A DNA stretch of 45,775 nt from Vulcanimicrobiota bacterium (GCA_027459845.1 DAIDGS010000121.1:1-45775); one strand, 5' to 3'; positions 1 through 45,775 are shown, numbered from the stretch's first letter. Made by a program: numbers and translations. Notes: generated from the letters alone by a model not told the origin.

Positions 1-119
1 ATCTGCTCGCGCGCCTGCGCCACGATCAACCATGTCGCGAGCATCGCCCCGACCAAAAGTGCCCCAAGTGCGAGCCACGGCCGCTGCACGGATATGCCGG
101 CCCCATTTGCGCGAGCCAT
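1..119 (-). CDS. 5' end of an unknown membrane-anchored protein (partial)
   Basis: Reading the minus strand from the ATG at 117-119 gives about 39 codons that stay open to the window edge. The peptide starts with a short polar stretch (MARANGAGISVQRP) and continues as one hydrophobic segment (WLALGALLVGAMLATWLIVA) followed by QAREQ. That looks like an N-terminal membrane anchor or uncleaved signal with the rest of the protein outside the window. No domain can be named. The gene is divergent from the ArsB-like gene at 247 and shares its AT-richer intergenic region. Existence of the gene is inferred from the anchor-like translation alone. Confidence 0.45.
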   Translation of the reverse strand, partial: MARANGAGISVQRPWLALGALLVGAMLATWLIVAQAREQ

Positions 120-158
120 TGCCAGGCACGACGTTCGCCTCGCTGCGCGGCGGCTACT

Positions 159-246
159 CCGGTGGCGGTCATCCACCGGCTATTAGCATCACCAAATCAA
201 TGTTTGTGGTCATTACCGTTATGTACACCCCGGAGTAACCGGCGCG
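159..246. promoter_or_regulatory. Divergent intergenic region with a perfect inverted repeat
   Basis: This region lies between the partial minus gene and the ArsB-like gene. It holds a perfect 7-bp inverted repeat, CCGGTGG (159-165) and CCACCGG (173-179) around a 7-nt loop. This is followed by an AT-rich stretch (181-232) that stands out from the GC-rich surroundings and contains an imperfect dyad around TTTGTGGTCATTA. I cannot assign convincing -35/-10 boxes. It is the natural place for divergent promoters and possibly an operator. Confidence 0.3.
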
Positions 247-1506
247 GTGCGAACCGAACCCAACCCTCTTCCGATGCAGGCGATACTCTCGTGGGCGGTC
301 GCACTCGTGGTGGTCGCGGGGATGCTCGTGCGGCCATGGCGGACGCGCGAATGGATGTGGGCGGTCGGCGGCGGGCTGCTGTTGGTTGGGGCGCGCGCCG
401 TGACGCCGCTCCAAGCCTGGCACGCGGTCGCGCGCGGCGGCAGCGTCTACGCCTTCCTGATCGGGATTTTAGGGTTGGCGGCGGCGGCGCGCCATGCCGG
501 GCTCTTCGAGCGGCTGGCGACGATCGCGTCGCGGGCGGCGCGCGGCTCCCGACGCCGGCTCTTCGCGCTGGTCTTTGCGGCCGGCGTCCTGGTCACCGCG
601 GCGCTCTCCAACGATACCGCCGCGGTGGTCCTGGCTCCGGCGGTGCTTGCGGTCCTGGCGCCGACCGGGCTGCCGCCGCTGCCCTACCTGCTGGCGTGCG
701 CCTTCGTCGCGAACTCGGCCTCGCTGCTCTTCCCGTTCTCGAATCCGGCCAATATCGTGGTGTATGACGGTCGGCTGCCGAGCCTCTGGAGCTGGCTTCA
801 CACCTTCTGGCCGGCCGCCGTCGCGGGGATCGCGGCGACCTTCGCGGTGCTCTATCTGGTCGTCCGCCGCGATCTGAGCGGTCCGCGCTTCGCGATCGCG
901 CAACCCCACCCACCGATGACCCGGCGTAGTTGGGTCGCGCTCGGCGCCGTCGTCGGCGTCGTGGCAGCGATGTTGGTGGCGACCGCGCTGCGCGGCGCCC
1001 TCGGACCGGTCACCTTGGTGGCCGCGCTCGTGGCGTGCGCGCTCGTGACCCTGACCGACCGGCCGGCCGGGCTCGCGATCGCGCGCGGCATTTCGTGGCA
1101 GGTCATCCCGCTCGTCGCCGGGCTCTTCGTCGTGGTCGATGCGCTCGGCCACGCCGGGGCGCTCGCGCGCGCACACGCCGCGCTCGCCCTAGCCGCCCAC
1201 CTGGGCTGGCCGCTCGGACCCGTTGCCGCCGTGGCCGGCGTCGCGCTGGCCGCCAACCTGTTCAACAATCTGCCGGTTGCGCTCGCCGCCGGCTACGGCG
1301 GCCACGTCGCGCCGCACCTACTGGCGACGGCGTTGGTCGGGATCGATCTCGGGCCCAACCTCTCGGTGACCGGCTCGCTCTCGACGCTCCTCTGGCTGAT
1401 CGTGCTGCGCAGCGAAGGTGTCGCGATCAGTGCGCGCACCTTCGCACGGGTCGGTTGGCTGGTCGCGCTGCCGGCACTTCTTCTCGCTGCGGTGCTGGTA
1501 CGCTAG
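247..1506 (+). CDS. ArsB/SLC13-type anion transporter (ArsB-like permease)
   Basis: A 419-residue integral membrane protein, close to the usual 420-430 residues of ArsB permeases, with about ten to twelve hydrophobic segments. Family hallmarks are visible: the first re-entrant signature SNDTAAVVLAPAVL (about residues 121-134), the SNPANIVV element (about 165-172), and their second-half counterparts NLFNNLPVAL and GPNLSVTGSLSTLLW near residues 340-385. Family members move arsenite/antimonite or other anions across the inner membrane. No arsR, arsC or arsA lies nearby, so the substrate is not established. The GTG start at 247 has GGAG about 11 nt upstream; an ATG at residue 10 is an alternative. 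The stop overlaps the stop of the convergent TonB receptor by 4 nt. Confidence 0.85.
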   Translation: MRTEPNPLPMQAILSWAVALVVVAGMLVRPWRTREWMWAVGGGLLLVGARAVTPLQAWHAVARGGSVYAFLIGILGLAAAARHAGLFERLATIASRAARGSRRRLFALVFAAGVLVTAALSNDTAAVVLAPAVLAVLAPTGLPPLPYLLACAFVANSASLLFPFSNPANIVVYDGRLPSLWSWLHTFWPAAVAGIAATFAVLYLVVRRDLSGPRFAIAQPHPPMTRRSWVALGAVVGVVAAMLVATALRGALGPVTLVAALVACALVTLTDRPAGLAIARGISWQVIPLVAGLFVVVDALGHAGALARAHAALALAAHLGWPLGPVAAVAGVALAANLFNNLPVALAAGYGGHVAPHLLATALVGIDLGPNLSVTGSLSTLLWLIVLRSEGVAISARTFARVGWLVALPALLLAAVLVR

Positions 1507-4500
1507 AGCTTTATCGTCAGCGATCCGGTCACTTGCAGCGGCACGACGGTTCCCAGAAAGCCGGTGTTGTTGCCGTTGAACCAAAACGAGTACGGGTACT
1601 GCAACTGCGGCGGCGGCACCGCCGAGTTGGAGTTGGGGTAGAAGTTCCCGGCGGCGTAGAGGAAGTTGGTCGGCAGCGATCCGTACGCGCAGACGTTCGG
1701 ATTATCCCAGGCATACCCACGCTGACCGCAGACGTCGAGCAGATTGATCAGCCCCAGGTGCGCGCTCACGCGCGGCGTCAACTCGTAGTTGAAGGCCAGA
1801 CTCATCTGCAACTGCCAGGGTTGCTTGAAGGCACCCAGGTTGTCGAACGTGCCGGTGAACTTATCCGGAATGAAGAGCGGCAAGCCGCCGAAGTTGTCGC
1901 ACGATGCCGGGTCGGCCGCAGTGCCGTGACCGGCCGTCCAACTGGCCGGCGGCGCGTAGCATGAGTTGGGGAAGTACCCCGGCCACTGCGTCGGCGAACC
2001 GTATTCGGCTCCGGAGTTGAAGCTCCACGAATCGGTGACGCTGAAACGCCGGTGCTTGTAGTTGAGGATCAGACTCGCAACGTACGGCACGGCATAGCCG
2101 TTGGCTGCGGCCGACGGTCCGGGGATGACGTCGTAGGTCGGATACCACGCGCGGTCCGACATCAGGTTTTGGTACGGTTGATCGTAGTAGGGGTTGGCGA
2201 CGACCCCGGGCGCCGCGCAATCGAACGTCCCGGCGCCACCGCTGGATTCATAGGCATAGCACGGGTATCCGCCATGCCCTTTGAGAAACGAGTCGTACTG
2301 CGTGATGTAGCCGTTGAGCTGATCGATCACGTTTTGGGTGGTTCCACTGAAGTTCTGGTAGCGGATTTGGCTATGGGTGTAGGTAAACGCAAGCTGCCCG
2401 CTCAAGCCGTCGCGGTTGAAGTCGCCCTTCTGCAGTGCCAGTTCGACGCCGCTGGTCTGCTGATTGCCGACGTTGAGCCCGGACTCCAAGCCGCCTTGAG
2501 GATCGATGTAGAAGTTCTGCAACTGATCCCGCGTGGCGCGGAAGAACGGGCTCAGCTTGAAACTCCAATCGCTCCCCTTGAACCGGTGCTCCCACGAAAG
2601 GTCGTAGTTGTACGACGTGTCCGGCCGGATCTCGTGATCGGGCGAGTTGAAGCCGTAGCCGTAAAAGTGCGTCCCGAGAAACTGTGGAAGGTCCTGCTGG
2701 AGCACGTTGTACTGCACCCACGACGAGTTCGGCGGACGGGCGTAGATGCCGAAGGACCCACGCAGCACGTCGTTCGGATCGAGCGTGTATGTCAGCCCGA
2801 GCCGCGGTTGAAAGCGCGCTACGGTGTACGAACCACCGCTGGTGTTGTACAGGTGCACCGGCGCCGTCGCGATGCCGTTGACGACCGGACAGGGGCCGAT
2901 GCCGTTGTCGGTGCGGTCGATCGGTTTGTTGTCGTTCACCCCGGCGGCGTAGCAATACTCGGCGTTGTAGGCGTTGAACCAGAACTGACGGGCCGGATCG
3001 GTCGGACTCGTCTGACCCAACGCGAACTGAAAGTCCTCGATCCGCAGTCCCAGGTTGACGTTGAGCTTGTCGTTGGGCAGCCACTGGTCGTTGATCGAAT
3101 ACCCGCCGAAGCGCGTGCCGACCTGATTGAGGTAGCCGTTGAACGACGTATTCGTCACCAGCCAGGCGGGGTTGACGCCGGGCGCACAAGCCGGCGGTGC
3201 GGGGGTCACGCTGCAGGAGTAGCTCGGAGCGGGCGTCGGGTTCAGCGGGGTACCCGGGGTCTGATCGTAGCACCCCTCCTGCAACCCGCTGCTGGGATCG
3301 TAGCAGCGACCGTTGCTTCCGACGTAGTTCGTCATCGCCCAGTTCGAGGGAAAGTACGTGACGTCCCAGCGCGACAGATTCGACACCGTGTAGGCACCCG
3401 TGATCGTCAAGAGATGCTGCGCGCTCAACTGGTTTTCATAGGTGACGTTCATGCCGTAGGTGTGGTCCGGAAGCTCGTACGGCAGTTCCCAGCCGTAGAG
3501 CGGCTGTGCGTCCGAGCTTGGGCCGTTGATGAACCAGCCGGAGTACATACCGTAGCCGTAGATGCGGAGAAACGCCGACGCCGAAAACTCGTGTTGGAAC
3601 TGCAACTTCTCGAGCGCCACCGTATTGGCGTTGGTGTCGCGCAGGTTGGTCGGGAGCGTGCTCTGAAAGGCGTGCGGCTGACTGCTGGGATAGAAGTACT
3701 CGCGCAGCGCCGCCGGGTTGTACGGTTGCAGCGAGGGCCCCTGATAGATGTACGAATCGTCCCAAACCGGCGTGCCGTAGAGCACGCTGGCAAGGCCGAC
3801 GCCGACATCCTGAAGCGAACTATAGTACTGATTGCTGTTGTCGCTGGTCATCCAGAGCGCCTGCACGTCGTCGCGCAGTCCGGAGTGCTTCTGTGGGATT
3901 GCGAAGTGAAAGTTGAGGATGTCGTCGCGTAGCGCCTGCGTCGCCAGCGAGAATAGCGTGCCGTTGGTGAAGAGCAGCGGCGAGGGCGCGCCGGTATAGA
4001 CGTACCCGTTCGAGTATGCGGTGCTGCTGCACGAGCTCACCGCGCAGGTGTACCCCGGCACGGCATTGACCGGATAAAAGAACGAGTTCGGGAGACTCGC
4101 GCCGTTGTTGTTGTCGAGGTAGCGAAAGGACTGATTGCTCCCGCCGATCCCGACGTAATAGCTGAACAGACGGTCCGGGGTCGACCCGCCGGCCTCGATC
4201 GAGGCCTGATGGTAAAACGCGGGGTAGCCGATGCCGAGCGCGCCCTGCGCGTACCCGGGGTACGTGCCCGTCTTGATGACCTGATTGACGTAGCCCGAGA
4301 TGCCTTGGGCATCCGAGCTGGCTTGCACGCCGCCGGTGTAGACCTGCACTTCCTGGCTGCCGAGCGACGAGAGCATCGTCTGCGGTGCGTTATCGTAGGC
4401 GCGGTTGACCGGAATGCCGTCGAGTTCGTAGCCGACTTGGTCGATGTCGCCACCGCGAATGTGCACGGTCTGCCACCAGCCGCCCTCGCCGGGATCGATC

Positions 4501-5003
4501 ATCACGCCGGGTACCGACGCAATCGCGCCGTAGGCGTTGTTCAGGCCGCCCGGTCCGATCAAACCCTGCGCCGCGCGCGCCGTCGTCGCGTTGACCGAAT
4601 AGACGTCGCTCGTCGATCCGGGCTTGAGCAACGAGCTCTCGGAGCGCGCCGTCACCTGCGCGATCCGCTTGAGCACGCGTCCCAGCACGACGTTGATCGT
4701 CTGCACCTGATCGGCAAAGACGCTCACGCCCGGCTGCGAGAGTGGGTCGTAACCCGGCTTCTTGAACGACACGGTGTACGTGTCGGGCGCAAGCGAGAGA
4801 AACCGGTAGGTTCCGCTGGCGTCGCTGGTGGTGGTCGCGGCTTGCGACGGCGATACCGCGGTGACGGTCACGCCGCCGATCGGCGCGTGGGTCCGGCTAT
4901 CGACGATCCGTCCGGTAAAGCCGCCGGTCGTCCCGGCGAGGAGCGTCCGCGGAACGGCCAGCGCGATCAAGAGCACCACGACGAACAGGCGCGATCGGAA
5001 CAT
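1503..5003 (-). CDS. TonB-dependent receptor with N-terminal carboxypeptidase-regulatory domain
   Basis: A 1166-residue outer-membrane protein. It has a signal peptide (about 1-23, ending LAG), a carboxypeptidase-regulatory-like beta-sandwich (about 27-110: GRIVDSRTHAPIGGVTVTAV ... SGTYRFLSLAPDTYTV), a plug domain (about 140-250: ASVPGVMID, HIRGGD, ELDGIPVNRAYDN) and a long beta-barrel to the C-terminal LQVTGSLTIKL. Such receptors import large or scarce ligands using TonB energy; the ligand here is unknown. The last residue is Leu, not the more usual Phe. Seven close Cys-X(n)-Cys pairs occur in barrel regions. The ATG at 5003 is preceded by a strong ribosome-binding site (AAGGAGAGG, 7 nt away). 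No TonB, ExbB or ExbD gene is in the window. Confidence 0.9.
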   Translation of the reverse strand: MFRSRLFVVVLLIALAVPRTLLAGTTGGFTGRIVDSRTHAPIGGVTVTAVSPSQAATTTSDASGTYRFLSLAPDTYTVSFKKPGYDPLSQPGVSVFADQVQTINVVLGRVLKRIAQVTARSESSLLKPGSTSDVYSVNATTARAAQGLIGPGGLNNAYGAIASVPGVMIDPGEGGWWQTVHIRGGDIDQVGYELDGIPVNRAYDNAPQTMLSSLGSQEVQVYTGGVQASSDAQGISGYVNQVIKTGTYPGYAQGALGIGYPAFYHQASIEAGGSTPDRLFSYYVGIGGSNQSFRYLDNNNGASLPNSFFYPVNAVPGYTCAVSSCSSTAYSNGYVYTGAPSPLLFTNGTLFSLATQALRDDILNFHFAIPQKHSGLRDDVQALWMTSDNSNQYYSSLQDVGVGLASVLYGTPVWDDSYIYQGPSLQPYNPAALREYFYPSSQPHAFQSTLPTNLRDTNANTVALEKLQFQHEFSASAFLRIYGYGMYSGWFINGPSSDAQPLYGWELPYELPDHTYGMNVTYENQLSAQHLLTITGAYTVSNLSRWDVTYFPSNWAMTNYVGSNGRCYDPSSGLQEGCYDQTPGTPLNPTPAPSYSCSVTPAPPACAPGVNPAWLVTNTSFNGYLNQVGTRFGGYSINDQWLPNDKLNVNLGLRIEDFQFALGQTSPTDPARQFWFNAYNAEYCYAAGVNDNKPIDRTDNGIGPCPVVNGIATAPVHLYNTSGGSYTVARFQPRLGLTYTLDPNDVLRGSFGIYARPPNSSWVQYNVLQQDLPQFLGTHFYGYGFNSPDHEIRPDTSYNYDLSWEHRFKGSDWSFKLSPFFRATRDQLQNFYIDPQGGLESGLNVGNQQTSGVELALQKGDFNRDGLSGQLAFTYTHSQIRYQNFSGTTQNVIDQLNGYITQYDSFLKGHGGYPCYAYESSGGAGTFDCAAPGVVANPYYDQPYQNLMSDRAWYPTYDVIPGPSAAANGYAVPYVASLILNYKHRRFSVTDSWSFNSGAEYGSPTQWPGYFPNSCYAPPASWTAGHGTAADPASCDNFGGLPLFIPDKFTGTFDNLGAFKQPWQLQMSLAFNYELTPRVSAHLGLINLLDVCGQRGYAWDNPNVCAYGSLPTNFLYAAGNFYPNSNSAVPPPQLQYPYSFWFNGNNTGFLGTVVPLQVTGSLTIKL

Positions 5004-5097
5004 CAGACACCTCTCCTTCTGCCACCACGGGCACTGGGGCGCGATTTCTGAGCGTAGCTATCGGCGCCTTGGCTGCTTTGCCCTTCCGGAACGGGAG

Positions 5098-5128
5098 AAA
5101 AAATCGCTCGCCGGGATGGCGAGCGATT
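5098..5128 (-). terminator. Intrinsic terminator of the ldh-hypothetical operon
   Basis: A perfect 11-bp inverted repeat, AATCGCTCGCC (5102-5112) and GGCGAGCGATT (5118-5128), closes a 5-nt loop. It is followed on the minus strand by a run of six T (plus-strand A at 5098-5103). It lies about 30 nt downstream of the stop codon at 5159, so it terminates transcription of the minus operon before the TonB-receptor gene, which must have its own promoter between about 5004 and 5097. I see no clear promoter boxes in that stretch. Confidence 0.9.
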
Positions 5129-5158
5129 CGGTCTGACGTCGCGTGCGCGTGGCGCCGT

Positions 5159-5608
5159 TCAGGCGACGTACGAAACGCTGACGGCGACGCCGGCGGCTTC
5201 GGCGCGCAACAGCACGCCGTAGACCTTGTCGAGCTCTTCTTCGATCGTCGCAATTTCGCGCGCGCTGACCCGGAAGCGCAGTGCATGCGTCCACAGGATG
5301 CGCCGCGCGCTTTCGAACGCGGTGCGCAGCCGCTGCGGGGTCGCCTCTAAGACCGGCGAGTCGAGGTCGTTGGCTGCCGGCACGACCCGCCAACCGCGAC
5401 CCGAGACGAACGGAACCTCCTCGTCGGCTTCGAAGGCGTGCGGAATCGACGCCAGCACGGCGAGCGCTTCGCGGTCGGCGCCATTCAAGATCAGATCGTG
5501 CTCCGCGAGCCGAACGATGTAGCGAAAGAACGCCGGATCGCCGACCGTGTACGCACCGGCAACCGAGGCAACGTTGACGTGAACGCGATCGCTATCGGGC
5601 GAGGTCAA
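5159..5608 (-). CDS. Hypothetical protein, ~149 aa, downstream of the Ldh dehydrogenase
   Basis: The reading frame after the dehydrogenase gene gives a plausible soluble protein (DSDRVHVNVASVAG ... AYTVGDPAFFRYIV ... IATIEEELDKVYGVLLRAEAAGV). The only suitable start is TTG at 5606-5608, 17 nt inside the end of the upstream gene, with GGGAAT just before it; the longer open frame upstream is a shadow of that gene. No domain is recognised. The middle contains acidic and aromatic stretches, and the C-terminal third is probably alpha-helical. It is co-transcribed with the dehydrogenase and ends just before a strong terminator. No function is proposed. Confidence 0.65.
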   Translation of the reverse strand: MTSPDSDRVHVNVASVAGAYTVGDPAFFRYIVRLAEHDLILNGADREALAVLASIPHAFEADEEVPFVSGRGWRVVPAANDLDSPVLEATPQRLRTAFESARRILWTHALRFRVSAREIATIEEELDKVYGVLLRAEAAGVAVSVSYVA

Positions 5609-6683
5609 ACGCGATTCCCAACTCGCCGCCGAGCTTCTGCAGCCCTTCCCAGACCTTGGCGTGCACCGGCACTCCGGTTGCCCGATGATGCGCGGTCTTC
5701 TCGAACTCCGGCTCGCCCGCGACCCAGATCCGATCCTGGCCGGGTGCCTTGAGCGAATCCTTGAAGGAGCGTAGCTCCCGATCCATGTCGGCCTTGAAGG
5801 CCGCGACGTCGCGAAAGCCATCGATCCGGAAGGCGCCGAACCAGTGCGAGATCGCACCTTCGCGCACGTCGGTGACGACCGGGAGATCCGGCCCGTAGGC
5901 TCCCCCGCTTAGCACGCCGCAGAGAATGTCGACCAAGAGACCCAGCCCGTAGCCCTTGTGTCCGCCGCCGTCGGTGCCGAAGCCGCCGAGCGGCAGCAGC
6001 GCGCCGCGCAGGGCGGCATCGGGGTCCTGCGTCATGTAGCCCTGCTCGTCGATCGCCCAACCATCCAGCAGCGGCTTGCCTTTGCGCTTGTAGACCTCGA
6101 GTTTGCCCTTGGGAACCGTGGTCGTCGCAAAGTCGAGCACGAAGTCGGGTTCGTTCCCAGCCGGTATTGCAAAGGCCAGCGGATTCGTTCCGAGCAGCAC
6201 GTCGCGCCCGAAGGTTGCGGTGCCGTACTTGACGGAGTTGGTCGAGGCCATCCCGATCATGTCGTGCGGCAGCGCCATCATCGCGTAGTAGCCGGCGATC
6301 CCGAAGTGGTTGGAGTTGCGGACCGCCCCGAAGGCCGAGCCGTGGGCGCGCGCCTTCTCGATCACCTTCTCCATCGTCATCTTGGCAACCGGATGACCGA
6401 GCCCGTTGTCGGCGTCGTAGAGCACCGTCGTGGCGGTCTCGCGCACGATCCGGTACTCCGGCTTCGGCCTCAAGTGGCCGCTGCGAATACGTCCCACGTA
6501 GTACGATTCCAGACGCGCGACGCCGTGCGACTCGATGCCGCGCAGGTCGGCAGCCACCAGCACGTCGGCCACGACCGCCGCCTGCTCGGGCGCGACCCCG
6601 CAACGCTCCAGGACTGCGGCAACGAACGCCTTGAGCTTCGGTTCGGTCGAAAGCTGGTATTCAGCCACGGCGGCTTCACTCAC
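5592..6683 (-). CDS. Ldh-family (malate/L-lactate/ureidoglycolate-type) NAD(P)-dependent dehydrogenase
   Basis: 363 residues, the normal size for this family, which is unrelated to classical lactate dehydrogenase. Typical elements are present in order: ESHGVARLESYY (about 53-64), GLGHPVAKMTMEKVIEKA (about 94-111), VRNSNHFGIAGYYAMMA with the catalytic His (about 120-136), LGTNPLAFAIPA and DFATTTVPKGK. Family members oxidise 2-hydroxyacids such as malate, lactate, ureidoglycolate or sulfolactate with NAD(P); the exact substrate cannot be read from the sequence. The GTG start at 6681-6683 has GGAGG about 10 nt upstream. The gene is divergent from glcF, 56 nt away, which suggests related 2-hydroxyacid metabolism. 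Confidence 0.9.
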   Translation of the reverse strand: MSEAAVAEYQLSTEPKLKAFVAAVLERCGVAPEQAAVVADVLVAADLRGIESHGVARLESYYVGRIRSGHLRPKPEYRIVRETATTVLYDADNGLGHPVAKMTMEKVIEKARAHGSAFGAVRNSNHFGIAGYYAMMALPHDMIGMASTNSVKYGTATFGRDVLLGTNPLAFAIPAGNEPDFVLDFATTTVPKGKLEVYKRKGKPLLDGWAIDEQGYMTQDPDAALRGALLPLGGFGTDGGGHKGYGLGLLVDILCGVLSGGAYGPDLPVVTDVREGAISHWFGAFRIDGFRDVAAFKADMDRELRSFKDSLKAPGQDRIWVAGEPEFEKTAHHRATGVPVHAKVWEGLQKLGGELGIAFDLAR

Positions 6684-6739
6684 GAAATCATGACCTCCAG
6701 TTGTTGGTAATGCGTATTCGAGCGGGGGAAGAGACGCTC

Positions 6740-8086
6740 ATGCAGCGCGAAGGCACGACGATGGACGCGCCCATCTCGCTCGGCTTCACCGATCCCGACG
6801 TTCCTCCGGCCGGCGTCTACGATCGGTGCATTCGGTGCGGACTCTGCCTGCCGAGCTGCCCGACGTACCTGGAAACTATGACAGAAACGTCCAGTCCACG
6901 CGGCCGGATTAGTCTGATCAAAGCCGTCGGCGAGGGTCGCCTCGACCTCCTCGCGGAGGGCTTCCAGGCGCAGATGAGCGAGTGCCTCGACTGTCGCGCC
7001 TGCGAGGCGGCCTGCCCGTCGGGCGTACGCTACGGCGAACTCATCGAGGGCGCCCGCGCGCAGATCGCGCGCGCGCTCGCGCCGCGCCGCTCGCTCCTCC
7101 AGCGCACCGTGCGGGGCTTCCTCGTGCGCCGGCTCTTTGCCGGGCGCGGTTGGCTCGCACTCGCCGCCGCGCTCGTGCGCTTCGCACAGCGCACCCGGTT
7201 GGACCGGCTGGCAGCCGTCTTCGGATTGGGCCGCGCGATCGCGCTGGCGCCGACGCTCGACGCACCCCCGTTCCGCCCGTTCGCGCGCCGCGATCCCGCG
7301 ACGCCGGCGCAGGGCCTTGCGCTCCTCCACCTCGGCTGTGTGATGCCGCTCGCCTTCCCTCGCGTCCACGCGGCCACCGTGCGCATGCTCGGCCGGGCCC
7401 GCTTGGCGGTCGTGGCGCCGCCCGATCAAGGCTGCTGCGGCGCGATTGCGGTGCACGCGGGCGATCCCACGTTCGCACGGTCCCTCGCCAAACGTAACAT
7501 CGTGGCCTTCGAACGCTCCGGTGCCGACGTCTATGTCGTCAACGCGGCCGGCTGCGGTGCCGCCCTCAAGGAGTACGGGCATCTCTTGGCCGAGGATCCC
7601 GCGTGGCGCGAGCGCGCGCAGCGCTTTGCCGCGCGCGTACGCGACGTCACCGAGGTTCTCGACGCAGTGGAGCTCGATCCCCGCATCGGCCCATTGCCAC
7701 TGCGCGCCACCTATCAGGACCCCTGCCACTTGGCGCACGCCCAACGCGTCGTCGCCGCGCCGCGCCGCCTGCTGGCGCGAATTCCGGAACTGGAACTGGT
7801 CGAGATGCCCGAAAGCGCGCTCTGCTGCGGAAGTGCCGGCGTCTACAACCTGACGCAGCCGGCGATGGCCGAGCGGTTAGGCCAACGCAAGATCGCCAAC
7901 CTCGCATCCACCGACGCGCGCGTCGTCGTCACCGCGAACCCGGGCTGCGCCCTGCAGCTTGCGGCCGGCCTGCGCCGCGCCGGCATGGCGGTGCAGGTCA
8001 AGCACGTCGTGGAACTGCTCGACGACGCCTATGCCGCCTATTCGGCCCCGCCCGCGCGCGCGGCGGCCGCCGCCTCGCGCGAATGA
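6740..8086 (+). CDS. glcF: Glycolate oxidase iron-sulfur subunit (GlcF-like)
   Basis: 448 residues. The N-terminal part carries two ferredoxin-type 4Fe-4S motifs, CIRCGLCLPSCP and CLDCRACEAACP. The rest contains the two CCG-type cysteine-rich domains of the GlcF/heterodisulfide-reductase family (CVMP ... CCGAI and DPCHLAH ... CCGSAG). In a glycolate oxidase complex this subunit passes electrons from the flavin subunits GlcD/GlcE to the respiratory chain. No glcD or glcE is adjacent, so the partner must be elsewhere or different. ATG 6740 is chosen because GGGGGAAGAG precedes it; in-frame TTG 6701 and ATG 6710 lack such a site. The 3' end overlaps the convergent STAS gene by 49 nt. Confidence 0.88.
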   Translation: MQREGTTMDAPISLGFTDPDVPPAGVYDRCIRCGLCLPSCPTYLETMTETSSPRGRISLIKAVGEGRLDLLAEGFQAQMSECLDCRACEAACPSGVRYGELIEGARAQIARALAPRRSLLQRTVRGFLVRRLFAGRGWLALAAALVRFAQRTRLDRLAAVFGLGRAIALAPTLDAPPFRPFARRDPATPAQGLALLHLGCVMPLAFPRVHAATVRMLGRARLAVVAPPDQGCCGAIAVHAGDPTFARSLAKRNIVAFERSGADVYVVNAAGCGAALKEYGHLLAEDPAWRERAQRFAARVRDVTEVLDAVELDPRIGPLPLRATYQDPCHLAHAQRVVAAPRRLLARIPELELVEMPESALCCGSAGVYNLTQPAMAERLGQRKIANLASTDARVVVTANPGCALQLAAGLRRAGMAVQVKHVVELLDDAYAAYSAPPARAAAAASRE

Positions 8087-8397
8087 TGCACCGTGAAGAC
8101 GCGCACCAACCCGGTGATCGCGAGCAACCGCGAAATCGGCCCCTCCGGGACGATCAGGTGTAGCGGTTCCCCACGCTCGATGGCGCGACGATTTGCGCCG
8201 ATCAACGCACCCAGACCGGTCGAGTCGATGAAGTCCACCGCGCTTAAATCGATCGTGATCGCACCCATGGCCGCAGCCGCGTCCAGACGCGCACGCAGCG
8301 ACGGCGCCGTCGCGATATCGAGCGTGCCGCGCAGCACGTAGGTGGTGCCGCCGCCCGCGTCGTCGATCCGGTCGATGGTCAGCTCGTCTTGAGACAT
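8038..8397 (-). CDS. STAS-domain protein (anti-anti-sigma factor type)
   Basis: A single 119-residue STAS domain. The sequence LRGTLDIATAPSLRARL is followed by ITIDLSAVDFIDSTGLGALI, in which the Ser of DST is the position phosphorylated by anti-sigma kinases in SpoIIAA/RsbV proteins. Such proteins release sigma factors from their anti-sigma factors. No RsbW-type kinase is next to it. The sigma factor at 29242 is one conceivable but unproven target in this window. The ATG at 8395-8397 has a good site (GGAGGGG) upstream. The last 49 nt overlap the convergent glcF gene, so both proteins share an antisense C-terminal coding stretch. Confidence 0.9.
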   Translation of the reverse strand: MSQDELTIDRIDDAGGGTTYVLRGTLDIATAPSLRARLDAAAAMGAITIDLSAVDFIDSTGLGALIGANRRAIERGEPLHLIVPEGPISRLLAITGLVRVFTVHHSREAAAAARAGGAE

Positions 8398-8411
8398 CCC
8401 TATCCCCTCCT

Positions 8412-8753
8412 TCACCCGCGATACTCGCGCCACTCGGCGATCAGCCCCTCTTCGCGGCGGACCCAGGCGCATCCGTCGCGCTCCTCCCACGCTCCCGAGC
8501 GTTGCCGCAGCCCGAAGCGGTAGCGAACGGCGGCTTGCATCGCATCCCCCACGATCGCATCGATCTCGATCCGCCACTGCGGACCATCGCGGAAAAACTG
8601 CGTGAAGTGCGCGATCAGCGCCTGGCGCCCGCGTACGGCGCGCGCGTCTGACTCGACGTAGCTCCCGTCCGGCGCGAACAACGCCGCCGCGCGCAACGCA
8701 TCCGAACTGCGCCATGCCGCGACGACCTCAGCGATCAGCGCCTCGATCGTCAC
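8412..8753 (-). CDS. SnoaL/NTF2-like small protein
   Basis: 113 residues with the pattern of a SnoaL-like cone-shaped alpha+beta fold: an N-terminal helix (ALIAEVVAAWRSSDALRAAALFA), PDGSYVES, GRQALIAHFTQFFRDGPQW, then beta strands to AEWREYRG. This fold occurs in polyketide cyclases, limonene-epoxide-hydrolase relatives and many uncharacterised proteins, so no reaction is assigned. The GTG start at 8751-8753 overlaps the stop of the upstream DUF1835 gene as GTGA, which indicates translational coupling. It is 14 nt upstream of the STAS gene. Confidence 0.75.
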   Translation of the reverse strand: MTIEALIAEVVAAWRSSDALRAAALFAPDGSYVESDARAVRGRQALIAHFTQFFRDGPQWRIEIDAIVGDAMQAAVRYRFGLRQRSGAWEERDGCAWVRREEGLIAEWREYRG

Positions 8754-9685
8754 GTCGCCACCAGCCGTTCGCGCTCGTCGTCCCAGCGCGCACTCCCGCG
8801 GCCGGTGAGGTGAACGCCACCGATCCACCGATCGATCGGCCGATGCTCCAGCCAGTCGCTCGTTCCGGCAAGCACCGCACGGCCGAGCTCGGTTGGCACG
8901 AGCGCCTCGTCGCTACCCTCGACCAGCGCCGCCGGCTGGTCGCGCAACTGCGCGAGGACCCGCACGAAGCCGCGATCGCCGTGAAAGCTCGCTTCTTCGC
9001 GGCGTTGCGAGCGACGATAGAGTTCGGCATGCGCGGCCGGACCCTGCGCCACCGCCAACAGCGCGCCGCGCTCGGTGCGCGAGAGCCCATCGCGCGTGCT
9101 CGGATACTCTTCGCTGAGCCGGCGCATCGCCGCTCGCAGGAACGGCAGCCCGATGCTCTCCTCGGCGGCGGCGGCGTTGAGCGCCAACGGCTCGTCGGCG
9201 GTGAAACGCTCCCAAGCACGCCGTGCCGAGCGCATCAGCGCTTCCGATGCGGTACGCCGCCGCGGAAGCCACGCCAAGAGTTCGGGCGCGCTCAGCGTCC
9301 CGAGATACGCGTCGCTGGCAATCGTCGAAATCGATCCGGGCGGAAGGTCCAACGCATCGAGAGCAACCAGCACCTGGAGCAGTTGCAACTGATCGTAGAG
9401 ATCGTGTTCGAACCACAGCACCACTTCGTCGAACTCGCGCGCGCGCGCAACGATGGCGTCGCGCCGTTCGAACTCGCGAATCACGCGAATCGGCACGCCG
9501 TAACCGCAGGCACTCAAATATGCGGTCCGTACCGCGCTCGTCGCGCGCAGGTCGAGTCCGTGTGGGACCGGTCCCTCCATCAGCGGATCGCGCCAGCCCA
9601 GGTGCGTTCCGATGATCCCAGCCTTTCGCAAGCCGTGGACGACGGCGTCGCCGTTGGTCACGTGGAGCGTGGTGCTGGAGCTCAT
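8750..9685 (-). CDS. DUF1835 domain-containing protein
   Basis: 311 residues. The N-terminus (LHVTNGDAVVHGLRKAGI ... WRDPLMEGPVP) is the signature opening of DUF1835 proteins, whose function is not established. The region REFDEVVLWFEHDLYDQLQL is also typical. The C-terminal third (LSRTERGALLAVAQGPAAHAELYRRSQ ... RVLAQLRDQP) looks like a winged-helix-type segment followed by a short beta tail. ATG 9685 is the natural start; the frame extends upstream only through the tRNA-Gln gene, which ends 19 nt before. The downstream SnoaL-like gene is coupled by a GTGA overlap. Confidence 0.8.
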   Translation of the reverse strand: MSSSTTLHVTNGDAVVHGLRKAGIIGTHLGWRDPLMEGPVPHGLDLRATSAVRTAYLSACGYGVPIRVIREFERRDAIVARAREFDEVVLWFEHDLYDQLQLLQVLVALDALDLPPGSISTIASDAYLGTLSAPELLAWLPRRRTASEALMRSARRAWERFTADEPLALNAAAAEESIGLPFLRAAMRRLSEEYPSTRDGLSRTERGALLAVAQGPAAHAELYRRSQRREEASFHGDRGFVRVLAQLRDQPAALVEGSDEALVPTELGRAVLAGTSDWLEHRPIDRWIGGVHLTGRGSARWDDERERLVAT

Positions 9686-9704
9686 GCCAACCGGTTCGAC
9701 GGTG

Positions 9705-9776
9705 CTGGGGTGGCTGGATTCGAACCAACGCATGGCGGAGTCAAAGTCCGCTGCCTTACCGCTTGGCTACACCCCA
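9705..9776 (-). tRNA. tRNA-Gln (anticodon UUG)
   Basis: A 72-nt cloverleaf on the minus strand. The acceptor stem is TGGGGTG/CACCCCA, the D arm is GCC-AAGCGGTAA-GGC, the anticodon stem GCGGA/TCCGC encloses CTTTGAC with anticodon TTG, the variable loop has 5 nt, and the T arm GTTGG-TTCGAAT-CCAGC is intact. The discriminator base is G and CCA is not encoded. The U1-A72 acceptor pair and the overall sequence match bacterial tRNA-Gln. It lies between two protein genes on the same strand with 18-19 nt gaps and may be processed from their transcript. Confidence 0.97.
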
Positions 9777-9794
9777 CCGACGCGGCGGGCGAGA

Positions 9795-10190
9795 TTAGAG
9801 CTTGCGCGCGCGAGCCCCTCCAGGGCTGCCGAACCACCCGATGGTGAAGAACGCTCCCTGCCCGGCGCGCCGCCCATAGCGCAACGCGCCGATGCACCAC
9901 GCGCCGGCGAGCGCCACGTCGAGCACGACCGCGACGGCATAGAGCGTCAGCAGGCCGCCGACCGAGCGCACCACCGTACTCGCCGCCAGCGGCCAAATCA
10001 GCGCCACCGCGCCGACCAGCATCCACGCCAGCCCGAACCGTAGCGCTTGGCGCATGTGAACCCGGTACCAACTCGAGGCGTCCTGACGCGGCGCCAGCCG
10101 CTCGTACAGCGCAATTGGCCATACCAGATACGCCAGCCCGCACAGCCGCGCTTCGTCGGCCGCACGTTCGGAGGGGTCCCCAGGGTTCAT
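9795..10190 (-). CDS. Small membrane protein, DUF4870-like
   Basis: 131 residues with an N-terminal segment (RLCGLAYLVWPIALYERLA), a polar link ending in HMRQALRFGLAWMLVGAVALIWPL, and a third hydrophobic region (GGLLTLYAVAVVLDVALAGAWCIGALRYG). The order 'hydrophobic - HxxQAL - hydrophobic - hydrophobic' resembles the DUF4870/Tic20-like small membrane proteins. Function is unknown. It starts with ATG 10190, 56 nt downstream of the NlpC/P60 gene, and probably shares its transcript. Confidence 0.7.
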   Translation of the reverse strand: MNPGDPSERAADEARLCGLAYLVWPIALYERLAPRQDASSWYRVHMRQALRFGLAWMLVGAVALIWPLAASTVVRSVGGLLTLYAVAVVLDVALAGAWCIGALRYGRRAGQGAFFTIGWFGSPGGARARKL

Positions 10191-10246
10191 GCCGTAACGC
10201 GCCGGCCGCTAGCGCCTCGCGTCGGCGGCACGCGCGGGCATGCGAT

Positions 10247-10864
10247 TCAGTGCAGACGCCGCGCGAGCGCCCGGGTAAGGTAGCGTTTGGCACCGAGGTA
10301 GCGCGCCGCCCAGTACGGCTGCGAAAGCTCGCTGACCATCACCCCTTCGGAGGCGGCATGGACGAACTTGCCGTGCCCGAGGTAGATGCCGACGTGCGAG
10401 ACGCCCTCGGTATAGGTTTGGAAAAAGACGAGATCGCCCGGCCGGGGCCCCCCGACTGCCGGATGACCGACGTCGTACTGGGCATCGGCCGTACGCGGCA
10501 GATGCACGCCCAACATGGCAAAGACGTGTTGGACGTACCCGGAGCAATCGAAGCCCGATGGGCTAGTTCCGCCAAAAACGTACGGGTCGCCGAGGAAGCG
10601 CAGCGCACTGCGCGTCAGTTCGGCGGCCAACTTCGACGTGCGGGCCAAGATGCCGCCGGCGAACCGGCCGATCCCATCGCGGGCGTGTTGGGGAGAGGCC
10701 ACGACCAAGTGCGACGTCCACGCAGTGACGTCGGGGCTCAATGCGGCCGCGCGGCTCGCATGAGACGTGGAACGGCTGACGTGACGATGCGGACTCGCAC
10801 TTGCGACGGTGCCGGTGCCGGCAACCGCAAGCGCAAAAAGCCCAATAATCAACGCATGGCGCAA
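10247..10864 (-). CDS. NlpC/P60 (C40) cell-wall endopeptidase, riboswitch-controlled
   Basis: About 205 residues: a signal peptide (RHALIIGLFALAVAGTGTVASA), a low-complexity Ser/His/Ala linker and a C-terminal NlpC/P60 domain. The catalytic Cys lies in FDCSGYVQHVF, the first His in GVSHVGIYLG and the second in KFVHAASEGV. Such enzymes cleave peptidoglycan stem peptides in the periplasm or cell wall. The TTG at 10862-10864 is chosen as start because AAAGAGGAG (10874-10882) sits 9 nt before it; the in-frame GTG at 10885 lies at the foot of the predicted riboswitch and has no such site. It follows cdaA-cdaR-glmM on the same strand, tying cell-wall turnover to c-di-AMP. Confidence 0.88.
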   Translation of the reverse strand: MRHALIIGLFALAVAGTGTVASASPHRHVSRSTSHASRAAALSPDVTAWTSHLVVASPQHARDGIGRFAGGILARTSKLAAELTRSALRFLGDPYVFGGTSPSGFDCSGYVQHVFAMLGVHLPRTADAQYDVGHPAVGGPRPGDLVFFQTYTEGVSHVGIYLGHGKFVHAASEGVMVSELSQPYWAARYLGAKRYLTRALARRLH

Positions 10865-10884
10865 GAAAAACGGCTCCTCTTTCA

Positions 10885-11002
10885 CGACACTTGCGAGGTT
10901 AGTTGACGGGTTCGGACGGGAAAGAATCGCCCTAGGGCCGACCGGCCCACTCACCCCTGCCGTGGAAATCCCCCGCTCCGGGCTCACCGGATTCAGTGTT
11001 CT
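10885..11002 (-). promoter_or_regulatory. Cyclic di-AMP riboswitch (ydaO/yuaA type) in the NlpC/P60 leader
   Basis: The minus-strand leader carries the conserved blocks of ydaO/yuaA riboswitches in the right order. These are a P1 arm ACACT followed by GAATCCGGTGAGCC (10995-10999 and on), CGGGGGATTTCC (10967-10974 core), GGGGTGAG (10950-10957), AGGGCGATTCTTTCC, CCGAACCCGTCAACT (10901-10915), AACCTCGC and the closing P1 arm AGTGT (10887-10891). The five P1 base pairs are complementary. The family binds c-di-AMP and commonly controls cell-wall hydrolases. The ribosome-binding site starts 4 nt after P1. No U-tract terminator is visible, so control may act on translation. Recognition is from remembered consensus, not a covariance-model search. 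Confidence 0.85.
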
Positions 11003-11052
11003 TGTGCAGGCGTACCCGCGTCCGACGTCTCGCGGACGGCGGATCACGCGGG

Positions 11053-12414
11053 TTAGGTTTTGGTTAGGCTCGCGATCTCCTCCTCGATTTGGGCCACGAT
11101 GACGGCGACCGCCTGCTCGACCGCCGCGTGGTCGTCACCCTCGGCCATGACCCGGATGAGCGGCTCCGTGCCGGACGCACGAATCAGTACCCGCCCGCCC
11201 GCGCCGAGCCGTCCTTCGGCCTCGGCGACGGCGCGACGCACCGTCGCACGCTCGAGGACATCCTTGCGATCGGTCCGGACGTTGCGCAACACCTGCGGCG
11301 CGACGACGATATCCTCGACCAGCGCGCGCAACGTCCCGCCCGAGGCGGCCAAGATTCCGAGAAGCGCGACCGCCGTCATGGGTCCGTCGCCGGTGGTGTT
11401 GCGGCGCAGATCGATCACGTGTCCGGATTGCTCGCCGCCCAGCACGTAGCCGCCCGCGCGCATGCGCTCGATCACGTAGCGATCGCCGACCGCGGTGCGT
11501 ATCAGTTCGATGCCGCAGGCGTGCAGCGCGCGCGCGAAGCCCAGGTTGCTCATGACCGTACCGACGACCGCGTTTCCGGTGAGTTCGCCGCGCGCCGCGG
11601 CATCGCGCGCGATCGCGTACATCACGTGGTCGCCGCTGACCGCTGCCCCGGTTTCGTCGACGAACAGCACCCGGTCGGCGTCGCCGTCGAATGCGACGCC
11701 GATCGCACGCGCCGTGCCGCCGGCGTTGCGCGCGCGAACCGCGTGCTGCAACGCTTCGAGATGGGTCGCGCCGCTGGCGACGTTGATGCGCGCGCCATCC
11801 GGCTCGCAGTTCATCTCGATCACCTCGGCTCCGAGCCTACGCAGCACGTAGGGCGCAATCGCGTAGGCGGCGCCGCAGGCAGCGTCGACCACGACCACCA
11901 GTCCATCCAAACGCGTACGGCCCTGCGAGAGTTGGCGGTAGTAGTGGCGCGTGAGATTGGCTGCGCCGCGCGCGGTACCGATCTGCGTTCCGGTCGGCCG
12001 ATCGAAGACGCCGGCTGCGAGCACCGCCTCGATCGCGTGCTCGACCGCGTCGGCCAGCTTGAACCCGTCGCTGCCGAAAAACTTGATCCCGTTGTCGGGG
12101 ACCGGGTTATGGGACGCGCTGATCACCACGCCGGCCGCGGCCTCCTCGGCACGCGTGACGCACGCCACCGCCGGCGTCGGAACGATCCCCAAGAGCACGA
12201 CGTCGCGTCCGACCGAGGTAATCCCGGCCACCAGTGCCGCCTCGAGCATGCTCCCGGATATCCGCGTGTCGCGACCGACCACGACCGGGCGGTGGCGCTC
12301 GCTCTGCGCCGCCAACACGGTGGCCCCGGCCCGTCCTAAATCGAAGGCGAGTTCGGGCGTCAGATCGCGATTGGCGATGCCGCGCACGCCGTCGGTCCCA
12401 AAACGCAGCGTCAT
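11053..12414 (-). CDS. glmM: Phosphoglucosamine mutase
   Basis: 453 residues, the usual GlmM length. It contains the phosphoserine loop VVISASHNPVPDNGIKFF, the metal-binding loop DGDADRVLFVDE, the sugar-binding stretch GEQSGHVI and the phosphate-binding loop RASGTEPLIRVMAEG. GlmM converts glucosamine-6-phosphate to glucosamine-1-phosphate for UDP-GlcNAc and hence peptidoglycan. ATG 12414 overlaps the cdaR stop as ATGA. The order cdaA-cdaR-glmM is conserved in many bacteria, where GlmM also modulates CdaA activity. Confidence 0.97.
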   Translation of the reverse strand: MTLRFGTDGVRGIANRDLTPELAFDLGRAGATVLAAQSERHRPVVVGRDTRISGSMLEAALVAGITSVGRDVVLLGIVPTPAVACVTRAEEAAAGVVISASHNPVPDNGIKFFGSDGFKLADAVEHAIEAVLAAGVFDRPTGTQIGTARGAANLTRHYYRQLSQGRTRLDGLVVVVDAACGAAYAIAPYVLRRLGAEVIEMNCEPDGARINVASGATHLEALQHAVRARNAGGTARAIGVAFDGDADRVLFVDETGAAVSGDHVMYAIARDAAARGELTGNAVVGTVMSNLGFARALHACGIELIRTAVGDRYVIERMRAGGYVLGGEQSGHVIDLRRNTTGDGPMTAVALLGILAASGGTLRALVEDIVVAPQVLRNVRTDRKDVLERATVRRAVAEAEGRLGAGGRVLIRASGTEPLIRVMAEGDDHAAVEQAVAVIVAQIEEEIASLTKT

Positions 12415-13091
12415 GGCGAGCCGCTCGCGCCGCTAGACGGTACCAGCTTCAACTGCACGCGCACCAAGTCGGGAAGGATGGCCAGGTTCGCGATTGGCCG
12501 CCCCGACGCATCGACGACCTGTGGCCGGACCATCGCGTCGAAGGCGCCGGGCTTGGCCGAAAGCGGCACGTCGACCCGCACGCCGGCAACCCGCGAAACC
12601 GCCGACGCCGGTCCGGAAACCATTACCGTGCCGGGTGCGACCGTCGGGGCGGCCGTGAGGACCGTTTTCCCGCTCGAACCGCGATAGCGCACGGCTATCG
12701 GGAACGGACGCGACTCGATGCGCTCGATCGTCAGGGTGACCGAGGCCGGCGTCAAACTCTGCACCGCGACGTCGGGTGCCACCAGGTCGATCGGAACGTT
12801 GTAGATACCCGGCACCTTTCCGGCAAGATCCAACACCGCCTTGATTTGATCCGGCTTCACCGGAGCGTTCGAGCGTTTTTCGATGACCGTCACGACCGCT
12901 TGTTTCTCGCCGTACTCGGCGACCTCATCGGAGCCCAGATTCACGGTCGTGATCGGGACCGATATCTGCTGATCGAAGCGCGTACCGATGATCGGATTGC
13001 TGGCGTAGCGTACGTACGCCCACCCAACGATCGCGAGGGCAAGCGAGAGCAGTTTAAGTGTGAAGTTTTTGCGGATGATCTGCACGCGCAC
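12411..13091 (-). CDS. cdaR: YbbR-domain regulator of diadenylate cyclase
   Basis: 226 residues. One N-terminal membrane segment (FTLKLLSLALAIVGWAYV, about 10-27) anchors an extracytoplasmic part with two YbbR-like repeats, visible as parallel stretches ending in VSVPITTVNLG.. and VRVDVPLSAKPG... . CdaR binds and modulates CdaA. It has fewer YbbR repeats than the roughly 480-residue, four-repeat CdaR of Bacillus. GTG 13091 overlaps the end of cdaA by 38 nt; a GTG two codons later (13085) has GGGAG at better spacing. glmM follows with a 4-nt overlap. Confidence 0.9.
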   Translation of the reverse strand: MRVQIIRKNFTLKLLSLALAIVGWAYVRYASNPIIGTRFDQQISVPITTVNLGSDEVAEYGEKQAVVTVIEKRSNAPVKPDQIKAVLDLAGKVPGIYNVPIDLVAPDVAVQSLTPASVTLTIERIESRPFPIAVRYRGSSGKTVLTAAPTVAPGTVMVSGPASAVSRVAGVRVDVPLSAKPGAFDAMVRPQVVDASGRPIANLAILPDLVRVQLKLVPSSGASGSP

Positions 13092-13941
13092 TCCCAGCCT
13101 TGCGATGCGGGGTCAGTAGCGCCCGTACTCCCGAAATGACGTCGTTCCCCAAGTGGCTGCCTTTGCGCGGCGCCCGCGTGACGGCCAACAGCATTTTGAG
13201 CAACCGCGTCTCGTCCTCGACCGGTCGCGTCAGTTTGCCTTCGCGGGCGATCGTGATCGCCCCAGTCTCTTCCGAGACGACCAACACCACCGCATCGGTC
13301 TGCTCGCTCAAGCCGAGCGCAGCCCGGTGGCGAGTGCCGTGCTGCCGATCGGTGAGCGTCTGCTCGGCCAGCGGCAGAAAGCATCCCGCGGCTTGGATCG
13401 CGCCGTTGCGCACGATCAAGGCTCCGTCGTGTAACGGCGAACGCGGCATGAAGATCGCCAAAATGAGTTCGGGCGAGATGCGCGCGTCCAGAATCGTCCC
13501 ACTCTCCGCGAACTCCTTAAGTCCGCTCTGCTGCTCGATTGCGATCAGCGCGCCCAGGCGGTGGCGTGAGAGGAGGAAAGCCGCGCTCGCAAGTGCCGCG
13601 ACGCTGCGATCTTCGGCGCGAACCCAGGGCGCCTCGCCGTCACCGTCGCGATGCAGAAAGCCGCCGCGACCGAGACGCTCGAGCGCGCGGCGGAGCTCGG
13701 GTTGAAAGACGATCGGCAAGGTCACCGCTGCGCCGACCAAGAGCCAACGCAAGATCGTGCTGAGCAGGTAGAGATGCAGCAGGTTGGCGATTCCCAAGAT
13801 CCCCAGCAGCACCAGAACGCCGGTCACCATCTGGACCGCCCGGGTGCCGCGAATCAAGAGCAGGAAGTAGTAGATGGCGACGCTGGTTGCAACCACGTCG
13901 ATGACGTCCGAGAACCCGAGCGTACTCAAGAAGGCGTGCAT
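13054..13941 (-). CDS. cdaA: Membrane diadenylate cyclase CdaA (c-di-AMP synthase)
   Basis: 295 residues: three N-terminal membrane segments (about 10-75), then the DAC domain. The active-site signatures HDGALIVRNG (DGA motif) and GTRHRAALG (RHR motif) are both intact. CdaA condenses two ATP into c-di-AMP, which controls osmolyte/K+ balance and cell-wall homeostasis. The start ATG at 13941 directly abuts the stop of the unknown gene upstream, with no spacer, and the 3' end overlaps cdaR. A likely receptor for the product, the riboswitch at 10885-11002, is on the same strand about 2 kb downstream. Confidence 0.96.
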   Translation of the reverse strand: MHAFLSTLGFSDVIDVVATSVAIYYFLLLIRGTRAVQMVTGVLVLLGILGIANLLHLYLLSTILRWLLVGAAVTLPIVFQPELRRALERLGRGGFLHRDGDGEAPWVRAEDRSVAALASAAFLLSRHRLGALIAIEQQSGLKEFAESGTILDARISPELILAIFMPRSPLHDGALIVRNGAIQAAGCFLPLAEQTLTDRQHGTRHRAALGLSEQTDAVVLVVSEETGAITIAREGKLTRPVEDETRLLKMLLAVTRAPRKGSHLGNDVISGVRALLTPHRKAGSARADHPQKLHT

Positions 13942-14484
13942 CTAGCCCAGCCCCGCACGGTCGAGCAGGGTCTCCAACTCGCGATCGACGCCGATCTGCG
14001 GCGTGCGCAAGCCGTCGCGAGCGATCTGCGCGGCAACCTCGGGGCTGAGCGGCGCGAGCAACTCGAGCCGGCGCCCGCAGGCAAAGCGGCGCAGTTCGAG
14101 GTCGATCAGACCCACCACGACCCGCGGCAGCGTGCGGTCGGGATTCCACTCCACCACGAACGCGTCGCCGACGATGCTGGCCGCATAGACGCCCGCCGGG
14201 CGACCCGGACCGCCGAGCGCCGCGGCCAGCAGCGGCAAGGCTTCGGCGTTTTGCGGTAAAACAGCCAAAGCAATGATCGGAGCGGGAAAGACGGTGGCCT
14301 TGGCCTGCAGCTCGGCGCGCAGGTGCAGCGCCGCGCGCTCGTCGAGTGCAACCAACGCGTACGTACGCTCGAACTGCGGGCAGGCGCGCCACATGGTCGT
14401 CGCCGTGGCGCCGGCCAATCCCTCGATCTGCCGGCGTGCCGCGTCGTCGACGATCGTGTCGAACCGCAAGGTGAGCGTTGGCAT
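13942..14484 (-). CDS. Unknown protein, first gene of the cdaA operon (180 aa)
   Basis: The ATG at 14482-14484 is preceded by GGGGGAAAGGC, a good ribosome-binding site. The 180-residue product has no signal peptide or obvious membrane segment and is not recognised. It begins MPTLTLRFDTIVDDAARRQ, contains a hydrophobic strand-like stretch (FPAPIIALAVLPQNAEALPLLAAALGG), then YAASIVGDAFVVEWNPD and VVVGLIDLELRRFACGRRLELL, and ends in a helical tail. Its stop codon touches the cdaA start codon, so it is co-translated with the c-di-AMP synthase. A role in the c-di-AMP module is inferred only from that position. Confidence 0.75.
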   Translation of the reverse strand: MPTLTLRFDTIVDDAARRQIEGLAGATATTMWRACPQFERTYALVALDERAALHLRAELQAKATVFPAPIIALAVLPQNAEALPLLAAALGGPGRPAGVYAASIVGDAFVVEWNPDRTLPRVVVGLIDLELRRFACGRRLELLAPLSPEVAAQIARDGLRTPQIGVDRELETLLDRAGLG

Positions 14485-14526
14485 GCCTTTCCCCCGTTTA
14501 GCCACGACGGGCGCGCTTTCTTGCGC

Positions 14527-15405
14527 GTGACGCTGGCGCGCGCGCTGGTGATCTCGACTGGCCGAAACAGTGCGTGGGTGGCGCTCGACGGCGAGCCGAC
14601 GCCGCGCTTGGCGCAGCTCCGCCGCGTCGCCGGTGCCCGCTCGATGCCGGTTCCCGGGGACTGGGCGATGGTTCGGATGCTCGAGGACGATTCCGTGGTG
14701 CTCGAAAGCCTCGAACCGCGCCGAACCGTGCTCGCCCGCGCGAGCGCACGCGGGCGCTCGAAGACGCTGGCGGCCAACGTCGATACGCTCGTCACCGTGA
14801 CGTCGCTCGGCGATCCGCCGCCGCGAACCGTGACCCTCGATCAACTGCTGGCTTTCGCCGAACGGGCCTCGGTGGCGGCAATCGTGGTGCTAACCAAGCC
14901 CGATCGCGCGGCCGCCGGAGTTCCCGAGCAGTTGGCGCAGACCTATGGCGCGCTCGGCTACTCCGTGATCGTCTGCAATCCGCGCGCCGGCGAGAACGTC
15001 GCGCCGTTGCGCGCGGCGCTGGTTGGCCGGCAAGCCCTTTTGTGCGGCGTTTCGGGCGTGGGGAAGAGCACCATCTTCGCGGCGCTGGGCGGTCGCGGTG
15101 CGACCGGCGACGTCTCGCGCCACGGGCTCGGGCGGCAAACGACGATGGCGGCGCACCTGTACCGCTCCGAGAGCGGTTTTTTGATCGACAGCCCGGGAGT
15201 GAGCGACTTCGGTCTGGGCGACCTGAGTCCGGCCGAGCTGGCCCGCGGGTTCCGCGAGTTCGCCGCGCCGGCCCTCGGCTGCCGGTTCACCGACTGCACC
15301 CACCTGCGCGAGCCGGATTGCGCCGTCGCGGCCGCGGTTGCGCGGGGCGCGATCGCCGGCAGCCGCTATGCCAGCTATCGCAAACTCCAGCGCAGCAGCG
15401 CCTGA
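14527..15405 (+). CDS. rsgA: Ribosome small-subunit GTPase RsgA
   Basis: About 292 residues. The N-terminal OB-like part (VPGDWAMVRM) is followed by a circularly permuted GTPase: G4 TKPD comes before the P-loop GVSGVGKST and G3 DSPGVSDFG. The C-terminal zinc site CRFTDCTHLREPDC (C-x4-C-x-H-x5-C) is complete. RsgA helps mature the 30S subunit. No clear ribosome-binding site marks the start; GTG 14527 gives MTLARALVIS, and TTG 14521 is possible. It is divergent from the cdaA operon and lies upstream of rpsT, another 30S gene. Confidence 0.95.
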   Translation: MTLARALVISTGRNSAWVALDGEPTPRLAQLRRVAGARSMPVPGDWAMVRMLEDDSVVLESLEPRRTVLARASARGRSKTLAANVDTLVTVTSLGDPPPRTVTLDQLLAFAERASVAAIVVLTKPDRAAAGVPEQLAQTYGALGYSVIVCNPRAGENVAPLRAALVGRQALLCGVSGVGKSTIFAALGGRGATGDVSRHGLGRQTTMAAHLYRSESGFLIDSPGVSDFGLGDLSPAELARGFREFAAPALGCRFTDCTHLREPDCAVAAAVARGAIAGSRYASYRKLQRSSA

Positions 15406-15435
15406 GCCGATGCAACTTCGGTCGCCCCGCGCCCC

Positions 15436-15464
15436 TGGTCGCCGTCGCAGGAGCGTGCTATAAT
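15436..15464 (+). promoter_or_regulatory. Probable sigma-70 promoter of rpsT (extended -10)
   Basis: A perfect TATAAT hexamer at 15459-15464 is preceded by TG one base before it (TGCTATAAT), an extended -10. The -35 position 17 nt upstream reads TGGTCG, a 3/6 match. It lies about 45 nt before the rpsT start. It is one of the few clear AT-rich hexamers in this GC-rich window. Confidence 0.7.
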
Positions 15465-15508
15465 CGCGCGGTTGTCCGAGCGCTAAAACCCCAAGGAGCG
15501 AAACCCAA

Positions 15509-15820
15509 TTGCCCAACATCAAAGCCGCCGAGAAGTGGGCGCGCCAGTCCGAGAAGCGCGAACTGCGCAACCGGGATACCAAGAGCCGCCTCAAGACGGT
15601 CTACCGCAAGGCGGTTGCTGCCGGCGATGCCGCGGCCGTTCCGGCCGTCGAGAGCGAGTTCGATCGCGCCGCCAAGCGCGGCATCATTCATAAGAACAAG
15701 GCCGCCCGCAAGAAGTCGCGCTTGGCCGCCGCCATGAAGCGCGCCGCCACCGCCCCGGCAAAGCCGGCCAAAGCCAAACGCGCTCCGGTCGCCGCAAAGA
15801 AGACGGGCAAGAAGAGCTAG
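15509..15820 (+). CDS. rpsT: 30S ribosomal protein S20
   Basis: 103 residues, rich in Lys and Arg, with the S20 pattern MPNIKAAEKWARQSEKRELRN ... SRLKTVYRKAV ... AAKRGIIHKNKAARKKSRLAAAMK. S20 binds 16S rRNA early in assembly. The C-terminal tail (APAKPAKAKRAPVAAKKTGKKS) extends beyond the usual 85-90 residues as a basic Ala/Lys/Pro stretch. The start is a TTG (15509-15511) with AAGGAG upstream. A good promoter precedes it and the ThrE-family gene follows after 15 nt. Confidence 0.97.
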   Translation: MPNIKAAEKWARQSEKRELRNRDTKSRLKTVYRKAVAAGDAAAVPAVESEFDRAAKRGIIHKNKAARKKSRLAAAMKRAATAPAKPAKAKRAPVAAKKTGKKS

Positions 15821-15835
15821 CCCACCCGCCGCACC

Positions 15836-17059
15836 GTGGATCCGCGCGAGACGTTTCTAGCCGGGATGGCGCGCGAGCTCCATCGGGCCGGAATGGCGAC
15901 CGACGCGATCGAGCGCTCGCTCACCGAGCTGGCGCGTGCCATCGGACTCGAAGCCCAAATCTTCGCCCTGCCGACGTACATCACGATCGCCGCCGGTCCG
16001 ACCTGGGAGCAGCGCGTCGTGATGATGCGGCTGGAACCCGGGCGCGTCAGCCTGCGCAAGATCGCCCTGCTCAACGAGATTTACGCCGATCTCCACTCCG
16101 GGCGCATCGACTATCGCCAGGCGACGACGCTGCTCGGCGAGGTCGACAAGCGCTGGCCGGGCCTCCATCCGCTCTGGGAAATCCCCGCCATGATGCTGGT
16201 CGCGCTCGGGATCGCGGTCGTGCTGGGCGGCGGGCGCAACGAGATCGTGGTCGCGTCGGCGATCGGCCTCTGCTGCGGGGCGCTCGGCGCGCTGGCAGCG
16301 CGCAGCGCCGTGGTGGCGCGCCTCTTCGACGTGGCCGCCGCCTTCGTCGCGACCTTGATCGTCGCGGCCTTCACGCACTTCGTCGGGCCGGTCAACGTGT
16401 ACGTGGCGATCGTCGCGGGCATCGTGGTCCTGCTTCCGGGCTACTCGCTGACGCTGGCGCTGCACGAGCTGGCCAACGACTTTCTGGTCGCTGGCGTCTC
16501 GCGCCTCGGCAAGGTTGCCGCAGTCTTGCTGGCGCTCGGGTGTGGGGCGTTCCTCGCCCTAGCGATCGTCGGGCCCAAACTGCTGGCCGGCTCGACCGTG
16601 GCGACTCACCCGGTCTCGGCGACGCTCTGGATCGTGGCGGCGCTGGCGATCGCGACCGGCCTCTCGATCGATCTCGACGCGCGCCTGCGCGACTTCGTGT
16701 GGGTCTTCGCATCCTGCTTCGTCGCGCTCCTCGTGGAGCACCTGATCGGCGACAGTTCGGTGCGCGCGGTCGCGCCGTTCGTCTCCGCGTTGCTGTGCGG
16801 CGCGGTCGCCAACCTCGGCGCGCGGTTGCTCCGGGTCCCGCAGGCGATCATGCTGGTTCCCGCGTTGCTCGTGCTGGTGCCGGGAAGCTTGAGCTATCAG
16901 AGCGTGCTTTTCGCATTCTCGGCCCACGTCGACAGCGCGCTGACGCTGGCCGGCAACGCAATCTTCACCGCCATCCAGCTCGTGGCCGGGCTGTTGCTCG
17001 CCCAGTTGTTGATCCCCGCCGCGAACCTGCGGTTGCGGCCCGGCAACCGTTGGCGCTGA
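15836..17059 (+). CDS. ThrE-family threonine/serine exporter
   Basis: 407 residues with both halves of the ThrE family in one chain. The soluble N-terminal part (MARELHRAGMATDAIERSL ... GLEAQIFALPTYITIA) is followed by about ten membrane segments, with the family element LLPGYSLTLALHELANDFLVAGVSRL in the middle and a second membrane block ending MLVPALLVLVPGSLSYQS. Family members export Thr/Ser or are uncharacterised (DUF1212/DUF3815 types). The start is GTG 15836. It lies 15 nt after rpsT and ends 2 nt from the convergent priA stop. Confidence 0.88.
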   Translation: MDPRETFLAGMARELHRAGMATDAIERSLTELARAIGLEAQIFALPTYITIAAGPTWEQRVVMMRLEPGRVSLRKIALLNEIYADLHSGRIDYRQATTLLGEVDKRWPGLHPLWEIPAMMLVALGIAVVLGGGRNEIVVASAIGLCCGALGALAARSAVVARLFDVAAAFVATLIVAAFTHFVGPVNVYVAIVAGIVVLLPGYSLTLALHELANDFLVAGVSRLGKVAAVLLALGCGAFLALAIVGPKLLAGSTVATHPVSATLWIVAALAIATGLSIDLDARLRDFVWVFASCFVALLVEHLIGDSSVRAVAPFVSALLCGAVANLGARLLRVPQAIMLVPALLVLVPGSLSYQSVLFAFSAHVDSALTLAGNAIFTAIQLVAGLLLAQLLIPAANLRLRPGNRWR

Positions 17060-17061
17060 GC

Positions 17062-19428
17062 CTAAGGATCGACGGCGATGGCCAGGCGCGCGCGCCGCTC
17101 GACGCGCGCTAGCGGCAGGATTCGGGTGCGCACCAACGCGCGCAGCGCGCGGGCGTTGCGCCCGCGCAGCACCACTCGGTAGCGCCATTCGCGGTTCACG
17201 CGCGCGATCGGATACGGCGCCGGGCCGAGCACCTCGGCCGCACCGTCGGCCTGCGCGGCCGCAGCGTACTGACGCGCGATCTCGACGACCGCATCGCGCG
17301 CGCGTCCGATGACGCCCAGATAGATCATCCGCTGTGCCGGCGGAAAGCCGGCCGCCTCGCGTTCGCGCAACTCGTACTCGGCAAATCCGCGAAAATCGTG
17401 GCGCGCCGCGTAGACGATCGCCGGATGGGTCGGAGCGAAGGTTTGGACGATCGCTTCGCCCGGCAGCGCGCGCCCGCTGCGCCCGCAGGCCTGCGCGATC
17501 AGGTTGAACGTGCGCTCGGCGGCGCGGAAATCGGGGAGTTGTAAGCCGATGTCCGCAACCACCACTCCCACCAGCGTCACGCTCGGAAAGTCAAGACCCT
17601 TCGCGACCATTTGGGTACCGACCAACACGTCGCCGCGCTCGCCAAACTCGCCCAGCAACCGCGCGTGATCGCCAACTCGCGTGGTGCTATCCGAATCCAT
17701 GCGCACCACCCGTGCCTGCGGAAAGGCCGTGCCGACCGCTTCGACGACACGCTCCGTGCCGACCCCGAGTTCGCGCAGTTCGTCGCTCCCGCAGGTCGGG
17801 CAGCGTGAGGGAATCGCCGTTTGGAAGTCGCAGTAGTGACAGCGCAGCCGCGCCTCGCCGCGATGAACGGCCAGCGAGACGGTGCAGCGCGGACACTTCG
17901 GCACGGCACCGCAGGTTCGGCAGAGCAAAACGTTCGCGCTCCCACGCCGGTTGACGAACAGCACGACCTTCTCGCCGCGCTCCAAGCGCACCGACATCGC
18001 ATCGATCAGCGCGTTCGAAAGGATGCGCTGCCGCCCGGCGCCACTGCTCTCCGTGAGGTCCACCACGCGCACGGCGGGCAGCGGAGCGCCGCTCGGGCGA
18101 CGTTCGAGCCGAACGCACTCCAGGTGTCCCGCACGCACGGCGGCAAACGTTTCGAGCGACGGCGTGGCGCTGCCCAGGAGCACCAGGCCACCCTCGATGC
18201 GCATGCGCTCGCGTGCCACCTCGACCGCGCTGTAACGCGGGACGCTCTCCTGTTTGTACGAGCCTTCGTGCGATTCGTCGACCACCAGCAAGCGCACGTC
18301 GCGCAGCGGTGCAAAGGCCGCGCTGCGCGCCCCGACGACCACGTCGACCCAGCCGTTCATGCAGGCTTGGAACGCGTCGTAGCGTTCCCGTTCCGAGAGC
18401 GCCGAGTGCAGTACCGCGACCCGGGCGCCGAACACCCGCTCGAAGCGGCGCGCGGTCTGCGGCGTCAGCGAGATTTCGGGAACCAGCACGATCGCCCGGC
18501 CGCCGGTCTGCACGACCTGCGCGATTGCGGCGATGTACACGTGCGTCTTCCCGCTGCCGGTGACGCCCTCGAGGAGGAGTTCGGCGAATCGTCGCTGCGC
18601 GAGCAACTCCCCGATCCGCGCGATCGCGGCGGCCTGCTCGTCGGTGGATCGCTCCTCGGGCAGCATGAGCGGTGCACGGACCTCGCTTGCGGGAAGCGCC
18701 GAATCCTCGACGATCGCGCCGCTGCGCAGCGCGCGTGCAATCACCGCCGCCGAGAACCCCGCCAAGACCGCGTCGGCGCGCGGCGCGCCCGGGTTTCGCG
18801 CGACGAACGCGACCAACGCGCGTGCCTGCGCGCCTTTGACGTCGCCGTTACCCGGCACGAGCGTGCGGATGCGGTACTCGCGCAACCGCGGTCGCTCGAA
18901 GACCCGCTCGCGGGCGAGCGCCCCGCGGCGAACCAACGCCCCAACCCAGCGCAGCAGTTGTCCGCGATCGCCGCAACGCCGCGCCTCCGGATGGCGCAGC
19001 AGCCCCTCGAGCGCAAAGCGTTCGGGCAACGTCTGCCAGATCAGGTGCACGAAGCGAGCCTGATCGGCATCGGTCGGCACCGGCATCTCCCCGCGACGCA
19101 GCATGTCGCGCGCACGCGGCAGCGCCGACGCCAGCGTCACGGCTCCCAGCGCTTCGCCGAGGGTACAGATGTAACGCTCGGCGATGAAGCGCGCCAGCGC
19201 CAACCCGGTCGCGTCGAAAGCACGCGGCACGTCGAGCCGCTCGCGCACCGCCCGAAGCGCCGGATCGTCGCGAGCGTCGCGCGTCGCACTCACCACGAAC
19301 GCCAGCACCTCGCGCGTTCCCAACGGAACGCGCACGATCTCGCCGATCTCGAGCGCGCCCGCGTCGACGCGATAGGTGAGCGGTAGATCGAAGCGCGACG
19401 AGCGGATCGTGGCGAGGACATCGACCAC
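17062..19428 (-). CDS. priA: Primosomal protein N' (replication restart helicase PriA)
   Basis: About 788 residues. It has the N-terminal 3'-DNA-binding domain (RSSRFDLPLTYRV), a helicase core with Walker A GVTGSGKTHVY near residue 286 and motif II VDESHEGSYKQE (DESH instead of the common DEEH/DEAH), then eight zinc-binding cysteines (CRTCGAVPKCPRC ... CHYCDFQ ... CPTCGSDE, about 500-550) and motif VI QACGRSGR. PriA restarts stalled replication forks. GTG 19428 lies 5 nt after the aroB stop; the open frame continues upstream only as an aroB shadow. It is last in the aro operon. Confidence 0.95.
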   Translation of the reverse strand: MVDVLATIRSSRFDLPLTYRVDAGALEIGEIVRVPLGTREVLAFVVSATRDARDDPALRAVRERLDVPRAFDATGLALARFIAERYICTLGEALGAVTLASALPRARDMLRRGEMPVPTDADQARFVHLIWQTLPERFALEGLLRHPEARRCGDRGQLLRWVGALVRRGALARERVFERPRLREYRIRTLVPGNGDVKGAQARALVAFVARNPGAPRADAVLAGFSAAVIARALRSGAIVEDSALPASEVRAPLMLPEERSTDEQAAAIARIGELLAQRRFAELLLEGVTGSGKTHVYIAAIAQVVQTGGRAIVLVPEISLTPQTARRFERVFGARVAVLHSALSERERYDAFQACMNGWVDVVVGARSAAFAPLRDVRLLVVDESHEGSYKQESVPRYSAVEVARERMRIEGGLVLLGSATPSLETFAAVRAGHLECVRLERRPSGAPLPAVRVVDLTESSGAGRQRILSNALIDAMSVRLERGEKVVLFVNRRGSANVLLCRTCGAVPKCPRCTVSLAVHRGEARLRCHYCDFQTAIPSRCPTCGSDELRELGVGTERVVEAVGTAFPQARVVRMDSDSTTRVGDHARLLGEFGERGDVLVGTQMVAKGLDFPSVTLVGVVVADIGLQLPDFRAAERTFNLIAQACGRSGRALPGEAIVQTFAPTHPAIVYAARHDFRGFAEYELREREAAGFPPAQRMIYLGVIGRARDAVVEIARQYAAAAQADGAAEVLGPAPYPIARVNREWRYRVVLRGRNARALRALVRTRILPLARVERRARLAIAVDP

Positions 19429-19433
19429 GCGTA

Positions 19434-20525
19434 TCAGGGACGTTCGATCGCCTCCGGAGGACGGCGTAGCCGCTCGAGCACCTCCAGCACCATCGCCGGC
19501 GAAGCGGCGAAGCCCGCTTCGACGTCGCCGATCGCGCGCGGCAGTACGAAGCGCAACTTCCCATCGCGACGCTTCTTGTCGCCACGCATCGCGGCATAGA
19601 CGGCGCGCGGCTGCTGGTGCGTCCGCAGCGGCATCCCCAGCAACGCGAGCAGGCCCAGCAGGCGTACGTGGTCGCGGGCCGTCCAGCGGTGGGTGCGCAA
19701 GGCCAGCAGGCCGGCCGCGCGTAAGCCGAGCGCGACGGCCGCACCGTGCGAGACGCGCCAGCCGCTGGCGGCTTCGATCCCGTGCGCGAACGTGTGTCCG
19801 AGATTGAGCAGTTCGCGCACGCCGGCCTCGTCGCGATCGTCGGCGACGATGGCCGCCTTGATGCCGATCGCCCCGGTGACCACCTCGAACCACGGCCAGC
19901 GCGAAAACCGGTGCGGAGCAAGCGTTTCGAGCATCTCGAAGTACGCGCCACCCTCGATCACGCCAGCCTTCACCACCTCCGCCAGTCCCTCGCGTAGCGC
20001 GCGCCGGGGCAGCGTCCAGAGGGCGTCGAGGTCGCAGAAGACCGCGCGCGGGTCGCGAAAGCCGCCGGCCAAGTTCTTGCCTACCGACAGGTTGACCCCG
20101 GTCTTGCCACCGATCGCCGCATCGACCATCGCAACCAGCGACGTCGCCACGTGCACGTAGCCGATCCCGCGCATGTAGAGCGCGGCCGCTAATCCGAAGA
20201 GATCGCTCGCGACGCCGCCGCCGACGCCGACGACCGTGGCGCGCCGATCGAGCCCGAGCGCGTGGAGCCGCTCGAGCACGACCTCGAGCGTGGTCAACCG
20301 CTTGCGCGCTTCACCCAGGTGAAACGTGACCAGCGGTGCGCCCAGCGCACGCGCCAGTTCGGCCGCCCGCGCCGCCACCGGCGGGTGCGCGTCGGCCAAC
20401 ACGGCCGCGCAGCCGCCGTTGTCCGCGAACCAACGCCGCAGCTCGCCCGTCAGCCCCGCCCCGACGACGATCGGATACCCAAGCGACCTATTGACCTCGC
20501 GCCCCGCCTCGGAGCGCGCGATCAA
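19434..20525 (-). CDS. aroB: 3-dehydroquinate synthase
   Basis: About 363 residues with the NAD- and metal-binding features of AroB: VVGVGGGVASDLFGLAAALYMRG, VATSLVAMVDAAIGGKTGVNL, KNLAGGFRDP, and the zinc ligands in LNLGHTFAHGIE and VSHGAAVALG. It cyclises DAHP to 3-dehydroquinate, step two of the shikimate pathway. TTG 20525 is preferred: it overlaps the aroK stop as TTGA and has GAAGAAGAAGAT before it. GTG 20552 is the alternative start. The neighbours are aroK upstream and priA downstream. Confidence 0.96.
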   Translation of the reverse strand: MIARSEAGREVNRSLGYPIVVGAGLTGELRRWFADNGGCAAVLADAHPPVAARAAELARALGAPLVTFHLGEARKRLTTLEVVLERLHALGLDRRATVVGVGGGVASDLFGLAAALYMRGIGYVHVATSLVAMVDAAIGGKTGVNLSVGKNLAGGFRDPRAVFCDLDALWTLPRRALREGLAEVVKAGVIEGGAYFEMLETLAPHRFSRWPWFEVVTGAIGIKAAIVADDRDEAGVRELLNLGHTFAHGIEAASGWRVSHGAAVALGLRAAGLLALRTHRWTARDHVRLLGLLALLGMPLRTHQQPRAVYAAMRGDKKRRDGKLRFVLPRAIGDVEAGFAASPAMVLEVLERLRRPPEAIERP

Positions 20526-21046
20526 AGCGAGATCTTCTTCTTCCGCAACCACAGGATGATGTCGTCGACGATCTGCGCGCTGCTCAGGTGATCGGCTTCG
20601 ACCACGTGATCGGCGTGCGCGTACTGCGGCATGCGCTTCACGTAAAGCTCGCGAATGCGCGCCAGCGTCGGGGCCGGCCCGATCAGGGGCCGAACGCGCC
20701 GGCTGTGCTTGAGTCGCTCGAGGACGGTCTCCGGCGACACCTTGATGAATATCCGGTAGGCGCGTTTGCGCAGCAGATCGCAGTTTTCAGCCGTGGTCAG
20801 CGCGCCGCCGCCCAGTGCAATTACCCCGCTTTTGCCGTCCTCGATGGTGCGCCGCAGCGCGGCCTGCTCGTAGCGCCGAAACGCTGCTTCGCCCTCGTTA
20901 TAGAAGATATCCGAGATGGCGCCGTGCTCGGCCGAGACGAGATCGTCGATGTCGTAGAACGCGCATTCCAACTTGCGCGCCAGGCGCTTGCCCATCATCG
21001 ACTTGCCGGCCGCCATGAAACCGACCAGTGCGACGTGCCGCTTCAT
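20522..21046 (-). CDS. aroK: Shikimate kinase
   Basis: 174 residues, the usual size. Walker A is GFMAAGKSMMGKRLA (about 9-23), followed by DIDDLVSAEHG with the shikimate-binding Asp, EAAFRRYEQAAL, the glycine-rich IALGGGALT and the lid Arg in RRVRPLIG. It phosphorylates shikimate with ATP. ATG 21046 overlaps the aroC stop as ATGA, and the stop overlaps the aroB start, so three shikimate genes are translationally chained. Confidence 0.97.
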   Translation of the reverse strand: MKRHVALVGFMAAGKSMMGKRLARKLECAFYDIDDLVSAEHGAISDIFYNEGEAAFRRYEQAALRRTIEDGKSGVIALGGGALTTAENCDLLRKRAYRIFIKVSPETVLERLKHSRRVRPLIGPAPTLARIRELYVKRMPQYAHADHVVEADHLSSAQIVDDIILWLRKKKISL

Positions 21047-22209
21047 CGCTGCACCGGCGTACGCTCGAACAGCGCAGCGCTGGCGGCCCGGCTACGCGCG
21101 AGGTTGTCGAGCGTCTCTTCGATCGAATCGCCGCCGAACTTCTCGAGGATCGGCCCGACCAACGCCAAGCGGACCATTGCCTCGCAGACGATTCCCGCGG
21201 CCGGCACCACGCAGACGTCACTGCGCACGACCGTGGCCGGCGCCGGCGCGCCGGCGTGGAGATCGACCGACGGCAGTGCCCGCATGAGTGTCGGAATCGG
21301 CTTGACCGCAATGCGCAGCAGAATCGGTTGCCCGTTGCTCATCCCGCCCTCGATCCCACCGGCCCGGTTGCTGGCGCGCACGACCGCGCCGTCGCGCAAC
21401 GCGAATGCGTCGTGCGCGGCCGAGCCGGGACGGCCGGCGATCGCGGTACCATCCCCAACCTCGACCGCCTTGACCGTCTGGGTTCCCATCAGCGCGCCGG
21501 CCAGGATGCCGTCGAGGCGCTGCGCCGGCTGCCGGTTGCTGCCGATGCCCGCCGGCATGCCGTCGATGCGTACCAGCACGGTGCCGCCCAACGTGTCGCC
21601 GGCGGCCTTGGCGGCATCGATCGCCGCGGTCATCGCTGCACTTATCGCCAGGTCGGGACAGCGCACCGGGCTGGCCTCGACCGCCGCGTCGTCCCACTGC
21701 TCGAAGGTGGCCGCGACCTCGCCGATCCGTGCGACGGCGCTGTGCGTGGTGATCCCGAGGGCGGCCAGAAACTGCGCGCAGATCGCGCCCAGACAGACCC
21801 GCATCGCCGTCTCGCGCGCGCTCGCGCGCTCCAGCACGTTGCGTAAGTCGCGCTCGCGGTACTTGAGGGCGCCGGCGTAATCGGCGTGTCCCGGGCGCGG
21901 ATTGGTGAGCGGTTCGCCGGAGCCGCTCAACGGGTCCATCAACGCGCGCACGTGCGGCGTCGCGTGATCGTGGTTGCGCACCACCACGGCAATCGGCGAA
22001 CCCAGCGTGACGCCGCCGCGCAAGCCGGCCAAGAACTCGACGCGATCCCGTTCGATCTTCATACGCCCGCCGCGGCCGTGACCACCTTGCCGTGCGGTCA
22101 GCGTCGCGTCGATCGCGCCGACGTCGAGGTGCAGATGCGCCGGAAGCCCATCCAGAATCCCAACCAGGGCCGGCCCGTGCGATTCGCCGGCGGTGAGGTA
22201 ACGAAACAT
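21043..22209 (-). CDS. aroC: Chorismate synthase
   Basis: 388 residues. It opens with FRYLTAGESHGPALVGILDGLPA and contains ARQGGHGRGGRMKIERDRVEFLAG, which binds reduced FMN and substrate, plus RNHDH, RPGHADYAGALKY and RASARETAMRVCLGAI. It makes chorismate from EPSP. ATG 22209 opens an aroC-aroK-aroB-priA operon. Upstream is a 169-nt divergent gap to the methyltransferase's first canonical start, containing a perfect 14-bp palindrome at 22297-22310. Confidence 0.97.
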   Translation of the reverse strand: MFRYLTAGESHGPALVGILDGLPAHLHLDVGAIDATLTARQGGHGRGGRMKIERDRVEFLAGLRGGVTLGSPIAVVVRNHDHATPHVRALMDPLSGSGEPLTNPRPGHADYAGALKYRERDLRNVLERASARETAMRVCLGAICAQFLAALGITTHSAVARIGEVAATFEQWDDAAVEASPVRCPDLAISAAMTAAIDAAKAAGDTLGGTVLVRIDGMPAGIGSNRQPAQRLDGILAGALMGTQTVKAVEVGDGTAIAGRPGSAAHDAFALRDGAVVRASNRAGGIEGGMSNGQPILLRIAVKPIPTLMRALPSVDLHAGAPAPATVVRSDVCVVPAAGIVCEAMVRLALVGPILEKFGGDSIEETLDNLARSRAASAALFERTPVQR

Positions 22210-22296
22210 CTCGCGGACGCATTTCGACTCGGCGCGCGCCGCTTACTCTGCCGGCACCCAAAATCCGGCGCGCAGGTTCGCTTCTGCGAGGCGCCT

Positions 22297-22310
22297 AAGG
22301 CTCGAGCCTT
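22297..22310. repeat. Perfect 14-bp palindrome between aroC and the methyltransferase gene
   Basis: AAGGCTCGAGCCTT reads the same on both strands. It sits in the divergent gap, 88 nt from the aroC start codon. A protein-binding site is possible. It could instead be part of the methyltransferase N-terminal coding region if that gene starts upstream. No promoter hexamers are convincing in 22210-22378. Confidence 0.45.
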
Positions 22311-22378
22311 CGCAACCCGCCGAGCCGAGGTGGATCATCCAGCACTTCAGCGACGTCGATCGCTCCGACCCCGAGGCG

Positions 22379-23110
22379 TTGATCGCCTATCTCGACTTCG
22401 TGACCCGCATCTCGCTCGACGACAAACGCCGTACCTTCGTCGCCCAGGGACTCACGGCCGGGATGCGGGTGCTCGACGTCGGCTGCGGCACCGGCGACGA
22501 CGTGCGCAGCATCGCCGCCCTGGTCGGCGACGACGGATTCGTCGCAGGAACCGATTCCAGTCACGCCATGATCGCGGCGGCGCGCGCGCGCGGCGTGCCG
22601 AAGCCGGCCGCGTTCTACACGGCGTCGGCCGCGCAGTTGCCCTTCGAGGATGCCAGCTTCGATGCGGCGCGCGCGGAACGCGTGCTCCAGCACGTCGCCG
22701 ATCCGAGCGCGGCGCTACGCGAGTTGCGGCGTGTCGTCCGACCCGGCGGATCGCTGCTGCTGATCGACCAAGACTGGGATTCGCTCTCGGTGGCCGGCGC
22801 CGATCGCGACGTGACGCGGCGCATTCTGCACGCCTTTGCCGACGCGCTCGCCAACGGCACCGCCGGGCGCGATGCACGCGCCGGGCTGCGTGCGGCCGGC
22901 TTTCCCGAGGTCGAGATTGCGCCGATGATCTCGACCCCGAGCCTGCCGATCGCCCACGAGTTGATCCTGCGCCCGGCCATCGATGCGGCGCTGGCCCGCG
23001 GCGTGGTCGATGCGATCGCCGCGCGCGACTGGCTGGCGGCACTGCTGCGCGCCGAAGCGCAGGGCGGCTTCTACTGTGCGGTGGTGGTGGTGGCCGCGCT
23101 CGGCCGGTAA
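22379..23110 (+). CDS. Class I SAM-dependent methyltransferase
   Basis: 243 residues from the first usable start (TTG 22379). It shows the SAM-binding motif I VLDVGCGTGDDV, the acidic GTDSSHAMIAAAR, motif II AQLPFEDASFDAARAERVLQHV and motif III VVRPGGSLLLID. The substrate is unknown; this UbiE/Methyltransf_11 type acts on many small molecules. The frame is open upstream and reads WIIQHFSDVDRSDPEALIAY directly into this start, which looks like real protein, so the true N-terminus may be 15-20 residues longer with a non-canonical start such as ATC 22334 behind GAGG. Confidence 0.85.
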   Translation: MIAYLDFVTRISLDDKRRTFVAQGLTAGMRVLDVGCGTGDDVRSIAALVGDDGFVAGTDSSHAMIAAARARGVPKPAAFYTASAAQLPFEDASFDAARAERVLQHVADPSAALRELRRVVRPGGSLLLIDQDWDSLSVAGADRDVTRRILHAFADALANGTAGRDARAGLRAAGFPEVEIAPMISTPSLPIAHELILRPAIDAALARGVVDAIAARDWLAALLRAEAQGGFYCAVVVVAALGR

Positions 23111-23121
23111 GCGGGCGACGG

Positions 23122-24486
23122 CTAGGGTCGGTGCGTCGCCTCGGGTGCCGGACGCGCAACGGGATAGATCACGTGCGGCGTGATCAAAAAGACGATCTCG
23201 TCGCGCTGATGCGTCGTGGCCTTGTTCTCAAAGAACTTTCCGAGGATTGGAATCTGCGAGAGCCATGGGATCTTCTCGATCGTTTCGCTGCTGACGTCGC
23301 GCATCAAGCCGCCGAACACGATCGTTTGATCGTCGCGTACGCGCAGGGTCGAATCGATCTTGCGACTTGCGACGATCGGATAACCGGTCGACGTGTATCC
23401 GATGAGCTCGCTATAGTCCGGATGCAACTCTGCTGTGACGCTTCCGTCGCTTCCGATGGTAGGCGTCACCTTGAGGTGAACGCCGACGTCGACGAACTGT
23501 ACGTTCTGACCACCAAACACCGACGTACTGAAAACGATTGGATACGTTTCACCGATCGAGAGTTCGGCCGGCTTGTTGTTGAGCGTCACCAGCTTTGGGG
23601 TCGCCAAAATTGACGCGCGTCCCTGACTGATCATCGCATTGAGCCGCACGTTGACCGGAATGCTCCCGCCCGTAAACGCGTACGCGGTCGAGCCCGGAAT
23701 CGGCACGCCGGTGAGATCCATGCCGCCGAACTCAAGCCCGACGTTGCTGCTGTCGTCCTGAGGCGTGACGTCGGCGACTTTGACTTCGAAGAGAACCTGT
23801 GCGCTTGCAACGTCAACCGCGCGTACGACGTTGCGCGCTCGCGCTTGGGCGAGGTCGCTGCCCGTCACCAGCACGGCGTCGAGGTCTTCGTCGGCCAGGA
23901 ACGTGCCCGCCCCGAGCAGGGCCTTGAGCTTGGCCACCATGTCGTCCGGTTTCACGTAGCGCAAGCGGTACGTGACGGTCTTCACGGCGTTGGAACGTCG
24001 CAGTGTCACATCAAGTGCGGCGATCAGGCGCGAGGCCGTGGCGATGGTAGCGTCGTCGCCGGCTATGAGTATCGCGTCGGTCCGCGCATCGGCCACCACC
24101 GAGCGCGCAGCGGGAACCGCCGCGGCAATTTCCTTCGCGATCGCGCCGGCGTTGGCGTGATGGAGAAGGATTACCGCCGTGCGGTCGTCGGTCTTTCCGG
24201 GGCGTGCCGAGATGCGCGTGATCCCGTCGCCGTTATGCAGCACAAGGCGCTCGCTCGCGGCAATCGCGTGCAGCGCCTGTCCGAGCGTGACGCCTTTCAA
24301 GTGCAGCGTGACCCGCTCCCCGGCGACGTCGGTGTCCGCGACGATGTTTCTTCCGGACTGCGCCGCCAGCAGCGTCACCGCTTCGCCGAGGGTACCATCC
24401 ACGATGTCGATTGCGATCGTCCCGGCTGCCGCCGTTCGGGCCGTCAGCGCGAGGCACAGCGCGGCCGCCATCCAGGCGGTCTTCAT
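23122..24486 (-). CDS. pilQ: Type IV pilus secretin (PilQ-like)
   Basis: 454 residues: signal peptide (about 1-21), a short STN/N0-type domain (VDGTLGEAVTLLAAQSGRNIV), one or two N-domain repeats (TYRLRYVKPDDMVAKLKALLG), and the secretin pore domain with GQNVQFVDVGVHLKVTP, VFGGLMRD and the signature IPWLSQIPILGKFFENK. It forms the outer-membrane ring through which the pilus or DNA passes. It lacks AMIN domains and is shorter than classical PilQ (600-900 residues). ATG 24486 overlaps the PilP-like gene as ATGA. It is the last gene of the pilus operon. Confidence 0.93.
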   Translation of the reverse strand: MKTAWMAAALCLALTARTAAAGTIAIDIVDGTLGEAVTLLAAQSGRNIVADTDVAGERVTLHLKGVTLGQALHAIAASERLVLHNGDGITRISARPGKTDDRTAVILLHHANAGAIAKEIAAAVPAARSVVADARTDAILIAGDDATIATASRLIAALDVTLRRSNAVKTVTYRLRYVKPDDMVAKLKALLGAGTFLADEDLDAVLVTGSDLAQARARNVVRAVDVASAQVLFEVKVADVTPQDDSSNVGLEFGGMDLTGVPIPGSTAYAFTGGSIPVNVRLNAMISQGRASILATPKLVTLNNKPAELSIGETYPIVFSTSVFGGQNVQFVDVGVHLKVTPTIGSDGSVTAELHPDYSELIGYTSTGYPIVASRKIDSTLRVRDDQTIVFGGLMRDVSSETIEKIPWLSQIPILGKFFENKATTHQRDEIVFLITPHVIYPVARPAPEATHRP

Positions 24487-24911
24487 GGCCGCCGCTTCGG
24501 CAGGGCAAGCCGCACGTCGCCGAGCACGACGCCCGCAGCGTCGATCCGCCGGACGACCAGACCGGCAAAGGCATCCCCGACCCCGACCACCGCCGCGCTG
24601 TGACCGCGACGCAGCAGCGCGTGGGGTTCGACTCCCAGGATCACTGCCGCCACGACGACCGGGCGTCCCGAGGTTTGCACGGCCAGCGATCGGTTCGGCA
24701 CGAACGGATCGCGCACGCCGCGCAGATCGGGCGGTGGCAACTCGCTCGGTAGCGCCGCCAGCCGAAGCGTTGCCGGAGTCGGCCCCGACAGGCCGACTGC
24801 AGCAACGCGATCGCCTCCCTGAAAGGCCAGCGCGGTCGCCGCGCCGATCGCAATCCCGACCGCCGTGCGCTGCAGCGACCGGCGCTCACGCGTGCGTAGG
24901 CCCGGCATCAT
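24483..24911 (-). CDS. PilP/GspC-like inner-membrane linker protein
   Basis: 142 residues. One N-terminal hydrophobic segment (GIAIGAATALAF) is followed by a Pro-rich part (LPPPDLRGVRDPFVPNRS) and a small beta domain (VVVAAVILGVEPHALLRRGHSAAVVGVGDAFAGLVVRRIDAAGVVL). The 'DPF' plus HR-like beta-domain layout resembles PilP/GspC periplasmic linkers between PilMNO and the secretin. The call rests on layout and position between pilO and pilQ; sequence similarity is weak. ATG 24911 (AAGGAG upstream) overlaps pilO by 26 nt. Confidence 0.7.
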   Translation of the reverse strand: MMPGLRTRERRSLQRTAVGIAIGAATALAFQGGDRVAAVGLSGPTPATLRLAALPSELPPPDLRGVRDPFVPNRSLAVQTSGRPVVVAAVILGVEPHALLRRGHSAAVVGVGDAFAGLVVRRIDAAGVVLGDVRLALPKRRP

Positions 24912-25461
24912 GCCTGTTCTCCTTCCGTAGCAGCATCCTCCGATGGAGAACCCGCGTCTGCACCGTGACCTGCAGGCGTCCCTTACCCGGCGTGCGTTCG
25001 TCGCGAAGGGCGATCGCGGTCACCTCGAGCGGCAAGCGTTTCGAAAGTTCGCCGATGGTCGCGAGCAGGGCCCGGTAGGGACCGCGCATGGAGACCGAAA
25101 AGCCGGCCGATTCGGCGTTCTCCGTCGCGCCCTCGCCGGCGGCGACGTCCGGAGCAACCCGCAGTACCGCAACGCGATGGCGCGCGGCTTGCTCCGTCAG
25201 CGCGCCAATCAGCGCGGCCATCGAGCGCGCCTTGTGAAGTCGGCCAACGCGCACGAGTGCAGCGTCGACCTGCGCCCGCATCGTGCGGATCTGTTTGAGC
25301 TGCTGCGCGACGATACGATCGTGGCGCACCTGAAGGTCTACCGCGGCGATGCGCGCGCGCAGCGTCGCCTGGCGCGCTCGTAGCGGAGCGACGACACCAC
25401 CATAAGCTAGCGCGACTTCAAGCACCACGGCCAACCATGCCGTCCGCACCGCACTCCGCAC
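24886..25461 (-). CDS. pilO: PilO-like pilus alignment protein
   Basis: 191 residues: a short cytoplasmic start, one membrane helix (WLAVVLEVALAYGGVVAPL), a coiled coil (about 30-85) and a ferredoxin-like periplasmic domain ending FSVSMRGPYRALLATIGELSKRLPLEVTAIAL, typical of PilO. PilO pairs with PilN in the inner-membrane platform. The GTG start at 25461 overlaps the pilN stop by one base (TAGTG). Identity comes from architecture and gene order. Confidence 0.82.
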   Translation of the reverse strand: MRSAVRTAWLAVVLEVALAYGGVVAPLRARQATLRARIAAVDLQVRHDRIVAQQLKQIRTMRAQVDAALVRVGRLHKARSMAALIGALTEQAARHRVAVLRVAPDVAAGEGATENAESAGFSVSMRGPYRALLATIGELSKRLPLEVTAIALRDERTPGKGRLQVTVQTRVLHRRMLLRKENRHDAGPTHA

Positions 25462-26018
25462 TAGGGACTCGACCGCTTTTCCAGATGGAGCGAGAATGCA
25501 ATCGGCGCCATCGATGCGACGTTACTCTGCTGCTCGATCGTCTGCAGCGCAATCGAATAGCGGCGTTCGTTGGCTGCGAGCAGTTGAGCAACGTCGTCAA
25601 AATCTAGTGCCTCGCCGCGCACGTCCCATGCATCCCGCGTACCGCCTGCGATGCTCGTGAACCAGGCGCGCGTGCTCGCCGTCGCACCGATCGTCAGAAC
25701 GTCGTCGACGAGCGCGGTTCCGGTCGATCGCGCGGCGCGCAGCCGGCCGACCAGCGAGCGACGCGCCTCGATGCGGGCCAACTCGGCGCGCGCGCGCACC
25801 ACTGCGGCGTCGGTCTGCGCCGCACGCGTGCGCGCCCGGGCGAGTTCGGCTCGGCTAGCCGCGATCTGCGTCAGATCAAGCGCACAGACCAGCACCGTCG
25901 CACCGGCAATCGCACAGGCAACCGTCGCAATGCCTCGCAAGTGCAGAGGAATGCGCATCGTCATCGCATCGACCCAGCGATCGTGCGGTGCGTCGCGCAA
26001 GAAGTTCACACCCGTCAC
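25461..26018 (-). CDS. pilN: PilN-like pilus assembly protein
   Basis: 185 residues. The cytoplasmic N-terminus VNFLRDAPHDRW is a variant of the PilN peptide that docks in PilM. It is followed by a membrane helix (GIATVACAIAGATVLVCALDL), a coiled coil (about 50-95) and a PilN-type C-terminal domain (DDVLTIGATASTRAWFTSI ... SIALQTIEQQ). GTG 26018 forms a GTGA overlap with the pilM stop; the long open frame upstream is a shadow of pilM. Confidence 0.82.
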   Translation of the reverse strand: MTGVNFLRDAPHDRWVDAMTMRIPLHLRGIATVACAIAGATVLVCALDLTQIAASRAELARARTRAAQTDAAVVRARAELARIEARRSLVGRLRAARSTGTALVDDVLTIGATASTRAWFTSIAGGTRDAWDVRGEALDFDDVAQLLAANERRYSIALQTIEQQSNVASMAPIAFSLHLEKRSSP

Positions 26019-26980
26019 CGCAGGTACCCGAGCGCCAACCCGGCAGCCAGCGACCAGTCGGGCGCGGCCGCGCGCACGACATCGTCCGGATAGGTACCGG
26101 TACGTAACACGTCGCCGATCGGGTGCTCGACCCGCGCCAGGGTCCCGGCCGCAAGCTCTGCGGCGAGTCGATCGAGCCGCGATGCGTTGCCGACCAGCGC
26201 AATGCTGCGCCGCGATGGATCGCTCCACAGCGCGCGCACGAGCGACCCGATGCGCTCGACAAAAGCTCGGCGCGCGTCCAGGCCCGCGCCGGCCGTCCCG
26301 ACCACGCGCTTGCGTGCTTCGGCCAACGCGTCCGGAACCGCCAGGTCGCGGGCGATGGCCGCAGTGATCGCATTGCCCGCGCCTTCCGGTACTGCAAACG
26401 AACGCGGCACCGGCTCCCCGAACTCGTGGAGCGTTGCCCCTGTCGCTCCCATGTCCAACACCGCGTCGTAGCCCGGAAAGACGCGGCGGTACGCGTACGC
26501 GACGTGATCGACGACCGCGACGCGCACTTTGGCGCAGCGCGTAATCCTCAGGATACGCTGGAGTGCCGCGCGCGCCGCAATGGCCAGCACACAGTTGCGG
26601 CGGACGGCGTCGAGCGGGTACACCCGCACCACACGTGCTTGGCGCGCCCAGCGCGACCACCGGTCGCTCTCGAACTCGGCCGCACGTCGACGGGCGTGCC
26701 AACTCATCGCCGGAAACGCAACCGGGTGCAACGTTGCGTCGGCATCGGCCATGCCTAAGACGCACTTCACTCGGCGAGCCGCCAGTTCGTCGACGAGTTG
26801 TTCGAGGACGGTACCGAGCGCATCGGCGTCCGCATCGGTGCCTTGCAGTATGCCCACGGGCAGGTCGCGCACTGCGACTGCGCCCAAACGCGTGCGCCCG
26901 GCGCACCGTTCGAGTCGCACGACGCGAACGCGGGTACTCCCGCAGTCGATCCCCAACCGACAACGCGCGGTTCCGATCAT
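26015..26980 (-). CDS. pilM: PilM-like actin-fold pilus protein
   Basis: 321 residues with the actin-like ATPase layout: phosphate-1 loop LGIDCGSTRVRVVRLE (about 9-24), middle AAEFESDRW, phosphate-2-like loop AVLDMGATGATLHEFG and adenosine loop IALVGNASRLDRLAAEL. PilM sits in the cytoplasm and binds the PilN tail. ATG 26980 overlaps the stop of the prepilin peptidase gene as ATGA. The sequence is divergent (SHS2-like conservation is weak), but position before pilN/pilO supports the call. Confidence 0.85.
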   Translation of the reverse strand: MIGTARCRLGIDCGSTRVRVVRLERCAGRTRLGAVAVRDLPVGILQGTDADADALGTVLEQLVDELAARRVKCVLGMADADATLHPVAFPAMSWHARRRAAEFESDRWSRWARQARVVRVYPLDAVRRNCVLAIAARAALQRILRITRCAKVRVAVVDHVAYAYRRVFPGYDAVLDMGATGATLHEFGEPVPRSFAVPEGAGNAITAAIARDLAVPDALAEARKRVVGTAGAGLDARRAFVERIGSLVRALWSDPSRRSIALVGNASRLDRLAAELAAGTLARVEHPIGDVLRTGTYPDDVVRAAAPDWSLAAGLALGYLR

Positions 26981-27555
26981 ACCGGCACTCCGCCGGCAAC
27001 CAGCACGGCACCGAGCGCCAGCCACGGCCCAAAGGGCACGCTATCGCCGCGCCGACGTCGGCCGGTCCATAAGCCGATCGCCGCCGCGCTGCCACCCAAC
27101 GCAAACGCCCACGTCAGCATCTCTAGCGCACCGAAGCCCCCCAAACCAAGCGAGATCGCCGCCGCCAGTTTGACGTCGCCGAGTCCAAGCGCGCGACCGC
27201 GACTGATCAAGACGAGCACGAGTAGCGGTAGGCCGCCGATGAGTGCGCCGAGCAGGGCCGGGCCGGCCGCGCCGCCCAGCGCGGCAACCGCAAGGACGGC
27301 ACACGCGCCGACGCTCACCACCTCATCGAAGACGTAGCCGTACCGTGCGTCGCCGGCTCCGGCCACCACGGCCAAAGCGATCGCCGGCACGCGTGTCCAC
27401 CCAGGCCGCGCGAGGAGCACGATCGCGCCACTCGCGACTAGCGCCGCCACGATGAGTGACGCGTCCTGCGCGACCGCCAAACCGGCACGTCGCGCGCGAA
27501 TCCAGGAAATCGCTGCCAACGCCACGACGCAGAGCACCGCGGCACACACCTTCAC
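26977..27555 (-). CDS. Prepilin peptidase (A24 family) without methylase domain
   Basis: 192 residues, nearly all membrane helices. The two catalytic Asp are seen in AGAGDARYGYVFDEV and in the GxGD motif ALGLGDVKLAAAISLG. The protein lacks the N-terminal cytoplasmic CxxC zinc/methyltransferase domain of bifunctional PilD enzymes, so it may only cleave (as FlaK/TadV/CpaA types do). It probably processes the prepilin of this operon. GTG 27555 overlaps the upstream TPR-like stop as GTGA. Confidence 0.85.
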   Translation of the reverse strand: MKVCAAVLCVVALAAISWIRARRAGLAVAQDASLIVAALVASGAIVLLARPGWTRVPAIALAVVAGAGDARYGYVFDEVVSVGACAVLAVAALGGAAGPALLGALIGGLPLLVLVLISRGRALGLGDVKLAAAISLGLGGFGALEMLTWAFALGGSAAAIGLWTGRRRRGDSVPFGPWLALGAVLVAGGVPV

Positions 27556-28097
27556 TGCGCCGACTCGCGCACGCGGCGTAACCCGTCCAGCGCCGGAACG
27601 AACCCCGGTGCCAGCGCAAGGGTCTCGCGCCACAGCGCTACCGCGCGTCGCGTACGCCCCAAGCGCTGGGCGCAAAATCCGGCAAACGCCAGCGCGCGAG
27701 GGTCGCGCGCGGCACGACCGACCCGCGCGAAATCGCGGAGCGCTACGCGGAAGTCGCCGAGCTTGCGTTCGAGCAAAGCCCGATCCATGCGAATTGCACT
27801 ATTTGCGGGATCGGCGCGTAGTGTCAGCCCGAGCGCTTCGCGCGCCTCGCGCCACAAGGCTGGGCGGCGCTGCGACATCGCCAGAAACGCGAAGCGATCG
27901 GCGGCGACCGGATTGCGATCGTCAAACCCTAGTGCGCGCCGGTAGAGCCCCAGGGCGGTACTCGGACGGCCGGCATAGAGTTGCCCGTCGCCACTGCTGA
28001 CGATTGCATCGGAGATCGGGCCGCGCAGGAAGAGCGCTGCGGCCGCAATCCCGATGAACGCGAGCAGGACGCGGCGGCACGGCGAAAGCTCGTTCAT
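27552..28097 (-). CDS. TPR-like protein in the pilus operon
   Basis: 181 residues: a membrane anchor (VLLAFIGIAAAALFL, about 9-24) followed by helical repeats resembling tetratricopeptide units (GQLYAGRPSTALGLYRRALGFDDRNP; ALLERKLGDFRVALRDFARVG; GFCAQRLGRTRRAVALWRETLALAPGFVPAL). This suggests a periplasmic scaffold analogous to PilF/Tgl-type pilotins, but it lacks a lipobox Cys, so the role is uncertain. ATG 28097 overlaps the CcdA-like stop as ATGA. Confidence 0.75.
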   Translation of the reverse strand: MNELSPCRRVLLAFIGIAAAALFLRGPISDAIVSSGDGQLYAGRPSTALGLYRRALGFDDRNPVAADRFAFLAMSQRRPALWREAREALGLTLRADPANSAIRMDRALLERKLGDFRVALRDFARVGRAARDPRALAFAGFCAQRLGRTRRAVALWRETLALAPGFVPALDGLRRVRESAQ

Positions 28098-28741
28098 GCG
28101 ATCGCGACGAACAGGAGGCCCAGCGCGACCATCAACGCACCCGAGACCACCGCGAGCGCCGACTGCAAGTTGCGCCCGGCAAGGTATCGCGCGGCCGGTT
28201 GCGCGACGCGCCCCACGAGCGCCAGCGGAAACACGTGGCCAAGAGCGAAGGCGCCGACGGCAACCGCGCCGTAGGTCGGGTCGTTCGAGGCCCCAGCGGC
28301 GGCAGCGATCGCCAGCACCACCGGCGTGCAGCACGGCGCTCCCACGACACCCAGCAGACCGCCGAACAGAAAGGCGCCGCCAAGCGATGTACGGTCGCCC
28401 AAACACCTGACGCGTTCAGACTGTACCAAGGTCCGCACGCCCAGCGCACACAGCATCGCGCCGAGGGCGGCATCGATCGCCGGCGCGTTACCGCTTACGC
28501 GTACCGCCCACGCACCGGCCGTTCCGAAAATCACGTACCAGCCGACGATTCCGGCGCACAATGCCGCAATACGCAGCGCACGCTCCCGGCCGCCCGGCTC
28601 CGCAGCGAGCGAAATCGTCGCGAGCGCGCGCGGTGCCACGCACGGACCGCTACTGCCAAGCAACCCCGCGCAGAAGGTCACTGCCGGCATCCAGGGGCTC
28701 CGACCGCCTGCCGCTCGAATCGCGGCGTCGATCACGTCCAC
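28094..28741 (-). CDS. CcdA/DsbD-like thiol electron transporter in the pilus operon
   Basis: About 215 residues with six membrane segments. Two inverted signatures carry the reactive cysteines: GLLGSSGPCVAPRAL in the first half and GVVGAPCCTPVVLAI in the second. These match the SPC..P and PC..P motifs of CcdA/DsbD-beta proteins that move electrons from cytoplasmic thioredoxin to the periplasm. GTG 28741, 4 nt after the pilin stop, is preferred; GTG 28735 is possible. It sits directly after the pilin gene, whose product has two mature Cys. No thioredoxin-like partner is nearby. Confidence 0.82.
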   Translation of the reverse strand: MDVIDAAIRAAGGRSPWMPAVTFCAGLLGSSGPCVAPRALATISLAAEPGGRERALRIAALCAGIVGWYVIFGTAGAWAVRVSGNAPAIDAALGAMLCALGVRTLVQSERVRCLGDRTSLGGAFLFGGLLGVVGAPCCTPVVLAIAAAAGASNDPTYGAVAVGAFALGHVFPLALVGRVAQPAARYLAGRNLQSALAVVSGALMVALGLLFVAIA

Positions 28742-28745
28742 CGCT

Positions 28746-29219
28746 CTACGAACCCGAGGCGGCCGCAAAGCCGCCGTTCGACGAGTACTGAATGTGCGTT
28801 AACGTCGTACCGGGTGAGATGTTTTGCAGCGTTCCGGGATCGTGGCTTCCCGGGCACACGATCGTATACGCTGCGGTTGCGGTATCGCCATTGACGACCG
28901 TGTAGGTATAGTAGACACCGGGGCCCGCAACCGGATCGACCGGCGTCTGCTTCAGATACGCCGCCAGTTCGGCGTTCGCGGAGTTCGCGCTTCCACTATC
29001 CGGATAGCGATCGTTGTCGCTCTCATAGAGCTCCAGCGCAGTCGCAATCTCCTTGAGGTTGGCCTCGCAGGCTGCCGTTTGTGCCTGCGCGCGAGCACGC
29101 ATGAAGTTTGGAACCAGAATCCCGACCAGGATCGCGATAATCGCCACCACGATCATCATTTCGATGAGCGTGAATCCACGCTCCGAGTTTCGTGGTGCTA
29201 CCGGCCCCCTCGTCGTCAT
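28746..29219 (-). CDS. Type IV prepilin / GspG-like pseudopilin
   Basis: 157 residues. The prepilin signature is complete: RNSERG | FTLIEMMIVVAIIAILVGILVP, with Gly at -1, Phe at +1 and Glu at +5, a 17-18 residue leader and the hydrophobic N-helix. The mature part contains LKEIATALELYESDNDRYPDSG, as in GspG/major pseudopilins, and exactly two Cys (AACEAN and TIVCPGSHD). It is the only pilin gene of the operon; minor pilins must be elsewhere if they exist. The ATG at 29217-29219 lacks a clear ribosome-binding site, 22 nt after the sigma-factor stop. Confidence 0.94.
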   Translation of the reverse strand: MTTRGPVAPRNSERGFTLIEMMIVVAIIAILVGILVPNFMRARAQAQTAACEANLKEIATALELYESDNDRYPDSGSANSANAELAAYLKQTPVDPVAGPGVYYTYTVVNGDTATAAYTIVCPGSHDPGTLQNISPGTTLTHIQYSSNGGFAAASGS

Positions 29220-29241
29220 AGCGCTATCGGTGCCCAGAACC

Positions 29242-29946
29242 TTAGCGCTCGGGACGCGCAATCGTGGCGAGACGCGCCAACGCACTGCGGTGGAGCCGCG
29301 TCAGGTGCCGTCGCGAATAGCCAATTCGTGCCGCCAACTCGCCGATCGGAATGTTTTCGATATAAAGCGCCCGCAAGATGCGACGCTCCAGCTCGGATAG
29401 GCGAGCGACCGCGGCCTGGATTGTGAGCCGATCGACCGCCAGCGAGATTTCGTCGTCGGCGACGCTGCTGGAGCGAACGCGCGGTGACTCCAGCGGCAAC
29501 CCGTAGGCGCGCGCCCGATACTCGCGTAACTCGGCGCGCTCGCGTTCCCCAACGTTGACGTAGCGCGCGATGTCGCTCTCCGACGGCTCCCGGCCGAGCA
29601 GCACCCACAGTTCCCGTTCGGCGGTCAGCCAGCGACGCTCCAGCTCGCGCAGACGTCGCGGCGCTCGCACCAAGCGCTCCGCGTCGCGCACGTGGTGCAT
29701 CAACTCGCCGAGCACCAGCACCCATGCGTACGCTTCAAACGGCGCGTCAGCCCGGCCGTCATAGCGATCGACGGCTTTGATCAACCCTATCGCGGCGACC
29801 TGCTCGAGATCGGCCCGGTCGACGCCGCGACGCAAAAACTTGCGTGCGGCACGCTTGCACAGATAGCCATACTCTTCGATCACCCCATCGCGATCCTCGG
29901 CGCGACGCTCGCGCGCCCATAGGGCCAAACGTGACGTAGCATTCAT
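29242..29946 (-). CDS. Sigma-70 family factor (group 3-like) inside the pilus operon
   Basis: 234 residues. Region 2 is clear (EEYGYLCKRAARKFLRRG, DLEQVAAIGLIKAVDRYDG, FEAYAWVLVLGELMHHVRD), region 3 is short (WVLLGREPSESDIARYVNV), and region 4 ends in a helix-turn-helix (LSELERRILRALYIENIPIGELAARIGYSRRHLTRLHRSALARL). The overall size and the 'GE[IL]..H.RD' element resemble SigB/SigF-type group 3 factors. ATG 29946 overlaps the pilC stop as ATGA. A sigma factor coupled to pilus genes could control this or another regulon; no anti-sigma gene is adjacent. Confidence 0.9.
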   Translation of the reverse strand: MNATSRLALWARERRAEDRDGVIEEYGYLCKRAARKFLRRGVDRADLEQVAAIGLIKAVDRYDGRADAPFEAYAWVLVLGELMHHVRDAERLVRAPRRLRELERRWLTAERELWVLLGREPSESDIARYVNVGERERAELREYRARAYGLPLESPRVRSSSVADDEISLAVDRLTIQAAVARLSELERRILRALYIENIPIGELAARIGYSRRHLTRLHRSALARLATIARPER

Positions 29947-31160
29947 CGCAAACTCCCAATCATGGAATAAAGCGGCACGATCACCGACCCGACCACTATC
30001 GCGATCGCTCCGCCAAGTAGACAGATGAGCAAAGGTTCGAGCGAGCTGCTTACCACCGACAGCGCCGCATCGAGATCGTCTTCGTAGTACGTGCATAGAC
30101 GCAACATCATGCTATCTAAGGACCCGCTCGCTTCGCCGGCGTGCGTCAGTTGCATAAACGACGGCGTAAAGATGCGACACGCTCCGAACGCTTGACTCAC
30201 CGAGTCGCCGCGTGCGATCGCGGCCGCTGCTGCCTGAAGCGCGCGGCGCACGTGCTCGTTGCCGACCGTATCGATCGCTCCCGTTAACGCATCCGGCAAT
30301 GCGACGCCCCCGCGCAGCAAGGTGCCGAACGTGCGCGCGAACCGCGCGACCGCAGCCATGGTCACGATCCGGCCGACCACCGGCACCCTTCGAAGGACCT
30401 CGTCGAGCGCGAAACGCACCGCCGAGTGGCGCGCCGCGGCACATGTCGCGAGCACCAGGCCTAGACTCCCAATCAGCATTGCACTCAGGCCGCGCGGATC
30501 GTGCAGCACGAGCGCAATGCGCAGTAGAGCGCGGGTCGTTATTGGAAGCGGCACGCGCAGTTGCGTGAAGAGCGATGCGAATGCCGGGAGCGTCGAGCCC
30601 ACCACAAAGCCCAGCAGTCCTACCGAAGCGACGGCGACGATCGCCGGGTAGGTCAGCGCGACCGCGAAGCGGCGCCGCATCGCGCGGCGGCGTTCGTCGA
30701 GCGCTGCGGCTTCGGCTAGCGCCTCGTCTAGGGCGCCACGTCGTTCGCCCGCGCGCAGCAATGCCAACGTGACCTCCGAGAACTCCTCGGGATGGCGTTC
30801 CGCGGCGGCCGCAAAGCTATTGCCACGCTCGACTTCGGCGCGGAGCGACGCGAGCGTTTCGCGCAGCCCTTCGTCCTTCGTTTCGTCGGCAACGGCAGTG
30901 AGTGCCGCGCAGATCCCGACGCCCGCGCCTACCAGGGTAGCAAGCGAACGAAAGTGCCCCTGCCGGTCCGCCCGTCGCACGCGCGCCCGCCGAATAAGTC
31001 CCCGCAAGCGGCCCGCCGCCGTACGCGCACTTCGCAACGAGGTGACGAACAGCGCCCGCGTACGCAAACTTGCGAGAGCTTCATCGGCCGACTCTGAGCG
31101 CACGCAGCCGCGAACGATGCTGCCGTCACCCGCATAGGCACGGTACTCGAACGTCGTCAC
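29943..31160 (-). CDS. pilC: Type IV pilus inner-membrane platform protein PilC/GspF
   Basis: 405 residues with the two-fold GspF architecture. An N-terminal piece (FEYRAYAGDGSIVRGCVRS) is followed by the first cytoplasmic domain (HFRSLATLVGAGVGICAALTAVADE ... ALLRAGERRGALDEALAEAA), two membrane helices, a second domain (FARTFGTLLRGGVALPDALTGAI ... LTHAGEASGSLDSMML) and a last helix. It is the platform on which PilB/PilT act. The GTG at 31158-31160 overlaps the pilT stop as GTGA. Confidence 0.95.
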   Translation of the reverse strand: MTTFEYRAYAGDGSIVRGCVRSESADEALASLRTRALFVTSLRSARTAAGRLRGLIRRARVRRADRQGHFRSLATLVGAGVGICAALTAVADETKDEGLRETLASLRAEVERGNSFAAAAERHPEEFSEVTLALLRAGERRGALDEALAEAAALDERRRAMRRRFAVALTYPAIVAVASVGLLGFVVGSTLPAFASLFTQLRVPLPITTRALLRIALVLHDPRGLSAMLIGSLGLVLATCAAARHSAVRFALDEVLRRVPVVGRIVTMAAVARFARTFGTLLRGGVALPDALTGAIDTVGNEHVRRALQAAAAAIARGDSVSQAFGACRIFTPSFMQLTHAGEASGSLDSMMLRLCTYYEDDLDAALSVVSSSLEPLLICLLGGAIAIVVGSVIVPLYSMIGSLR

Positions 31161-32170
31161 GACGCACGAACCTCCGCGTCGACTGCACCCGCGGCGCGCA
31201 GCTCTTCTAGGTGCTGTTCGAAGAGTTGCATACCGTACTGGCGGCCCATGGCGATCGCATTGCGGAGCTGATGGGTGCGACCGTCGCGAATCAGATTCCG
31301 AATCGCGTCCGTTGCCACGAGAACCTCGGCGACCGGCCGACGGCCGCGACCGCCGCGCCGAACGACCAGCCGCTGACACACGACGGCCTCGACCACCTCG
31401 GCAAGCTGGGCGCGAATCATGGCGTGGAGGTCACCGGCGAACGCGTGGACGACCCGCTCGACGCTCTGGGTCGCATCGCCGGTGTGCAGGGTGGCCATGA
31501 CCAGGTGTCCGGTTTCGGCGGCGATCAGCGCCGTGTGAATGTCGGCGGCGGTGCGCAGTTCGCCGACCACGATGACGTCCGGGTCGCAGCGTAGCGCGCC
31601 AACCAGCGCACTCGCCAGATCGTCGGCGTCAGCTCCCAACTCGCGTTGTGAGATCAACGACAGGCCATCGCCGTAATAGTACTCGATCGGATCTTCGATC
31701 GTGATGATGCGCCGCGCACGCGTGCGGTTGATCCGATCGACGATCGCCGCCAACGTGGTAGACTTGCCGCTCCCGGTCGCGCCCGCAAAAAGCATTAATC
31801 CCCGTTCGCGGCCGCTGAGTTGTTCGAGCACGGGCGGCAGTTCGAGCGCCTCGAGCGTCGGAACGGTCGTGCCGAGCAGGCGGATCGCGAGCGCCGGAAC
31901 GCCTTGCGTGGAAAAGCCGTGAACGCGCAGATCCCCCGCGCTCGCGCGACGAACCGAGATCGTGCGCTCGGCAACCGCTTCGCTCCCGAAGAGCTCGGCA
32001 CCGAGCGCGCGCAGTTCGTCGGGCGACACCGCCCGATCCCCAAAGGCTTGCAGCGATCCATCGACCCGCAGCATCGGCGGACGCCGTGCTGCGAGATGCA
32101 CGTCGGATGCGCCGCGCGCGCGAGCGGCGCTCAAGATGTCATCGAGCCGGATCGAGGCGAGCCCGGTCAA
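31157..32170 (-). CDS. pilT: Type IV pilus retraction ATPase PilT
   Basis: About 337 residues. Walker A is GATGSGKSTTLAAIVD, the Asp box is ITIEDPIEYYYGD, Walker B is DPDVIVVGELRT and the His box is HLVMATLHTGDA. Length and sequence fit PilT, the motor that depolymerises pili for twitching or DNA uptake. TTG 32170 is chosen because it overlaps the pilB stop as TTGA and has GGGGAG 9 nt before it; GTG 32176 is an alternative. It is co-expressed with pilB. Confidence 0.93.
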   Translation of the reverse strand: MTGLASIRLDDILSAARARGASDVHLAARRPPMLRVDGSLQAFGDRAVSPDELRALGAELFGSEAVAERTISVRRASAGDLRVHGFSTQGVPALAIRLLGTTVPTLEALELPPVLEQLSGRERGLMLFAGATGSGKSTTLAAIVDRINRTRARRIITIEDPIEYYYGDGLSLISQRELGADADDLASALVGALRCDPDVIVVGELRTAADIHTALIAAETGHLVMATLHTGDATQSVERVVHAFAGDLHAMIRAQLAEVVEAVVCQRLVVRRGGRGRRPVAEVLVATDAIRNLIRDGRTHQLRNAIAMGRQYGMQLFEQHLEELRAAGAVDAEVRAS

Positions 32171-33351
32171 GCGCACGCACTCCCCAGCACCCGCTCCACC
32201 TCATCGGCGCTCGTCACTCCCGCCGCGACCAGGACGCGCGCCGGTTCGCATACCGGCCGGTAACCGCAGGTGCGAGCGAGGGCAAGCAGACGTTCGCGAT
32301 CGGCCTCGTGGGCGATTGCCCGACGAACCTCCGGTGTGACCGAGAGCATTTCGAAGACGCCAATGCGGCCGAAATACCCCTGCCCGGCGCAGTTCGAACA
32401 CGCGTCCATCGGGGCGCGCTCACCGCGGCGACACTGCGGACAGATGCGTCGCAGCAGGCGCTGCCCGACCACCGCGTTGAGCGCACAACTCACGTGGCTA
32501 CGCGCAAGTCCGAGGTCGCCGAGGCGCGCCAGCGCATCGAGTGCCGAGGCGCTGTGTAACGTCGTCACGACGGTCAATCCGCACAGCGCCGCGCCGAGCG
32601 CGGTCGCGGCGGTCTCCGGATCGCGCATCTCGCCGACCAGCACCGCATTCGGATCGCTGCGCAACAGGCCGCGTAACGCCGCGGCGAATCCAAGTCCGAC
32701 GCGCACGTTGACCTGAACCTGCGCCACGCCGGGCAGCCGAACCTCGACCGGGTCTTCGACGCTGCACACGTGTTCCGCGACCAGGTCGCGCTGCAGCATT
32801 GCGGCGTAGGCAGTCGTCGTCTTACCGCTGCCGGTCGGCCCGCACACCACCACGAAACCGGAGCGGGAGAGGACGGCAGCGCGAAACGCCGCGCCGGTCG
32901 CCTCGTCCATGCCCAACGCGCGGCAATTCGGCACGCCGCGCGTGCGATCGAGCAGCCGCAGCACCAGCTTTTCGCCCTCGATCGTCGGCAGCGACGCCAC
33001 GCGGATATCGACCGCCCCGTGAATCGTCTGGACGGTATGGCTTCCGTCCTGCGGCAGACGCCGATCGGTGATGTCCATGCCGGCCAGCAACTTGATGCGC
33101 GAGAGCACCCGCGCGTACACGTCGGCATCCAGTTGGGCCGTCTCGCGCAGCACGCCGTCGATCCGCTGGCGCACGCACCCGCCGTCGCCGCGCGGCTCCA
33201 GATGGACGTCCGACGCGCGCCGCTCGATGGCGTGTGCGAGAAGGGCATCGGCCGCGCGGACCGCCGGCGCATCGTCGCGCCGCGCCGACGGAAGCTCCCA
33301 GGCGCGCGGCAGCGCCTCCCCTCGAGCGTCGATCTCCTGCGATAGAGCCAT
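32167..33351 (-). CDS. pilB: Type IV pilus assembly ATPase PilB/GspE
   Basis: 394 residues: a short N-terminus in place of the usual MshEN domain, then DVHLEPRGDGGCVRQRIDGVL (N2 domain), Walker A GPTGSGKTTTAYAAML near residue 172, SVEDPVEVRLPG, Walker B LVGEMRDPETA, the His box and a four-cysteine zinc site CPQC ... CSNC near the C-terminus. It powers pilus extension. The missing N-terminal c-di-GMP-binding-type MshEN domain is notable. ATG 33351 (GGAGAGG upstream) is the first gene of the 13-gene operon. Confidence 0.94.
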   Translation of the reverse strand: MALSQEIDARGEALPRAWELPSARRDDAPAVRAADALLAHAIERRASDVHLEPRGDGGCVRQRIDGVLRETAQLDADVYARVLSRIKLLAGMDITDRRLPQDGSHTVQTIHGAVDIRVASLPTIEGEKLVLRLLDRTRGVPNCRALGMDEATGAAFRAAVLSRSGFVVVCGPTGSGKTTTAYAAMLQRDLVAEHVCSVEDPVEVRLPGVAQVQVNVRVGLGFAAALRGLLRSDPNAVLVGEMRDPETAATALGAALCGLTVVTTLHSASALDALARLGDLGLARSHVSCALNAVVGQRLLRRICPQCRRGERAPMDACSNCAGQGYFGRIGVFEMLSVTPEVRRAIAHEADRERLLALARTCGYRPVCEPARVLVAAGVTSADEVERVLGSACA

Positions 33352-33416
33352 ACCCGACCTCTCCACAGCGACCATACTGCGGCGTCAAACCAAGCAAGCC
33401 GACGCCTTGTTGGGAA

Positions 33417-33446
33417 CGTATATCACGAGCGATTCGGGCGCGGCAA
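33417..33446 (-). promoter_or_regulatory. Candidate promoter of the pilus operon
   Basis: On the minus strand TTGCCG (33441-33446) and TATACG (33417-33422) are separated by 18 nt, a 4/6 and 4/6 match to sigma-70 boxes. The predicted transcript start is near 33410, giving a leader of about 60 nt before pilB. It lies in the 232-nt gap between thyX and pilB (33352-33583), which otherwise holds nothing recognisable. A promoter for the operon's own sigma factor could equally be there. Confidence 0.35.
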
Positions 33447-33583
33447 GCCCCCACCGCCGACCGGCGCGAAAGTTGTCCTCGGCGGCACGGGTGCGGGCAC
33501 CACGCCAAGGCCCTCTGCCGAGTGGCACGTGGCGAACGAGCCCGCCGGTGACGCGGCGAGCTACGGGACGATGCGGGCGGCGG

Positions 33584-34423
33584 CTACGACCGCGCCGGTG
33601 CGAGTTCGCCGGCCGGCTCGGCCGGCAACGGTGCGCCCTCGACCTCGCGGCGCATCTGGTACCAGCCGCGGAAGTTGGCGTGGAAGCCAGCATCGCCGGC
33701 GGGGGTGGCGACGTGCTCGAACGGACTCAGGTGACGCTCGCCGCGCAACCGATCGTGCAACTCGAGGTCGCGCGCGATCTCGCGCACGCCGTCGTGCGTG
33801 AGATACGACACCCGCGCGCAGCGGGCCGCCGCGATCTTCTTTTGCGTCGCGAGGTCCAGCTCGCGTTCGTCGGGCTGCACCAACGGCAGGTGCCATGCGC
33901 CGGCCGCGATCGGCTGCGGGCGGCTGGCCGCGATCGCCTCGCGCATCAGCACCGCTACCGCGCGAATCTCGGGCTGCGCGCTCGGCGAAGTGCGCAGCAC
34001 GAAGAAGTTCTCCCACTCGGTTGCGCTCACGATCACGGTGTGCCAAAGAAACGGCTCGAGCACGCGATTGACTTCCTGCTTGTGTACCTTGAGTTGCAGC
34101 AGGCGCTCGGCATGGTCGGCGGCCGCATCGCGCGCGCTCAACCATACGCGCTCGGCGTCGCTCGCATCGCGCGCGTCGAGCACGTCGTCGGCCGACATCC
34201 CCGAGCGATTGCGCCCCCACTCCAACGGCACGACCGGATCTTCGCGCACGCGTGCGATCAACTTTGCCGTCGGGATCGCGCGCGAGCTGGCGCTATTGCG
34301 CGAAAACACGCGATGCGTGTTGAACTCGGCCAGCACGAACCGCGGAAAGGTCGCCTCGAGCGTGAGCAACCGAACGCCGTTCGGGGCGACCGAATCCAAC
34401 AGGACGCGCGCGCGATAGGCCAC
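33584..34423 (-). CDS. thyX: FAD-dependent thymidylate synthase (long ThyX type)
   Basis: 279 residues. The ThyX signature appears as a variant, NTHRVFSRNSASSRAIP (about 34-50), with Thr-His-Arg where RHR is usual and the downstream Ser and Arg kept. FLWHTVIVSATEWENFFVLR and the C-terminal RGWYQMR are also family-typical. ThyX makes dTMP from dUMP with methylene-tetrahydrofolate and FADH2. The GTG start shares one base with the ftsZ stop (TAGTG), so it is coupled to ftsZ. This longer form with THR-VFSRNSASSR is found in some bacteria and phages. Confidence 0.9.
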   Translation of the reverse strand: MAYRARVLLDSVAPNGVRLLTLEATFPRFVLAEFNTHRVFSRNSASSRAIPTAKLIARVREDPVVPLEWGRNRSGMSADDVLDARDASDAERVWLSARDAAADHAERLLQLKVHKQEVNRVLEPFLWHTVIVSATEWENFFVLRTSPSAQPEIRAVAVLMREAIAASRPQPIAAGAWHLPLVQPDERELDLATQKKIAAARCARVSYLTHDGVREIARDLELHDRLRGERHLSPFEHVATPAGDAGFHANFRGWYQMRREVEGAPLPAEPAGELAPARS

Positions 34424-35550
34424 TAGCCGCGGTAGCGCAGGAACGCCGGGACGTCGATGTCGTCCATATTGACCGGAGCGACGGCATCGATCTTGCCCGT
34501 TTCGAAGGCAAAGCCCGAGTGCGTGCGCACGCGCGGCGGCCCGAATCCGGCGGCCAGCACGGTGACCCGCACCTTGCCGGTAAGGCTCGGGTCGACCGAG
34601 GCTCCGAAGATGATCTGCGCATCCGAATCGACCGCGCGACTGATCATCTCGGCGGCTTCGTTCACCTCGTACATGGCCATGTCCGGGCCGCCGGTGATGT
34701 TGAAGATCACGCCGCGCGCGCCTTCGATGGTGGTCTCGAGCAGCGGCGAGGCGATCGCCTTCTGCGCCGCATCGGCGGCGCGATGCTCGCCCGTTCCCTC
34801 GCCGATTCCCATCATCGCCGAGCCGGCGTCGGTCATGATCGTCTTCACGTCGGCAAAGTCGAGATTGATCAGCCCCGGCTGCGTGATCAGATCGCTGATC
34901 CCGGCAATGCCCTGGCGCAGCACGTCGTCGGCATAAGCAAAGGCTTCGTTGAGCGGGGTCTTCTTCTCGATGACTTGCAGGATGCGCTCGTTGGGAATCG
35001 TGATCAGCGTGTCGACCTTGGATTCGAGCTCGGCGATGCCTTCCTCGGCGACGTGCATGCGCTTCTTTCCCTCGAACGCAAAGGGTTTGGTGACCACCGC
35101 GATGGTCAAGGCACCGGCGTCGCGCGCGAGTTCTGCGATGACCGGCGCGGCGCCGGTTCCGGTGCCGCCGCCCATCCCGGCGGTGAGGAATACCAGATCG
35201 GCGCCATCCAGGATCATCGCGAGATCGTCGCGCGTCGCTTCGGCGGCTTCGCGCCCCAGCACCGGGTTTGCACCGGCGCCCAGCCCGCGCGTTTCACTGC
35301 CACCGATGTGCACGGTGTTTTCGGTCAACGCGCCGCGCAGCGCTTGCACGTCGGAGTTGACCGAGAAAAACTCCACCCCGGCCAGTCCGGCCGAGATCAT
35401 GCGGTTGACGGCGTTGCAGCCGCCACCCCCGATGCCGATGACCTTGATGGTCGCCGAGTGATCGGGTTGAACGAAACGTCGAGCGTCGGCCATGGGTCGC
35501 GATACCTCCGTAAAGAGCGCTTCTTGTGGGTAGTCTGCGTCGTCGTTCAT
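34423..35550 (-). CDS. ftsZ: Cell-division GTPase FtsZ
   Basis: 375 residues. The GTP-binding elements are complete: IKVIGIGGGGCNAVNRMI, the tubulin signature GMGGGTGTGAAP near residue 127, and the T7 loop QPGLINLDFADVKTIM. The C-terminal conserved peptide DDIDVPAFLRY for FtsA binding is present. FtsZ polymerises into the division ring. ATG 35550 (GGAG, 17 nt after the ftsA stop) gives an N-terminal extension of about 30 residues; ATG 35493, with GGAGG upstream, is a plausible shorter start. The linker before the tail is short. Confidence 0.97.
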   Translation of the reverse strand: MNDDADYPQEALFTEVSRPMADARRFVQPDHSATIKVIGIGGGGCNAVNRMISAGLAGVEFFSVNSDVQALRGALTENTVHIGGSETRGLGAGANPVLGREAAEATRDDLAMILDGADLVFLTAGMGGGTGTGAAPVIAELARDAGALTIAVVTKPFAFEGKKRMHVAEEGIAELESKVDTLITIPNERILQVIEKKTPLNEAFAYADDVLRQGIAGISDLITQPGLINLDFADVKTIMTDAGSAMMGIGEGTGEHRAADAAQKAIASPLLETTIEGARGVIFNITGGPDMAMYEVNEAAEMISRAVDSDAQIIFGASVDPSLTGKVRVTVLAAGFGPPRVRTHSGFAFETGKIDAVAPVNMDDIDVPAFLRYRG

Positions 35551-35566
35551 GCGGCGACTCCGGTGG

Positions 35567-36787
35567 TCAGTTCCATAAATCCCCCAGCCATGCGCGGATG
35601 CGCGCCAGCAGCGATCCACCGCGCCGGCGTACGCCGTCGCTCTCCTCGCCGGCACCGTTGACGCCGAAGAGCACCAAGCCGATTGCGGTCGCGTACTGCG
35701 GCTGCGCGACCGCCTCGGTCAGGCCTCCGACCGCATTCGGCGCACCCACGCGCACCGGTAAGCCAAACACGTCTTCGGCCAGCGCGCCGATCCCCGGCAG
35801 CAAGCTCCCGCCGCCGGTCAGCACCACCTCGCCGAGCACCAGGTCGCGCGGCACGCTCTCGACGATCTTGGCTTTGGCCATGCGCAGCGTTTCGAGCACG
35901 CGCGGCACCACGATGCTGCGCAGCGTCTCGACCGTCGCCTCCTTGTTGGCCCGGCCATCCAGCGTGCGCACCTCGAAGGCGGTCGTGCCATCCTCGCCGA
36001 CGATCCCCGCGCCGAAACGCTTCTTCACCGACTCCGCCTCGGCCAGCGTCGTCTTCAGCCCGAGCGAGATGTCGTTGGTCAGCACGTTGCCGCCGACCGG
36101 CACGGTCGCGGTGAAGATCGCGCTCCCAAAGGAAAAGACCGCGATGTCCGTCGTTCCGCCGCCGATGTCGAGCATCACGACGCCAACCTGGCGCTCCTCG
36201 GGAAGCAGCGTCGAGGCCGCGCTCGCCAGCGGTTCGAAGACCAGCGCGCAGGCTTCCAAGCCGGCCCGATGCACGCATTTGAGCACGTTGGTGATGAAGG
36301 TGCTGCCGCCGGTGATGAGGTGCGTGTCGACTTCCAGCCGCCCACCCGCCATGCCGACCGGGTCGTCGACTCCCTCTTGACCGTCGACCGTGAAGTATCG
36401 CGGCAGCGCGTGGATGATCTGCCGATCGGACGGAAGATTGATGATCTTGCTCGCATCGACCACGCGCCGCACGTCGGTTGCGCTCACCTCGCGATCCTCG
36501 CCGGCGATTGCGACGACCGCGCGGTTGTTGGTGCTGCGAATGTGCTCGCCCGTGATTCCGACGAAGACGTCGCCGACGTGCATTCCCGCCATGCGTTCGG
36601 CCTTCTCGGTGGCGGCTTCGATCGACTTAATGGTCGCTTCCAGGTCGATGACCACGCCCTTTCGCATGCCCATCGAGGGCGCTTCCCCGACGCCCACGAT
36701 TTCGAGGCCGCTGGGGCCGTCGACGGCGACGACGGCGCAGGTCTTCGTCGTCCCGATGTCGAGCCCGCACAGGGTCTCGTGCTTCAT
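35567..36787 (-). CDS. ftsA: Cell-division protein FtsA
   Basis: 406 residues with the actin fold: LCGLDIGTTKTCAVVAV (phosphate 1), the 1C subdomain around GITGEHIRSTNNRAVVAIAG, VVMLDIGGGTTDIAVF (phosphate 2), EVVLTGGGSLLPGI (adenosine) and a C-terminal amphipathic helix GSLLARIRAWLGDLW for membrane binding. It tethers FtsZ to the inner membrane. ATG 36787; ftsZ follows after 16 nt. The ftsQ gene, usually just upstream, is 2.7 kb away behind two plus-strand genes. Confidence 0.97.
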   Translation of the reverse strand: MKHETLCGLDIGTTKTCAVVAVDGPSGLEIVGVGEAPSMGMRKGVVIDLEATIKSIEAATEKAERMAGMHVGDVFVGITGEHIRSTNNRAVVAIAGEDREVSATDVRRVVDASKIINLPSDRQIIHALPRYFTVDGQEGVDDPVGMAGGRLEVDTHLITGGSTFITNVLKCVHRAGLEACALVFEPLASAASTLLPEERQVGVVMLDIGGGTTDIAVFSFGSAIFTATVPVGGNVLTNDISLGLKTTLAEAESVKKRFGAGIVGEDGTTAFEVRTLDGRANKEATVETLRSIVVPRVLETLRMAKAKIVESVPRDLVLGEVVLTGGGSLLPGIGALAEDVFGLPVRVGAPNAVGGLTEAVAQPQYATAIGLVLFGVNGAGEESDGVRRRGGSLLARIRAWLGDLWN

Positions 36788-36822
36788 GCGTTTGCGTTCC
36801 GATCCTCGCGAAGTGAACCTAC

Positions 36823-36875
36823 GATATATTGGGGAGACGGTCGCCGAACCCTACTAGCGGTAGGGTCGTTCGGCG
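36823..36875. promoter_or_regulatory. Divergent ftsA / chemoreceptor control region with a strong hairpin
   Basis: This lies in the 250-nt gap 36788-37037. An AT-rich island (36823-36830, GATATATT) can serve as a -10 on either strand, but no matching -35 is convincing. Next to it is an inverted repeat, CGCCGAACCCTAC (36842-36854) and GTAGGG-tcg-TTCGGCG (36860-36875), giving a 13-bp stem with a 3-nt bulge and 5-nt loop. It has no U-tract, so it is not an ordinary terminator. It may be an operator or a leader structure. Confidence 0.5.
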
Positions 36876-36999
36876 GCGGATTCGCAGGGGTTGGCGAGGG
36901 CGCGGACAACTCCTTGAGGACAACCTGCGAACATCGTGCGGACTGACTGTGTACCGAGTCTTGGGTTGGTTCCGTATCGATACGTTGCGCAGGCGACCT

Positions 37000-37027
37000 T
37001 AAGCTTTGCCGTTGCGGAGGCCGATGA
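37000..37027 (+). promoter_or_regulatory. Possible sigma-28 (FliA)-like promoter before the chemoreceptor
   Basis: TAAGCTTT (37000-37007) and GCCGATGA (37020-37027), 12 nt apart, match the FliA consensus TAAAGTTT / GCCGATAA at 6/8 and 7/8 positions. Chemoreceptors are classic targets of such promoters. The predicted start of transcription is only about 4 nt before the ATG at 37038, so the message would be nearly leaderless. No flagellar gene is in the window. This could be a chance match. Confidence 0.3.
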
Positions 37028-37037
37028 GAGCTTAGAT

Positions 37038-39119
37038 ATGGAAGGCCGCCATACGACCATCGAGCGTGGGCTTGCGACTGCATCCACGGTCGTCATCATC
37101 GTGATGCTCCTCTTCATCCCGGTATTCTACTGGGCGTTGGGAAGCCTGACCCACCAAGCCGACGTCCTGCACCGCGTGGTCATCCGCGGGCAACTCGCCT
37201 ATGCCAAGGTTGCCTCCGACGCCGACAGCCTGCGCTCGGCGACCCTCGAAGCGGCCACCAATCCCGACGCCTCGGTTGCCGCCGCACGGCTGGCGCAAGC
37301 CAAAACCCTGGTCAAGCAGTTTCCGGACGACGCGCGCAAAATGATCGCGATCTTCTGTCCGATGGGCGCCGCCGGCACGCCCGACTGTAGCAAACGCAAG
37401 GACAACATCGGCAAGCTGGTCGACGCCTTCAATACCAGTTCCAGCGCCTTCGATTTCCAAGCGCTCTCGGCGGTGAGCCTGCTGCAGCAAGGCAAGTCCA
37501 AGGAAGCGCTGGCGCAGATCAACGGCGCCTCGTCGACCGCGTACGAAACGCAGGCCAGCGACGGTCAAGCCGTCTTGGTCGCGCTCAACCAACTAGCCGA
37601 CTCGCGCTTCGCGGCCTTGCTCGGCGCGCGCAACTTCGCGTTCGTGCTGCTGGCCATCGGGTTGATCGTCGCGATCGCGGTCGTCGTCCTCGCGATGACC
37701 TGGTTGCGGCGCACGATGCTGCGCAGCATCGGCCGCTGTGTCGACGTCTTCGAAGCGATGGGGAACGGCGATCTTTCGTCGCGCATCGCCTGGCACGGCC
37801 GCGACCTGCTCGGCCGGTTGGGCTCGGCCGTCGACGAACTCGGCGATCGCCTGGCCGCGATCGTGACCGAAATCCAGAAAGCCGCCACCACCGTCCAGAC
37901 GGCCAGCGAGCAGAGCAGCCAGATCGCCCTCGAGGTCGACGACCGCGTCAAAGAGGAGCTCGGCGCCCTGGGCGAGGCGACCGCGTACTCGAGCGAACTG
38001 GGCAAGGCCGCCGGAACCGTCGCCGACAACGCCGAGGCGGTCGCGCGACGCGTCTCCGACATCTCGAGTGCGGTCGCCGAAATGACCGCCTCGATTCAGG
38101 AAATGGATCAGAACCTGCTCAGCCTGGCGACCGTGGTCGAGCAGGCGGTTGCCAACACGCAAGAGATGTCGGCATCGATCGTTCAAGTTGCCGGCAACGC
38201 CGAGCGCGTTCGCTCGGAATCGAGCGTCACCGACCAACAGGTGCGCGAGGGTCGCAACGAGGTCTTGGCGCTCTCCAAGGGGATGGGCAGCATCAGCGAT
38301 ACCGTGGCCGACGTCGTGACCGAAATGCAGAATCTCGATCATGCCTCGCGCCAGATCGGTGAGATTCTCGGCCTGATCGAAGAGATTGCCGACCAAACCA
38401 ACTTGCTCGCGCTCAATGCCGCCATCGAAGCCGCGCGTGCCGGCGAACACGGTCGCGGCTTCGCAGTCGTCGCCGACGAAGTGCGCAAGTTGGCCGAGAA
38501 CTCGGCGAGTTCCACCAAGCAGATCGGCTCGCTGGTCGCCGACATCCAACGCCGCACCTCGGCCGTGTTGGAACGGACCGCGCGTGCCAACAATCTGGTC
38601 CAAAACAACGCCGAGTCGGCCCGCAACGCCACGCAGATGATCGAAGCGATCAGTACCCGCGTGACCGAGGTGGCACAGTTGGTGACCGAGATCAGCATCG
38701 CGACCACCGAGCAGGCACGCGCCTCCGAAGAGCTCGCCAAGGCCAGCGAACAGATGGGCGCGATGACCCACGAAGCGGCCGCGACGATGCGCGAGCAAGC
38801 CATTACCTCGAATCAGATCCTTGAGAACGTCTCCGAGATCGAGTCTCGCACCGCCCAAGTCGCACGCGCTTCCACCGAGCAGCAGAGCTCGATCGAAGCT
38901 TTGGGCAGCCGCGTGCGGCGCTCGACCGACCTCGGCAGCGCCAACGCCACCGCCATCGCAAGCATGGCGGCCTCGGCCGATCAGGTCCACAGCCAGGCAA
39001 GCGGCTTACGCGAGATGGTCGGTCAGTTCCGGACCGGCGACGCGGCCCTCGGCGGCGACGGGCAAAAATCTCACCCCGAGGCCCTAGAAGACCCCGGGGC
39101 ACTTGCGCTATCATCGTAG
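37038..39119 (+). CDS. Methyl-accepting chemotaxis protein
   Basis: 693 residues: membrane helix 1 (about 16-36), a periplasmic helical domain of about 165 residues with one Cys pair ([12 protein letters not shown]), membrane helix 2 ([20 protein letters not shown]), a HAMP domain (about 220-280) and a long coiled-coil signalling domain. The kinase-control tip [39 protein letters not shown] lies near residues 447-486 and is canonical. There is no CheR-binding tail. The receptor may feed a pilus-type (twitching) or flagellar Che system; no che gene is present. ATG 37038 is chosen over GTG 36936 because it puts helix 1 at the N-terminus. Confidence 0.95.
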
Positions 39120-39170
39120 GCTGAAAGTACCCCGGTTCCCCGACCCACCCCACGCATTCATGGAGCTATT

Positions 39171-39467
39171 GTGAAGAACGTCATCCCGTTGCTAGTTCTC
39201 TTTGCCGCGACGACGGTTGCCCCGGCGGTCGCTCTCGCCGGCGCGACCATCGACGCCAGCCTGATCCCCGACGGCACGTATACCGTCAAAGTCGAAAAGG
39301 TCGTCGACGCCAAGCACGTCTTGGTCACGATGGACAACGGCGCCGAGACCACGCTCAGCGCGGGACGCCCGACGGTCGACTTCTCCAAGGTCAAACCGAA
39401 CGATCAGATCAAGCTGTCGCTCATCAAGGGCGACGTCATGGTCTACGCCGACCTCACCAGCCACTAA
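39171..39467 (+). CDS. Small exported protein of unknown function (98 aa)
   Basis: A signal peptide (MKNVIPLLVLFAATTVAPAVALAGA) precedes about 75 residues of beta-rich sequence (DGTYTVKVEKVVDAKHVLVTMDNGAETTLSAGRPTVDFSKVKPNDQIKLSLIKGDVMVYADL), which resembles a small OB- or SH3-like barrel. GTG 39171 has GGAG 5 nt upstream. It follows the chemoreceptor by 51 nt and may be co-transcribed. No family is recognised. Confidence 0.8.
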   Translation: MKNVIPLLVLFAATTVAPAVALAGATIDASLIPDGTYTVKVEKVVDAKHVLVTMDNGAETTLSAGRPTVDFSKVKPNDQIKLSLIKGDVMVYADLTSH

Positions 39468-39518
39468 AACGCAGAACAGCGGCGCCGACGCCGCCGCGCA
39501 CGTTGCCCTGAACGCTCC

Positions 39519-40262
39519 CTAGTATGCTATGACGGGCGTTCTTGGTGCGCGCACGTCGAGGGTTCGCAGCGGGCGATGACTGCGCGCCGCCTGCGCCAGG
39601 ATCGGACCGATCAACTCGAGTTTCGTGGCGAACTCGGAATCGCCGCCGAGCAGCACCCGCACGCCGCCCGGTAACGTGGCCACCAATCCCCCGAATCGGT
39701 CGAGCGACAGTGCGCTCGGGTGCAGATCGGCTCGCCGCAGCGCGCGATAATCGGCCGCCAGCCGCCGCACCGTCGCATCGCGCACGAACACGCCCGGGCG
39801 CAGATCGAGTCCTGCCGGGCCGCGTAAGACCGGAAGGTGCGGCGGCGCACCGGCGCCGTCGAGCACCCGTAGGCTTCGGTCGATCACGACCGTCGCGCGG
39901 CCGCTGCGCAGACGCGCGAACGGCGTGCGCTCCTGCACGTCGATGACCACCGTCGCCGGCAGGTAGCGATGCACGTAGGCACGGCGCACGTCGGGAAGCG
40001 CCTCGATGCGACGCGCCATCGCCGCCGTATTCTGCAGCCACACGTTGACCGACGATGCGATCTGCGCGCGCGCCAAGACCTGCGCGCGCTCGATGTCTGG
40101 CGCGCCGCGCACCTCGATCGCGTGCGGATAGAATCCCGGCCAGCAAGCCGCGTAGGCGAGCACTCCCGCACCCAGGGCGACCGCAAGTGCAAACAGGAAC
40201 CAGAACGGGCGTAGGCGGCGAGCCGGATGCGCCTTGCGCCGGCGCGGTGGACGCGATCTCAT
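39519..40262 (-). CDS. ftsQ: Cell-division protein FtsQ/DivIB
   Basis: 247 residues: a basic cytoplasmic start (MRSRPPRRRKAHPARRLRP), one membrane helix (FWFLFALAVALGAGVLAYAA), a POTRA domain (YPHAIEVRGAPDIERAQVL ... LPDVRRAYVHRYLPATVVIDVQERTPFA) and the FtsQ beta domain (LPVLRGPAGLDLRPG ... LGGDSEFATKLELI). It belongs to the divisome FtsQLB complex. ATG 40262 overlaps the HAD stop as ATGA, which ties it to dnaE. Normally ftsA/ftsZ follow; here two opposite-strand genes intervene. Confidence 0.92.
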   Translation of the reverse strand: MRSRPPRRRKAHPARRLRPFWFLFALAVALGAGVLAYAACWPGFYPHAIEVRGAPDIERAQVLARAQIASSVNVWLQNTAAMARRIEALPDVRRAYVHRYLPATVVIDVQERTPFARLRSGRATVVIDRSLRVLDGAGAPPHLPVLRGPAGLDLRPGVFVRDATVRRLAADYRALRRADLHPSALSLDRFGGLVATLPGGVRVLLGGDSEFATKLELIGPILAQAARSHRPLRTLDVRAPRTPVIAY

Positions 40263-41098
40263 GTCAACACGTAACGCTCCAGCGCTTCTGCAACCCCGTC
40301 GGCATGCACGTTTCCCACCACCGCGTCGGCAATGGCACGCAACTCGGGCGGAGCCGAACCCATCGCGACGGCGAAACCGGCGACGCGTAGCAGCGGGGCG
40401 TCGTTCCAGGAATCGCCGATGGCCACGACGCGGGCGAGATCGATCCCAAGGCGCTGCGCCACGAACGCCAGCGCGCGCCCCTTGTCGACGCGCGGATCGA
40501 GAATTTCAACGAACTCGGGCAGGCTGCGCGTGACGTACGCGCGTGCGCCCAGGCGCTCGCGCAGCCGCCGTTCGACCTCGGCCGCGATGGCGGCATCGGC
40601 GATCGCGACCGCTTTGGTCGAGTCGCTGAAGCGAAACCGCTCGCGCAGCGACGGCACCACGACCGGCTCCACGCCCGCAAGCGCCGCATAGCGTTCGCTG
40701 AAGCGATTGCGCGCTTCGCAGTAGTATTCGTCGTTGCGGTAGAGCTGCAGGTGGATGCCGTCGCTCTCGCAGCCGTCGATCACGTCCAAAACGACGTCGT
40801 TGGCGAGCGCCGTATGGGCTAAGACCTCGTCGCGCTGCGGATCGACCACGGCCGCGCCCTGATAGCAGACGACCGGCGCCGTAAAGCCAAAACTGCGCGC
40901 AAAGGGGACCGCGGCGCGATACATGCGTCCGGTCACGATGCAGCCGGCGACGCCGGCCGCGCGCATCTGCGCGACCGCCGCAACGACCCTCGCCGAAACC
41001 ACGACGCCGTCGTCGACCAAGGTTCCATCCAGATCGAAGGCAACCAGCCGAGGCGGCAGCACCGGCGCCGCGACCGCGCCGTTCTCCGGCGCGCTCAC
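40259..41098 (-). CDS. HAD-superfamily phosphatase, Cof type
   Basis: 279 residues. Motif I FDLDGTLVDD, motif II VTGRMYR, the motif III Lys around DPRVDKGRALAFV and motif IV GDSWNDAPLLRVAG are all present, with the large IIB-type cap between motifs II and III. Cof-type enzymes dephosphorylate sugar phosphates, FMN or pyridoxal phosphate; the substrate here is unknown. The GTG at 41096-41098 overlaps the dnaE stop as GTGA. Confidence 0.92.
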   Translation of the reverse strand: MSAPENGAVAAPVLPPRLVAFDLDGTLVDDGVVVSARVVAAVAQMRAAGVAGCIVTGRMYRAAVPFARSFGFTAPVVCYQGAAVVDPQRDEVLAHTALANDVVLDVIDGCESDGIHLQLYRNDEYYCEARNRFSERYAALAGVEPVVVPSLRERFRFSDSTKAVAIADAAIAAEVERRLRERLGARAYVTRSLPEFVEILDPRVDKGRALAFVAQRLGIDLARVVAIGDSWNDAPLLRVAGFAVAMGSAPPELRAIADAVVGNVHADGVAEALERYVLT

Positions 41099-44000
41099 GC
41101 GTGCGCTTCCCGGTGCTCGGCACGCCTGACCGCCCCGTGCCCAAAGATGCGCACGAGTTCGTCGGCCACCTCGGGATGGGCGGCGATCGAGCGCGCCGAG
41201 CGCTGGGTACGCCCGCGCGCGTGCAGTACGACCGGTACGTCGCCGGGATGCCTTTCCAGCAGCGCCGCCAGACGATCGATCTGCGCGCGCTCGGCGACGT
41301 CGACGTGCCAGGCGTGCGCCACCGGCGCCGGCTCCGGGCGCGGCGCGTAGGCGCTCGCCGCATCGACGCTGATCGAGACCTCGATCGGTGCGTCGTCGCC
41401 GGCTTTGCTTCCAACGCGCTCGCGTAGCCGCACGCGACCCTTGAGGATCAGCGTTGCGTCGACGGTGAAGAGCGCCTGGACTTGCGGATAGAGCTTGGCA
41501 AAGACGATCGCCTCCGCGCTCCCGGTGGTATCCTCGAGTTGCGCGATCAGCATCTGGGCACCGCTCTTGGTGACGGTGCGCCGCACCCCGGTCACGATCC
41601 CCGCGATCGTCACGGCGGCATCGTCGCCGCACTGACGCACGTCCTTCATCAGGATGGCTCCAGCGCGTACGAGCTGTGCCTGCACGTCGGCGAGCGGGTG
41701 GCCCGACACGTAGATCCCCAGCGTCTCGCGCTCCCAGGCCAGCGCCTCGCGCGAACTCGGGGCCGGCAGCACCGGCAGCCGCGGCACCAGTGCCGGCGCC
41801 AGCACGTCGGCGAAGAGCGAGGCCTGCCCCTGCGCCCGGTCGCGCGCCGCGCGCGACGCGGCATCGACCGCCGCATCGATCGCCGCCAGCTTCTCGGCCC
41901 GATTTCCGGGGGCACGGTCGAGTGCGCCGCACTTGACCAGCGCTTCGAAGAGCCAGCGATTGGCCTGCTTCGAATCGACCCGCGCGACCAAGTCGAACAG
42001 GTCCGCAAACGGGCCGCCGCGCTCGCGTGCGTCGATGATGGCGCGCACCGCACCTTCGCCGGCGCCTTTGATTGCCGCTAAGCCGAAGCGAATGTCCCCG
42101 CCCACCACCGCAAAGTCCACCAGCGACGCGTTGACGTCGGGTGGGAGCACGGCGATGCCGAGTCTGCGCGCCTCGTCGATGTACTCGACCAGCTTATCGG
42201 TCTTGTCTTTGACCGAGGTCATCAGCGCGCTCAAGTATTGTAACGGATGGTTTGCCTTCAAGTACGCGGTTTGATACGCGATCCACCCGTAGGCGGCGGC
42301 GTGCGATTTATTGAAGCCGTAGCCGGCAAACGGCTCCACGAAGTTGAATATCTTCTCCGCCAGCGCGCGATCGACGTTCGACGTGCTCATCGCACCTTCG
42401 ACGAACTTCTCGCGATAGAACGGGATCTTCTCCTTCTGCTTCTTGCCCATCACCTTACGCAGCTCGTCGGCTTCACCCATGGTAAACCCGGCGATGTCGC
42501 GCGCCATCTGCATGACCTGTTCCTGATAGGCGGCCACGCCGTACGTCTCGGCGAGGATCGGTTCCAGCTTCGGATGCAGGTAGGTCGGCACGGTGCGGCC
42601 GTGCTTGTTGCTGACGTACTGAGGAATCCAGTCCATCGGTCCCGGACGGTAGAGCGCGACCAGCGCGACGATATCCTCGAAGCGCGACGGTTTGAGCTCG
42701 ATGCAGACGCGTTTCATGCCTTCCGACTCGAGCTGAAAGACGCCGATCGTTTCACCGCGACCGAGCATCGCAAAGGTGCGGCCGTCGTCGAGCGGGATCG
42801 TTCCAAGGTCGAAACTCGGATCGACGGTGCGGCGGATCTCCTTGACGGCATTATCCATGACCGTCAGGTTGCGCAGCCCGAGAAAGTCCATTTTGAGCAG
42901 GCCGATCTTTTCGACCCACTCCATGTCGTATTGGGTGTTCACGCCGCCGTCGTTGAACCGCACCAGCGGCGCGTAGTCGATCAGCGGCCCGGCCGAGATC
43001 ACCACGCCTGCGGCGTGCGTGCCGGCGTTGCGCGCCAGACCTTCGATCTCTTTGGCGGTATCGAGCAGCTTGCGAATCTCGGGGCGCGTCGCATAGAGCG
43101 CCTTGAGTTCGGCAATCGCATCGATCGCCTCGGCGATCGACAGGCCGCCCGGCCCCGACGGCACCAGCTTGGCAACCTTGTCGACGTCGGTGAGCGGTAC
43201 CCCGAGCGCCCGGCCGGCGTCGCGAATCGCCGCGCGTGCCGCCATCGTACCGAAGGTGACGATTTGCGCGACGCGGTCCTTGCCGTACTTTTCGGTGACG
43301 TAGGCGATGACTTCATCGCGCCGCTCCACGCAGAAGTCGGTGTCGATATCCGGCATCGAGATGCGATCCGGATTGAGGAATCGCTCGAAGAACAGGTTGT
43401 GTGCGATCGGATCCAGATCGGTGATGCGCAAGCAGTACGACACCAGCGAGCCGACCGCCGAGCCGCGTCCCGGCCCAACCGGGATGCCGTGATCGCGCGC
43501 GTATTTGATGAAATCCCAGACGATCAGGAAGTAGGATGAAAAGCCCATCGTCGTGATCACGCTCAGCTCGTACTCGAGCCGCTCGCGCAGCGCTCCGTCC
43601 GAGGCCGCCCGTTCGGCCCCGTAGCGCGCGATCAATCCTTCGTTGCAGATCGCGCGTAGATACGCTTCGGCGCTACGCTCGGTGCCCTCGGGCGTCGACG
43701 GCACCGGAAAATCGGGGACGTGAAAGATGCGCTCGGGGATTCGAATGTCGATCCGCTCGGCGATTTTCACGGTATTTTCGACCGCTTCGGGGAGGTCGTG
43801 CCACAGCGCGGCCATCTCTTCGGCGCTCTTGACGTAGAACTGATCCGAGTAGAACTTCATGCGGCTGGTGTCGGCGACCGTCTTTCCGGTTCCGATGCAC
43901 AGCAGCACGTCGTGCGCCGGTGCGTCCTTCTGCTCCAGGTAGTGCGAGTCGTTGGTGGCCACCAACGGCAGACCGAGTTCGCGTGCGACCTTTACCAGCC

Positions 44001-44553
44001 CGGCGTTGATCACATCCTCTTCGGGCATCCCGTGGCGCATGACCTCGATGTAGCATCGATCGCCGAAGATGTCGACGTAGGCCTTGGCGTTCTTGACCGC
44101 GGTGGCGTGGTCGCCGGCCAGCAACGGCGCGGCCACCAACCCCGACATACAGCCCGACAGTGCGATCAAACCCTCGTTGTGCTGCGCCAAGAGGTCGAGA
44201 TCGATCCGCGGCTTGTAATAGTAGCCCTCGAGAAAGCCCTTCGAGATCAGCGCCGTCAAGTTCCGGTACCCCATGACGTCGGCGGCCAGCAGGGTCACGT
44301 GCGCCTCCTCGCGGACCGAGCGGTCGAAGCGCCCGCGCGGCGCGATGTACGCCTCGCAGCCGATGATCGGCGTGAGCCGCGTCTCGCGCGCCTTGTAGTA
44401 GAACTCCATCGCCCCGTACATCACCCCGTGGTCGGTCAGCGCGACGGCCGGCGCGCCGTCTTCGGCCGCCCGGCGGCAGAGGCGGTCGACCCGGCACGCC
44501 CCGTCCAGGAGCGAGTATTCGGAGTGGACGTGGAGATGGACGAACTGGCTCAA
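41095..44553 (-). CDS. dnaE: DNA polymerase III alpha subunit
   Basis: 1152 residues, full length. The N-terminal PHP domain starts FVHLHVHSEYSLLDGACRV. The polymerase active site PDIDTDFCVERRDEVI is near residue 400, followed by the finger region (GYGFNKSHAAAYGWIAYQTAYLKANHP), an HhH region and a C-terminal OB domain (VTIAGIVTGVRRTVTKSGAQMLIAQLEDTTGS). It is the catalytic subunit of the replicative polymerase (DnaE1 type). It starts with TTG 44553 behind GGAA. It is divergent from the diguanylate cyclase gene, 58 nt away, and heads the dnaE-HAD-ftsQ operon. Confidence 0.97.
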   Translation of the reverse strand: MSQFVHLHVHSEYSLLDGACRVDRLCRRAAEDGAPAVALTDHGVMYGAMEFYYKARETRLTPIIGCEAYIAPRGRFDRSVREEAHVTLLAADVMGYRNLTALISKGFLEGYYYKPRIDLDLLAQHNEGLIALSGCMSGLVAAPLLAGDHATAVKNAKAYVDIFGDRCYIEVMRHGMPEEDVINAGLVKVARELGLPLVATNDSHYLEQKDAPAHDVLLCIGTGKTVADTSRMKFYSDQFYVKSAEEMAALWHDLPEAVENTVKIAERIDIRIPERIFHVPDFPVPSTPEGTERSAEAYLRAICNEGLIARYGAERAASDGALRERLEYELSVITTMGFSSYFLIVWDFIKYARDHGIPVGPGRGSAVGSLVSYCLRITDLDPIAHNLFFERFLNPDRISMPDIDTDFCVERRDEVIAYVTEKYGKDRVAQIVTFGTMAARAAIRDAGRALGVPLTDVDKVAKLVPSGPGGLSIAEAIDAIAELKALYATRPEIRKLLDTAKEIEGLARNAGTHAAGVVISAGPLIDYAPLVRFNDGGVNTQYDMEWVEKIGLLKMDFLGLRNLTVMDNAVKEIRRTVDPSFDLGTIPLDDGRTFAMLGRGETIGVFQLESEGMKRVCIELKPSRFEDIVALVALYRPGPMDWIPQYVSNKHGRTVPTYLHPKLEPILAETYGVAAYQEQVMQMARDIAGFTMGEADELRKVMGKKQKEKIPFYREKFVEGAMSTSNVDRALAEKIFNFVEPFAGYGFNKSHAAAYGWIAYQTAYLKANHPLQYLSALMTSVKDKTDKLVEYIDEARRLGIAVLPPDVNASLVDFAVVGGDIRFGLAAIKGAGEGAVRAIIDARERGGPFADLFDLVARVDSKQANRWLFEALVKCGALDRAPGNRAEKLAAIDAAVDAASRAARDRAQGQASLFADVLAPALVPRLPVLPAPSSREALAWERETLGIYVSGHPLADVQAQLVRAGAILMKDVRQCGDDAAVTIAGIVTGVRRTVTKSGAQMLIAQLEDTTGSAEAIVFAKLYPQVQALFTVDATLILKGRVRLRERVGSKAGDDAPIEVSISVDAASAYAPRPEPAPVAHAWHVDVAERAQIDRLAALLERHPGDVPVVLHARGRTQRSARSIAAHPEVADELVRIFGHGAVRRAEHREAHA

Positions 44554-44611
44554 CGAACGTTCCTGCGGGGCCTTCTAAAGAAAGGGCGAAGAGGGGTCGT
44601 TACTGTAAACG

Positions 44612-45766
44612 ATGTCGTCGTCCACCCCGTCCCCCGGCCCGCCCGAGGGCTGCCGAACGGCCGACCACACCGAGCTTCTTCAGGAGCTCGAGCGGGTACG
44701 CTCGCGCTTGGCGATGGTCGAGGCCGAACGAGACGAGTACGCACAACAGAACTCCGAACTCTTCGTCCTCCAACAGGTCTTTTCCACCATCAACTCCACG
44801 CTCGAGATCAACGACATCCTCTCGATGGTGTTGCGAGGGGTGGTCGAGGCCCTCAAGTTCAAGCGCGTCGTGCTCTTCGATGTGATCGACGGCGGCGGCA
44901 TCATTCGGCGCCTCGAAGCCGACCTCAACGGAACGGTGCTTCACGCCCTCGACCCGCGCGAGTACCGGGAGAACTCGACGCTGCAAGACGTCGCGTACGG
45001 CAACCTGCAACTCGCCTACGGGACCGCCGACGACGCCGATCGACCGCTCGAGGATACGCACGGTTTCTACTGCGTGGCACCGCTGGTCGCGCGCGACGTC
45101 GTACGCGGCCTCCTCTACGCCGACGACCCTCCCGGCGACGAGATCACCGAAAACCAACTGCGGATCATCCTCGATTTTGCCTCGCAGGCCGCAATTGCGG
45201 TCGAGAACGCCCGGCTCTACGAAGAGACGCGCCGGCTGCTCGAAGAGACGCAGCGCATGGCGCATACCGACAGTCTCACCGGAATCCCCAACCGGCGCGC
45301 CCTGCACGAGATGCTGGAACGCGAGCTGCATACCTCGGAGCGCTACGACACGCCGTTCGCCTTCGTCATTCTCGACCTCGACGACCTTAAGAAAATCAAC
45401 GACACCGGTGGCCACAGCCTGGGCGACCTGGCCTTGAAACGCTTCGCCCAGGTCCTGCGCAAGAACGCACGCAAGGGCGACATCATCGCCCGCTATGCCG
45501 GGGACGAGTTCGTCGTCGTCATGGCGCAGAGCGACAAGGAACAGGCCGAGCGAGGGGTCGACCGTATCCTGGCCGCACTGCGGCGCAACGGCCTCTCGAG
45601 TTCGATCGGGGTCGCGATGTTCCCCAACGACGGGACCGACGGCCAGACGCTCTTCTTCTGCGCCGACGAGGCGCTCTACCAGGCCAAGTCGGCCGGCAAG
45701 AACCAGTGCCGCTTCTACGACCGGGCCAAATCCAAACACCCCCCGGCCGCCAGCGACGCCGTCTAG
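44612..45766 (+). CDS. GAF-GGDEF diguanylate cyclase
   Basis: 384 residues: an N-terminal coiled coil (about 20-50), a GAF sensor domain (about 55-205, FSTINSTLEINDILSMVLRGVVEALKFKRVVLFD ... FASQAAIAVENARLYEE) and a GGDEF domain (TDSLTGIPNRRALHEML). The active-site loop reads RYAGDEFVVVMA, with Ala replacing the first Gly, a variant seen in active enzymes. An allosteric I-site RKGD is exactly five residues before it. It should make c-di-GMP under GAF-ligand control with product inhibition. ATG 44612 lacks a well-spaced ribosome-binding site. The stop is 9 nt from the window edge. Confidence 0.94.
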   Translation: MSSSTPSPGPPEGCRTADHTELLQELERVRSRLAMVEAERDEYAQQNSELFVLQQVFSTINSTLEINDILSMVLRGVVEALKFKRVVLFDVIDGGGIIRRLEADLNGTVLHALDPREYRENSTLQDVAYGNLQLAYGTADDADRPLEDTHGFYCVAPLVARDVVRGLLYADDPPGDEITENQLRIILDFASQAAIAVENARLYEETRRLLEETQRMAHTDSLTGIPNRRALHEMLERELHTSERYDTPFAFVILDLDDLKKINDTGGHSLGDLALKRFAQVLRKNARKGDIIARYAGDEFVVVMAQSDKEQAERGVDRILAALRRNGLSSSIGVAMFPNDGTDGQTLFFCADEALYQAKSAGKNQCRFYDRAKSKHPPAASDAV

Positions 45767-45775
45767 CGGCGCCGA

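Follow-up and report, generated by a model that had tools for sequence, protein, structure and literature searches.

Why should a type IV pilus operon carry its own sigma factor? The question is raised by the window analysed here, a stretch of 45,775 nucleotides that is contig C121 of a 2.7-Mb assembly (94% complete) from a bacterium that lives in soil and belongs to Eremiobacterota, a phylum little studied so far; where close relatives of its sigma gene carry a name, they come from Candidatus Eremiobacterota MAGs. The fourth gene of a pilus operon in this window encodes a sigma factor—this is the unusual part of the operon, and for this phylum we found no description, in the open-access literature, of a sigma factor encoded inside the operon of a type IV pilus. 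We think it likely, on comparative sequence evidence, that this is a type IVa-like operon in which a dedicated SigB/SigF-type sigma factor drives transcription of the pilin, the machine being made first and the fibre second.

As read from the sequence, thirteen genes lie on the minus strand, from pilB at 33351 to pilQ at 23122, in the order pilB-pilT-pilC-sigma-pilA-ccdA-TPR-peptidase-pilM-pilN-pilO-pilP-like-pilQ. The one-directional thirteen-gene block described in the first-pass annotation is present in full, and its account of the junctions—overlaps of 1-4 nt at nine junctions and of 26 nt at a tenth, with gaps only on either side of the pilin gene—agrees exactly with the sequence. Overlaps are found at 10 of the 12 junctions: 4 nt at pilB/pilT (TTGA), pilT/pilC (GTGA), pilC/sigma (ATGA), ccdA/TPR (ATGA), TPR/peptidase (GTGA), peptidase/pilM (ATGA), pilM/pilN (GTGA), and pilP/pilQ (ATGA), 1 nt at pilN/pilO (TAGTG), and 26 nt at pilO/pilP; the gaps measure 22 nt at sigma/pilin and 4 nt at pilin/ccdA. 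Upstream of pilB on the same strand, a sigma70-like operon promoter, TTGCCG-N18-TATACG, was picked out by eye at 33417..33446, with counterparts of the form TTGNNN-N17-TATNNNATAA in relatives, and an 18-mer pattern search places the pilB leader and start, GAGGTCGGGTATGGCTCT, at 33344..33361.

The window genes were searched against Pfam and NCBIfam profiles. The extension ATPase gene pilB (32167..33351) matches T2SSE (PF00437, E 8e-101), and the closest PDB chains to its product are PilB and GspE; it scores below the curated TIGR02538 cut-off (348.8 versus 675.7 bits), its N-terminal domain being missing. The retraction ATPase gene pilT, with a TTG start (31157..32170), exceeds the TIGR01420 cut-off (351.4 versus 319.1 bits) and its product matches PilT in the PDB at E 9e-74; pilC (29943..31160), the inner-membrane platform, matches T2SSF (PF00482, E 1e-50). 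PilB and PilC are full T2SSE and T2SSF proteins, under the equivalog cut-offs of both type IV pili and type II secretion systems (T2SS). Beyond the sigma gene (29242..29946) lie pilA (28746..29219), a type IV (class III) prepilin gene over the N_methyl cut-off (PF07963, E 8e-10) with Cys36 and Cys107 in the mature protein; a gene for a CcdA/DsbD-TM-like membrane thiol conduit (28094..28741), sub-threshold for PF02683 (E 9e-5) with 22.2 bits against DsbD_TM (cut-off 27.1) and both Cys-Pro motifs in place (SGPCVAP and APCCTP); a TPR protein gene (27552..28097; PF07719, E 3e-7); and an A24 prepilin peptidase gene (26977..27555), slightly under the PF01478 cut-off (E 2e-5), for which the Pfam search gave no match to the N-terminal methylase domain PF06750. 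The match of pilM (26015..26980) is also slightly under cut-off (PF11104, E 1e-5). No profile of the PilN, PilO, or PilP families in Pfam or NCBIfam matched the window copies; pilN (25461..26018) is assigned through relatives (PF05137 in 9 of 11 aligned, best E 1e-12), as is pilO, or T2SS-M-like (24886..25461; T2SSM_b in 4/9 relatives, 5e-6, PilO in 2/9), and the pilP-like gene (24483..24911) is named from its position, with an RDPF motif conserved in aligned relatives that point to no firm family either. The last gene, pilQ (23122..24486), encodes a short secretin (TIGR02517, 1e-51; TIGR02515, 3e-48) that matches PDB PilQ at E 3e-32, the nearest solved structures being PilQ and GspD.

With its PilT retraction ATPase, the block encodes the core of an ordinary type IV pilus, of type IVa-like character. 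It resembles type IVa pilus operons (pilB-pilT-pilC, pilM-pilN-pilO-pilP-pilQ) in its core parts and their order, retraction ATPase included, with the assignments from pilM to pilP more tentative than the rest; unlike them, it forms a single overlapping block that takes in sigma, ccdA, and TPR genes, its PilO- and PilP-like proteins are closer to T2SS M and C, and its secretin is short. As for type II secretion, PilT is there, and the GspE match reaches 358 bits against a cut-off of 630. This is also the sole pilus machine in the genome, which has only these two strong T2SSE genes and two prepilin genes. The near-complete minimal machine proposed earlier is borne out by the gene families found, as are its methylase-less peptidase (an A24 match without PF06750) and its short secretin. 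Its single pilin holds for the operon, but a second, large prepilin gene lies on another contig (G000:C4:2254); and although the MshEN-like domain is indeed absent from PilB in the window and in several relatives, the absence is particular to the lineage, and many relatives whose operon is the same have retained the domain.

The first-pass annotation had taken such features as compatible with a competence or specialised pilus, a suggestion that finds no support here. The short secretin, the one pilin in the operon, a sub-threshold match of the pilin to ComP_DUS, and ComEC in the genome would each suit a pilus for DNA uptake; however, neither the peptidase nor the short secretin nor the features of pilB are discriminating, the listed features differ among relatives sharing the operon, and the operon has PilT. 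ComEC is found in pilus-bearing relatives and in most pilus-less ones, including 9 of 10 near-complete genomes without a pilus in the sister genus, g5; it has outlasted the pilus there, and because most pilus-less genomes have it the two are not coupled. Type IV pili go with phototactic motility in the cultured Vulcanimicrobium alpinum WC8-2, of the same phylum (PMC9758169) and probably of the same family as the window genome, and movement by type IV pili in a family relative also speaks against competence. We regard a DNA-uptake or other specialised pilus as improbable.

Turning to the sigma factor itself, which the first-pass annotation listed but did not remark on, its Sigma70_r2 and r4 matches are over cut-off and its best family is SigB/F/G (TIGR02980, E 7e-39; 133.8 bits, under the curated cut-off of 234). 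The order pilB-pilT-pilC-sigma-pilA-ccdA-TPR-pilD-pilM-N-O-P-Q recurs in dozens of genomes, often flanked in relatives by thyX/ftsZ/ftsA and aroC/aroK; the arrangement is therefore not due to chance. Across family, order, and class, sigma adjoins pilC and mostly lies directly 5' of pilA; the sister family and the outer class also have pilC followed by sigma, as does a single deep family within the phylum, and in one clade sigma has been relocated upstream of pilB. A tree of 53 sigma proteins groups the pilus-linked copies from the family and order in a single clade (SH-aLRT 100), which adjoins the outer-class copies and is separate from a SigB paralogue that is more conserved; the lone deep-family copy is not firmly placed. 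Among 57 family genomes, each at least 90% complete, a sigma orthologue is present in 36 of 37 that bear PilT versus 12 of 20 that do not (Fisher P 5e-4, genomes counted without kinship correction). The paralogue (C180) is separate from the pilus operon in the same genome and has RsbV-type and RsbW-type genes directly upstream, making up a canonical rsbV-rsbW-sigB operon. The pilus sigma shares with the general-stress SigB/SigF factors and their RsbV-RsbW switch its family, a predicted GGGxA -10 box, and a distance of 16 nt between that box and the first four bases of the -35; unlike them, it has no adjacent anti-sigma gene (none was found in the operon, the RsbW-type gene lying only beside the paralogue), and its predicted -35 is GTCC, not GTTT.

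Where this sigma might act is indicated by the junction between its gene and pilA. An alignment of the sigma-pilA intergenic regions shows GGGCAC with GTCC, GTCA, GTCG, or GTCT 16 nt upstream, and in the window the predicted sigma-dependent pilA promoter, GTCC-N16-GGGCAC, lies at 29230..29255 on the minus strand, straddling the sigma stop codon. The form GTCN-N15..17-GGG[CAT]A[CT] occurs at 24 of 33 sigma-pilA junctions (the strict N16 form at 20/33), where first-order Markov shuffles lead one to expect 0.3 in 33 (500 shuffles, maximum 4); the other junctions of the same operons, used as a control, have it at 2 of 230, and the strict form at 0/230. The spacing of the boxes is fixed, but the sigma stop may lie as far as 69 nt downstream or 60 nt upstream of the first box; in the outer class and the sister family, the element is entirely 3' of the stop. 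Because the stop slides past the element, or precedes it in those two groups, the element is not a coding constraint.

The consensus was derived from these same junctions, and only the prepilin genes unlinked to sigma and the pilA genes distant from it serve as independent tests. The exact GTCC-N16-GGGCAC has 8 copies in the window genome (reversed control, 3), two of which sit 10-12 nt 5' of the start codons of the genome's only two prepilin genes; the chance of exact copies at both is about 8e-9. Two of the four exact copies in genome G109 are at prepilin genes, and where pilA is distant from sigma (hundreds of kilobases away or on another contig) GGGCAC is kept in 6/6 cases, in G088 with the exact GTCC-N16. 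Most minor prepilin genes of other genomes have GGCAC about 33-49 nt 5' of the cleavage motif. There are exceptions: 9 of the 33 junctions do not match the search pattern (GTCC-N16-TGGCAC stands at two of the nine), no such element was found at pilA in the clade with sigma upstream of pilB, and in genus g37 the -35, by eye, reads GCAT, not GTCC. We considered whether sigma region 4.2 tracks the -35 box and set the idea aside: the GCAT of g37 fits, but locus L066, with a similar region 4.2, retains GTCA. Reading GGGCAC as a sigma54 -24 box was likewise rejected, the GC at -12 being absent in the relatives checked by eye in the alignment.

SigB-family promoters have the form GTTTNN-N12-14-GGGxAx (GTTT-N14-16-GGG), with GGG and A near-invariant, and mapped -10 boxes in Streptomyces include GGGCAC, GGGCAT, and GGGAAC, with the form GTTT(NN)-N14-GGGTAT (PMC8346170); the SigF promoter reads GTTT-N14-19-GGGTA (PMC4694148). 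The spacing and putative -10 of the element fit this family. In addition, the operon of the SigB paralogue has its own candidate promoter, GTTTAC-N14-GGGAAA, a difference that speaks for assigning the GTCC class to the pilus sigma. From the computed position of the element, its genomic rarity, and its occurrence at the unlinked prepilin gene, we infer that it is a promoter and that the pilus sigma reads it. The earlier view of a single operon then stands in part: the genes do form one overlapping block, but a predicted internal, sigma-driven pilin promoter—the feature that the first-pass annotation itself had held to count against it—probably splits that block. A point against a promoter here is the very short leader to the pilA start, which would make the transcripts nearly leaderless.

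Our favoured reading can be put as a sequence of steps. A housekeeping-type promoter upstream of pilB would transcribe pilB-pilT-pilC-sigma, and the 4-nt overlaps would couple translation, so that sigma appears once the motors and platform have been made. Polymerase loaded with sigma would then fire GTCC-N16-GGGCAC at the sigma stop, giving a strong separate transcript from pilA, and would also fire the same promoter at the unlinked large prepilin gene; motors and platform would thus be expressed before fibre subunits in bulk. A precedent exists in cyanobacteria, where SigF of Synechocystis and Nostoc acts directly in transcribing pilA but hardly any other pilus gene, the Nostoc regulon being very small (PMC7690835, PMC6495340). 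The present case may be likened to that of Synechocystis and Nostoc punctiforme, in which a group-3 SigB/F-type sigma acts on the major pilin gene; the differences from cyanobacterial SigF are that the sigma gene is here part of the pilus operon and immediately precedes pilA, that the predicted promoter reads GTCC-N16-GGGCAC, and that in some lineages sigma has survived the loss of the pilus. If the reading is correct, a pilus operon times its motors before its fibre through its own sigma factor, GTCC-N16-GGGCAC provides a sequence rule by which to find pilin genes in a phylum from which very few species have been cultured, and the cyanobacterial link between SigF and pilin extends to a distant phylum, where it could be tested in Vulcanimicrobium alpinum.

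Two other accounts must be weighed against this one. GTCC-N16-GGGCAC could be an ordinary transcription factor site, with sigma70 transcribing the prepilin genes and the targets of the operon's sigma being unrelated; a reversed copy of the element, situated some 30 bp 5' of the sigma70-like pilB promoter, where activators classically bind, would suit such a site, as would the persistence of sigma without any pilin. However, the element ends so close to the pilin starts of the window genome that no room is left for a downstream promoter, its spacing of 15-17 varies as it does between promoter boxes, its GGGxA core and spacing are typical of SigB-family promoters, and a SigB-family gene adjoins it, all of which make this account unlikely. 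That the sigma gene is a passenger—a general-stress SigB copy lodged in the operon, with no action on the pilus—seems to us more doubtful still, and hardly credible. Its retention in three pilus-less lineages and the lack of an adjacent anti-sigma gene are what one might expect of a passenger, but not its near-constant presence with PilT in the family, a linkage that persists across the whole class, or the promoter-like element at prepilin genes; moreover, the genome has the separate, more conserved SigB with RsbV and RsbW.

The dedicated pilin sigma that we favour must also be reconciled with lineages that have lost the pilus and kept sigma—g5 and at least two others. PilT is absent from 18/18 genomes of g5, yet 14 of these have a full sigma gene (51-60% identity to the window sigma) and one more a contig-end fragment; wherever the surroundings were read, the gene sits in its old slot, flanked by thyX and aroC. 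Sigma without a pilus is also found in G107 and G078, and no prepilin genes were found in these two or in the three g5 genomes checked (G042, G050, G051). The pilus-less copies nest at several places in the sigma tree with ordinary branch lengths. G077 (77% complete), which has sigma and only degenerate pilM, pilP, and pilQ, looks like an intermediate of pilus loss. Since sigma is retained where the pilus is gone, it probably has a second job, as judged from its distribution; natural deletions would then indicate a role beyond building pili. Sigma is not indispensable, because other lineages have lost both it and the pilus (G082, G089, G092, G096, and G099-G101).

The g5 sigma gene has TTGCGC-N17-TATAAC upstream and starts GAGGTTGGGTGTGGCTCT. 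In a search allowing two mismatches, the 18-mer of leader and start turns up a single time in each genome that has it, apart from a weak extra match in G037 and an unrelated weak match in G108. In the pilus-bearing G000, G098, and G109 it stands at pilB; in the pilus-less G037, G038, G040, G042, G050, and G053 it stands at sigma. This near-unique occurrence led us to reject a generic ribosome-binding motif at the g5 sigma start; the simplest reading is that a deletion brought sigma directly under the pilus promoter and behind the leader of pilB.

The reversed element upstream of pilB is an exact GTCC-N16-GGGCAC match (33475..33500, plus strand) that points away from pilB and runs antisense towards thyX. 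Its strict form occurs upstream of pilB on the opposite strand at 14 of 37 loci (0.26 expected). This wrong-strand element is unexplained by the sigma-pilin model. We also asked whether GGACATTAAGG, which is nearly single-copy and found mainly at pilB, could be an activator site in its own right, and rejected this because the sequence contains the reverse complement of the GTCC of the opposite-strand element. In several pilus-less genomes the opposite-strand element faces a divergent gene, which may be the reason for sigma retention there; this arrangement is not seen in other g5 genomes. The idea that pilus-less genomes have a wide GTCC-N16-GGGCAC regulon was discarded, exact matches being few, and among the matches read the only recurrence before the same gene was at the divergent gene in G038. 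From the survival of sigma we infer a further target in the pilus-less lineages. The fuller scenario—that sigma would run a prepilin regulon and a pilus-independent programme, that the g5 operon collapsed onto sigma under the former pilB promoter and leader, and that some species gained a divergent membrane-protein target, a rewiring after loss of the machine—is one on which we are evenly divided.

A last observation concerns the gene that follows pilA. Pilins of ccdA-bearing loci have Cys36 and a second cysteine at 107-116 in 26/26 distinct loci, and in loci of other clades without ccdA the cysteine patterns of the pilin are mostly different; this co-occurrence, confounded by descent, suggests a thiol step acting on the pilin.

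Exact copies of GTCC-N16-GGGCAC, the predicted sigma-dependent promoter element, also precede genes on other contigs of this genome—10 nt upstream of the GTG start of a large, second prepilin-like gene (L161, contig C4, 2254-2367; SERGFTLVE signal, open frame of 786 aa) and 19 nt upstream of the ATG of a GGDEF protein gene (L170:1501-2634, contig C12; PF00990, E 8e-31). The prepilin-like product, whose gene is preceded by a Sir2-like gene, is a candidate tip or minor pilin, and the GGDEF gene is possibly a third regulon member.

Another copy of the element lies upstream of pilB but on the plus strand, opposite to that gene (33475-33500); it is conserved, with equivalents in 13 further loci, and in the window it points towards thyX, antisense to that gene, and has no obvious product.

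In some genomes of the pilus-less sister genus g5, a membrane protein gene diverges from sigma (L146:1540-2982 and L038:8239-9727); in the relative G038, its start falls just 3' of a sigma-type element. The decayed pilus locus of the relative G077 (L085), apparently an operon-loss intermediate, retains only sigma, pilM, pilP, and a weak pilQ.

Four loci (L048, L051, L062, and L072) form one clade in which sigma lies upstream of pilB; a lytic-transglycosylase-like ORF, recognised by eye, separates the two, and the pilin cysteine pattern differs. Pilins of every ccdA-bearing operon, including the window's (ccdA and pilA, 28094-29219), carry Cys36 and a cysteine at 107-116; pilin thiol handling is possible in these operons.

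The rsbV-rsbW-sigB operon (L105, contig C180) that holds the sigma paralogue, conserved in the family, has a different candidate promoter, GTTTAC-N14-GGGAAA.
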